A stretch of DNA of 42,999 nucleotides from contig JAJQJM010000016.1 in the NCBI GenBank assembly GCA_021323475.1, positions 1-42,999 on the forward strand, given 5' to 3'. Positions 1-42,999 of the stretch are shown here, piece after piece. Numbering within the stretch: position 1 is the stretch's first letter; each line of letters begins with the position of its first letter. The translations under genes and the position numbers were made by a program. The notes beneath the pieces were generated by a model. The model worked only from the letters and a program-made list of their open reading frames with translations. It searched no databases and was not told where the DNA came from. The stretch is from Vampirovibrio sp. GTDB lineage: Bacteria; Cyanobacteriota; Vampirovibrionia; Vampirovibrionales; Vampirovibrionaceae.

Positions 1-646
1 GGCGTGGATGCACCGGCGGCGGGTTGATGAGATAGGCCAAGGCCCCGTTGCCTAACACGGAAACCGGCTTTTTGGACTCCAAATGGCGAATGGAAATTTC
101 ATCGCCTTCCACCCGGAAGCTTTTGGCGTTAGGCACCAGGCGCCGGCTCATGGTTGAAGGCAGCACGTCCTCAATCAGGTAGTCCGTCAGTAACACTTCG
201 GCGTCATGCAGTTCGGCGGGCTTCAGGAAACCCGTGCGCTTGGGCTTGACTAGCTTAAGCTTGATTTCCTTGAAAAAATTGTACTTGCCGACCGGGATGC
301 GCACGTGGTTCAGGTGAATTTTGGCGATTTCCGGCAGTTGCTCGGTCAGCAGCGGCAGGTAGCGAATCTGGACGGTAATGTTTTCAATGCTGCCCAGCGG
401 ATTTTTGCGCATATCCGTAATGGTGCTGGTGTTTAAATGCACCTGTATGCCGTGAAACAGGGTAGGTTCCAGCGTTAAATCCTTGATGGTGAAATTCACC
501 CCCGTGGATTTATGCAGACCGTCCTGTATGGCCAGCTTAATGGCGTTCTTATCGATGAGCCTGGGGACGCCTTCGTGGATGGCGATGCCCAGAACGCCCA
601 GCGATACCAATAAAACGGCTATTCGAGTCGTCGTTTTGCGTTTCAA
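1..646 (-). CDS. AsmA/TamB-like envelope protein, N-terminal part (partial)
   Basis: This reading frame is open from the window edge and is missing from the ORF track as a full entry. Reading the minus strand, an in-frame stop lies about 50 bases before a TTG at 644-646; CTG codons in between are alternative starts, so the start is uncertain. The protein begins basic (LKRKTTTR), then has one hydrophobic segment (IAVLLVSLGVLGIAI), followed by beta-rich sequence typical of AsmA-type proteins: an N-terminal helix region, 'FTIKDLTLEP', and 'IENITVQIRYLPLL'. AsmA-like proteins are anchored in the inner membrane, extend into the periplasm, and are linked to lipid transport between membranes. The C-terminus lies outside the window. 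It is 94 bases downstream of tatA on the same strand and may be cotranscribed. The family assignment rests on pattern only. Confidence 0.55.
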   Translation of the reverse strand, partial: MKRKTTTRIAVLLVSLGVLGIAIHEGVPRLIDKNAIKLAIQDGLHKSTGVNFTIKDLTLEPTLFHGIQVHLNTSTITDMRKNPLGSIENITVQIRYLPLLTEQLPEIAKIHLNHVRIPVGKYNFFKEIKLKLVKPKRTGFLKPAELHDAEVLLTDYLIEDVLPSTMSRRLVPNAKSFRVEGDEISIRHLESKKPVSVLGNGALAYLINPPPVHPR

Positions 647-740
647 TTGACGATCGTCCCCATCTGTCAGTGTAGGCCTCAGCCTTGCCCGCTACCGGGC
701 ATTGGTACCGAACGTCGGTCCGGCACCAACCCTTCAAGAA

Positions 741-956
741 CTACTCAGGTTTCTGCTCGGAAGTTGCCTGGACCTTCGGGTTGTCCGAGGGATTGCCGCT
801 GGCCGCTTCCTTGAACTGCTTCACTCCGTCGCCCAGGGATTTCATCACGCCGGGCAGTTTGCCGGGCCCGAACAGAATCAGGACCAACAGGATGATCGCT
901 GAAAGTTCTGCAATTCCCAGGTTGGGTATAAATAACAAGTCGGTTTGAAAGAGCAT
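741..956 (-). CDS. tatA: Sec-independent translocase subunit TatA/TatE
   Basis: A 71-residue protein with the full TatA layout: a short N-terminus, one membrane helix (about residues 15-30, 'IAELSAIILLVLILFGP'), the hinge and amphipathic helix signature FGPGKLPGVMKSLGDGVKQFKEA, and a polar acidic tail. TatA oligomerises in the inner membrane to form the passage for folded proteins carrying twin-arginine signals; TatC is also required and is not in this window. The N-terminus is about ten residues longer than usual before the conserved glycine-glutamate region, so translation might begin slightly later, though no closer Met is evident. The neighbour downstream is the AsmA-like gene; upstream is an AT-rich region shared with the divergent Fur-family gene. 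TatA versus TatB is decided by FGPGKLP and the short tail. Confidence 0.93.
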   Translation of the reverse strand: MLFQTDLLFIPNLGIAELSAIILLVLILFGPGKLPGVMKSLGDGVKQFKEAASGNPSDNPKVQATSEQKPE

Positions 957-979
957 GGATTGTGCCTTTAAGCTTGGTT

Positions 980-1013
980 CGTATTTATATTAACGATTTA
1001 TTATATATACGAT
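980..1013 (-). promoter_or_regulatory. AT-rich tatA promoter with imperfect inverted repeat
   Basis: On the minus strand TATAAT lies at 1005-1000, about 44 bases before the tatA ATG; no good -35 box is visible. The same stretch carries CGTATTTATAT and ATATATACG as imperfect inverted arms about 12 bases apart. It sits between tatA and a Fur-family gene, so it could be a binding site for that regulator, but it does not match the classic Fur box. Confidence 0.35.
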
Positions 1014-1159
1014 ACATGCGGTGTTGGCGCGCCTGGGTGATGTAAATGGGTTTTCCACCGGCAGTCTCTGAGCCCAGGTGAGCCATCGGAGTGCATGCTC
1101 TGTCTGTCTTTGGCTTTCTGCTACGCTCATGACATAGTTGTCGGTTCCTTGCGTAGCAT

Positions 1160-1189
1160 TTGCCTGTTTAAGAGCATTGCGTGTATGCT
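1160..1189 (+). promoter_or_regulatory. sigma70-type promoter for the Fur-family gene
   Basis: TTGCCT (1160-1165), an 18-base spacer, and TATGCT (1184-1189). It overlaps the first candidate ATG codons of the ORF-track entry (1095 and 1185), which argues that translation really begins at the ATG at 1221. Confidence 0.4.
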
Positions 1190-1220
1190 ATATTCTACAA
1201 AAAAATCGGTGAAAAAAGAA

Positions 1221-1739
1221 ATGCCGCCTGAAAAACTACATGCTGAAAACCCCTCGGAAGAACCCCTGCAAACCCGCGCCGAGCTGTCCGATATCCTGAG
1301 GAAGAAGGGCTTCCGGTTGACTCCGCAACGGGAGAAGATTCTGGACATCTTTTTTGATTTGCCCAGTGGCGAGCATTTAAGCGCCGAGGAATTGCAAAAG
1401 GCGCTCCGCATGGAGAATTCCGATATCAGCCTGGCGACCTCTTATCGTACGCTTAAGCTGTTGGCTTCGCTGGGCGTATTGAGGGAACTGGATTTTGCGG
1501 AAGACCACAAGCATTACGAGCTGGCCCGTAACCCCAAATCGCCGCACCACCACATTATTTGCCTAGATTGCGGCAAAACGGAAGAATTCGAGAGCGAGGA
1601 GATCATCCGTCTTTCTGAAGAGCTGGCGAAAGAGCGGGGATTCCAGATTGTGGACGTGCAGCTAAAGCTGTTTGCCCTGTGCGAGCAACACTCCACCGAG
1701 GCGAAGGCATGTCCGGCCCCGGCGGTTGGGCGTCAGTAA
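1221..1739 (+). CDS. Fur-family metal-dependent transcriptional regulator
   Basis: A DNA-binding regulator of the Fur/PerR/Zur superfamily. The winged helix begins at 'GFRLTPQREKILDIF' and continues through 'SLATSYRTLKLLASLGVLREL', the recognition-helix region. The dimerisation half has 'HHHIICLDCGKTEEFE', which supplies regulatory-metal histidines and the first structural CxxC. The second CxxC is not canonical: instead of CxxC after 'LFAL' there is C, then nine residues including a histidine, then C. Which metal or signal it senses cannot be read from sequence. The ORF-track start at 1095 would add a hydrophobic 42-residue leader that Fur proteins do not have and would lie upstream of the likely promoter, so I prefer ATG 1221 (172 residues). 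The 3' end overlaps the convergent TadE-like gene by seven bases. Confidence 0.85.
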   Translation: MPPEKLHAENPSEEPLQTRAELSDILRKKGFRLTPQREKILDIFFDLPSGEHLSAEELQKALRMENSDISLATSYRTLKLLASLGVLRELDFAEDHKHYELARNPKSPHHHIICLDCGKTEEFESEEIIRLSEELAKERGFQIVDVQLKLFALCEQHSTEAKACPAPAVGRQ

Positions 1740-2206
1740 ACTGCCACGTCCGTAATGGACTGGTAACTAATGTCGAACTGGGCCGGAAGTATTGAAATGG
1801 GGCCGGATAAGGTCGGGATGGTCACGCTGCCGAAAAACGGCGAGAACGTGACGGTGACATCCGCCTGATAGGCATGTTGATTGGGTACCTGGCTGACTTT
1901 GGCTGTTTTAACGGTTAACCCGGCTGCGGCCAGCTTGTTATCCAGTTGGGTTTGGCCGGTGCTGGCGTTATGATAGATAGAGGCCGTATAAGCGCCGTCT
2001 CTGGCGGCCATTTTTGCCCCTTCATACGCCATCCATGCCCTGCCCAGCTCAATAATAAAGAACAGCATGATCACCACGAAGGGCAGGGTTAAAACCAGCT
2101 CAACCAAGTTCTGTCCCCGGTGACAGGCTCGTTTACGGGGGCGGCTTACTGCTTGCCCAACGCTGTTTTGTGCAGATGCCCTGAATGCAATGCGGTTTCC
2201 AATCAT
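1733..2206 (-). CDS. TadE-like pseudopilin / pilus assembly protein
   Basis: The diagnostic segment is 'RGQNLVELVLTLPFVVIMLF', a TadE-type signature: a basic stretch, a prepilin-like Gln/Glu-containing start of the hydrophobic helix, then 'ELGRAWMAYEGAKMAARDG'. TadE-like proteins are minor pseudopilins of Tad (Flp) pili or are anchored in the envelope with a C-terminal domain outside. The remaining sequence is beta-rich and ends in 'ITDVAVY'. The ORF track extends to 2284, but that ATG directly abuts its only purine-rich sequence; the ATG at 2206 has GGAG about 12 bases upstream and gives 157 residues, closer to the family norm. No other tad genes are in the window, so it is an isolated copy. 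Start uncertain, family call good. Confidence 0.78.
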   Translation of the reverse strand: MIGNRIAFRASAQNSVGQAVSRPRKRACHRGQNLVELVLTLPFVVIMLFFIIELGRAWMAYEGAKMAARDGAYTASIYHNASTGQTQLDNKLAAAGLTVKTAKVSQVPNQHAYQADVTVTFSPFFGSVTIPTLSGPISILPAQFDISYQSITDVAVY

Positions 2207-2310
2207 TGCGATTTCATGCTCCGATATACTTTGCTTAAAGGTTTTATCGGCAGTTGGGCTAAAAAGTTTAAACTCGACCGGCATCCCTGCAACATAAATT
2301 TACAGCAGGT

Positions 2311-2335
2311 TTAAAAGAGCCGGCTTGGTGGCTCT
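2311..2335 (-). terminator. terminator after nadD
   Basis: On the minus strand AGAGCC, eight-base loop, GGCTCT, then TTTT. It lies just past the nadD stop codon, between nadD and the TadE-like gene, so the TadE-like gene probably has separate transcription. Confidence 0.5.
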
Positions 2336-2357
2336 GTGTAACATCGGCTGTGTGACG

Positions 2358-3014
2358 TCAAAATTCAGAATCGGAGTGAAGGTACAGTCGATTGTCCTGA
2401 ATGTACCGACGCACCGGCTCCGCCAGAAAATAACGGAGCCCTGCAATGGCGTCAGGCGTAGTGCGGAGATTTTCCCGAATCCAGCTTGAGGAAAGCGCCA
2501 GTTCGGGCATTTCAATGCGGCGGGTGTTTAACGGAACCGTTCGGCCGTTCAACTCGATGGATTCCACCCAGTCAATGCCGGGGCGCGGGGCTTGAAAGAA
2601 GCAAGCCAGCTCTATCAGCGCTTCCGGTTCGCGCCAGCTTGCCAGCCCCGCCAACGCATCAGAACCGATAATCATGGGCACCGGTGCCTGAATTTGACCC
2701 TGCTCAATCAGGCGTCTCAGGGTTTCCACGGTGTAACTGCGTTCATTTCGCTCAATTTCCACTTCCGAAACCTGAAAAGCCGGGTTGGCAGCCGTGGCGA
2801 GCTGAACCATCCGAAATCGGTGATCGGCGCTCAGCAAATCGTTCTCATGATGCCGATGCGGTGGATTTCCGGCTGGAATAAAGGTAACGGAGGTAATAGG
2901 CGTTTGAGAGCCCGCAAATTGCCGTAAAACAGCCTGGGCAATCATCAGGTGCCCGGTATGGATAGGGTTAAACGTCCCGAAATACAGGCAAGTGTTGGCC
3001 GGTAAATCAGGCAT
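2358..3014 (-). CDS. nadD: nicotinate-nucleotide adenylyltransferase
   Basis: Transfers AMP from ATP to nicotinate mononucleotide, giving deamido-NAD, the next-to-last step of NAD synthesis, in the cytosol. The 218-residue protein has the nucleotidyltransferase hallmarks: GTFNPIHTGHL near residues 13-23 (the HxGH ATP-binding motif), 'FIPAGNPPHR', 'RSYTVETLR', 'IIGSDAL', and SSSWIRE (the ISSTxIR-type motif). Length and motif order match the bacterial NadD family. It lies eight bases downstream of the OB-fold-like gene and is almost certainly cotranscribed with it. In many bacteria nadD neighbours rsfS or yqeK; neither is seen here. Confidence 0.95.
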   Translation of the reverse strand: MPDLPANTCLYFGTFNPIHTGHLMIAQAVLRQFAGSQTPITSVTFIPAGNPPHRHHENDLLSADHRFRMVQLATAANPAFQVSEVEIERNERSYTVETLRRLIEQGQIQAPVPMIIGSDALAGLASWREPEALIELACFFQAPRPGIDWVESIELNGRTVPLNTRRIEMPELALSSSWIRENLRTTPDAIAGLRYFLAEPVRRYIQDNRLYLHSDSEF

Positions 3015-3022
3015 CGCCCTGG

Positions 3023-3445
3023 TTAGTCCTGGTAGCTTTTATGATACTCGGCCAGTTCGTCATGCAGGTCTGCCAGACGACGGGCTTCGGCCTCGCGAAT
3101 GGCGCGCAGGTGGTCATCGTACTGCTTCAGGGTCACAAAGTCTTCAATCTGAAGGATGTAAGTGCGATGCGACTGGCTGAAAACGGTGCGGGCGCCCAGC
3201 AGGTGAATAATGGTGCCGACTTCCGTCGATGCAATCCGATCGTACAAATCCGGCACATCGGACATGCACAGAACCGATGTCTTACCGTCGGTTATGGTAA
3301 AGGACAGCACCTTTTTCCGGTAGCTCTGGATTTTATCCAGCACCACGGGCCATTCTTCAGGCAGTAACTGGCCTTGTTTTACCAGTGATAAGTCCGGAGC
3401 AGGTGATAATTGTTGGGTGAGTATGCGATATAGGGAAAGATCCAT
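3023..3445 (-). CDS. probable OB-fold nucleic-acid-binding protein, unknown role
   Basis: Not assigned to a named family. A 140-residue protein whose centre (about residues 35-105) reads like a small OB fold: 'KKVLSFTITDGKTSVLC', then 'TEVGTIIHLLGARTVF', then 'YILQIEDFV', the strand pattern of tRNA-anticodon-type OB domains. The C-terminal 35 residues are a charged helix (EAEARRLADLHDEL). The ORF track begins at a TTG (3469), but a likely promoter would place the transcript start near 3476, leaving almost no leader; ATG 3445 is therefore preferred. Neither start has a good ribosome-binding site. It is the first gene of a two-gene unit with nadD. Function could be RNA or single-strand DNA binding; this is inference. 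Confidence 0.6.
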   Translation of the reverse strand: MDLSLYRILTQQLSPAPDLSLVKQGQLLPEEWPVVLDKIQSYRKKVLSFTITDGKTSVLCMSDVPDLYDRIASTEVGTIIHLLGARTVFSQSHRTYILQIEDFVTLKQYDDHLRAIREAEARRLADLHDELAEYHKSYQD

Positions 3446-3482
3446 GGGAGGAGAATCAGTCTTATTCAATTAGTAATTAAAG

Positions 3483-3511
3483 AATTTAGCCCATCCGACG
3501 ATATCTTACAA
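3483..3511 (-). promoter_or_regulatory. promoter of the OB-fold/nadD unit
   Basis: On the minus strand TTGTAA (3511-3506), 17-base spacer, TAAATT (3488-3483). Predicted transcript start near 3476. Confidence 0.4.
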
Positions 3512-3546
3512 GTGGAAACCTAAGCTGAACGACAGGAATTCTGGCA

Positions 3547-3987
3547 ATGGGTTTTGAAGGCATCCCCCGACCCGCTCAGGTTAACCCCTATACGGATCCG
3601 TTGAATCCGTATGCCGCCGCCAATGCCGCGCGATCCGAGCAGGCGGGCAAGCCGTTGATCAAAAGCCTGACCAAGGAAGAACAGGTTAAAGCCTTGCAGC
3701 GGGATAACCGGGAGCAACCCCAGTCCGATGACGACGAGGAAGGCGAAGCCTTTACCGAGGAAGAGGCGGAGCAAATCCGGCTGTTTGCCAAAATGCGGGG
3801 GCTGATCAATATCTCCTTGCAAAGCGGGGTGCGGTACGAGTTTCATGTGAATCCGGAAACAGGCTTGGTGGACCTGATAGACATGGAAAGCGGCCAGGTG
3901 GTGCTGCAATTGCAGCCAGAAGAGTTGATGCAGCTATCCCAAAAAATTCAACGATATGCCGGTATGTTGACCGATCGCAGCGGTTAA
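3547..3987 (+). CDS. FlaG-like protein
   Basis: A 146-residue soluble protein. The C-terminal half, about residues 90-135, matches the FlaG pattern: 'GVRYEFHVNPETGLVDLIDMESGQVVLQL' followed by 'PEELMQLSQKI', like the FlaG core in which a 'D..TGEVIRQIP.EE' segment is followed by a helix. The N-terminal half is proline-, charge- and acid-rich (QSDDDEEGEAFTEEEAEQI) and likely disordered. FlaG proteins affect flagellar filament length and lie beside flagellin and fliD genes; no other flagellar gene is seen here, so it may serve another filament or surface system. Start ATG 3547 has AGGAAT about ten bases upstream. The next gene encodes a degenerate GGDEF protein. Confidence 0.65.
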   Translation: MGFEGIPRPAQVNPYTDPLNPYAAANAARSEQAGKPLIKSLTKEEQVKALQRDNREQPQSDDDEEGEAFTEEEAEQIRLFAKMRGLINISLQSGVRYEFHVNPETGLVDLIDMESGQVVLQLQPEELMQLSQKIQRYAGMLTDRSG

Positions 3988-4007
3988 AACCGGATAATGA
4001 CAGGGTT

Positions 4008-4036
4008 GGTCAAAAAAGTGACCGCTTTTTTGAACC
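4008..4036. repeat. A6/T6 inverted repeat overlapping the next promoter
   Basis: GGTCAAAAAAG, six-base loop TGACCG, CTTTTTTGAACC. The eight inner bases of each arm pair perfectly, and the outer arms pair with one bulged A. It could be a weak terminator for the FlaG-like gene, or an operator, because its right arm contains the TTGAAC -35 box of the GGDEF gene. Confidence 0.45.
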
Positions 4037-4059
4037 TGAACTTAAAAACACTTTATAAT
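4030..4059 (+). promoter_or_regulatory. strong sigma70-type promoter of the GGDEF gene
   Basis: TTGAAC (4030-4035), 18-base spacer, TATAAT (4054-4059). The -10 box overlaps the ATG at 4058, so transcription should begin near 4066, a few bases from the in-frame ATG at 4070. Confidence 0.55.
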
Positions 4060-4981
4060 GAATGAACTTATGACTGCCATTTTTGTTTTAACGGATGGAT
4101 TGGCCATAGCCCCCGATGTGCTGGAGAGTCACCTGGAGGCCGTGGTCGGTTCGCGTTCTCCGATTCGGCGGGTGGCACAGGTTGCGGATTTGCAGGAACA
4201 ATTGCCGCCGGATAAGAAAGCGGTAGTGTTTTTCTCCGCGCCGGCGGAAACGGCACTGGAACTGATTGAAAGCTGCCGGAGCATGAAGCCCGGTACGGCA
4301 TTTGTGCTGATTACGGAGCCGGAACAGCTGGTTGATAAGGCAGAAGCCGCGTTGGATTGCCATTTGTTGCGCCAGCCGTTTGATTCTGTTGAACTGTTAA
4401 GTCGTTTTAATGCGGCTAACCGGCAAAGTGAGCTGTTGTACACACTGGCTGACTGTTCCCAGACGGATGAGGTCACCAATCTTCACAACCGGCGCTATTA
4501 TATTCAGCGGCTCAGCAAGGAAATTTCGTTGTCCCGGCGACATTTATCCCCGTTATGCTGCGTGGTAATCGGGGTTAATCTCTACCAGATGTACCTGGAC
4601 AGTTATGGCTATGGCTTTATTAACGCATTGCTGCGGTTCCTGGCGGATAAAATTTCCGGCATCGTCCGGCATGAAGATATTGTCGCCAGAATCGGCGACG
4701 ATGAAATCGCGGTATTGCTGTCCCGCAGTACCGAGAAAGGCGCCAAAATCTTTACCACCCGGTTGGTGCATGATTTAAACGCCGCCATATTCAAATATGG
4801 CACTTACGAGGAAGAGGTTTCCGTCTGTGCCGGGGTGGCAGGGTATCCGCTGCCGGATTTTCCGGGGGCCGATGCCGATACGGTCATTCGTTACGCGCGT
4901 CATGCCTTGCATCAGGCTAAGACCTCGGCGGATGAAACCAAGAAGGTCCAGTTGTTCAGCGAAATTCGGCCCGCTTTGTAA
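4058..4981 (+). CDS. degenerate receiver-like plus GGDEF domain protein
   Basis: A 307-residue protein. Residues 1-115 have the alternating strand/helix pattern of a response-regulator receiver (IFVLTDG, AVVFFSAP, AFVLITEP, CHLLRQPF) but no clear phosphoacceptor aspartate cluster. Residues 136-300 are a GGDEF fold, opening with 'TDEVTNLHNRRYY' (standard D.LTGL.NRR). The catalytic signature is altered: GGDEF reads GDDEI (213-217), and the metal/substrate segment that normally reads D.D.FK..ND..GH..GD reads 'IGVNLYQMYLDSYGYGFIN', losing the first Asp, the Asn and the GD. It probably makes no cyclic di-GMP and may act as a sensor or scaffold. There is no ribosome-binding site before 4058 or 4070; the ATG at 4070 may be the true, possibly leaderless, start. 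Confidence 0.85.
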   Translation: MNELMTAIFVLTDGLAIAPDVLESHLEAVVGSRSPIRRVAQVADLQEQLPPDKKAVVFFSAPAETALELIESCRSMKPGTAFVLITEPEQLVDKAEAALDCHLLRQPFDSVELLSRFNAANRQSELLYTLADCSQTDEVTNLHNRRYYIQRLSKEISLSRRHLSPLCCVVIGVNLYQMYLDSYGYGFINALLRFLADKISGIVRHEDIVARIGDDEIAVLLSRSTEKGAKIFTTRLVHDLNAAIFKYGTYEEEVSVCAGVAGYPLPDFPGADADTVIRYARHALHQAKTSADETKKVQLFSEIRPAL

Positions 4982-5230
4982 ATTCGCGTGGCAATCGCTT
5001 CTGAAAGAGGGAACCCGAAAGGTCCAGCTTGCGTCTGAGGCCTTGAGGCATTGTTTTCCATGCCGGCATTGCCGGTTAAGGAACTTTACCTACGGTGGTA
5101 GCGTTTTTGACATGCTTGCTTGTCTCATCCTAAGATCACTCTTGCGGTGAAAGACGAGAGACAATCCCCGCCCCGCGCGTGAGCCGATCGGCGTTGCGCC
5201 TGCTGATTTTACTGTCCGAAGGACTGAAAC
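4982..5230 (+). promoter_or_regulatory. intergenic region with GH9 promoter and structured leader
   Basis: About 250 bases without a gene. TTGACA (5107-5112), 18-base spacer, TAAGAT (5131-5136) form a good promoter with a predicted start near 5143. The roughly 90-base leader holds a GC-rich stem around GCGCGTGAGCCGATCGGC...GCGC (about 5176-5200). I searched by eye for cyclic di-GMP riboswitch features and saw none. Confidence 0.5.
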
Positions 5231-7096
5231 GTGGATTCCCTGATGATAAAACACTCAATCTTGAAGCCCTCCAAATGGAGCCGTATGCCTGTTTCCATAG
5301 CGTTTTGCGGATTGGCGATGCTGGCCCTGCAGGCGCAAGCGATGACGTTTAATTTCTCCTCAATCGGGTATCATTCCCAGGGCGCCAAGACGGCGGTGCT
5401 GAAGGACATTCCCGAAGGGCGGGAAGTCGAGGTGGTGCTCTATGATCCGGCCAAGCGGAACCCCAAATTGCCCGTTTTAATGGGCGCGGCGGTTTACAAG
5501 ATTGAAAGCATCAAGGTGTTTCAAGATAAGAACACACAAGGTCCGGCCACCAAGAACCTGTTGCTGGATTTCTCTAATTTCAAAACGCCAGGCACCTATG
5601 AGCTGCGGGTGGAGGGTACCGAAATCAAATCCGGGCCTTTGAAAGTTAGTGATTTCCTGTTTTGGGACACGTTAAAGCCCGTGGTTAAAAGTTTTTATTA
5701 CCAACGTTGCGGCCAGGAAGTGGGTGAGCGGGTGGTTAAGCTCTCTCATACCGCCTGCCACCTGAAGGACGCCAACTTTTTGACGCCTACGCATCGGGTG
5801 ATGGACGTAGATGATGACGGCGGGTTGGATGTTCTGGGCGGTTGGCACAATGGCGGGGATTATGCCAAGTATGTGACCTCCACCGCTTTATCGGCCTCCA
5901 GATTGATGGCCATGCATGAGTGGAATCCGAAGCCTTTCAAGTATTTCCGGCTAGAATACCCCCTATTTGAACCTGGCTATGGCGGTATGGACGATTTACA
6001 CCATGAAATCAAAGCCGGTCTGGATTGGATGATGTCTATGCAGCGCAATGACGGCGCCTTGTACCGTAAAGTGGCGGGCAAGCAATGGCCCGGCAAGGTG
6101 AAGCCGGAAGATGACGATCAGCCCCGCTATATTTACGGCGTCTCCACGCAGGATACCGCCAACGCGGCGGCAGCGTGGGCCATGGCGGCAAGAGACTTTA
6201 AAAAGGCGGACCTGGGCTACAGCGTAAAAAGTCTGCTAGCCGCCGAGAAGGCGTGGGGCTTTTTGGAGAGCCGCCCGGAGTTCATGGTGCAGCGTTCGGA
6301 TAGCGACTTCAGCGGTTCCGGTGAATTTCTTAACCCCGGCAGCCGCACGGATACCCCCTACCGCTTGTGGGCCGCAGCGGAGCTGTATATTGCCACCGGC
6401 AAGCTCAAGTATCATCAGTATTTTCTGCAGCATTTGAATGAAATTTCGCTGGAGCCTTTCTCTTGGGCTAACCCGTCCATTCAGGGCATTACCGATTACC
6501 TGCTGTACGCCAAGATTCAGGATGCCGGTACGGCAGAAACCCTGAAGCGGTCGGTGTTGCGGCTGGCGGATACCATTGCCGACAGCATGGAAGACGATAT
6601 GTATGCCACCGGCCTGCAAAAATTCGGGGCGTCCTCCAATCAGGAAGTGGCCGAGCGCGGTGCGGTGCTGATGGTTGCTTATCGGCTGAGCGGAAAGGAA
6701 CGTTACCGGAATGCGGCCAGCCGATCCCTGAGCTACTTTTTTGGGATGAATCCGCTGGGTATGACCTATGTAACCGGTTTTCCCGGCAAGTCCACTGCTC
6801 ATCCGTCTCATCGGTGGATGGAAGCCTCCGGTAAGCTGTTGCTGGGTTATCTGGTGGACGGCCCCAACCAGTTTGCCACGGACGGCAAGACCCCCAAGGA
6901 CCGAGGCGCGGCCAGTTACATCGACGATGCCGCCGCCAAGTCCGGCAATGAGCCGAAAATTCTGAATAATGCCAGTCTGGCTTACTTGTTGGCGCTGCTG
7001 AACGATAGTTATAACGCGGCTCCCAAGGAAGAAACGTCAGCGCCCAAGAGTCTGTTGGATTACCAGTTGGCACCGGAGCGTCCGAAGCGCAAGTAA
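5231..7096 (+). CDS. secreted glycoside hydrolase family 9 (endoglucanase-type)
   Basis: A 621-residue secreted enzyme predicted to cut beta-1,4-glucans. A signal peptide (basic N-terminus, 'VSIAFCGLAMLAL', AQA cleavage near residue 37) is followed by an N-terminal immunoglobulin-like domain (about 38-140, ending 'TPGTYELRVEG') and an (alpha/alpha)6 GH9 catalytic domain. The first active-site motif is GGWHNGGDYAKY (203-214): the family usually has DAGD, so the first Asp is Asn (207) while the catalytic-base Asp (210) is kept. The C-terminal histidine region 'NPLGMTYVTGF...HPSHR' and the acid/base glutamate in 'SGNEPKILNNA' (about 574) are present. GTG 5231 is chosen because GAAGGA lies about eight bases before it; ATG 5243 is the alternative. 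No cellulose-binding module or dockerin is seen. It stands alone with its own promoter. Confidence 0.9.
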   Translation: MDSLMIKHSILKPSKWSRMPVSIAFCGLAMLALQAQAMTFNFSSIGYHSQGAKTAVLKDIPEGREVEVVLYDPAKRNPKLPVLMGAAVYKIESIKVFQDKNTQGPATKNLLLDFSNFKTPGTYELRVEGTEIKSGPLKVSDFLFWDTLKPVVKSFYYQRCGQEVGERVVKLSHTACHLKDANFLTPTHRVMDVDDDGGLDVLGGWHNGGDYAKYVTSTALSASRLMAMHEWNPKPFKYFRLEYPLFEPGYGGMDDLHHEIKAGLDWMMSMQRNDGALYRKVAGKQWPGKVKPEDDDQPRYIYGVSTQDTANAAAAWAMAARDFKKADLGYSVKSLLAAEKAWGFLESRPEFMVQRSDSDFSGSGEFLNPGSRTDTPYRLWAAAELYIATGKLKYHQYFLQHLNEISLEPFSWANPSIQGITDYLLYAKIQDAGTAETLKRSVLRLADTIADSMEDDMYATGLQKFGASSNQEVAERGAVLMVAYRLSGKERYRNAASRSLSYFFGMNPLGMTYVTGFPGKSTAHPSHRWMEASGKLLLGYLVDGPNQFATDGKTPKDRGAASYIDDAAAKSGNEPKILNNASLAYLLALLNDSYNAAPKEETSAPKSLLDYQLAPERPKRK

Positions 7097-7118
7097 GGCT
7101 GGTTTGGGGCGCTGCAAA

Positions 7119-7136
7119 CTCCATACATCAATGGAG
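7119..7136. other. short hairpin in the GH9-dnaE gap
   Basis: CTCCAT, loop ACATCA, ATGGAG, just past the GH9 stop codon, without a T-run, so only a weak terminator candidate. The 204-base gap otherwise holds TACAAT at 7263-7268 as a possible -10 for dnaE but no well-spaced -35. Confidence 0.3.
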
Positions 7137-7300
7137 ACGCTGCATTTACACTGCCTTTAACATTCAGAGTTTTTCCTTTACGGCATGGCAATGCCAATGG
7201 CACAATAGTGTCAGGACATTCCGGTAGAGAGTTGCCGTCCCCGCTGGCCCCATCAATCGCTTTACAATAGCTTACAGAATAGGTCGCAGAGCCCGAATTC

Positions 7301-10300
7301 ATGAGTACCATTCGTCCATTTGTTCCGCTTCACGTGCATACGCACTATAGTATGCTGGATGCAGCCACGCGGGTGCCGGATCTGGTCAAAATCGCTTCGG
7401 AAAACAATATGCCCGCCGTGGCGATTACCGATCACGGGGTGATGTATGGGGCGGTGGAACTGTATAATACCTGCAAGGGCACCAATGTAAAGCCCATTAT
7501 TGGGGCGGATTTATACGTGGTGGACGGCGATATTACCGACCGTAGCAGTCGTCAGCCCATGCACCAGTTGGTGTTGCTCTGCAAGAACGAGATTGGCTAT
7601 AAAAACCTGGTCAAAATCGTGTCCCGCTCTCATTTGGAAGGGTTTTACTACAAGCCTAGAATTAACTGGGACATCATCAAAAAACACAGTGAAGGCTTAA
7701 TTGCGCTGACTGGCGACTTATCCGGTCCGGTGGCCCGTCCGGTACTGCGTGGCAACCTGGAGGAGGCGCGGGATAGGGCCAAGTTCCTGAAAGAGGTGTT
7801 TGGGGACGATCTGTATATTGAAATTGTGGATCACGGCAAGGAACCGGAATACCGGTTTAGTGTGGAAGCGGTCAAAATCGCTCAGGAGCTGGACATTGAG
7901 CTGGTAATCACCAACGATAGCCATTTCTCCCGCCCCGGTGATGAGACCATGCATAACATCCTGCTGTGCATGCAGCAGGGTAAAACGCTGGCGGAAAGTG
8001 CCGGGCGCGATATTTACGGGCCGCAATACTACATCAAGAATGGCGATGAAATGGTCCGCCTCTTCCAGCATCTGGATCGGGCCGTGGTGGAGCGCGCACT
8101 GGATAACACGCTGGTCATTGCCGACAAAATTGATTTTAAAATGGCCCAAGGGCAGTCCATTTTGCCGGATTATCCGATTCCGGAAGGTACGACGCTGGAA
8201 AGCGAGCTGCGCCGTGAAGTTGAGGAGTGCGCCCGAGAGCGGTTTAACAACAATATTACGCCGGTGATTCAGGAGCGACTGGATTTTGAGCTGGGCATCA
8301 TCAACCAGATGGGCTTTCCGGCTTACTTCTTGATCACGGCGGATTTTATTCGCTACGCGCGGGAAAACGATATTCCCGTGGGGCCTGGCCGGGGTTCCGC
8401 TGCGGGCAGCCTGGTGGCGTTTGTGCTGGGGATTACGGATATCGACCCTATTGAGCACAATTTGCTGTTTGAGCGATTCCTGAATCCGGAACGGGTATCG
8501 ATGCCTGATATCGATATTGACTTCTGCATCGACCGCCGGGAGAAGGTGATTGAATATGTGCGCCAGAAATACGGCGCGGACAAGGTCTGCCAGATTATCA
8601 CCTACGGTACGTTGGCCGCGCGGGCCTCGCTGAAAGCCGTTGCGCGGGTGATGGAAATTCCTTTTGCGGAAAGCGACAAGCTGGCCAAGATGATTCCTTT
8701 TGGGCCTTCCATCAAACTGAAAGACGCGCTGGAAGACGGCATGGAGCTGAAAAAGCTCTATGATACCGATCCGAACGTGAAGCAACTGGTGGATTTGGCG
8801 CTCTCCATTGAGGGTACGGCAGTAAGCGTGGGCATGCACGCTGCCGGTGTGGTGATTTCCAAAGACCCGCTGGACACCATTGTGCCGGTGCAGTACACCA
8901 AGGACGGCCAGGAAAGCGGCATGATCGTCTCCCAGTACCCGATGGGCGACCTGGAAAAGCTGGGCCTGCTGAAGATGGACTTCCTGGGCCTGCGAAACTT
9001 GACCATTATTGATAACACCGTGCAGGTGGTGAAGCAGACCCGTGGTGAAACCGTGGATATGCGCCACCTGCCGCTGGATGACCAGGATGTGTATTCCATT
9101 CTGACCTCCGGGGAAACGGACGGCATCTTCCAGTTGGAATCCGGCGGGATGAAGGCATTGGTGAAGGACTTAAAGCCTTCCGTGTTTGAGGATATCGGCG
9201 CGCTGGTGGCTCTGTATCGCCCCGGTCCGCTGAACTCCGGCATGGTGAAGCAGTTTGTGGACCGTAAACACGGCCGCGCCAAGGTGGAATTCAAGCACCC
9301 CGCGCTGGAGCCCCTGCTGAAGGACACCTACGGCACCATCGTGTATCAGGAGCAGATCATGCAGATCGCCCAATCCCTGGCGGGCTACTCGCTGGGACAG
9401 GCGGATTTGCTGCGTCGCGCCATGGGTAAGAAAAAAGCCGAGATCATGGAAAAGGAACGCGAGGGCTTCCTGGCGGGTTGCGTGAAAAATTCCGTGGATG
9501 AGGCGCTGGCGAACGAACTGTTCGACACCATGAGCGAATTTGCGGCGTACTGCTTCAACCGGTCACACTCGGCGGCCTATGCGCTGGTGGCTTATCAAAC
9601 CGCGTACCTGAAAGCGCATTATCCGGTTGAATATCTCTCCGCGCTGCTTTCCAGTGTGCGGAACGATTTGGAAAAAATTCAATACTACATTTTGACCGCC
9701 CGTAAAATGGGCCTGAAAATTCTGCCGCCGGATATTAATAGCTCCGGTCTTGAATTTACCCCGGATGGGGAGAGCGCGATTCGCTTTGGCATGGGATCCA
9801 TTAAGAACGTGGGCGTGGGCGTGGTGGAAAATATTATCGCCGCCCGTACTGAGAAACCCTTTACCTCCGTGGAGGATTTTTGTGAGCGTGTCGATCCCAA
9901 AGTGTTAAACCGTAAGACGCTGGAAAGTTTAATCAACAGCGGCGCGTTCGATAGCCTGGGTGTATCCCGCAAACAGCTATTCAGCAACGTGGAAACGCTG
10001 GCGAACTTTGCGGCCAAATGCCAGGAGCGCAAACTGACCGGCCAGGTAAATTTATTTGCCGCGCTGGGCGGAGGTGAAACCACCGGCGGCAGCTTTGGCG
10101 GATTGATTTTAACCGGCGATCCGGCCGAGTACACCCCGGAAGAAATCCAGCAACTGGAAAAAGCCTTGCTGGGCTTCTACGTTAGCTCTCACCCGCTGGA
10201 TAGTTTGCTGGATAAATTGCCCATGATGACCAGCCACGGCATCAGCGAATTAAAAGACATGCCGGATGGCGTGGATGTAGTAGTGGGTGGCCTCATTTCC

Positions 10301-10747
10301 AGCCTGCAAAAGAAAATCACCAAAACCAACCGCCCCATCTGGATTGGCAAGCTGGAGGACTTTACCGGCGAGACGGAATTTGTCATGTTCAGCGACGCCA
10401 TTGAGAAGATGGGCGAACAGGTGACAGATGGCGGCAGGGTGCTTATTAATGGCCGTCTGCAATTCCGGGGGGATAACGGGGAAAATTACAGCATCGTGGT
10501 GAACGAGGTTCGCCCGGTGGATGATGTGGAGCCGTTCAACATCTTCTTTGAAGCGCCGCCCAAGTGGGAAATTCTGCAAACCATCAGCACCATTCTGGTG
10601 AAAAATCGCGGGTTTAACCCGGTGATTCTCAACTTCAAGGATGGCACCCGCATTAAAACCGGCACCAAATTCTGGCTCAACGGCAACCGCGAAATTGTCA
10701 AAGAAACCCTAGAAACTCACTTCGGCCAAATCCTAAAGGTTGGGTAA
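7301..10747 (+). CDS. dnaE: DNA polymerase III alpha subunit
   Basis: The replicative polymerase: adds deoxynucleotides at the fork within the Pol III holoenzyme. The 1148-residue protein is a standard DnaE1. The PHP domain (about 1-280) keeps its metal-site histidines: LHVHTHYSMLDA at 10-21, 'AITDHGVMYG', and 'VITNDSHF', which suggests an active PHP phosphatase/nuclease, unlike the decayed one of E. coli. The palm holds GRGSAAGSLVAF and PDIDIDF with the catalytic aspartates. Then come the thumb/fingers (YQEQIMQIAQ), helix-hairpin-helix region (SIKNVGVGVVENI), and OB fold (VDVVVGGLISSLQKKIT). Many cyanobacteria split dnaE with an intein; here it is continuous and intein-free. The AT-rich gene downstream begins 20 bases after the stop. 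Confidence 0.98.
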   Translation: MSTIRPFVPLHVHTHYSMLDAATRVPDLVKIASENNMPAVAITDHGVMYGAVELYNTCKGTNVKPIIGADLYVVDGDITDRSSRQPMHQLVLLCKNEIGYKNLVKIVSRSHLEGFYYKPRINWDIIKKHSEGLIALTGDLSGPVARPVLRGNLEEARDRAKFLKEVFGDDLYIEIVDHGKEPEYRFSVEAVKIAQELDIELVITNDSHFSRPGDETMHNILLCMQQGKTLAESAGRDIYGPQYYIKNGDEMVRLFQHLDRAVVERALDNTLVIADKIDFKMAQGQSILPDYPIPEGTTLESELRREVEECARERFNNNITPVIQERLDFELGIINQMGFPAYFLITADFIRYARENDIPVGPGRGSAAGSLVAFVLGITDIDPIEHNLLFERFLNPERVSMPDIDIDFCIDRREKVIEYVRQKYGADKVCQIITYGTLAARASLKAVARVMEIPFAESDKLAKMIPFGPSIKLKDALEDGMELKKLYDTDPNVKQLVDLALSIEGTAVSVGMHAAGVVISKDPLDTIVPVQYTKDGQESGMIVSQYPMGDLEKLGLLKMDFLGLRNLTIIDNTVQVVKQTRGETVDMRHLPLDDQDVYSILTSGETDGIFQLESGGMKALVKDLKPSVFEDIGALVALYRPGPLNSGMVKQFVDRKHGRAKVEFKHPALEPLLKDTYGTIVYQEQIMQIAQSLAGYSLGQADLLRRAMGKKKAEIMEKEREGFLAGCVKNSVDEALANELFDTMSEFAAYCFNRSHSAAYALVAYQTAYLKAHYPVEYLSALLSSVRNDLEKIQYYILTARKMGLKILPPDINSSGLEFTPDGESAIRFGMGSIKNVGVGVVENIIAARTEKPFTSVEDFCERVDPKVLNRKTLESLINSGAFDSLGVSRKQLFSNVETLANFAAKCQERKLTGQVNLFAALGGGETTGGSFGGLILTGDPAEYTPEEIQQLEKALLGFYVSSHPLDSLLDKLPMMTSHGISELKDMPDGVDVVVGGLISSLQKKITKTNRPIWIGKLEDFTGETEFVMFSDAIEKMGEQVTDGGRVLINGRLQFRGDNGENYSIVVNEVRPVDDVEPFNIFFEAPPKWEILQTISTILVKNRGFNPVILNFKDGTRIKTGTKFWLNGNREIVKETLETHFGQILKVG

Positions 10748-10767
10748 ATAATTAAAGCGAGTGAAAT

Positions 10768-11520
10768 ATGACAGATATTCAGAAGAAGTGTTTTGTAATT
10801 GCACCTATTGGCAGCAAAGGGAGTGAGATTAGAAGGCGCTCTGACAAAATTTTAAAGCATATTATTAATCCTGTAATTGAGGAGTTTGATTATAGTGCTA
10901 TTCGGGCAGACAGCATGGATGAGCCGGGAGTTATTACATCTCAAATTATTCAGCATATTCTAAATGATGAGTTGGTTATTGCTGATTTAACTGGACATAA
11001 CCCCAATGTGTTTTATGAATTAGCAATTCGACATTTAGTACGAAAACCTGTTATTCATTTAATACAAGCAGATGAGAAAATACCGTTTGATGTATCGATG
11101 AATCGTACCATTTTTCTGGATCACACAGATCTTGATAGTGTTGATGAGTGCAAGTCAGCCATTCGTAATCAGATTCAGGCATTAGAGGATAATTCTTTAA
11201 AATTCGATTCTCCTATTTCCCAAGCTATTGATTTGGATAGAATTTGGCAGAAAAGTAATTCAGAAACTGTTAATTTAGATGACCTTTTAGTGCTTTTTAA
11301 GGAATTGAAAAGTGATATTGACGAAATTAAACATCAGCAACGCAGAGAGAGTGATTTAAAGAGAAAGCAGAGACATCTTACTGAAAAAAGGTTTCTGGAA
11401 TTTCTGGCGGATTCAACCGTTCAAAAAAATGAAGATATTCCAAATTTAGGTAAAATTAATAACTCAGCGGTTCTTAATCCTACAATTTATAATGCAATAA
11501 GAAATTTGAATGATACTTAA
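10768..11520 (+). CDS. nucleoside deoxyribosyltransferase-like (DRTS/DrHyd-type) protein, possible defence effector
   Basis: A 250-residue protein. Residues 7-100 form a Rossmann-like domain of the nucleoside 2-deoxyribosyltransferase type: 'CFVIAPIGSKGSE' (glycine-rich first loop), 'DELVIADLTGHNPNVFYELAI' (Asp 73 and candidate nucleophile Glu 84), then 'RKPVIHLIQ'. Related domains act as N-glycosidases on nucleotides and are known as effectors in bacterial immune systems. The C-terminal half contains a charged coiled coil (about 160-205, 'LFKELKSDIDEIKHQQRRE') that could mediate assembly. Hand counts of several 60-base lines give about 32-43% GC against well over 50% in dnaE, a clear sign of recent acquisition. 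It follows dnaE by 20 bases with a weak ribosome-binding site (GCGAGTG). There is no partner CD-NTase, NLR or Cas gene beside it. Catalytic activity and defence role are inference. Confidence 0.75.
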   Translation: MTDIQKKCFVIAPIGSKGSEIRRRSDKILKHIINPVIEEFDYSAIRADSMDEPGVITSQIIQHILNDELVIADLTGHNPNVFYELAIRHLVRKPVIHLIQADEKIPFDVSMNRTIFLDHTDLDSVDECKSAIRNQIQALEDNSLKFDSPISQAIDLDRIWQKSNSETVNLDDLLVLFKELKSDIDEIKHQQRRESDLKRKQRHLTEKRFLEFLADSTVQKNEDIPNLGKINNSAVLNPTIYNAIRNLNDT

Positions 11521-11567
11521 AGTTGTGCAATAAAGTTTAGATTATTAATTTGTTGAAGGTAAGAGTC

Positions 11568-12312
11568 GTGACTCAAACGTGGAATGCGGCGGAGTATCAG
11601 GCGACGGGGAATTTTGTGCCTACGTTGGGGGAGCCGTTGGTGGACTTGCTCAACCCTCAGCCGGGGATGCGGATTTTGTGTGGGCTGCGGCAACGGCACA
11701 CTCACGTTAAAACTGATGGAGCGGGGCGCAACGGTCGTTGGCATTGATGCCAGCGCGGACATGGTGCAAGCGGCCTGCCGCAAGGGTGTCGATGCTCGGA
11801 CGATCAGCGCGTATGATTTAACCTTTGAAAACGAGTTTGACGCGGTATTTTCCAACGCGGCGCTGCACTGGATGACGGATCATCCGGCGAAGGTGCTGGA
11901 GAACATCGCGAACGCATTAAAGCCCGGTGGCCGGTTTGTGGCGGAAATGGGCGGAGAGGGGAATATCGCTCATATTCGGGAGGCCGAGCGGCAAGCGTTA
12001 AATCGGCGTAATCTTGATTTGGAAACGGTGGCACCCTTATTTTTCCCTTCGAAGGCGCAATATCAATCCATGCTGGAGGCCGCTGGCTTTACGATTGAGC
12101 AGATTGAATTATTCCCCCGAAAAACCCGCCTGCCGGATGGTTTGGCAAACTGGCTGCGGGTATTTTCCACGGCGGTGCTTTCCAGCTTGCCTGCGGATGA
12201 CGTGGAGCCTTTCATTCAGGAAGTGGAAACACTGGCCCGGCCGTATTTAACCGATGATGAGGGCTGGTTTGCGGATTATGTACGGCTGCGGTTTAGCGCC
12301 CATAAGGCATAG
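11568..12312 (+). pseudogene. SAM-dependent methyltransferase (Tam/Methyltransf_11-like), frameshifted
   Basis: Two ORF-track entries (11550 and 11584) are one gene. The first frame, from GTG 11568 with AAGGT upstream, encodes the start 'VTQTWNAAEYQATGNFVPTLG...PGMRIL'; the second carries 'GCGNGTLTLKLMERGATVVGIDAS' and everything to the stop at 12312. The break lies in motif I, the SAM-binding loop, at a TGTGTG run (11677-11682). Restoring two bases gives RILCVGCGNG, so a two-base loss in a TG repeat (or one-base gain) explains it. The rest is intact: 'DAVFSNAALHWMTD', 'ALKPGGRFVAEMGG', and a C-terminal region like trans-aconitate methyltransferase. No stops have accumulated, so the lesion is recent or a sequencing error. 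Without SAM-loop continuity the protein would be inactive. Confidence 0.75.
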
Positions 12313-12330
12313 TATGCGGTGGGCTTGCCG

Positions 12331-12362
12331 AAAATAAAAAGCCTCCTGTGCTTGCAGGAGGC
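12331..12362 (-). terminator. strong minus-strand terminator hairpin
   Basis: GCCTCCTG, loop TGCTTG, CAGGAGGC (12341-12362), a perfect eight-base stem. On the minus strand it is followed by TTTTTATTTT; on the plus strand there is no T-run. It therefore points against the methyltransferase gene and stops transcription coming from the right. Confidence 0.7.
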
Positions 12363-12510
12363 GGGTTGAACTGTTGATTGAGTCGTTGAGGAAGACAGCC
12401 TTGTTTATATATTTAATATATCTTTTTGGGGCTGCCATTCCATCCACCCTGCAATCTAAACCCATGTGTTGATTTACCGGGAATGCCCGCATTAACGTGC
12501 AAGTACGACA

Positions 12511-12543
12511 AACAAACCACAGAGCCTCAATGGTTCTGCGGTT
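12511..12543 (-). terminator. terminator of the MGLAASQ-type gene
   Basis: On the minus strand AACCGCAGAACC, loop ATTGA, GGCTCTGTGGTT, followed by TGTTTGT: a 12-position stem with one wobble and one mismatch, about 30 bases past the stop codon at 12573. Confidence 0.5.
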
Positions 12544-12572
12544 TTATGGATTCGTTTCAAGTCTCTGCCTGG

Positions 12573-12902
12573 TTAGCCGAAGGTTTTGAAGGTCATGTCG
12601 ATGTTCTTGTCGATAACCTTCTGAACGGCATCAATCTCGGTCTGCACGGCCTGTTGCTGGGTATCCACCCGACGAAGCTGAAGTTCCAGGGACTTATCCA
12701 GACTCTGCAAGGCGTTAATCCGCAACTGCATCTGCACCGCTTCCGGGGAATCCGGCTCCAGATTGCTGACCACGCTGAACAGCTGATTCGTCACGTTGGC
12801 AAGCTGCATACGGGACTGGTTAATTTGCTGGCCGGTTAACTCCAAATCGTTCTTACGGGCGGTAAGCGCTAGAAACCTGGCCTGACTTGCTGCTAAACCC
12901 AC
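12573..12902 (-). CDS. small helical MGLAASQ-type protein
   Basis: A 109-residue, all-helical protein of unknown function that begins 'MGLAASQARFLALTARKNDLE' and ends 'NIDMTFKTFG'. The middle is glutamine-rich and predicted coiled coil (QINQSRMQLANVTNQL; QLRRVDTQQQAVQTEID). From memory, proteins with this N-terminus are common in Melainabacteria genomes, often several per genome, and the layout (short conserved N-terminus, helical body, helical C-terminus) recalls axial components of flagella or type III export systems; I cannot check this here. The start is GTG (12902-12900) with AAGGA about eight bases upstream. It is a single gene with its own terminator, divergent from prfC. Confidence 0.75.
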   Translation of the reverse strand: MGLAASQARFLALTARKNDLELTGQQINQSRMQLANVTNQLFSVVSNLEPDSPEAVQMQLRINALQSLDKSLELQLRRVDTQQQAVQTEIDAVQKVIDKNIDMTFKTFG

Positions 12903-13036
12903 GTGTCTCGTCCTTTACGGTTATCCTTTGTGTCGGCCTGTGCCGGGCTTAGTCTAGGTATCGGTTTGTGGCGAGCGGAACTTTAACTTTGTAACAATTT
13001 CTTAAAATGAAGGGGCTGGTATAGCGGGTGAGCCAT

Positions 13037-13065
13037 TTGCTCCAAGCGTAAATATTTAGTATGAT
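13037..13065 (+). promoter_or_regulatory. prfC promoter
   Basis: TTGCTC (13037-13042), 17-base spacer, TATGAT (13060-13065). Predicted transcript start near 13072, giving a leader of about 44 bases. Confidence 0.5.
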
Positions 13066-13115
13066 TGGGCCGTTTCCTCCCTCTCCCAACCCCGTTTCGC
13101 TTGTAGGATTCCCTC

Positions 13116-14699
13116 ATGAGTTTTGAGACCCAGGTAAAAACCCGTCGCACGTTTGCAATTATTTCCCACCCCGACGCCGGTAAGACCACACTGACTGAAA
13201 AGCTTCTGCTGTATGGCGGAGCGGTTAATTTGGCCGGTTCCGTGGCGGCTAAAAAACAGCAGCGCCAAGCCACATCGGACTGGATGGCCCTGGAGCGCCA
13301 GCGGGGGATTTCCATTACCTCCACCGTGTTGAACTTTGAGTACAACGGCTTTCATATTAATTTGCTGGATACGCCGGGTCACCAGGACTTCAGCGAGGAC
13401 ACCTACCGCACCTTGATGGCCGCAGACAGTGTCATCATGCTGCTGGACAACGCCAAGGGCGTTGAAACCCAGACCAAGAAGCTGTACCAGGTTTGCAAAC
13501 GCCGGGGCATCCCGGTGGTTACGTTCATCAACAAGCTGGATCGTCCGGGCCGGGAGCCGCTGGAATTGCTGGATGAAGTGGAGCAACTGTTCGGCATCCG
13601 CACCTGCGCCTTTAACTGGCCGGTGGGCATGGGGGATACCTTTAAGGGCGTCTATGATCGCCGGGAGAAAAAGCTGCATACCTTTGAACGGACGGATCAT
13701 GGTAAGTACAAAGCGCCGGTATCGGTTGCGGATGTGCATGATCCGGCGGTGAAATCCCAAATGCCGGAATATACTTACAATCAGTTGGTGGAAGAAATTG
13801 AGATTCTGGATATGGCAGGCGAAGAGTTCTCGCACGAGCTGTACCTCGAAGGCAAAATGACGCCGGTATTCTTCGGCAGCGCGGCCAATAACTTCGGGGT
13901 GGAGCTGTTTCTGGCTCAATTCCTGCAGTTGGCGCCGGAGCCCAGTCACCGCAAGGCGAATCATGGGGACGTCGACCCAGCCAGTCCCAATTTTTCCGGT
14001 TTTATCTTCAAAATTCAGGCCAACATGGACCCGCAACACCGGGATCGCATCGCGTTCATGCGGGTCTGCTCCGGGCAATTCAGCCGGGATATGCAGGTGA
14101 AACACCCTCGCAGCGGCAAGATGATTCGCTTGTCCCACTCCCACCGTCTGTTCGGACAGGACCGGGAAACCGTGAATGAAGCCTATGCCGGGGATATCGT
14201 GGGCTTAAGCAGCAACGATCAGTTTGCCATCGGCGATACGCTGTGCAATGGCCCCGCCTTCGAGTTTGAACCGATTCCCAGTTTTGCGCCGGAATGCTTT
14301 GCCATGCTGCGCAACCCGAACCCCTCCAAATACAAGCAGTTCCAGAAAGGCATCGACCAGCTTCGCCAAGAAGGCGCCATTCAGGTCATGTACTTTCAGG
14401 ATTCCGGGCAGCGCAATCCGATATTAGCGGCAGTCGGCCGCCTGCAGTTTGAGGTGGTGCAGTTCCGCCTGTTGAGCGAATACGGCGTGGACACCCAACT
14501 GGAAAACCTGGGTGAATACACGCATGCCCGCTGGCTGGTGGGGGATCAGGACGCGCTGGATAAAGTGGAATGGATTGTGAACGCCCGTAAGGCGGAAGAT
14601 GCGGATGGCCGTATCGTCGCCCTGATTAAAGGGGAGTGGGCCTTGAATTACATGATGGAAAAGAACCCCCATATCCGCTTCCAGGATACGCCCTATTAA
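13116..14699 (+). CDS. prfC: peptide chain release factor 3
   Basis: RF3 is a GTPase that removes RF1 or RF2 from the ribosome after peptide release. The 527-residue protein has G1 'HPDAGKTTLTEKLL', switch I 'WMALERQRGISITST' (the RF3-specific W-M-E/A-L-E-R-QRGIS pattern), G3 DTPGHQDF, G4 NKLD, and domains II and III ('RVCSGQFSRDMQVKHPRSGK', 'YFQDSGQRNPILAAVGRLQFEVVQFRL'). Length agrees with the family (about 525-530). ATG 13116 has TAGGA upstream. Single gene with its own promoter; the next terminator on this strand is about 175 bases beyond the stop. Confidence 0.97.
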   Translation: MSFETQVKTRRTFAIISHPDAGKTTLTEKLLLYGGAVNLAGSVAAKKQQRQATSDWMALERQRGISITSTVLNFEYNGFHINLLDTPGHQDFSEDTYRTLMAADSVIMLLDNAKGVETQTKKLYQVCKRRGIPVVTFINKLDRPGREPLELLDEVEQLFGIRTCAFNWPVGMGDTFKGVYDRREKKLHTFERTDHGKYKAPVSVADVHDPAVKSQMPEYTYNQLVEEIEILDMAGEEFSHELYLEGKMTPVFFGSAANNFGVELFLAQFLQLAPEPSHRKANHGDVDPASPNFSGFIFKIQANMDPQHRDRIAFMRVCSGQFSRDMQVKHPRSGKMIRLSHSHRLFGQDRETVNEAYAGDIVGLSSNDQFAIGDTLCNGPAFEFEPIPSFAPECFAMLRNPNPSKYKQFQKGIDQLRQEGAIQVMYFQDSGQRNPILAAVGRLQFEVVQFRLLSEYGVDTQLENLGEYTHARWLVGDQDALDKVEWIVNARKAEDADGRIVALIKGEWALNYMMEKNPHIRFQDTPY

Positions 14700-14720
14700 G
14701 CAAGTCCCAAGCGGGTTTAA

Positions 14721-14742
14721 GTCAATTTGTTAACAAATTGAC
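14721..14742. repeat. perfect 22-base palindrome
   Basis: GTCAATTTGTTAACAAATTGAC reads the same on both strands. It lies 21 bases past prfC, has no T-run behind it, and its last bases begin a TTGACA hexamer (14738-14743). It looks more like a dimeric regulator's operator or a cruciform than a terminator. Confidence 0.7.
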
Positions 14743-14803
14743 ACAAACTGTTCCAAGTCTGAAAATGATTGTTTTTATATAGTTGTAAGGACAACGGACA
14801 AAT

Positions 14804-14834
14804 GGCTGGGTTAAAAAAACATAGGCTGGGTTAA
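14804..14834 (+). repeat. direct repeat GGCTGGGTTAA, two copies
   Basis: GGCTGGGTTAA occurs at 14804-14814 and 14824-14834, with a period of 20 bases. It lies in the 344-base non-coding gap between prfC and the membrane-protein gene, downstream of the palindrome. Confidence 0.6.
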
Positions 14835-14873
14835 GAATTCATTAATAGGCTTTAACTTCTTATATTGCGCTTC

Positions 14874-14928
14874 AACGCCGTCTCTTTGGAGTTACCTCCA
14901 ATTTCTTCAAGAGACTCGGCGTTTTTTT
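14874..14928 (+). terminator. strong rho-independent terminator with inner hairpin
   Basis: AACGCCG-T-CTCTT pairs with AAGAG-ACT-CGGCGTT, enclosing a small GGAG/CTCC hairpin, followed by TTTTTTT (14922-14928). It may end prfC readthrough, or a small RNA starting upstream. TATATT at 14861-14866 with TTCATT 17 bases before it is a possible promoter immediately ahead. Confidence 0.75.
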
Positions 14929-14987
14929 ATTTTGTCACATACTCGTTCAGCGTGGCGTTCCAACGAATGCTTTGAGTGATTGAGGTT

Positions 14988-15016
14988 TTGCCCCTATTCG
15001 TCAAAACCGATAGAAT
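14988..15016 (+). promoter_or_regulatory. promoter of the membrane-anchored protein gene
   Basis: TTGCCC (14988-14993), 17-base spacer, TAGAAT (15011-15016). Predicted start near 15023, about 30 bases before the ATG at 15053. Confidence 0.45.
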
Positions 15017-15052
15017 AGAAATATTGTTTTTTAGAGGCTGGGATTGGTATCG

Positions 15053-15769
15053 ATGAATGCAGATGTGAATACTGCCCCCAAACCGGGCATGAGTACCCAA
15101 AAAAAGTGGCTGATCGGATGTGGCGGTTGCTTGGGTGTTTTGGTGCTTTTGGCCATTGTGCTGGGCGTTTTGGGCTGGTTCTTCGGGAACTCCCTGAAGG
15201 ATATGAGCAATAAATCCGTCCAGGACATTTTTGGCCCGAACTACCAGCCGGAAGGGTATATGGCAATTGGAATGCCGGTGGGACAGGCCAATGTTAAAAA
15301 CATGGTCATGTTGCTGGATACGCAGCAAGGGAAAATGCTGATTGGCTTGGATATGGGCGTTAAACCCGGAGACATGCAGATTATTAAAAGCGGCAACGCT
15401 GCACAGATTCAGAAATACCTGGAGCAAACCAGCGCACAGATTAATGAAAGCAGCGCGGCCGGTGGGAACGCCAAGGTGCAGGACATTCGCTTTGATGCCA
15501 TTGAATCCGTGGCCTTGAAGCCTGGCGGTATCAAATTCCCGGTGGCGAATACTACGGTAAAGGCAGAGCGTAAAGGTCAAATCAGTTACAGTCCTGCCGT
15601 GGCCGCGCTGATCCCGGAAGCGGGTAATAAGCTGGTGGTGCTGGTTGCCGCGGATCCTAATAATTCCTCGTCCGATAGCCAGGCGGACTTCAGTGAAGAG
15701 CAAAAAACGCTGAGAGCAGAAGTCCTTCAAGTCATTCAAGACAGCGACCTGGACGATCGTTTACAGTAA
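15053..15769 (+). CDS. membrane-anchored protein of unknown function
   Basis: I do not recognise the family. The 238-residue protein has a short polar N-terminus ending 'STQKKWLIGC', one strong membrane helix (about residues 21-45, 'CLGVLVLLAIVLGVLGWFF') and a roughly 190-residue domain outside the membrane. That domain alternates strands and polar loops ('MVMLLDTQQGKMLIGLDMG', 'SVALKPGGIKFPVANTTV', 'NKLVVLVAADP') and ends in an acidic helix. The CGGC just inside the helix could mimic a lipobox but lacks the usual spacing, so a simple anchor is more likely. ATG 15053 is chosen with GGGA nine bases upstream; the ORF-track TTG at 15044 is possible with GAGG upstream. It has its own promoter and no operon partners. 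Confidence 0.65.
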   Translation: MNADVNTAPKPGMSTQKKWLIGCGGCLGVLVLLAIVLGVLGWFFGNSLKDMSNKSVQDIFGPNYQPEGYMAIGMPVGQANVKNMVMLLDTQQGKMLIGLDMGVKPGDMQIIKSGNAAQIQKYLEQTSAQINESSAAGGNAKVQDIRFDAIESVALKPGGIKFPVANTTVKAERKGQISYSPAVAALIPEAGNKLVVLVAADPNNSSSDSQADFSEEQKTLRAEVLQVIQDSDLDDRLQ

Positions 15770-15792
15770 GACTCAACCTAAAACAATATTAG

Positions 15793-15819
15793 ACAACATC
15801 TGAACATAATGTTGTTCTG
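15793..15819. other. weak hairpin after the membrane-protein gene
   Basis: ACAACAT, nine-base loop, ATGTTGT, about 25 bases past the stop at 15769. No clear T-run follows. The rest of the 202-base gap to 15972 shows no gene or clear promoter. Confidence 0.3.
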
Positions 15820-15971
15820 TTGCAGACTGGGTGTGGAGCTCTGACATGTCCCAGGGTTAAAATTTGCAATAGAGGCATACTCTCATACCTGGAAGATTAA
15901 GATTTGTGAACCTTTCCTGAGAGGGGCCGCAAACTCTTCGTATGTTCAGCTTTTAACACTGTGTCTTATAT

Positions 15972-16694
15972 ATGAATACAAATGAATTCAAAGAGAGTGT
16001 TATGGTTTCGAATGTTCATCATCAATTAATCCGCGCATTTAACCCGTTGAAAAAATCCGTGACTCAACAAGTTGAGCAAGGTATGGCAAAACACAATGAA
16101 ATTAGACGATTAGAGAAAAGATTAGAAAAAGATCCGAATAATCCTACTCTGCTAAGAGCCATTTATTACCGGAAATATGGTAGAGATTTTAATGAAGTAA
16201 TGCGTACGGATGTAGGCTCTACTAAAAGTTGGCAGCAGTTACAGCGGATGATCGAGCGTGAGGACCTGCATTACTTAGCTGGTGTTGAACGTGCGGAAAC
16301 TGAAGCTCGAATCAAAGCGCTTGAGCAAGAACTATCCGAATCAAAAACAGCTTTGCAGGAAGCTTTTCGTGAACCTTCAATGCAAAATAGACAGGCAAAA
16401 TCGCAAGCTCACCTTCAACTTAAAGAAAAATTAGAAAAAGCTAAAGAAGGAAGAGATGAGCAGGTTAAAAACCTAAGCAAAGAAGCCAAAGATAATTTGA
16501 TTACACGTGGGCAGAATTCTTACGATACTAGGAGCTATATACAGGAACGACAGGATCACAGAATACCGAAACAGTCCCGCATGATGACCGCCGAGGATTA
16601 CAGACCCATTATCCTGAAAGCGGATGGTTCTCCCCTGTCGTTGGAAGATGAACTGAACGTATACAAGAGTTTGGCAATCAGAAAAAAATGGTAG
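15972..16694 (+). CDS. orphan coiled-coil protein
   Basis: A 240-residue, highly charged, soluble protein that I do not recognise. Residues 30-55 and 90-175 are strongly helical with coiled-coil character ('EIRRLEKRLEKDP', 'RIKALEQELSESKTAL', 'HLQLKEKLEKAKEGRDEQVKNL'); the last 60 residues are not coiled ('EDYRPIILKADGSPLSLEDELNVY'). No signal peptide or membrane segment is seen. Base composition is uneven: a 60-base line near the start has about 30% GC while one near 16.57 kb has about 50%, so the 5' part may be foreign or fused. The start could be ATG 15972 or the in-frame ATG at 16002; there is no strong ribosome-binding site at either. It converges on uvrA. Confidence 0.6.
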   Translation: MNTNEFKESVMVSNVHHQLIRAFNPLKKSVTQQVEQGMAKHNEIRRLEKRLEKDPNNPTLLRAIYYRKYGRDFNEVMRTDVGSTKSWQQLQRMIEREDLHYLAGVERAETEARIKALEQELSESKTALQEAFREPSMQNRQAKSQAHLQLKEKLEKAKEGRDEQVKNLSKEAKDNLITRGQNSYDTRSYIQERQDHRIPKQSRMMTAEDYRPIILKADGSPLSLEDELNVYKSLAIRKKW

Positions 16695-16760
16695 CTAGAC
16701 CTCAAGTGACGTGTAAGTGCTGCCATACACAGCCAGCGGTCAGGCCAAACTTCTGTTACA

Positions 16761-16783
16761 GGTTGGTATGAAGAATACCAACC
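16761..16783. terminator. hairpin between convergent genes
   Basis: GGTTGGTAT, loop GAAGA, ATACCAACC: a perfect nine-base stem just past the uvrA stop codon and 66 bases past the orphan gene. There is no T-run on either side, so it may be a rho-dependent or RNA-stability element rather than an intrinsic terminator. Confidence 0.45.
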
Positions 16784-16790
16784 GCAGTGC

Positions 16791-19688
16791 TTACTCGAAA
16801 TAGCGTTTCAAGAATTGCCCGGTGTAGGATTCCTCACATCGGGCAATTTCATTGGGTGGACCTTCCGCCACCACGTAGCCGCCGCGCTCGCCGCCTTCCG
16901 GCCCCATATCAATAATATGATCGGCCACTTTGATAAAGTCCATATTGTGCTCAATCACCACCACGGTGTTGCCTTGGTCTACCAAGCGGTTCAGGATGTG
17001 CAGCAGGTTTTCCATATCGGCCCAATGGAGACCGGTGGACGGTTCATCCAGCAAATACAGCGTTCTGCCGGTGCTGCGACGACAGAATTCCGTGGCCAGC
17101 TTTACCCGTTGGGCTTCCCCGCCGGATAGTGTCGTGGCGGGCTGACCCAGCTTGATGTAATGCAGCCCCACATCGTTCAGTACGCCCAGCATTTTCTGGA
17201 TGCGCGGAATGGTGTGGAAAAACTCGTAGGCTTCGGCCACCGTCATATCCAGCACATCGGCAATGTTTTTGCCGTGGTAGGTTACTTCCAGCGTTTCCGG
17301 GTTATAGCGCTTGCCGTTGCACACGTCGCAGGTAATATGCACATCCGGCAGGAAGTTCATTTCCTTTACAATCACGCCGTCGCCTTTGCAGGCTTCACAA
17401 CGCCCACCGGCCACATTAAAGCTGAAGCGTCCCGGCTTGTAGCCGCGCAATTTGGATTCTTCGCTGCTGGTAAACACGTTGCGGATGGGATCGAAAATCC
17501 CGGTATAAGTAGCCGGGTTGCTGCGAGACGAGCGGCCAATCGGCGATTGATCGATGTCGATCATCTTGTCGATATGCTCCAGCCCGCTGATTTTTTTGTA
17601 GCCTTCCGGCTTTACCAGGTGCGGGTTAAAGTTGTATTCCACCGCCCGGTACAGCAAGTCGAACACCAGCGTGGACTTGCCGGAACCGCTCAGGCCGGTC
17701 ACGCAAATCAGCTTTTCCAACGGAAAGTGAATCGTAACGTTTTTCAGGTTGTGGTAAGTGGCGTTATGAACGGTCAGCTTATTGCCGTTGCCGTTGCGGA
17801 TCTGCTCCGGCACCTTGATTTCCCGACGGCCGGAAAGATATTGCCCGGTCAGGGACTGTTCATTGGCCTCAATGATTTTGGGTGCGCCTTGGGCCACGAT
17901 TCGGCCGCCATGCACACCGGCGTTGGGGCCAATGTCTACCACCCAGTCCGCCGCGCGGATGGTGTCTTCGTCATGCTCCACCACAATCAGGGAATTGCCC
18001 TGATCGCGCAGTTTTTGCAGGGTTTGAATCAGTTGATTGTTATTATGCTGGTGCAGACCAATGCTCGGTTCATCCAGAATATACAGAATGCCCGACATGG
18101 TGGCCCCCAACTGCGAGGCCAGCCGGATGCGCTGGGCCTCCCCGCCGGAGAGGGTGGCGGACGGGCGGGCCAGGGTTAAGTAATCCAACCCCACTTCCAA
18201 CAGGAAGCGCAGGCGTTGCTCCACTTCATATAAAGGTTGCCGGGCAATCGTAAGCTGGAACTCGGTCAGCGTTTCCGGCACCTGCTGAACAAAGTGCAAC
18301 GCATCCCGAATGGCCAACTCGCATAGTTCGTGAATGTTCTTGCCCTGTCCGTCATTGCCCAGCGTTACGGCCAGGCTGAACGGCTTCAACCGGGCGCCGT
18401 GGCAGGCTTCGCATTCGCGTTCCCGCATAAAGGTGCGGATGTAATACTTGGTGGTGTCGCTGCCGTGTTGCAGGCGGCGCTTCATGATGTTGATCACCCC
18501 ATCGAAGCCGCCCACAAAATCAAACCAGTCGGATTCATCCTCCTCGTCCTCACCGTTCAGGCCGTAGCCCTCATGCACAATGGCGTCGGTGGTGTTGATC
18601 TTCTTTTTATACTCGCCGTACAGCAGAAAGTTTTTCTCTTCCGGGCGCAAGTCCTCAAATGGCTCTTTCAAAGAAAAGCCGTGCTTTTTGGCCAATTTCT
18701 GAATGAAGTTGCCGTAATAGCGCCCGGTGAATTTCTCGAAAGGCACAATGGCCCCTTCCGCCAGCGTCTTGCCGGGGTCCGGCACCAGCAGGTCTTCGGC
18801 AATCTCGTGCTGAACGCCTAGGCCCTCGCATTGCGGGCAGGCGCCATAGGGCGAGTTAAAGCTGAACAACCGGGGAGACATCTCTTCCACCTGGGCGTCT
18901 TCCGTGCCGGAGGATAAATGCTGGGAAAACGCCATCTCCCTGGTTTTGTTGCCATCCCCGTCCATGAGTTGCACAAGGACGTAGCCGTCGGATTTTTTCA
19001 GGGCCGCCTGCAACGCTTCCATCACCCGCTGGCTGTGGGTATCATCGTGCTTCAGGATAATCCGGTCGATGATCAGCTCAATATCGTGTCGCTTGTTGCG
19101 CTCCAGTCGGTAATCTTCCGGCAGGTCTTCCAGCAGGTGCATGTCGCCATCTATGCGGACCCGCACGTAGCCCTCTTTGCGCCACTGGCGGAACTGGGCG
19201 TTGTATTCGCCCTTGCGGCCCCGCACTACCGGAGACAGAATCTGCAATTTGCTGCCTTCCACCAAATGCCACACCTGATTAAAAATGCTTTGCAAACTGT
19301 GGGTGGTCAGCGCCTCGCCGGTATCCGGGTTGTGGGGCACCCCGACTTTGGCGTAAATCAACCGCAGGTAGTCGTAAATTTCCGTTACGGTGCCTACGGT
19401 GGAACGCGGGCTTTTGGAGGTGGACTTCTGGTCGATGGCGATGGCGGGTGACAGGCCGTCGATGCTTTCCACGTCCGGCTTTTCAAACTGGCCGATAAAT
19501 TGCCGCGCATACGAACTCAGGCTTTCCACATAGCGGCGCTGGCCTTCGGAAAAAATGGTATCGAACGCCAACGAGGACTTGCCGGAGCCGGAAACGCCGG
19601 TAAACACCACCAGCTTGTTGCGCGGAATGGTCAGGCTGACCTCCGACAGGGTGTGTTCGTTGGCTCGGTGAATGCGGATTTCTTTCAT
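16791..19688 (-). CDS. uvrA: excinuclease ABC subunit A
   Basis: UvrA is the damage-recognition ATPase of nucleotide excision repair, acting as a dimer with UvrB. The 965-residue protein has both ABC modules: N-terminal Walker A GVSGSGKSSLAFDT (about 31-44), signature LSGGEAQRIRLASQLG and Walker B 'GILYILDEPSIGLH'; C-terminal Walker A GLSGSGKSTLVFD, signature LSGGEAQRVKLATEF and 'LYLLDEPSTGLHW'. The zinc modules are present: 'CPQCEGLG' with 'CEACHGARLK', and 'CEACKGDGVIVKEMNFLPDVHITCDVCNGKRY'. Length is slightly above the 940-residue norm. I see no LexA-type box upstream, so SOS control is not evident. A well-formed promoter lies so close to the ATG that the transcript may have almost no leader. 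Confidence 0.98.
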   Translation of the reverse strand: MKEIRIHRANEHTLSEVSLTIPRNKLVVFTGVSGSGKSSLAFDTIFSEGQRRYVESLSSYARQFIGQFEKPDVESIDGLSPAIAIDQKSTSKSPRSTVGTVTEIYDYLRLIYAKVGVPHNPDTGEALTTHSLQSIFNQVWHLVEGSKLQILSPVVRGRKGEYNAQFRQWRKEGYVRVRIDGDMHLLEDLPEDYRLERNKRHDIELIIDRIILKHDDTHSQRVMEALQAALKKSDGYVLVQLMDGDGNKTREMAFSQHLSSGTEDAQVEEMSPRLFSFNSPYGACPQCEGLGVQHEIAEDLLVPDPGKTLAEGAIVPFEKFTGRYYGNFIQKLAKKHGFSLKEPFEDLRPEEKNFLLYGEYKKKINTTDAIVHEGYGLNGEDEEDESDWFDFVGGFDGVINIMKRRLQHGSDTTKYYIRTFMRERECEACHGARLKPFSLAVTLGNDGQGKNIHELCELAIRDALHFVQQVPETLTEFQLTIARQPLYEVEQRLRFLLEVGLDYLTLARPSATLSGGEAQRIRLASQLGATMSGILYILDEPSIGLHQHNNNQLIQTLQKLRDQGNSLIVVEHDEDTIRAADWVVDIGPNAGVHGGRIVAQGAPKIIEANEQSLTGQYLSGRREIKVPEQIRNGNGNKLTVHNATYHNLKNVTIHFPLEKLICVTGLSGSGKSTLVFDLLYRAVEYNFNPHLVKPEGYKKISGLEHIDKMIDIDQSPIGRSSRSNPATYTGIFDPIRNVFTSSEESKLRGYKPGRFSFNVAGGRCEACKGDGVIVKEMNFLPDVHITCDVCNGKRYNPETLEVTYHGKNIADVLDMTVAEAYEFFHTIPRIQKMLGVLNDVGLHYIKLGQPATTLSGGEAQRVKLATEFCRRSTGRTLYLLDEPSTGLHWADMENLLHILNRLVDQGNTVVVIEHNMDFIKVADHIIDMGPEGGERGGYVVAEGPPNEIARCEESYTGQFLKRYFE

Positions 19689-19694
19689 CGGTTG

Positions 19695-19723
19695 ATTATC
19701 CTGATCAATACCCCTGGATGCAA
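19695..19723 (-). promoter_or_regulatory. uvrA promoter close to the start codon
   Basis: On the minus strand TTGCAT (19723-19718), 17-base spacer, GATAAT (19700-19695), only six bases before the ATG. The same bases contain AGGA ten bases before the ATG, which could serve as a ribosome-binding site for a longer transcript, so the reading is ambiguous. Confidence 0.4.
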
Positions 19724-19921
19724 GGGACGCTGAATGGTCTGGTTTTGTTCACGTCGGGCTGGCGTAACGAAATACGAAGGTGGCGTTTGCTTAGGTGGGC
19801 AAGGACTTTGGCAAATCAGTCTCAAGTTTTCGCCAAAGCCTCCGATAGTGAAACGGGTGAGCATTTGTTGTGTACGGCCTTGAAAGCCAATTGCCGGAAG
19901 AAGTAACAGACGGAGACAGGG

Positions 19922-20788
19922 ATGACGTTTTTTCTGAACAATCCGCCATCACAGCCGGAGGCCGCCGAACCGGGCGAGGCTCAATCCCATTCTCCCAAAT
20001 CCAGCCCTCTTTTCAAACAGGATACCACGTTGCCGGACTCCCTGCCGGGACAGCATATTTCCTTAAGCGCCTATATTTCCAAGCATTTGCAAGCCAACGA
20101 GGCGGATGCGCCTGCATTGGAAGCCGCCCCGGCCCAGCCTGCCAAGCTCGGCTTCGGTGCGCCGGAGGTTAAAACGCCTTCGGCCAACGCGCTGGACGGG
20201 CAATACTTGAATAATCTGGATGTGGAATTGGCCGCCGGGCTGGAGCAATATCTTCCGTCTCCCCTGTTCCGCATGCGGGTCATGAAAAAGCGCCTGGATG
20301 GGGAAATTGCAGAGTTACGTTTACGGCTGAACAAGTATGAGCGCCTACCCAATCCCTCGCCGGATATGAAGGAACGGATGGATGCGGTGCGCTCGCGCCT
20401 GAAAACCTTGCTGGCCCATGAGCGGGAGGTCAGCCAACAACTGGCGTCGGCCATGGCGTTAGGGCCCTTGGTATACGGTTTGTCCCGTCGGACTCAGGGT
20501 ATGGGCGGTTTTTGGCAGACGGGTTTGCAATGGTGGAAGTCGCTGCTCATGCGTTTGGTGTATGGCAATGCGTACTTTGAAATTGAAGCCGCCGGAGACA
20601 ATCTGCGTAATTTACAAGAACTGTTTGCGGAGCGGTTGGGGGATAAAACGGTGTCTCCTGCTGAAATTAGCCAGATTTTGAATCGATACGAACAAACCGT
20701 TCGGCAAATGGAAACGAAAATGCAGCGGTTGAATACGCGTTCTTTCCCGTGGTCTTTGTGGCAAGAGGCTCGACGTCTGGTAAAATAA
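19922..20788 (+). CDS. hypothetical protein, first gene of a two-gene unit
   Basis: Not recognised. The 288-residue protein opens with about 85 residues rich in proline, serine and alanine, likely disordered ('QPEAAEPGEAQSHSPKSSP'). Residues 110-200 are helical and charged ('RMRVMKKRLDGEIAELRLRLNKYERL', 'RLKTLLAHEREVSQQLASAMAL'); residues 200-240 hold a tryptophan-rich amphipathic stretch ('FWQTGLQWWKSLLMRLVYGN') that might contact a membrane; the end is again helical. There is no signal peptide. ATG 19922 has a good GGAGACAGGG before it. The next gene, a TPR membrane protein, begins 55 bases on in the same direction, so the two may form one unit and act together at the membrane. The 233-base gap from uvrA holds a seven-base stem, CTTTGGC/GCCAAAG (19806-19838). 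Confidence 0.6.
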   Translation: MTFFLNNPPSQPEAAEPGEAQSHSPKSSPLFKQDTTLPDSLPGQHISLSAYISKHLQANEADAPALEAAPAQPAKLGFGAPEVKTPSANALDGQYLNNLDVELAAGLEQYLPSPLFRMRVMKKRLDGEIAELRLRLNKYERLPNPSPDMKERMDAVRSRLKTLLAHEREVSQQLASAMALGPLVYGLSRRTQGMGGFWQTGLQWWKSLLMRLVYGNAYFEIEAAGDNLRNLQELFAERLGDKTVSPAEISQILNRYEQTVRQMETKMQRLNTRSFPWSLWQEARRLVK

Positions 20789-20843
20789 AGTTACATTTAG
20801 CAATTCTCTTGTTTGATAGAGAGCGGGAAGTTCTTCTGAGGCT

Positions 20844-22232
20844 ATGAGCAGATATAGTCGTCGACGTCGGCAACGCCAGATTTTTCTGGGAAATTTTTAC
20901 CTGAACCCTAGTGTTCAATACCTGACCACGATTATCAGCGCCATTGCCTTGGCGGGCTTTGTGTTTTCCGGCTTCCTGCTATTCCGGTTCACGGATGAAG
21001 AGGATTTGATCAACCGGGGCAAAATGCAGCTCATGGAAGGCAAGGTGGCTTGGGCGGCTAAAACCTTCCAAACGCTGGTGACCCACCATCGGGACAGCTA
21101 TGAAGGCCACTTGCTGCTGGGTCAGGCGTATCTGCAACTGGATGAGCGCCGCAAGGCCGAGCAGGAATTTGAAATCGCCGCCTCCTTAAAGAGCAAGCGG
21201 GGCGATAACGCGCCGGAAATTGCCATGAGCAAGGTGGCCATGGCGCAACAGGACTTTTCCCGTGCGGAAAAAACGTTGTACACTGCCTGGCGCCGTAACC
21301 GGCAGGATGAAAACGTGAAACAGGCTCTGTTTGAGCTGTATGACCATTGGGGTAACGTGCTGGCAGAAGCCGACCAGAAAGACTACGGCGCCATTGTACA
21401 GAAATATCGTACCGCTTTGCAGTATGCCAGCGATTATCAGGCTCAGCAAAGCGTTGAGGAAAAGCTGATTGACGCGATTCGGGCGTATACCGATAAGCTG
21501 ATCGTGATGAAAGACTATGAGAACGCCATCCATCAGTTGAAAACCTCGCTGCGCTTTAAATATCTGCCGGAAACACTGGTGCAAATCGCGGAAACCTACG
21601 GCCGCATGAACAAGCTGGATGAGTCCATTGATTGGTATCGCAAGGCCTTTGAGGTGAATCCCGATGTGGTGGGCCTGCGCCTGACCAACGTGCTGGTGCA
21701 GAAAGGTCAGCAATTGGTGGCCGCCAAGAAACCGGACGAGGCCAAGCCTTACTTCGAGGAGGCCGACAAGATTAGCCAGGAAGCCAAAGTGCCCTTGGAT
21801 AACCTGTACCCGGTCAGCGTGGCCAGCGTGAAGATTAACAACGATATGGATGACGCCACCGGCGAGTTTGAACCCACCGTAGACATCAAGCTTTCCAACG
21901 ATGCCAGCCGGGATTTGAGCTTCCTGGCGGTGCGGGCGGAATTTTTGTCCGGCAATGAAACCTTGGCCATGACCACGGAGCAGGTGGCGGCCCCGGATAA
22001 GCCGTTTCCAATGAAGGATCCTCGGACCTGGCGCTCGAAAAATACCTTGACCGTCAGTTTGAAGCCGGATGCCAAGTTGAACGTGCATGCCCTGCAAGGC
22101 GGCAAGATGACCGTTAAAATTTCCATCGCCTACCGTGACGGTAATGACGCCGTGTGGAAGCTGAAATCCATTCAGGAGGCTACCATTCAAGGCGGCGCTT
22201 CCCACCCGGTGACTGAGGCGAAGCCGGTATAA
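20844..22232 (+). CDS. membrane-anchored tetratricopeptide repeat protein
   Basis: A 462-residue protein. The N-terminus is very basic (MSRYSRRRRQRQ), followed by one membrane helix (about 28-48, 'TTIISAIALAGFVFSGFLLF'), so the bulk lies on the far side by the positive-inside rule. Residues 55-320 are TPR helices: 'GKVAWAAKTFQTLVTHHRDSYEGHLLLGQAYLQL', 'KDYENAIHQLKTSL', 'NKLDESIDWYRKAFEVNP', 'KKPDEAKPYFEEADK'. Residues 335-450 are beta-rich ('ATGEFEPTVDIKLSNDASRDLSFLAVRAEF', 'MTVKISIAYRDG'), perhaps a protein-binding or adhesion-like fold. TPRs mediate protein contacts; the partner is unknown. The last codons (EAKPV, stop) belong to a short tandem repeat that continues past the stop. Confidence 0.75.
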   Translation: MSRYSRRRRQRQIFLGNFYLNPSVQYLTTIISAIALAGFVFSGFLLFRFTDEEDLINRGKMQLMEGKVAWAAKTFQTLVTHHRDSYEGHLLLGQAYLQLDERRKAEQEFEIAASLKSKRGDNAPEIAMSKVAMAQQDFSRAEKTLYTAWRRNRQDENVKQALFELYDHWGNVLAEADQKDYGAIVQKYRTALQYASDYQAQQSVEEKLIDAIRAYTDKLIVMKDYENAIHQLKTSLRFKYLPETLVQIAETYGRMNKLDESIDWYRKAFEVNPDVVGLRLTNVLVQKGQQLVAAKKPDEAKPYFEEADKISQEAKVPLDNLYPVSVASVKINNDMDDATGEFEPTVDIKLSNDASRDLSFLAVRAEFLSGNETLAMTTEQVAAPDKPFPMKDPRTWRSKNTLTVSLKPDAKLNVHALQGGKMTVKISIAYRDGNDAVWKLKSIQEATIQGGASHPVTEAKPV

Positions 22233-22310
22233 ATCAAGCTAGTGCGAAGCCGGTATAAATCAAACTATGCGCGAAGCCGGGCTAATCAAACGGATGAAAA
22301 GCCGGTTTAA
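22218..22310 (+). repeat. degenerate tandem repeat spanning a stop codon
   Basis: GCGAAGCCGGTATAAATCAA at 22218-22237 recurs exactly at 22244-22263, then as GCGAAGCCGGGCTAATCAA at 22271-22289, and as a fragment GAAAAGCCGGTTTA near 22296. The period is 26-27 bases. The first copy encodes the EAKPV end and stop of the TPR gene; the others are past it. Downstream ACCGGCTTT (about 22374) is the reverse complement of a repeat core, so hairpins can form between the convergent genes. Confidence 0.7.
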
Positions 22311-22370
22311 CCTGCCGATTTTAGCTGCATCGAGAGTAAAGCGGCTTTGGTTAATGTGAAAGCAGGGGCA

Positions 22371-23873
22371 TTACCGGCTTTCTGTCGTTCTGAACGGAAA
22401 CTTGTTTCTCAGTGTCAGCCAAATCGGCAGTACGGTTAACGCCAGCGGGCTGATGACGGGCAGGTTTTGAAAGACCGTAAAGCCTGCCAGTTGAAACAGG
22501 CTGAAGGTGAGCCCGAATTGCCGCAGCCTGGATGCTTCCGGCAGCAGCAGCAGCAAGGGCAGGAACATAACCGGATACCAGGGATGAAATTTGGCGCTGA
22601 TGAAAGCGACCATTACGGTCAACACCAAGCCGGTGCGATATATCAATACCTCCGGCGTGAGGGACTGGCGGAGGCTTTGCAGGCATTGCCATCCGTAAAA
22701 TGTCACGAAGCCCGCCCAGAACAGCGGTTTGATAATGCTCAAGGTGACGTCCGTCCAGGCATCGGCATGGCCGCGAATCCACTTGGTAGGGTAATAAACG
22801 GACTGGGCAATCAGATCGATGATGGAATGCTGAGGTTTTCCGGCATTGTCCAGCATGGCACTCAAGGGCCAAGCCCGGTTGGGATCAATATAAGGGGCGG
22901 CCAGGGATGCTCCCAGGGCAACCGATAGAACGGTTCCTATCAATAAGGCTTTGTATTCCCGGTTTTTGAGCAGATAAATCATGAAAAAAGGGAGCGCCAG
23001 TAGGGAAGCATATTTGGTGAGGATGGATAAGGTCAGCAGGGGCAGGCAGGCCCACCGCCACCGGGATGAAAAGAGTGCCGCCACCGAGGCCAGCAGCAGG
23101 AAAACCAGCAAAATATCGTTGTGGCCGTTTCCCATGGTATGCAATAAAACCAACGGGTTTGCCCCAAATAGGTAAGCGGAAAGCCCGGGGCGCCTCAGCC
23201 CAAGCTGCCGGGAGATAATATAGATGAGCCACGTGGTGCCTGCCAGTAGCAAGAGGTTCAGCGTTTTAAAAAGCAGAAACGCTGTAAAAAACCGAGGCCC
23301 TGCCAGATGGGTCAGCCAATTGGCCAGATGGGCAAAGAAAAACCCATAGGGGCAAGGGTTATACACCCAATGCGGATGCAGCAACGGGTTCTGCTTCCAG
23401 CCGGAAATCTCGGCCACCGGCGTGAGGTACGGGTTGGTGTGATATATGCTTTGCTGAAAGCCTCGGTTCAGGTAACCGTACAGGTCGCTGCTATGGAAGG
23501 TCACCACCGCCAGCAGCAATCCCCCACAAATCAAGCTGAACACCAACACGGCTTGGAAAATTCGGTGCCCGTTTTGGGGATCTTGCGGCGGCAACGCGCT
23601 CAGAGCTTTGAAGCCTTGGTAAAACAACCAGGCCAGGCCCGTGATTGCCAATGCCTGCAAAATATCCAGCAGAACCCGGCTGAAGAGACTTGTGGCTCCT
23701 GGGAACTGCCAAAATCCCGCCTGCCAGGTGCCGCTAATCTGTTGAGAAATGGCTGTGTCATTTCCGCCCGAATACAGGAGCAGTAAGCCGGTTGGAATCA
23801 GAAAAAAGCCATACAGCAGTGCGCTTTTCCATAAAGTTTTGGTCAACAAGGGACGGTTAATTGGCCGTTCCAC
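22371..23873 (-). CDS. polytopic membrane glycosyltransferase (GT87 / mannosyltransferase-like)
   Basis: A 500-residue membrane protein with about eleven or twelve helices and few charges, apart from conserved loops. The family pattern is that of polyprenyl-phosphate-sugar-dependent glycosyltransferases: 'SSDLYGYLNRG', 'YHTNPYLTPV', 'YNPCPYGFFFAHLA', 'FGANPLVLLHTMGNGHNDILLV', 'TKYASLLALPFFMIYLL', and 'FISAKFHPWYPVMFLP', as in GT87 and MptA/B-like mannosyltransferases. It likely moves a sugar from a lipid carrier to a glycan or lipid on the outer face. The ORF track starts at 23984, inside the preceding gene; I prefer GTG 23873, where TAGTG overlaps the amidohydrolase stop by one base with AGGCGGGG just upstream, a typical coupled start. 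Substrate unknown. Confidence 0.75.
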   Translation of the reverse strand: MERPINRPLLTKTLWKSALLYGFFLIPTGLLLLYSGGNDTAISQQISGTWQAGFWQFPGATSLFSRVLLDILQALAITGLAWLFYQGFKALSALPPQDPQNGHRIFQAVLVFSLICGGLLLAVVTFHSSDLYGYLNRGFQQSIYHTNPYLTPVAEISGWKQNPLLHPHWVYNPCPYGFFFAHLANWLTHLAGPRFFTAFLLFKTLNLLLLAGTTWLIYIISRQLGLRRPGLSAYLFGANPLVLLHTMGNGHNDILLVFLLLASVAALFSSRWRWACLPLLTLSILTKYASLLALPFFMIYLLKNREYKALLIGTVLSVALGASLAAPYIDPNRAWPLSAMLDNAGKPQHSIIDLIAQSVYYPTKWIRGHADAWTDVTLSIIKPLFWAGFVTFYGWQCLQSLRQSLTPEVLIYRTGLVLTVMVAFISAKFHPWYPVMFLPLLLLLPEASRLRQFGLTFSLFQLAGFTVFQNLPVISPLALTVLPIWLTLRNKFPFRTTESR

Positions 23874-25129
23874 TATACCCCGCCTTTCCAGCGCGTTTGC
23901 CCGGCAATCATCACCTGTACGGCTTGGGTTGTTTCGTGTAATAGCTGCGCTTCCGGTGATATTCCAATTGCCTCTGCCTGCCACAGCACCAAGTCCGCCT
24001 GTTTTCCCGGCTCCAGGGAACCAATCTGGCTATCCATGCCAAGTGTTTTAGCGCCTTCCAATGTCATTGCCTCTACAGCTTGGGCGGCGCTCCAGTGGTG
24101 TTGCCGCTTGGCGCAGCGAGCCTCGGCGCGTAAGTCCAGGTCGGGAGTGCTCAGGCGTCCATCCGTACCCAAACCCAGGGTAAGGCCGGATGCTTGGTAA
24201 TTCGGGGCGGTCAGGGTTTTGCCATGCAAGGCCAAATTACTGCGTGGGCAATGCGCAATCGTCACGCCATGCTGACGCAGGCATTCACGGTCATCCGCAG
24301 ACGTGTGAATGGCATGGGCCGCAATCAGCCGGTTGTTCAGCAAATTATGTCGGCCCAGGGCTTCAACCGGGGAAGTTGCCGGACTTTGGGGCGTAAATGA
24401 GCGCCCCAGAATGGTTTGATGCAAGTGCTGGATGCAAGAGGGCTGCCCTTTCAGGTAAAGCGCTTCGTCCTCAAACTCCGCCAGATGGGTGTGAACGGCG
24501 GAGGGCTGACAGGCATCCAGCAACGCTATCCATGCTGCGGGGGATACATTATACGGGGAATGAGGGGATAGCCCTGGCTTCAGCCGAGAATGATCCTCAT
24601 ACCCTTGGCAAAATGCCCGGTAAGCTGCTACCCATCCCGAAATATCCACTGTGGCGGCATCCGGGTGAAACACCTCCAGGGAGACAATACCCCGCAGGCC
24701 CATTTGATCGAATACTTGCAGGCTCTCCGGGCCGGATGCGATATCGTTGACACAGGTAGTGCCCGTTCGCAGCAGTTCTTCCGCGCCACTCTTGCAGCGC
24801 TGTGTCTTTTCTTCAGAGGAGGACTGCTCCCGAAGCAGGCGTACTACGTTCAGAAGCCAGTCAGTGAAGGGCTGCCCCGGTGCTTTGGCGAGGACTGCCG
24901 GAAAAGATTGCTCCAGGTGTAGATGGCAGTTGACCAGCCCCGGCGTTAAAAGAGTGCCGGCCTTGGGTGGTTCTGGACGACTGTATTCGGGTAAGTCCGC
25001 CATGCGGCCCACTTCGCAAATTCGGTCCCCCTGAATGCGGATATAGCCATTTTCAATAGGCGGCCGGGCAATGGGCAATACCCACTGGGCGCTGATGATA
25101 TAGGGACTGTCGGGGGCGGTTTCGATCAT
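23873..25129 (-). CDS. amidohydrolase of the cytosine / S-adenosylhomocysteine / aminofutalosine deaminase group
   Basis: A 418-residue metal-dependent hydrolase. The metal site is complete: PGLVNCHLHLEQS (HxH), 'AVHTHLAEFEDEA' (third His and catalytic Glu), 'LIAAHAIH' (fourth His), and 'LGLGTDGRLSTPDLDL' (catalytic Asp). 'HCPRSNLALHGKTL' and the N-terminal composite strands match the TrzA/SsnA/MtaD family. It probably deaminates a purine-like ring; candidates include S-adenosylhomocysteine/5'-methylthioadenosine, guanine, or aminodeoxyfutalosine in menaquinone synthesis (MqnX). Sequence alone does not choose among them. It is the first gene of a two-gene unit with the glycosyltransferase, whose start overlaps its stop, a pairing with no obvious pathway logic. 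It has a good promoter. Confidence 0.85.
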   Translation of the reverse strand: MIETAPDSPYIISAQWVLPIARPPIENGYIRIQGDRICEVGRMADLPEYSRPEPPKAGTLLTPGLVNCHLHLEQSFPAVLAKAPGQPFTDWLLNVVRLLREQSSSEEKTQRCKSGAEELLRTGTTCVNDIASGPESLQVFDQMGLRGIVSLEVFHPDAATVDISGWVAAYRAFCQGYEDHSRLKPGLSPHSPYNVSPAAWIALLDACQPSAVHTHLAEFEDEALYLKGQPSCIQHLHQTILGRSFTPQSPATSPVEALGRHNLLNNRLIAAHAIHTSADDRECLRQHGVTIAHCPRSNLALHGKTLTAPNYQASGLTLGLGTDGRLSTPDLDLRAEARCAKRQHHWSAAQAVEAMTLEGAKTLGMDSQIGSLEPGKQADLVLWQAEAIGISPEAQLLHETTQAVQVMIAGQTRWKGGV

Positions 25130-25150
25130 CTTGGTTCTTTCCCTGATAGC

Positions 25151-25179
25151 AGCATAGCTTACCGGCGCACGGCCCGCAA
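25151..25179 (-). promoter_or_regulatory. promoter of the amidohydrolase-glycosyltransferase unit
   Basis: On the minus strand TTGCGG (25179-25174), 17-base spacer, TATGCT (25156-25151), about 20 bases before the ATG at 25129. On the plus strand TACAAT at 25237-25242 is a possible -10 for the small membrane protein. Confidence 0.5.
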
Positions 25180-25286
25180 ATAATAGAATATCCGGTTGGC
25201 CGCAGCCGGCCCTCTTTCCTTTGTCAGCGGTTGATATACAATAAAACTATTACCAAATCCCGTTTCAAGAAAGGCAAGTACCTGTG

Positions 25287-25430
25287 ATGAGCAGCGATAA
25301 ACCCAAAGGCAGTTTTTTCCAATCGAATCCGGAGCGGGTTATGATCGCCTTGTTTCCGTTAATCACCCTGGGGCTGTTCATTGTGGCGGCTGTGTTGTGG
25401 TGGTTGATTCAAAGCCAGTTCGTCCACTAA
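25287..25430 (+). CDS. 47-residue single-pass membrane protein
   Basis: Too short for the ORF track. It begins MSSDKPKGSFFQSNPERV, then one membrane helix ('MIALFPLITLGLFIVAAVLWWLI') and a short QSQFVH tail, ending at TAA 25428-25430. AAAGG lies upstream; the spacing fits the adjacent GTG (25284) slightly better than the ATG (25287). The basic, soluble N-terminus and clean hydrophobic segment suggest a real protein. Its position, 157 bases from a divergent gene and 95 bases before the acyltransferase in the same direction, suggests an accessory subunit or membrane regulator, but no function can be named. Confidence 0.6.
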   Translation: MSSDKPKGSFFQSNPERVMIALFPLITLGLFIVAAVLWWLIQSQFVH

Positions 25431-25452
25431 CCGGCTTATCTTGAGAGGGAAG

Positions 25453-25506
25453 GCGTCCGGGTGATGCCGAATGGGGAACTGAGCCTGGGCAACTAACCCT
25501 GGACGC
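25453..25506 (+). promoter_or_regulatory. leader hairpin enclosing a 10-codon reading frame
   Basis: GCGTCCGGG (25453-25461) pairs with CCCTGGACGC (25497-25506) with one bulge. The loop holds ATG...TAA (25464-25496), encoding MPNGELSLGN, preceded by the strong purine tract GAGAGGGAAGG. The 3' arm ends about 20 bases before the TTG start of the acyltransferase gene. This is the arrangement of a translational attenuator, but could be chance. Confidence 0.35.
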
Positions 25507-25525
25507 GTAAACAGGATCCGATTTT

Positions 25526-26797
25526 TTGGCAAGACGAGCTTTTTTACCGCCTATCATCAATCCGTTGGTTGTCGGGTTTATTCGCGTCATTTTTCCCTTT
25601 GGAATGCGGACCCTGTTGGGCGGCTTATCCGTATACATTTCCGATGATGATTTGGCTAAATTGCGCGCTTATCAGGGAAAGCGCATGTTGTTGTTGCCCA
25701 ACCACCCCAACGGGGAAGAGCCTTTTGTGCTGTTTGAGATTTTCAAGCGCATGAATGAAGTCTTTAATGTGGTGGCTGCGAGGGAGGTGTTCGACTGGGA
25801 ACACGGGTTTCGAGGTTGGCTGTTGCGTCGGGTAGGCGCCTACTCGGTCATTCGTGGCACTGCCGACCGCGAGTCCTTCATGATGTCTAAAAAGATTTTG
25901 ATGGAAGGGCAAAACCGGTTGGTCATTTTTATTGAGGGCGAAATTTCCCGTGGCAATGAAACCTTGATTCCTTTTGAGCCGGGTGTGCTTCAGTTGGCGT
26001 TCTGGGCTCAGGAAGGCTTGGCCAAGGAAGCCGCCAAGGCAGCTCGCCAGCAGGGTGATCAGGATAAACCTGACTATCCGCCTGTGTATGTGGCGCCGTT
26101 GGCTATCAAATACTTCTATGCGCCGGGTTCCGAGACTGCGATTGAAACATCCCTGCAGGTTTTGGAGAAAGCGGTGGGCTTGCCTACAGAGCCGGGAGCC
26201 AGCCAATATGCGCGGATTCGGGCCATCGGTGAAAAAGTCTTGGCGGTGCAGGAAGCGCTGCATCAACTGGTGGCCCTGCCCGGTGTGTCCCTGACGGAGC
26301 GTGTGGAAGCCATTAAAAACCGTATGTTGAAGAAGATGGAACTCTTCCTGGGCCTGAAGCCCGATCCGCAGGCCAGTACCTTGAGCCGTCTGCGCGAAAT
26401 TCGGAATACCATGGATCACCTGATTCACACCTATGACGATCCGCAGGAGCTGACGGATTATGAAAAGCGGATGGTGGACCATTTCCGTAAGGCGTTAAGC
26501 GAGTTCTATCAGGATTTGGACCGGGTTGTTTATTTCCTGACCTATGATGAAGCGTATTTACAGGAAAGCCAGACGCCCGAGCGTTTCATTGACGTGATTC
26601 GCCGCCTGGAACGGGAAGTGTTCGGGGATGCCCGCCTGACATATCCGCGTGTTGCCGCGGTGAAGGTCGGCGAGGTCATCAATCTGAAAGAGCAGTTTCC
26701 ATCATACGAGTCGGATAAAAAAGGCTATGTAAAGCACATGGTTTCCGAACTGGAAGAGAACATGCGATTAATGCTGACGAGAATGCAGCGCCCTTAA
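25526..26797 (+). CDS. PlsC-like glycerolipid acyltransferase
   Basis: A 423-residue membrane-associated acyltransferase. Motif I reads 'LLLPNHPNGEEPFVLFEI', a variant of NHxxxxD with Glu in the acid position. The next blocks are 'GAYSVIRGTADRESF' and 'VIFIEGEISRGNETLIPFEPGVLQLAF', matching the FPEGTRS...F..G..LA block of 1-acylglycerol-3-phosphate acyltransferases. The N-terminus (PPIINPLVVGFIRVIFPFGM) is hydrophobic. The C-terminal 180 residues are helical and outside the PlsC core, longer than standard PlsC (about 240). It probably adds a fatty acyl chain to a lysolipid; exact acceptor unknown. The start is TTG 25526, the only start before conserved sequence, with AGGA eight to ten bases upstream. 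Confidence 0.8.
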   Translation: MARRAFLPPIINPLVVGFIRVIFPFGMRTLLGGLSVYISDDDLAKLRAYQGKRMLLLPNHPNGEEPFVLFEIFKRMNEVFNVVAAREVFDWEHGFRGWLLRRVGAYSVIRGTADRESFMMSKKILMEGQNRLVIFIEGEISRGNETLIPFEPGVLQLAFWAQEGLAKEAAKAARQQGDQDKPDYPPVYVAPLAIKYFYAPGSETAIETSLQVLEKAVGLPTEPGASQYARIRAIGEKVLAVQEALHQLVALPGVSLTERVEAIKNRMLKKMELFLGLKPDPQASTLSRLREIRNTMDHLIHTYDDPQELTDYEKRMVDHFRKALSEFYQDLDRVVYFLTYDEAYLQESQTPERFIDVIRRLEREVFGDARLTYPRVAAVKVGEVINLKEQFPSYESDKKGYVKHMVSELEENMRLMLTRMQRP

Positions 26798-26834
26798 CGG
26801 CTGTATCGGCATCGCCCGTCTGTGCAGAAGAAAC

Positions 26835-26867
26835 AAAAATGCCCCCGGTAATCCGGAAGCATTTTTT
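26835..26867. terminator. bidirectional terminator
   Basis: AAAAATGCCCCCGG, TAAT, CCGGAAGCATTTTTT: an A-tract/T-tract-flanked stem between the acyltransferase gene and the end of the ribosomal operon. It can act on both strands. Confidence 0.8.
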
Positions 26868-26887
26868 GAGTCCTGCAAATCTGTAAA

Positions 26888-27295
26888 TTAACGCTTGGAG
26901 AACTGGAACCGTTTACGGGCCTTCTTGCGGCCGTATTTTTTCCGTTCTTTCACGCGGGAATCACGGGTCAGGAAGCCTTCTTTACGCATAGCGGCTTCAT
27001 AATCGGGATTGATTGCAGACAATGCGCGGGCAACACCCATCCGGATGGCGACGGATTGACCGACAATCCCACCACCGACAGCGTTAACCAGCACGTTGTA
27101 GCGATCTTCCACGCCGGCAGCGGTCAAAGGTTGCTTCACCGGAATGTGCAATGCTTTACGGTTGCCCAGGTATTGCTCCATGGACTTGCCGTTGATGATG
27201 ACTTGACCGTTACCCGGAACCAGGCGGACGCGTACTTTTGCTTCCTTGCGACGGCCGGTGCCGCGGGTGCCTACTTTAGGATATGTGGCGGCCAT
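26888..27295 (-). CDS. rpsI: 30S ribosomal protein S9
   Basis: S9, whose C-terminal tail reaches the decoding P site. The 135-residue protein has 'GTRGTGRRKEAKVRVRLVPGNG', 'VINGKSMEQYLG', 'VNAVGGGIVGQSVAIRMGVARAL', and the KKARKRFQFSKR tail ending in the universal lysine-arginine. Last gene of the operon; its ATG overlaps the rplM stop by one base (TAATG), so translation is coupled. Confidence 0.98.
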   Translation of the reverse strand: MAATYPKVGTRGTGRRKEAKVRVRLVPGNGQVIINGKSMEQYLGNRKALHIPVKQPLTAAGVEDRYNVLVNAVGGGIVGQSVAIRMGVARALSAINPDYEAAMRKEGFLTRDSRVKERKKYGRKKARKRFQFSKR

Positions 27296-27741
27296 TATTC
27301 AGCGCCCTCCGTTTCTAACACGTATGGTACAGGTTGCTGCGCGGCGTGAGGATGCTGAGCGCCGGCATAGACGTTCAATTTGCTCAGTTGCTGACGACCC
27401 AGCGTGTTGTGGGGCAGCATACCTTTAACGGCGATTTCAATAATCTTCTCTGGACGCTTTGCTTGCATATCGCGGAAGGCAACCGTTCTCAATCCACCCG
27501 GATAGGAAGTGTGACGGCGGTACAACTTGGCATTGTACTTGTTGCCGCTCACTTTGATTTTCTCGGCATTGATAACGATGATGAAATCGCCGGTATCAAT
27601 GTTGGGGGTGAATTGCGGTTTGTGTTTGCCACGCAGCAAGTTGGCAATCAGGGTAGCCAGACGACCCAAAGTTTGCCCTTCGGCGTCGATCAGCCACCAA
27701 GTGCGCTCAAGCTCAAGAGGCTTTGCGGAATAGGTTTTCAT
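27295..27741 (-). CDS. rplM: 50S ribosomal protein L13
   Basis: L13, an early assembly protein of the large subunit. The mature start is [22 protein letters not shown] at 27741 (148 residues), with GGAG ten bases upstream; the ORF-track start at 27804 lies inside truA and adds non-conserved residues. Diagnostic blocks: '[32 protein letters not shown]', '[12 protein letters not shown]', '[22 protein letters not shown]'. Its first 29 bases overlap the end of truA. Confidence 0.97.
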
Positions 27742-28627
27742 TTTGCAGGGACTCCATTGGTTTAAGGATATTTTTGAATTGTTGGACGTAAACGTCCTTT
27801 TCAAAGAAGTTGAACGGGGACTTGTACTGAACCGCCATCAGGGTTAAACCTTCTGGACGGGCTGTTGCGGCGGCTTTACTGCGATTACGCTCCGCCAAAA
27901 CTTGGAGGATGGTTTCCGGGGGCAAGGGATTATCCACATTGCCGATAGCCATTAACTGGCCAATCAGGTTCCTGACCATTTTATACAGAAAACGGTCGGC
28001 AGCAACGTCAAAAATAATGAAATCACCATCTCTGGCTACTTTTGCGTGAAAAATGTTACAAATATCATCAGTAACGTGGGTGTCGGTATCCTTAAAGCTC
28101 TTAAAATCGTGCGAGCCTAAAATAAGACGGGCGGCTTCCGCCATCCGTTCTGCACCCAATGCTTTCGGCACATGAATGGATGCACCTCTGTTCGCCCATA
28201 CGGAGCGCATCGGGGCATTATAAATAACGTATCGATACCATTTGGCTTCGGCCTCACGTCGGCTATTGAACTGTCGCCCGGTATCCAGATGCACTCCGCG
28301 AATCGAAACGCTATCCGGCAGAACGGCATTCAATGCCTTGCCAAGGTCGGCAATGTTAGCCAAGGATGTTTGCTCAACGTCAAAATGGGCAACCTGTCCT
28401 TGCGCGTTTACACCGGCATCGGTTCGCCCGGCAAAGCTAACCGCCGATGTCTCTAAATTAAGCTGCTTCAAGCCTTCCTGGATGGCACGCTGTACGGTAG
28501 CCTTGTCTGGCTGAAACTGGCTTCCATGAAAAAACAGACCACAATACTCAACCAGAAGAGCGACTCGGATGGTTGAATCTTTCTCTTCTGGTTGCAGTGA
28601 GCTTTTTAGTACCGTGGTGTCTGTCAT
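27713..28627 (-). CDS. truA: tRNA pseudouridine(38-40) synthase
   Basis: Converts uridines 38-40 of the tRNA anticodon arm to pseudouridine. The 304-residue protein has '[21 protein letters not shown]', the catalytic [17 protein letters not shown] (catalytic Asp in RTDAG), '[10 protein letters not shown]', and '[14 protein letters not shown]'. It is somewhat longer than the 250-270 norm owing to both ends. It lies between rplQ and rplM, an order seen in Cyanobacteria and in Firmicutes. The end overlaps the rplM start. Confidence 0.96.
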
Positions 28628-28671
28628 TCCTGTTTCTTTTTCAGCTTGGTGAGGTGGCTGTATAGCAGGAG

Positions 28672-29085
28672 CTACTCAGCCAATTCGTAGGTCAATTGAA
28701 CCAATGCCATCGGGGCTGCATCGCCACGACGCGGCGGCATTTGGATCACACGGGTGTAACCACCGTTACGGCTGCCAAAGCGGGGGCCAACTTTGCTGAA
28801 AATCCGACGCAGAACCGTTTCAGGAATTTCACGGTTTTTCTCATCGGTGATGACTTCACCGGTGCGGCTGTGGAAAATCAGATTGCGAACCTGACGAATC
28901 GCATGGACATCGCCGCGCTTGGCCAGGGTTACAATACGGTCCGCTTCTTTTCTCAATGCCTTGGCACGTACCAGTGTGGTAGTAATTTCATCGTGCGTGA
29001 ACAAGCTGGTAGCCAGGCTACGGATCAATGCTTTACGCTGATCAGCGGGTTTACCCAGATGATCGACTTTACAGCGGTGTCTCAT
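28672..29085 (-). CDS. rplQ: 50S ribosomal protein L17
   Basis: L17 at the exit side of the large subunit. The 137-residue protein starts MRHRCKVDHLGKPADQRKALIRSLATSL and carries 'RAKALRKEADRIVTLAKRGD' and 'GGYTRVIQMPPRRGDAAPMALVQL', all family-typical. It lies 35 bases after rpoA, in the usual order. Confidence 0.98.
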   Translation of the reverse strand: MRHRCKVDHLGKPADQRKALIRSLATSLFTHDEITTTLVRAKALRKEADRIVTLAKRGDVHAIRQVRNLIFHSRTGEVITDEKNREIPETVLRRIFSKVGPRFGSRNGGYTRVIQMPPRRGDAAPMALVQLTYELAE

Positions 29086-29120
29086 GGTTTATTCCTTTTG
29101 GTTGCGATTTTGCTTGATAC

Positions 29121-30098
29121 TTATTCCACATCGACCGGGAGGATGGTGCCTTCCGGATCGGGACGAAGGTTGAGCCCGAAAGCGTGTAGCCGCTCAATCA
29201 CTTCATCCGAAGACTTTTTGCCGAAGTTTTTAATGTTCAGCAGGTCGTTTTCAGACTTGGTCAGCAATTCGGCAATGCTATTGATATTGGCCCGCTTCAA
29301 GCAGTTGAAAGCACGCACCGAAAGCTCCAGATCCTCAATCGTGATATTGGGGGCTTGGATTTCTTCCTTCGGTTCGCTTTCCTGCTGTGTTTGAGTCACC
29401 AGCGTAGGAATGCCGCTCAAGGAGGCAATCGGTACCAGGTGCTCAATCAGCATATTGGCGGCTTGACTCAATGCCGTGCTAACGTCCAGGCTGCCATTGG
29501 ACCAGATTTCGAGGATCAGCTTGTCGTAATCGGTCCGTTGACCTACACGGGTATCTTCTACTGTGTAAGCAACACGGCGGATAGGCATAAACACTGCATC
29601 CAACGTTAAGGTGTCCACAGCCTTGTTGCTGGTGTTGTTATCAGCGGGCACATATCCTTTGCCAACTTCTGCAGTCATAACCGCATGGAGACTGGCGCCT
29701 TCGCTCAATGTGCAAATGTGCCAATCCGGATTAACGATTTTGACATCGGCCGGTACTTCCAAGTCACCTGCCAATACGGGGCCGGACTTGTCTGCATCTA
29801 ACCGGATATAAAGTGGCTCGTCGCTGTTACTTTTCAGTACAACGCCCTTGAGGTTCAACATCACATCCAACACATCTTCCACCACACCGGGGATGGTAGT
29901 GAACTCGTGTGTTACGCCTTCAATACGGACGGATGTAATGGCGCAGCCTTTCAGGCTGGAAAGCAATACGCGACGCAAAGAGTTACCCAAAGTGGTCCCG
30001 TAGCCTCTTTCCAGGGGCTCAATTACAAACTTGCCATAAATAGAACCGTCGGAATCAGTGGTGGTGTTGACGCATTTAATGTTCAGCTGCTGATCCAT
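29121..30098 (-). CDS. rpoA: RNA polymerase alpha subunit
   Basis: Nucleates assembly of RNA polymerase and contacts promoter DNA and activators. The 325-residue protein has the N-terminal dimer domain ('FVIEPLERGYGTTLGNSLRRVLLSSLKG', 'VRIEGVTHEFTTIPGVVEDV') and the C-terminal DNA-binding domain ('ITIEDLELSVRAFNCLKRANINSIAELL', 'KNFGKKSSDEVIERLHAFGL'), joined by an acidic linker. Normal length and order. Confidence 0.99.
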   Translation of the reverse strand: MDQQLNIKCVNTTTDSDGSIYGKFVIEPLERGYGTTLGNSLRRVLLSSLKGCAITSVRIEGVTHEFTTIPGVVEDVLDVMLNLKGVVLKSNSDEPLYIRLDADKSGPVLAGDLEVPADVKIVNPDWHICTLSEGASLHAVMTAEVGKGYVPADNNTSNKAVDTLTLDAVFMPIRRVAYTVEDTRVGQRTDYDKLILEIWSNGSLDVSTALSQAANMLIEHLVPIASLSGIPTLVTQTQQESEPKEEIQAPNITIEDLELSVRAFNCLKRANINSIAELLTKSENDLLNIKNFGKKSSDEVIERLHAFGLNLRPDPEGTILPVDVE

Positions 30099-30152
30099 GA
30101 ATTCTGTTGCTCCAAAATTAATGCTTTTAAAAAAAGAACAATGCGACTGGTC

Positions 30153-30761
30153 TTAACGGGAGTAGTATTCAATGATAAGCGCTTCGTTAATGGATTGATC
30201 CATATCTTCACGCTCAGGAATACTCTTGAATTTGATGACCATATTGTTCTCATCGACTTCCAACCAGTGCGGAACGGCTGGTGTATGATGCGGGTTGCTT
30301 TCTTGCAGTTGCTTCAAGAAAGCTCTGCTTTTTTCACGAACCGTAATAATGTCGCCCGCTTTTACCTGATAGGAGGCAATGTCGACTTTTTGGCCATTCA
30401 CCTGGACATGGCCATGTGCAATCAACTGACGACCCTGCGGTCTCGTGGTAGCCAAGCCGGAACGGTACACCACATTGTCCAGCCGGGACTCAAGCAGTTG
30501 TAGCAAGATTGTGCCGGTAACGCCCTGTTTACGAACAGCACGGTCGTATGTGCGACGAAACTGCTTTTCCAGCAAGCCATAGGTCCGTCTTACTTTCTGC
30601 TTTTCAGCCAACTGGAGGGCGTACTCGGAAAGCTTCTTGCGAGCGGCTCCATGTTGACCGGGAGGGTTGGTGTTCTTCATGCGGCCGGCTTTGGGACTGA
30701 TGTCCAAAATAGTACCGGCTCTGCGGCTTTGCTTGAATGTAGATTCGCGATAACGTGCCAA
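30153..30761 (-). CDS. rpsD: 30S ribosomal protein S4
   Basis: Primary 16S rRNA-binding assembly protein. The 202-residue protein has 'GQHGAARKKLSEYALQLAEKQKVRRTYGLLEKQF' and the S4 RNA-binding domain 'LESRLDNVVYRSGLATTRPQGRQLIAHGHVQVNG'. The N-terminus lacks the zinc-binding cysteines, so it is the C-minus form. In Cyanobacteria rpsD usually lies elsewhere; here it sits between rpsK and rpoA, as in E. coli and some other phyla. S4 is a known translational repressor of this operon in E. coli; no matching site was identified here. Confidence 0.98.
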   Translation of the reverse strand: MARYRESTFKQSRRAGTILDISPKAGRMKNTNPPGQHGAARKKLSEYALQLAEKQKVRRTYGLLEKQFRRTYDRAVRKQGVTGTILLQLLESRLDNVVYRSGLATTRPQGRQLIAHGHVQVNGQKVDIASYQVKAGDIITVREKSRAFLKQLQESNPHHTPAVPHWLEVDENNMVIKFKSIPEREDMDQSINEALIIEYYSR

Positions 30762-30790
30762 AGCGACAACTCCTTATGGGTTTTTTCGGT

Positions 30791-31180
30791 TTAAACTCTA
30801 CGACGTTTGGGAGGACGGCACCCATTGTGAGGAATTGGGGTTACATCCTTAATCATGCTGATTTCCAGCCCGGCTACCTGAAGCGCACGAATGGCGGTTT
30901 CCCGGCCAGCGCCTGGGCCGCTTACAAATACTTCAGCGGAGCGCATACCGTGATCCATGGCCTTCTTTGCAACAGATTCTGCTGCGGATTGAGCAGCAAA
31001 CGGAGTGCCTTTACGGGCTCCTTTGAAGCCTTCGGAGCCTGCACTACCCCAGGCGATTACGTTTCCTTGAGGATCGGTGCAAGACACGATGGTGTTGTTA
31101 AATGTGGATTGAATATGAACAACACCCTGAAGAATATTTTTCTTCTCTTTGCGTTTTGTTTTGCCAGGTTTTTCAGCCAT
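30791..31180 (-). CDS. rpsK: 30S ribosomal protein S11
   Basis: S11 on the small-subunit platform. The 129-residue protein has '[36 protein letters not shown]', '[20 protein letters not shown]', and the C-terminal '[18 protein letters not shown]'. It lies 119 bases downstream of rpsM, a wider gap than elsewhere in the operon. Confidence 0.98.
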
Positions 31181-31299
31181 TTTGATTCTTTTATCTCCAT
31201 TAAAGCTTGTGAAATGGTAATTCGGGCCTTTGCGATAAAGACGGGTTAAACAGAAGCCGGACCATATTTACAGAGGAGGCCTAGGTATGGTGCAACGGA

Positions 31300-31668
31300 T
31301 TAAGCCTTTTTCTTCATCGGTGCCGAACGTTTGCCGCGACGGGTGCGTGCATTGGTTTTTGTACGCTGACCACGAACCGGCAGGCCGCGTTTGTGGCGCT
31401 GACCACGGTAGCAGTTGATTTCAATGAGGCGTTTAATGTTCAGGCTCTCGGAGCGACGCAGATCGCCCTCCACCTGGTAATTTTTCTCGATCTCATCACG
31501 GAGTGCGTTGATTTCCGATTCGCTCAGATCATCTGTACGCTTATCAGGATCGATTTTCGTCACCTCTAGAATTTTGCGGGCGGCGGAAAGACCGATACCG
31601 TAGATATACGGAAGGGCGAATAACAGCTTTTTGTTTCTGGGGAGGTCGACTCCAACGATTCTAGCCAT
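31300..31668 (-). CDS. rpsM: 30S ribosomal protein S13
   Basis: S13 in the small-subunit head, contacting tRNA and 50S. The 122-residue protein begins [26 protein letters not shown] and ends with '[27 protein letters not shown]'. AGGAG lies eight bases before the ATG. An unusually large gap (262 bases) with a possible internal promoter separates it from rpmJ. Confidence 0.98.
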
Positions 31669-31930
31669 TTGGACTCCTGTTTAACTGGTTTAACTCGCTT
31701 AAATAGGGGAATTTATTGAAAACTGGTAACTTGAAGTGAGTGCATACCTAGGAATGATAAAACTAATGTAAAAACAGACGAGGATCAAGAGGGCACACAA
31801 ATTTTAGACTGATGCATAAACTTTTGTAATGCGAAATCTGGCCTCCTGCCTGATTTTTAATCATACCAAAGCAAAACAGGCCACCTTTTCGGGCAGCCGG
31901 TTCGACCCAGCCTAAAGAAACGGTCAAGAA
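31669..31930 (-). promoter_or_regulatory. 262-base gap inside the ribosomal operon with extended -10
   Basis: No reading frame stands out. On the minus strand TGGTATGAT (31868-31860) is an extended -10 box of TGnTATnAT type, without a good -35. Nearby GGCCTG and CAGG/GGCC segments can form stems. It may hold an internal promoter for rpsM onward, or an RNA site for feedback control. Confidence 0.4.
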
Positions 31931-32044
31931 TTACCCTTGACGTTGTTTATGCTTAGGGTTAATGCAAATGATCGCAACACGCTTTTTACGGCGGATGACT
32001 TTGCAATGCTCACACATTTTTTTTACGGATGTACGGACTTTCAT
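31931..32044 (-). CDS. rpmJ: 50S ribosomal protein L36
   Basis: Too short for the ORF track. The 37-residue protein begins [22 protein letters not shown] and ends [10 protein letters not shown]. Zinc ligands C11, C14, C27 and H32 are all present, so it is the zinc-binding form. Between infA and rpsM, the normal position. Confidence 0.97.
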
Positions 32045-32076
32045 AGATGCCTAACCTTCGAATTGTTGAAAATTGA

Positions 32077-32292
32077 CTACTTTAGCCGGTAGGTAATCCG
32101 ACCACGGGTCAAGTCATAGGGGGAAAGCTCGATCTTGACCTTATCACCCGGAAGAATCCGGATAAAGTTTTTTCGAATCTTACCAGAAATATGTGCAAGG
32201 ATCACCAAACCGTTTTCCAACTCTACCCGAAACATAGCATTTGGGAGAGATTCGTGGACAGTGCCTTCCATTTCAATGACGTCTTTGGCCAT
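32077..32292 (-). CDS. infA: translation initiation factor IF-1
   Basis: Binds the ribosomal A site during initiation. The 71-residue OB-fold protein reads [21 protein letters not shown]...'[38 protein letters not shown]', fully canonical. Lies 32 bases before rpmJ. Confidence 0.99.
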
Positions 32293-32337
32293 AAATTTTA
32301 TTGCTGATTCCTACACAATGCGACTGGTGCTGAATTT

Positions 32338-33102
32338 CTACGGGAGCAGGGTGAGGATTTCAGGCTCCCCTTTGGTAACCACTACTGTATGCTCAAAATG
32401 CGCTGAGGGCAAGTGATCTTTTGTAATGACCGTCCATTCGTCTTCCGCCGTATAGACGTCATCGCCCCCCAGATTAAACATGGGCTCAATTGCCAGCACG
32501 TTGCCTTCCTCTAAGCGGGGGCCCCGCTCTCCTGTGCGGAAGTTATGAATGAAGGGCGCTTCATGAGGCTTGCGGCCAACACCGTGCCCGCCGTAATTGC
32601 GCACCATCCCATAGCCGTATTTCAGACATACATCTTCAATAGCGCCTGATATATCTTCAAGATAGTTGCCCGGCACCATTTGAGCAATCCCTGCCAAAAG
32701 CCCTTCTTCAGTGGCTTTTAACAATTGCTCCAGATCTTTTGAAATTGTACCAACCGCCCATGTGACGGCAGAATCAGACACCATTCCTTTATAGGTCGTG
32801 CCACAGTCAATGCTGACTACATCACCGTCCTGAAGAATTTTATTGGGGTTTGGTATGCCATGCACGACTTCATCATTGACGGAAATGCAAAGTGTGGCGG
32901 GAAAGCCATAAAGCCCTTTAAAGGTGGGAATTCCACCGGATTTCCGAATATGGGCTTCTGCTATATCATTCAATTCCTGAGTGCTAATGCCGGGGCGAAT
33001 TGCATCTCGAACCATGACATGCGTTTCAGCGTTAATTTTTGCAGCAGCACGAATCAAGCTGATTTCATGCCGGGATTTTCGATCAATGCGTTCTGATGAC
33101 AT
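32338..33102 (-). CDS. map: methionine aminopeptidase, type I
   Basis: Removes the initiator methionine from new proteins. The 254-residue protein has all five metal ligands in context: 'VSIDCGTTYKGMVSDSAVTW' (two Asp), 'GGHGVGRKPHEAPF' (His), 'LAIEPMF' (Glu), and 'SAHFEHTVVV' (Glu). There is no N-terminal zinc or SH3-like extension. It lies eight bases after adk and 45 bases before infA, as in Cyanobacteria and Firmicutes. Confidence 0.98.
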   Translation of the reverse strand: MSSERIDRKSRHEISLIRAAAKINAETHVMVRDAIRPGISTQELNDIAEAHIRKSGGIPTFKGLYGFPATLCISVNDEVVHGIPNPNKILQDGDVVSIDCGTTYKGMVSDSAVTWAVGTISKDLEQLLKATEEGLLAGIAQMVPGNYLEDISGAIEDVCLKYGYGMVRNYGGHGVGRKPHEAPFIHNFRTGERGPRLEEGNVLAIEPMFNLGGDDVYTAEDEWTVITKDHLPSAHFEHTVVVTKGEPEILTLLP

Positions 33103-33110
33103 GGATTCTC

Positions 33111-33869
33111 CTACGAAGTCGGTGAAAGGCCTAATAAAGGCTGGATTTCCGCCTCGATGGCCTGTGTGACCAGGCTGGGGTCCTGCTCCCCATTGATTTC
33201 GACCAATTGCTGCGTTCCTTTAAAATACTCAATCAATGGATCGGTTTCTTTTTTGTATTCTTGAAGACGCTTTTCGACAGTTTCTGATTCATCATCAGGC
33301 CGAATAATCAATTCAGCTCCGTCGATATCGCAGAACCATATTTCACGGTTTTGCTCAAGTTTCTTCACTTTGGGAGCAAGCTTCGTGTCGTTGACATTAT
33401 AGACGTGTCTGGCATTTTTAGAGCAAAAACGCCTTCCTGTGGCACGTTGTTTCACAACATCCATCCCGACGTGCAGATATATCACTTTGGCTAGTTTGGC
33501 TTGCCACTCAGTACAGAGCTGGCTCAGTGCGTCAGCCTGTTCTTTATTCCGTGGGAATCCATCCAGGATAAACCCTCTTGAGGTTGGATGCTGGGAAGCC
33601 AAGTCTTCAAAGTTGGTCTTGAAAACTTTTACGACAGTCTCAATGGGTACCAATTTTCCATTGTTCATGTAAGATTCCAGCTCTGCTTTTAATACCGGAT
33701 CTTTGCCCTCTTTCATAATGGCCCGGAAGGATGCGCCCATGTCGAACGTTGGCAGATTGTAGCGCTGGGATAGAATTTGGGTTTGGGTTCCTTTTCCGCC
33801 GTTGGGTGGGGCAATAAAGGGAAAAAGAAGCTTTCCGGTCAATAAATTAGCAGAGGAACTGGTACTCAT
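33111..33869 (-). CDS. adk: divergent adenylate kinase-family nucleoside monophosphate kinase
   Basis: In adk position between secY and map. The 252-residue protein is recognisable from 'GFILDGFPRNKEQADAL', 'GRRFCSKN' and 'RPDDESETVEKRLQEY', which hold the arginines for phosphate transfer. Several usual residues are changed. The P-loop, normally GAPGSGKGT, reads APPNGGKGT (about 20-28), replacing the first glycine. The AMP-site STGDMLR becomes FDMGASFR, losing the threonine and aspartate. The LID is long and charged and lacks the four-cysteine or His/Cys zinc set (ARHVYNVNDTKLAPKVKKLEQ). It is also longer than usual (about 215). It may still interconvert ATP, ADP and AMP, with altered kinetics or specificity, or another adk may exist elsewhere. 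Placement and core motifs are clear; full activity is uncertain. Confidence 0.85.
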   Translation of the reverse strand: MSTSSSANLLTGKLLFPFIAPPNGGKGTQTQILSQRYNLPTFDMGASFRAIMKEGKDPVLKAELESYMNNGKLVPIETVVKVFKTNFEDLASQHPTSRGFILDGFPRNKEQADALSQLCTEWQAKLAKVIYLHVGMDVVKQRATGRRFCSKNARHVYNVNDTKLAPKVKKLEQNREIWFCDIDGAELIIRPDDESETVEKRLQEYKKETDPLIEYFKGTQQLVEINGEQDPSLVTQAIEAEIQPLLGLSPTS

Positions 33870-33896
33870 AACCGCCTGAACTCTTTCGTTGATGTC

Positions 33897-35228
33897 TTAC
33901 TTCAAAAAACCTTGATATTGACGGGCCAGTAGATGGACTCGGATTTGATTCACCGTATCCAGCGCCACACCTACCATAATGATTAGAGATGTTGCCCCAA
34001 GGCCGGCCAACGTGGAAATCCCTGTAAGGCTGGTTGCGGAACTGGCGACCAGGGTAATGATAGCCAAACCAAAAGCACCGATGAACGTAGTTCTACTGAG
34101 AATTTCTTCCAGTTTCTCTGCTGTGGGACGACCGGGCTTGATGCCAGGAATGGCGCTGCCGTATTTTTTCAGGTTATCGGCAATGTCCTTGGGCTGCATA
34201 CTCGGCACAATGGAGGTATAGAAGAAGGTGAAGAAGACAATCATCAGGAACTCAACCACAATATAGGCGGGTTTTCCGGCAGAAAAGTAAACCTCGTAAT
34301 AGCGAACGATATCGCTAATAACGCCCGTGGTGTGCTGTTGCTTCAGAATCGCAAAAATAGTGCTGGGGAAGGCCAGAACTGCGAAGGCGAAAATGATGGG
34401 CATTACGCCAGCCGCATTGATTTTGAACGGGATATGGGTATTTTGACCGCCGTAAATGCGATTGCCCACCTGCCGCTTGGCGCTGACAATAAAGATTTTC
34501 CGGGTTGCTTCCTGCAGTACAATAATTGCGCCGATGGTAACCAGGTAAATCAATAGCAGCACAACTAACAAGAATGACTTTTGCGGATCTCCGGCGACCA
34601 AGGTTTCCGTTTGGCCCCAGTAGAAGGGAATTCTTGATAAAATTCCCGCGAAAATCAACAAAGAGCCACCGTTGCCGACACCGCGCTCTGTAATCATTTC
34701 AGCAATCCACAGTGCGAAAACCGCACCGGCTGTTAATGTGAGAACAGCCTGAACATGAAAGACCCAGGGCACAATGTTGGGGTCAATTGCGCCTACGCTG
34801 CCAATCAGTCGCATAATTAGACTGGCTTGGAAAATAGCCAGCACAACCGTCAGGTAACGCGTGTATTGAGAGATCTTCCGGCGACCGGCTTCCCCTTCTT
34901 CCTTTTGCATCTCCTCCAGCCGTGGGATAACCACAGTGAGTAATTGCATAATGATGGAAGCCGTAATGTAAGGGCCAATCCCAAGTGCGAGAATTGAAAC
35001 GCTGGTTAAGGCGCCTCCCGAGAACATATCCAGAAAGCCAAGCATTTGATTGCCGAGCAATGCGGTGATTTTTTCAGGATGTACGCCCCAGACCGGGATT
35101 TGAGCCCCAAGCCTGAAGACCGCGATCATGACGGCGGTGAAGATTAATTTACCTTTAAGGCCGGAAGCCTCCCACATCGCTTGGATGTCGTCGACTCCCG
35201 GAATAACGCCTGCTTTGGGTTTAGCCAC
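33897..35228 (-). CDS. secY: preprotein translocase subunit SecY
   Basis: The channel of the Sec translocon in the inner membrane. The 443-residue protein has ten predicted helices, with '[17 protein letters not shown]', '[37 protein letters not shown]'-type loop 2, the ribosome/SecA-binding loop '[15 protein letters not shown]', and '[19 protein letters not shown]'. Standard length and place, 44 bases after rplO. Confidence 0.98.
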   Translation of the reverse strand: [443 protein letters not shown]

Positions 35229-35272
35229 CCGAAGAAACCTCTTAGAAAAACTTTGAACTTTCTTATTGTACT

Positions 35273-35782
35273 CTACGCTTCCGCGCCGACAAGCGTAATG
35301 GTGCCGCCTGCCGCTTCGATTTTCTCTCTGGCGGAAGGAGTTACGTAGTGCGCTTCAACGGAGATCTTGCGCTTCAGCTCGCCTTTGCCCAGCAAACGGA
35401 CGCCGTCGTGCTTGAGTTTCATCAGGCCGCCGGTCAGCAGCAATTCATAAGTCAGTTCATTTTCTTCAGGCAACAGGATTTGCTCCAGATCGCCAATATT
35501 CAATTCCAGCCAGTTTCTGCGGTTGATAACCTGGAAACCGTTAATCTTCGGCATACGGCGGTAGCCGGGCATTTGGCCGCCCTCAAATCCGCGCTTGCGG
35601 GAACGACCGGAACGCTGACCTTCACCGTTATGACCCCGGTTACTAGTTTTACCGGCGCCGCTGGCGCGACCGCGGCCAACACGTAATTTGGCTTTAACGG
35701 AACCTTTGGCAGGGCGCAAATCGGTCAGACTCAATGGTGCTTGAGCTTCGGTTTCGGCAGCTTGTTGAGATTGTTTTGCCAT
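35273..35782 (-). CDS. rplO: 50S ribosomal protein L15
   Basis: L15, a late assembly protein. The 169-residue protein has '[38 protein letters not shown]', '[19 protein letters not shown]', and '[21 protein letters not shown]'. The N-terminus carries about 20 extra residues ([17 protein letters not shown]). Two bases separate it from rpmD. Confidence 0.97.
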
Positions 35783-35784
35783 GA

Positions 35785-35997
35785 TTATGCGACCTCCACG
35801 GTGAGCAAATGGGAAATTTTGTTGATCATGCCACGAATAATCGGGGTGTCGTAGTGGACAACGCTGCGCTGAGATTTAGTCAGACCCAGAGCTTTAGCGA
35901 CACGACGATGTTTTTCGGGACGGCCCAGCAGGCTGCGCGTCAGGGTGATTTTAACCTGACGATCGCTTTTCTGTTGTTCGGATTGATTGGGGGACAT
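35785..35997 (-). CDS. rpmD: 50S ribosomal protein L30
   Basis: L30, small large-subunit protein. The 70-residue sequence matches from '[26 protein letters not shown]' to '[17 protein letters not shown]', with a short polar N-terminal extension ([13 protein letters not shown]). L30 is absent from many Cyanobacteria, so its presence here is a useful taxonomic note. Confidence 0.95.
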
Positions 35998-36026
35998 TGG
36001 AATTTCTCCAGACTTTCAAATAGGGT

Positions 36027-36749
36027 CTACAGCAGGATTTCTTTAACGGATTTGCCGCGGTTGCGCGCAATATGCTCGAAGGTGCGCAATTCGGCCAAGC
36101 CCTTCAACGTAGCGCGAGCCACGTTCAAAGGAGAGTTGGAGCCGAGCGACTTGGACAGGATGTTTTCAATGCCTGCCAATTCCAGCAACGCACGAGCAGC
36201 GCCACCTGCGATTACGCCAGTACCTTCGGATGCGGGACGCAGAACAACGATGCTGCCGCCTGCTTTACACTGAACCGGGTGAGGAATGGTGGTTTTGTGC
36301 AAAGGCACAGTAATCAGACTTTTCTTGGCTGCGGCAACGCCTTTTTGAATAGCGCCGATAACTTCGCTGGATTTGCCGATACCGATGCCAACTTCGCCTT
36401 TGCCGTTGCCGACAACCACAACAGCCCGGAAGGAGAGTTTTTTACCGCCCTTTACAACCTTGGTAACACGACGGATTTGAATGACTTTTTCTTTCCATTC
36501 GTTGCGCTCAGCATCGTCGGCTTGAGCAGGCTGGTTTCCGCCGCTACGGCCAGGACCGCGATCGGAAGGGCCGCGACCGCCGCCTCTTCTTTGACCTCTG
36601 TCACCGGGATTACCACCGCGTGGTTGACGACCTTGGTTACCGGCATCCGACGTCGCTCCAACTTGGTTGCTGGCAGCTGGCGTTTCAGAAATAGGGCTCT
36701 CAGCCACTTTTTCTTCGTTCAAGTCCGGGTTGTTGTTTTCGTTGGACAT
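36027..36749 (-). CDS. rpsE: 30S ribosomal protein S5 with RGG-rich N-terminal extension
   Basis: S5 guards decoding accuracy. The S5 core begins near residue 82 ('[33 protein letters not shown]') and includes '[27 protein letters not shown]' and '[19 protein letters not shown]'. Before it is an unusual 80-residue disordered extension, first acidic, then Arg/Gly-rich ([21 protein letters not shown]). This is the first gene of the operon here: no rplR, rplF or rpsH lies upstream, unlike most bacteria. It has a long leader and its own promoter. Confidence 0.97.
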
Positions 36750-36948
36750 TGCGTTTCGTTTCCTTATTTATCAGGTTTTTTATGTCTTTTGTATGAAACT
36801 GGGGAACACAGGCTCTGTCGGGCTGGCTTCTGCGGTCAGACTGGCGTTGAGAGGTGCTTCTGGACACATGCTGACACTTGGGGTGAGGTAGAAGCCGCGC
36901 CTACATAGTAAGACTCGGTACTGTAACAAAAGCATAGGGAGATGACAA
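36750..36948 (-). promoter_or_regulatory. promoter and long leader of the rpsE operon
   Basis: On the minus strand TTGTCA (36948-36943), 17-base spacer, TACAGT (36925-36920). A second choice is TTGTTA with TATGTA 16 bases on. The resulting leader of about 165 bases can fold (for example GGCTTCT with AGAAGCC), and could bind a ribosomal protein. GGAAAC lies just before the rpsE ATG. No reading frame resembling rplR is present in the 400-base gap to the divergent phosphatase gene. Confidence 0.45.
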
Positions 36949-37210
36949 GTTTTGGCCCAAAATTCAAAACTCTGTTTACAGTCCCCTATTTTTTACCACA
37001 AGGGATGAGGATGATCATCAAGAGACTTCAGTTTTTACATTGAGCGAACCGATAGGGTTTTCCTTCCATCTCGGGTAATATAGGCAAATATTCTTACTGC
37101 GATGCGGCAGTTGAGGTTGAGTTGCTGAAATCGGCTTCCTGTAAATACGAGTAGTGAAAACGGCTATGTTTGAGAAGAAACGCCCGGAAAACGTAGAAAG
37201 AGGACCATCA

Positions 37211-38161
37211 ATGAAGAGTCGGCTTATTATTGCGTTTGTATTTCTGATTTCTTGCTTCCTGCTGGTGTTTGGGCTGATGCGCCGAGAGCATATATCACCG
37301 GCCACGGCTGAATCACGAATTGATTCCCCCTTGCAAGCCATCAATAAGCTGAAATTGCCGCTCAAGAAAGATCGGGACTATCGATTTATTGCGTTTGGGG
37401 ACTGGGGCGCCGGAACGCCTTTTCAGAAGGATATTGCCGCTCAGGTGACCAAGCTTTATGACCGTGACCCGTATGATGCGGTGCTGATGCTGGGGGATAA
37501 CATTTATCCTACAGGCGATATCAAGAAGTTTGGCAAGGTCTATTTCACGGAAATGTATCCGGTTCTCATCCAAAACGGGGTGAATTTTATTGTGGCCTTG
37601 GGTAATCACGACCGACACGATTCCCATGAGTTAGACCAGTTGGCCTTTTTTCGGATGCCGGGCTTTTATTATCAGGTTAGCAAGCCTCATGTAGACTTTT
37701 TTGTGCTGGAAACCAATTTATTTGCCAAAGATCAAGTTCAGCAAAAATGGCTGGAGAAGGCGCTGAAAGACTCCAAAGCGGATTGGAAGATTGTAATGGG
37801 CCATCACCCCATCTATTCCTCCGGGGAACATGGGATGAATGCCGGCTTGAAAAAGACCTTGGAGCCGATCTTGGTTAAGTATAAGGCGGATATGTATCTG
37901 GCTGGCCATGATCACGAGTACGAGCGTTTCAAGCCCATCCAAGGCGTACAGCATATTGTTTCCGGCGGCGGTGGGGCCTATCTGCGGAATTTTAACAAGC
38001 CGCTGCCTGCGTCTATGGTTCGTTTGAAGGCACATCATTTCCTGAATTTCAATCTGACCGAAGCGGCCTTGAAAATGCAGGTCATCGATAAGACCGGCAA
38101 AACGATTGATCATGCCGTGTGGACCAAGGCCGGGCAGGCCCAAAAACTGGTAAAAGGTTAG
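37211..38161 (+). CDS. exported metallophosphoesterase (acid-phosphatase-like), paralogue 1
   Basis: A 316-residue phosphatase with an N-terminal membrane/signal segment (MKSRLIIAFVFLISCFLLVFGL). The calcineurin-like metal motifs are all present: GDWGAG, GDNIYPTG, GNHDRHD, GHHPIYSSG and GHDHEYER, as in tartrate-resistant/purple-acid-phosphatase type enzymes. It likely hydrolyses phosphomonoesters outside the cytoplasm. The ORF-track start (37154) is less likely than ATG 37211, which has AGAGGACC upstream and begins directly at the signal segment. A paralogue follows 57 bases downstream in the same direction; the two are similar over their full length, so they arose by tandem duplication. Divergent from rpsE. 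Confidence 0.88.
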   Translation: MKSRLIIAFVFLISCFLLVFGLMRREHISPATAESRIDSPLQAINKLKLPLKKDRDYRFIAFGDWGAGTPFQKDIAAQVTKLYDRDPYDAVLMLGDNIYPTGDIKKFGKVYFTEMYPVLIQNGVNFIVALGNHDRHDSHELDQLAFFRMPGFYYQVSKPHVDFFVLETNLFAKDQVQQKWLEKALKDSKADWKIVMGHHPIYSSGEHGMNAGLKKTLEPILVKYKADMYLAGHDHEYERFKPIQGVQHIVSGGGGAYLRNFNKPLPASMVRLKAHHFLNFNLTEAALKMQVIDKTGKTIDHAVWTKAGQAQKLVKG

Positions 38162-38218
38162 CGCAGGCTGATTCCTTGTGTTAGAGTTCCCACAATGGTT
38201 TGCTAAGTGGTTCATGGA

Positions 38219-39151
38219 ATGTTAAAGCGCTTTTTTTCTAGCCTGAAAATCAGACTTGCGCTGCTGTTTACGCTGATGGCGGTGGCGGGCTGGTGGGTTT
38301 GGGCCTATTTATGGAATGATTTTGATTTTTCGCGCCCGGAAACGCCGATTCCCTGTCAATCGCTAACGCCGGGCAGCAAACCGATGCGCTTTATCGCCTT
38401 TGGTGATTATGGCCAGGGAACCCCGTTTCAGAACCAACTCGGGCAGGTGATGGCTTCTGTCTACCGGCAAACGCCTTACGATATCGCCTTGCTGCTGGGT
38501 GATAACATATACCCGGACGGTAACATTCAGAAACTGGCAAAAACTCATTTCGAAGATCCCTATAAGCCACTCATCGATAATCAGGTTCGTTTCCTGGCGG
38601 CTATCGGCGATCATGATGATCATCGGGGGCATTTGGAAGATGAAATGGCCTACTTTAAAATGCCCGGCAAGTTTTATCAGGTATCGTACGGGCCGGTGGA
38701 CTTTTTCGTGCTGAACACCACGTTTTTTGTGCGCAGCCCGGAGCAAAGAGCCTGGATTGAGAAAGCGCTGGCTGGCAGCAAGGCGCGCTGGAAAATTGTG
38801 ATCGGCCATCACCCTTTGTATTCATCGGGCCGTAATGGCAATACGGAAGGGCTGCGGGAAATTCTGGAGCCCATGCTTATTAAGTATCACGCCGACTTGT
38901 ACCTGGCGGGCCATGACCACGACTATGAGCGATTCAAGCCTGTTTCGGGCGTGAGTTATGTGATTTCCGGCGGCGGCGGCAGTTATTTGTATGATTTTCG
39001 CCAAGTGCAGCCGGGCTCGCTGGTGCGGCTTAAAACCCATCATTTCTTGCTGTTCGAAGTGACCGATCAGCAACTTTTAATGAAGGCCATCAACCGTTTC
39101 GGCGATGTGATTGACTGTACCCTTTGGGAAAAAACACATAAACGGCTTTAG
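38219..39151 (+). CDS. exported metallophosphoesterase, paralogue 2, altered GNHD motif
   Basis: A 310-residue protein, paralogue of the preceding gene, with a basic N-terminus and hydrophobic segment (IRLALLFTLMAVAGWWVWAYL). Motifs GDYGQG, GDNIYPDG, GHHPLYSSG and GHDHDYER are kept, but the central GNHD reads GDHD (in AAIGDHDDH), replacing the metal-bridging asparagine with aspartate. Family knowledge says that Asn coordinates the second metal, so activity or metal choice may be altered. The start may be ATG 38219 or the GTG at 38207 four codons upstream; neither has a strong ribosome-binding site. Its end overlaps the convergent small membrane-protein gene by four bases. Confidence 0.85.
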   Translation: MLKRFFSSLKIRLALLFTLMAVAGWWVWAYLWNDFDFSRPETPIPCQSLTPGSKPMRFIAFGDYGQGTPFQNQLGQVMASVYRQTPYDIALLLGDNIYPDGNIQKLAKTHFEDPYKPLIDNQVRFLAAIGDHDDHRGHLEDEMAYFKMPGKFYQVSYGPVDFFVLNTTFFVRSPEQRAWIEKALAGSKARWKIVIGHHPLYSSGRNGNTEGLREILEPMLIKYHADLYLAGHDHDYERFKPVSGVSYVISGGGGSYLYDFRQVQPGSLVRLKTHHFLLFEVTDQQLLMKAINRFGDVIDCTLWEKTHKRL

Positions 39152-39480
39152 GATTGCCCGCTGCTTTTTTCCGCGCGTTTTAGTGCTGGGTTTTTCATAA
39201 GCCAATGAATGCCAAACAGCAAGCCGGTAATAATGGCTCCAATGCCAGGGCCGGCCAAGGCTTGAGCGTTGCTTGCATCCAAAACCAGTGCGGCCACTAG
39301 CTGAAATGCGCTGAAGCCAAATAACAGCACCATTAACAGGCAAACAGCATAGCGGTATACCTCAAATACGACTGCCAAGCGTTCTTCCATGGTTCCTCCT
39401 GCCCGATACACGTAATCCGATAACAGCAAGCCGCCAATAAACAGGCTTACCAGTAACATTCCCCCAGAAAAGAATTCCAT
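39148..39480 (-). CDS. small three-helix membrane protein
   Basis: A 110-residue protein not assigned to a family. Three hydrophobic segments: about 5-22 ('SGGMLLVSLFIGGLLLSDY'), 43-70 ('RYAVCLLMVLLFGFSAFQLVAALVLD') and 76-95 ('ALAGPGIGAIITGLLFGIHWLM'), with a basic, polar C-terminus. It converges on phosphatase 2 with a four-base overlap and shares the 241-base gap upstream with the XRE regulator, to which it is divergent. Confidence 0.65.
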   Translation of the reverse strand: MEFFSGGMLLVSLFIGGLLLSDYVYRAGGTMEERLAVVFEVYRYAVCLLMVLLFGFSAFQLVAALVLDASNAQALAGPGIGAIITGLLFGIHWLMKNPALKRAEKSSGQS

Positions 39481-39576
39481 CTTTAATATCCCGTACTCTT
39501 TTCTCCTGAGCCATTATTATAGAGGATTTACCGAAAGCCTGGAGACTCGGAAGCGTTTATGCCACAAATTATTGTG

Positions 39577-39626
39577 TATAATTTTGTAAAGTAACCTTCT
39601 TGTAGAGTAATCGTTTATAGAGTAAC
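39577..39626 (+). promoter_or_regulatory. promoter with three direct repeats upstream of the XRE gene
   Basis: TATAAT at 39577-39582 (weak -35 CGTTTA, spacer 17) is followed by TAAAGTAAC (39587-39595), TAGAGTAAT (39603-39611) and TAGAGTAAC (39618-39626), spaced 16 and 15 bases, that is, about one and a half helical turns. The position over the transcript start fits an operator for the XRE protein or another regulator. Confidence 0.5.
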
Positions 39627-39661
39627 CGGCCTGCAGGAAAGCAGGGTTTGTGGTTGATTAG

Positions 39662-39684
39662 AGGTTTATCTGCCTCTTTTTACC
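39662..39684 (+). promoter_or_regulatory. terminator-like hairpin in the XRE leader
   Basis: GAGG, TTTATCTG-containing loop, CCTC followed by TTTTT, about 40 bases before the XRE ATG. A second small stem, CCTGC/GCAGG, lies near 39631-39646. Either could attenuate the message. Confidence 0.35.
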
Positions 39685-39721
39685 TGGGATTTGGATAAGG
39701 GAAGAGTTAAACGGACACACT

Positions 39722-39937
39722 ATGAAAGTTAAAATTAAAGATGTGGCCAAGGATAAGAAAGGGTGGAGCCTGTATAAGCTTGCCAAGGAACTGGGCCTAC
39801 CCCAGCAAACGGTATACTCCTGGGCCAGCGGGCGAACCCAGCCCAGCTACGACAACATGGATCGCCTGTGCGATATCCTGGATTGCGGAGTCGGTGAGCT
39901 GTTTGAAGCCGATCCGGTGCAGCAAAAGCTGTTCTAG
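39722..39937 (+). CDS. XRE (Cro/C1-type) helix-turn-helix regulator
   Basis: A 71-residue DNA-binding protein that is almost only a helix-turn-helix: 'GWSLYKLAKELGLPQQTVYSWASGRTQPSYDNMDRLCDIL', followed by a short acidic tail (GVGELFEADPVQ). The pattern of 'sly.La...glp..tv..w..g...P....l..ic..L' is the XRE family norm. Such proteins bind as dimers, often to their own promoter; three direct repeats lie upstream. There is no linked toxin gene, protease domain or phage gene, so it appears to be a stand-alone regulator. GGGAAGAG is the likely ribosome-binding site. It converges on the pyrimidine phosphorylase gene, 16 bases away. Confidence 0.93.
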   Translation: MKVKIKDVAKDKKGWSLYKLAKELGLPQQTVYSWASGRTQPSYDNMDRLCDILDCGVGELFEADPVQQKLF

Positions 39938-39953
39938 CCTGTTTGTTTAAAGC

Positions 39954-41294
39954 CTAACCTTTTGCAACGACTGGCCTTTTTGCCAGAATTTTACCCAATA
40001 TCACCTCATCCACCAGCGGTTGTGGAGATACGGGCTCCGGAGAGAAGGAAAACGCCTTGCTGAGCACTTCCACCGCGTCCCGGTGATCGTTATCATCGGC
40101 GTACAACTCTACCAAGGTTTCGCCGGGTTTTACCGGGTCGCCTATGTGCTTGTGCAGCAATACGCCAACGCCCAGATTGATAGGGCAGTCTTTGGTAAGT
40201 CGGCCTGCGCCGACCATTTTGGCGGCTTTGGCTACTTCCAGGGCGTTAATATCGGCAACGTAAGCCTGTTCTTTGGCGGGAATCATCAAAACCCGGTCCG
40301 GCTGGGGCAGCAGGCTGGCATCTTTCAGGAAGTACGGGTCCCCGCCCTGTGCAATGACCAGCTCACGGAATTTTTCCAGCGCGGAGCCATCTTGAAGATG
40401 GGCTTTCAAGGCCCCTTCGGCTGTCTCCACGTCCGGTTGCGCACCAGCGCAAACCAAAGCGACAGCGCCCAGTTTCAGGGTCAGCGCTTCCAGGTCGGCA
40501 GGGCCTTCGCCTTTCAACAGTTTCACGATTTCCAGCACTTCCAGGCTGTTGCCAACGGCGCAGCCCAACGGCTGGTTCATGGCGGAAATCACCGTGGAAA
40601 TACTCTTGTTCAGTCGCTTGCCAACTTCTCGGCAGGTGCTGGCGAGTAATTTTGCGTCCTCCAGGGTCGCCATGAAGGCGCCTCGGCCGTATTTGATATC
40701 CAGCACAATCACATCCGCGCCCGCCGCCACCTTTTTGGAAATGACGGAGGCCGCAATTAATGGAATACTCTCCACCGTGGCGGTTACGTCCCGCAAGGCG
40801 TACATTTTGCCGTCCGCAGGTGCTAAATCCCCGCTTTGGGAAGAGATGGCCATGCCGATCTGCTTGATTTGCTTCACGAAATTCTGGGCAGACAAGGACA
40901 CATTGAAGCCGGGAATGGATTCCAGCTTGTCGATGGTGCCGCCGGTAATGCCCAACCCCCGCCCAGAGAGCTTGGCCACTTTAACGCCGGATGCAGCCAG
41001 CAGCGGAATCAGGGCCAGGGTGGTTTTATCGCCCACGCCACCGGTGCTGTGCTTGTCCACCACGATGCCATCCACATGCGACAGGTCCAACACCTTGCCG
41101 GAATTGACAAACGCCTGGGTCAGCCAGGTGGTTTCATCCAAATCCAACCCGCTAATGCAGGATGCCATCAGCCAGGCGGCAATCTGGTAGTCATGGGCCT
41201 TTCCGGCTTCCATCATACTGACCAGCGCGTTGATTTCTTTCTCGGTATGGGTCAAACCGCGCCGTTTTTTATCTATAATCTCTATGATATTCAT
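39954..41294 (-). CDS. pdp: pyrimidine-nucleoside phosphorylase
   Basis: Cleaves thymidine, uridine or deoxyuridine with phosphate to the base and (deoxy)ribose-1-phosphate. The 446-residue protein has the class-II signature KHSTGGVGDKTTLALIPLLAASGVKVAKLSGRGLG, 'SGDLAPADGKMYALRDVTATVESIPLIAASVISKK', and 'VLDIKYGRGAFM', with the C-terminal beta domain. Thymidine phosphorylase (DeoA) cannot be excluded by sequence alone; length and the 'YALRDVTATVES' block fit the pyrimidine enzyme slightly better. It is divergent from the purine phosphorylase, giving a nucleoside-salvage pair. Confidence 0.92.
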   Translation of the reverse strand: MNIIEIIDKKRRGLTHTEKEINALVSMMEAGKAHDYQIAAWLMASCISGLDLDETTWLTQAFVNSGKVLDLSHVDGIVVDKHSTGGVGDKTTLALIPLLAASGVKVAKLSGRGLGITGGTIDKLESIPGFNVSLSAQNFVKQIKQIGMAISSQSGDLAPADGKMYALRDVTATVESIPLIAASVISKKVAAGADVIVLDIKYGRGAFMATLEDAKLLASTCREVGKRLNKSISTVISAMNQPLGCAVGNSLEVLEIVKLLKGEGPADLEALTLKLGAVALVCAGAQPDVETAEGALKAHLQDGSALEKFRELVIAQGGDPYFLKDASLLPQPDRVLMIPAKEQAYVADINALEVAKAAKMVGAGRLTKDCPINLGVGVLLHKHIGDPVKPGETLVELYADDNDHRDAVEVLSKAFSFSPEPVSPQPLVDEVILGKILAKRPVVAKG

Positions 41295-41322
41295 GCATCC
41301 GCCCTAGCTTTATCGATGAATA

Positions 41323-41344
41323 TTCCAACTTACTGGAAATTATA
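41323..41344 (-). promoter_or_regulatory. pdp promoter with palindromic operator candidate
   Basis: On the minus strand TATAAT at 41344-41339, without a strong -35. Right beside it TTCCA-N6-TGGAA (41323-41338) straddles the expected transcript start. The same 76-base gap must drive punA on the other strand, so a regulator here could control both. Confidence 0.45.
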
Positions 41345-41370
41345 GCCAAAAAACAAACAGGATTTTTGCA

Positions 41371-42231
41371 ATGTTTCTTCAAGAACAGCTTTCCGAAGCG
41401 TCTGCGTTTATCAAGAACAACACCCGTCATTCGGCCATCCAAGGCGTTGTCGTGTTGGGCTCCGGCTTGGGGGACTTTGCGGATACGCTGTCCAACGCGG
41501 ATGTTATTGAATATGCCCGTATTCCTCATTTTCCGGTGTCCACTGTGCAAGGGCATGCGGGTTGCCTGGTGATTGGAGAGATTGCGCCTGGCTTTCCGGC
41601 GGCCTGCATGAAAGGCCGTTTCCACTACTACGAAGGCTACGGTATAGATAAGGTGGTGTTTCCCCTGCGTGCCTTGCGGCAATTGGGGGCGGAATTTCTA
41701 CTGGTAACCAATGCCGCCGGTGGTATTCAGCCGGAGTTAACCCCTGGAACGTTAATGCTGATTGATGATCACTTGAACCTGATGGGGGATAATCCTTTAA
41801 AAGGAACGAATCCCGATTTTCTGGGGCCTCGCTTCCCGGATATGACGGAAGCGTATAGCAAGCCACTGAAAGCAATTGCGAGTCAGGTGGCGGAGTCTCA
41901 GGGCGCTGCTTTGAAGTCCGGCGTGTATGCCGGATTAAGCGGCCCGGTGTATGAGACACCCGCTGAAATCCGTATGCTTAGAACCCTGGGTGCGGATGCG
42001 GTTGGCATGTCCACCGTGCCGGAAGTGATTGCCGCCAACCATATGGGCATGAGCGTCCTGGGAATCTCGTGCATTACCAATCAGGCGGCCGGTTTGTCGC
42101 CCCACAAGCTGAGCCACCAGGAAGTGATGGAAACCGCTGAACACACCCGCCAGCGATTCGTCAATTTATTAACCGGTATTTTGAATCAAATCGCGGCTCA
42201 GCCGGCGTTGAGCGAGCAGGTGCGTTCCTGA
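41371..42231 (+). CDS. punA: purine nucleoside phosphorylase
   Basis: Splits purine nucleosides with phosphate to the free base and ribose-1-phosphate. The 286-residue protein is of the trimeric PNP type: VVLGSGLGDFAD, 'GRFHYYEGYGIDKVVFPLRAL', 'VTNAAGGIQPELTPGTLMLIDDHLNL', 'LSGPVYETPAEIRMLRTLGADAVGMSTVPEVIAANHMG', and 'GISCITNQAAGLSPHKLSHQEV', which holds the base-binding Asn. AGGA lies nine bases before the ATG. Its TGA overlaps the helicase ATG by one base (TGATG), so the two are translationally coupled. Confidence 0.96.
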   Translation: MFLQEQLSEASAFIKNNTRHSAIQGVVVLGSGLGDFADTLSNADVIEYARIPHFPVSTVQGHAGCLVIGEIAPGFPAACMKGRFHYYEGYGIDKVVFPLRALRQLGAEFLLVTNAAGGIQPELTPGTLMLIDDHLNLMGDNPLKGTNPDFLGPRFPDMTEAYSKPLKAIASQVAESQGAALKSGVYAGLSGPVYETPAEIRMLRTLGADAVGMSTVPEVIAANHMGMSVLGISCITNQAAGLSPHKLSHQEVMETAEHTRQRFVNLLTGILNQIAAQPALSEQVRS

Positions 42232-42999
42232 TGAATCCGTTTACACTTGAAGACTTTCAGTCCCAGCTTTCCTTTACGTTGGATGATTTCCAGCAGGAGG
42301 CGATTCGCTCCATTTCCGAAGGGCATAGCGTGGTGGTTTGTGCCCCGACGGGCAGCGGAAAAACCATCATCGCGGAATACGCGGCCATGCGGGCCTTGGC
42401 GGAAGGTAAAAAATTGTTCTACACCACGCCGCTCAAGGCGCTGAGCAACCAGAAGTTTTTTGATCTGAAGAACCGCTTCGGTGAAGCCAACGTGGGCTTG
42501 CTGACCGGCGACATTTCCGTGAACCGGGATGCCCGCATTATCGTCATGACCACGGAAATTTTCCGCAACATGCTGTACGGCATCCAGGAAGACGTGGGTT
42601 TGCTGGGCTATTTGGGCTATGTAGTGCTGGATGAATGCCACTATATGAACGATGCTGAGCGCGGTACCGTGTGGGAAGAAAGCATTATTTATTGCCCGGA
42701 TAACATTCAACTGGTGGCGCTTTCCGCCACGGTTGCCAATGCGGCGGAGCTGACCGACTGGATTAACGAGATCCACCACGATACCCGCCTGATCTGGAGT
42801 GATTTTCGGCCGGTGCCGTTGCGGTTTTCATATTACGACCGCGACAAGCTGATGCCGCTGTTTGAAGCGCCCGGCAAAATGAACCGCAAGCTGAAGACTG
42901 ATATGAAGGGCCAGCGCTGTGCCAAGAAACAGCGCTTTTTCCGCCCGAACGACCTGATTGCGGTGATGGCGGAAAAAGACATGCTGCCGGCCATCTTCT
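42231..42999 (+). CDS. Mtr4/Ski2-like DExH helicase, N-terminal part (partial)
   Basis: Runs off the right end (256 codons present) and is not an ORF-track entry of its own. It starts MNPFTLEDFQSQLSFTLDDFQQEAI, then has the superfamily 2 helicase motifs: Q/entry region, Walker A 'CAPTGSGKTIIAEYAA', motif Ia 'TTPLKALSNQKF', motif Ib 'LLTGD' and 'MTTEIFRNML', motif II DECH in 'LDECHYMND', and motif III SAT in 'LVALSATVANA'. This order and 'LKALSNQKFFDLK' fit the Ski2/Mtr4/DOB1 group that bacteria of the cyanobacterial line carry, probably an RNA helicase. The ATG overlaps the punA stop (TGATG), an unusual operon partner for a nucleoside phosphorylase. Confidence 0.88.
   Translation, partial: MNPFTLEDFQSQLSFTLDDFQQEAIRSISEGHSVVVCAPTGSGKTIIAEYAAMRALAEGKKLFYTTPLKALSNQKFFDLKNRFGEANVGLLTGDISVNRDARIIVMTTEIFRNMLYGIQEDVGLLGYLGYVVLDECHYMNDAERGTVWEESIIYCPDNIQLVALSATVANAAELTDWINEIHHDTRLIWSDFRPVPLRFSYYDRDKLMPLFEAPGKMNRKLKTDMKGQRCAKKQRFFRPNDLIAVMAEKDMLPAIF

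What the first reader, a model, noticed from the sequence alone, without database searches (positions are those of the whole stretch)
14721..14766. Perfect 22-base palindrome downstream of prfC merging with TTGACA
GTCAATTTGTTAACAAATTGAC is too long to expect by chance and is not followed by a T-run. Its right arm supplies a TTGACA hexamer 17 bases before GAAAAT, so it could be the operator of a promoter reading into the gap.
Basis: seen in the sequence. Interest (0 to 1): 0.5.

Follow-up and report, generated by a model that had tools for sequence, protein, structure and literature searches.

The report
Small-RNA gene with cyanobacterial light-type switch
The palindrome is a chance-level decoration on the switch of a small-RNA gene that exists in several copies in this non-photosynthetic relative of cyanobacteria, and the switch carries the repeats that the cyanobacterial light-stress regulator RpaB binds, so it may show what RpaB does in cells that do not photosynthesise.

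Summary
The 22-bp palindrome is real (14721-14742) and unusual for the window, but about one per genome is expected, and neither its paralogues nor its relatives have it. It sits on something better. Window 14727-14932 is one copy of a multicopy unit in the genus Vampirovibrio, a non-photosynthetic sister group of cyanobacteria. Each unit has direct 8-bp repeats at a 10-bp period (KTTACAWW-like, three units), a block TTGTTTTTATRYA, then an 83-143 nt non-coding RNA with one to three GGCTGG motifs and an intrinsic terminator whose stem covaries. The repeats match HLR1, the binding site of the cyanobacterial response regulator RpaB. The unit positions stand far above background in three family groupings of the order (37 of 52 promoters, 0.3 expected). 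The genome encodes a curated RpaB equivalog with the same recognition-helix sequence. The sites lie where RpaB activates in cyanobacteria. Best reading: an RpaB-controlled small-RNA gene, inserted after prfC in this species only. Transcription, RpaB binding and RNA targets are inferred, not shown. RpaB in these lineages was already published. I found no report of its sites or of these RNAs.

The parts
14721..14742 (.). perfect 22-bp palindrome; right half overlaps repeat units 1 and 2, left half is private to this copy
14730..14737 (+). repeat unit 1, TTAACAAA (7 of 8 to KTTACAWW)
14740..14747 (+). repeat unit 2, GACACAAA (6 of 8); with unit 1 the HLR1-like site, about -58 to -41
14750..14757 (+). 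repeat unit 3, GTTCCAAG (6 of 8), about -38
14769..14781 (+). conserved block TTGTTTTTATATA with the -10 candidate TATATA at 14776-14781
   Evidence: BLAST blocks
14787..14930 (+). predicted small RNA, about 142-144 nt, with two GGCTGGGTTAA motifs; start site inferred
14874..14928 (+). intrinsic terminator: stem 14874-14923, T-run 14922-14928; stem covaries between copies

Best explanation
Window 14730-14930 is a small-RNA gene of a multicopy Vampirovibrio family. Its promoter has three direct 8-bp repeats spaced 10 bp apart, upstream of a conserved TTGTTTTTATRYA block. The response regulator RpaB most likely binds the repeats (an HLR1-type site at about -58 to -41) and activates transcription of an untranslated RNA of about 143 nt that ends at an intrinsic terminator. 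The RNA probably acts by base pairing through its repeated GGCTGG(G/A)TT motifs. Shown: the repeats, their conservation, terminator covariation, RpaB presence, synteny of other copies. Inferred: transcription, RpaB binding, activation rather than repression, and mode of RNA action.
For: Copies in own genome at 81-91% identity and in all four other genus genomes. Promoter found in 15 of 18 order genomes, about 65 hits against 4 for the reversed pattern; with a longer pattern, hits outside the order are at control level. KTTACAWW matches peak at -20, -10 and 0 from GTTCC (5.7, 6.5, 5.9 of 8; background about 3.2), although only GTTCC and the T-block were used to select sites. The upstream peaks hold in the genus, the rest of its family and other families; 37 of 52 have both upstream units against 0.3 expected. 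RpaB equivalog in own genome, 350.5 bits, cut-off 330, and over cut-off in 15 of 18 order genomes. Recognition-helix region DTRVVDVHISRLR identical to photosynthetic cyanobacteria. Exact HLR1 is 103 against 13 in the reversed control over the order. HLR1 at -66 to -45 activates in cyanobacteria (PMC13421787). 23 genus GGCTGG-type copies have an 83-143 nt RNA with terminator, all 7 consensus stem pairs with double changes, three loci with conserved flanking genes.
Against: No expression or binding data. The window's own units are imperfect (7, 6, 6 of 8). Unit 3 lies at about the -35 position, which could also be a sigma-factor element. Other OmpR-family regulators (six in own genome) could bind similar repeats. 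The RNA is not globally more stable than shuffles (z -0.7). The window copy is absent after prfC in G002, G003 and G004, so it could be a silent recent duplicate.
Confidence: 0.68

Rival explanations
1. The small-RNA gene and promoter are real, but another OmpR/PhoB-family regulator (for example the RpaA-like or PhoB-like protein) or an alternative sigma factor reading GTTCC-N14-TTGTTTTTAT controls it, not RpaB.
For: Six OmpR-family regulators in the genome; GTTCC and the T-block are the most constant parts (partly by selection); family-3 genomes have RpaB and many HLR1 sites but few promoters of this type.
Against: The upstream units match the HLR1 consensus and its 10-bp period rather than a PhoB box (PhoB consensus from general knowledge); the RpaB recognition helix is unchanged.
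Confidence: 0.22
2. The palindrome itself is the operator of a dimeric repressor, with TTGACA/GAAAAT as promoter.
For: Perfect 22 bp, 10 of 12 promoter match.
Against: Left half and TTGACA absent from the paralogues and relatives; about one such palindrome per genome by chance.
Confidence: 0.05
3. The unit is a mobile or repetitive element that only carries a promoter and terminator, with no function for the RNA.
For: Near-identical copies in own genome, species-specific insertion after prfC; one conserved locus adjoins a gene resembling a tyrosine recombinase (inspection of translation only).
Against: Three loci keep copies in synteny across species, terminator pairs are kept by compensatory change, no terminal repeats seen by inspection, and the promoter also precedes unrelated small protein genes in other genera.
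Confidence: 0.12

Closest known systems
HLR1 element / RpaB regulon of cyanobacteria (KTTACAWW-N2-KTTACAWW)
   Same: 8-bp direct repeats at 10-bp period, same base preferences, activating distance, cognate RpaB encoded in the genome
   Different: three units, the third GTTCCAA; fused to an order-specific TTGTTTTTATRYA block; non-photosynthetic host; drives small RNAs and small protein genes
PsrR1, RpaB-controlled small RNA of Synechocystis
   Same: small RNA in the RpaB regulon (PMC13421787)
   Different: no Rfam family matched here; PsrR1 targets photosystem transcripts, which these organisms lack; multicopy here
Rfam P8 (RF01682)
   Same: weak match over 14711-14788
   Different: 22.1 bits against gathering 60, E 0.067; treated as chance

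Membership tests
HLR1 element (RpaB site) | two KTTACAWW units separated by 2 bp | tested here: inconclusive
   met by the promoter class (peaks at -20 and -10); window copy 7 and 6 of 8, not exact
HLR1 element (RpaB site) | RpaB encoded in the genome | tested here: met
   NF045944 350.5 bits over cut-off 330
HLR1 element (RpaB site) | position upstream of the start site (-66 to -45) for activation | tested here: inconclusive
   about -58 to -41 from an inferred start site; range from PMC13421787
HLR1 element (RpaB site) | RpaB binds it | not testable with these tools
   needs gel shift or footprint
intrinsically terminated small-RNA gene | terminator with conserved pairing | tested here: met
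intrinsically terminated small-RNA gene | no conserved reading frame | tested here: met
   window ATG at 14802 (10-codon frame) is absent from the other species' copies (by reading the alignment)
intrinsically terminated small-RNA gene | transcript observed | not testable with these tools
   no RNA data
known Rfam family | score over gathering threshold | tested here: not met

The most novel reading that the evidence does not exclude
In the non-photosynthetic Vampirovibrionales, RpaB drives a dedicated regulon of multicopy small RNAs and small proteins through an order-specific promoter, so control of small RNAs may be an old role of RpaB that predates or is independent of photosynthesis.
Probability: 0.35. 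Interest if true: 0.75.

Novelty: new variant of a known kind. Interest (0 to 1): 0.5.

Why it matters
RpaB and its kinase NblS are light-stress regulators, yet non-photosynthetic Melainabacteria keep them, and the authors who reported this could only say they 'may have another function' (PMC3787301; orthologues in all three orders, PMC4040986). This promoter class gives a concrete, testable set of RpaB targets there, and points to an undescribed small-RNA family in a parasite of algae.

Tried and rejected
Palindrome as a genome-wide operator: no second copy. TTGACA/GAAAAT as promoter: not conserved. My first spacer of 13 missed the family, 14 is right. Genome-wide named scan: hits in Mucilaginibacter, Larkinella and others taken as chance because the pattern is otherwise confined to Vampirovibrionales. 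Rfam P8 match rejected. Global RNA stability is not informative.

Full report
Observation. The palindrome is at 14721-14742 and perfect. It is the only perfect palindrome over 14 bp in the window, but about 0.8 of 22 bp are expected in a 3.34-Mb genome and other fetched loci hold several of 22-30 bp. It occurs once in the genome, allowing 3 mismatches.

What is conserved. A BLAST of the spacer finds three further copies in the own genome at 81-91% identity, a more diverged fourth, and copies in the other four genomes of the genus, with the most widely shared block at 14763-14789. A named scan places the group as Vampirovibrio and Vampirovibrionales. Reading the copies side by side shows: direct repeats, GTTCC, 14 bases, TTGTTTTTATRYA, then AAGGACAA..GGCTGG.., TTGCGCTTTAACGCC and a terminator. 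In three G005 copies the same promoter precedes small protein genes.

Promoter. The pattern AMTGTTCC-N14-TTGTTTTTATRYA gives about 65 hits in 15 of 18 order genomes against 4 for the reversed pattern. A longer pattern over 194 genomes of the class is confined to the order, the six single hits outside it being at control level. In 52 sites, 8-bp units like KTTACAWW peak at -20, -10 and 0. The -20 and -10 units were not used to pick the 52 sites out of the loci, and both hold in three family groupings; many of the 52 are related copies, so they are not 52 independent events. This is the HLR1 layout (consensus read in PMC11633204 and PMC13421787). In the window the units are TTAACAAA, GACACAAA and GTTCCAAG. 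The TTGTTTTTAT block was part of the search pattern, so its constancy is partly by selection; one search shows it without that bias.

Regulator. One of six OmpR-family regulators is a curated RpaB equivalog. RpaB is over the cut-off in 15 of 18 order genomes. The DNA-recognition segment is identical to that of photosynthetic cyanobacteria, while the conserved Cys59 is Thr in all order sequences aligned. Exact HLR1 sites are enriched 103 to 13 over the reversed control in the order. RpaB in Melainabacteria is published; I found no paper on its sites or on small RNAs there in the library searched.

RNA. 23 GGCTGG-type copies in five genus genomes give a predicted RNA of 83-143 nt with a terminator, and three more give a CU-rich RNA. 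The stem keeps pairing through changes on both sides at all 7 consensus pairs, on a set that includes paralogues and near-identical copies, so counts are not independent events. No Rfam family matches. The RNA body is not unusually stable, fitting a largely unpaired RNA with a terminator.

History. Three loci keep copies in synteny across the genus: one with tandem arrays of 1 to 4 copies, one with a CU-rich and a GGCTGG RNA side by side in three species, and one with a single copy. In G002, G003 and G004 prfC is followed by the next gene or an unrelated one without this unit, and in G001 by other sequence. The window copy is therefore a species-level addition.

Verdict. The site is a small-RNA gene with an HLR1-like promoter, most likely controlled by RpaB. 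The start site, transcription, binding, direction of control and targets are inferred.

Noticed in passing
L132 and RpaB of 15 other order genomes: The conserved Cys59 of cyanobacterial RpaB is Thr in all Vampirovibrionales RpaB aligned.
   Followed up: partly
L013:3536, L015:3593, L016:4230: CU-rich predicted small RNAs with several CCTCC motifs, resembling anti-Shine-Dalgarno sequence, directly upstream of a GGCTGG RNA, with the same promoter.
   Followed up: partly
L024:3766-5371: Three tandem units, about 710 bp apart, each with the same promoter and leader before a small protein gene; the first two genes are near-identical.
   Followed up: no
L010 end and L011 end: Contigs C118 and C147 end in the same repeat and probably adjoin, giving a tandem RNA pair; an assembly break, not tested further.
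   Followed up: partly
G011, G013, G015, G017: Family-3 genomes have the most exact HLR1 sites (45 against 1 in the control) but hardly any promoters of the TTGTTTTTAT type.
   Followed up: no
window 22218-22291 and 39583-39628: Short tandem repeats of 26 and 15 bases.
   Followed up: no
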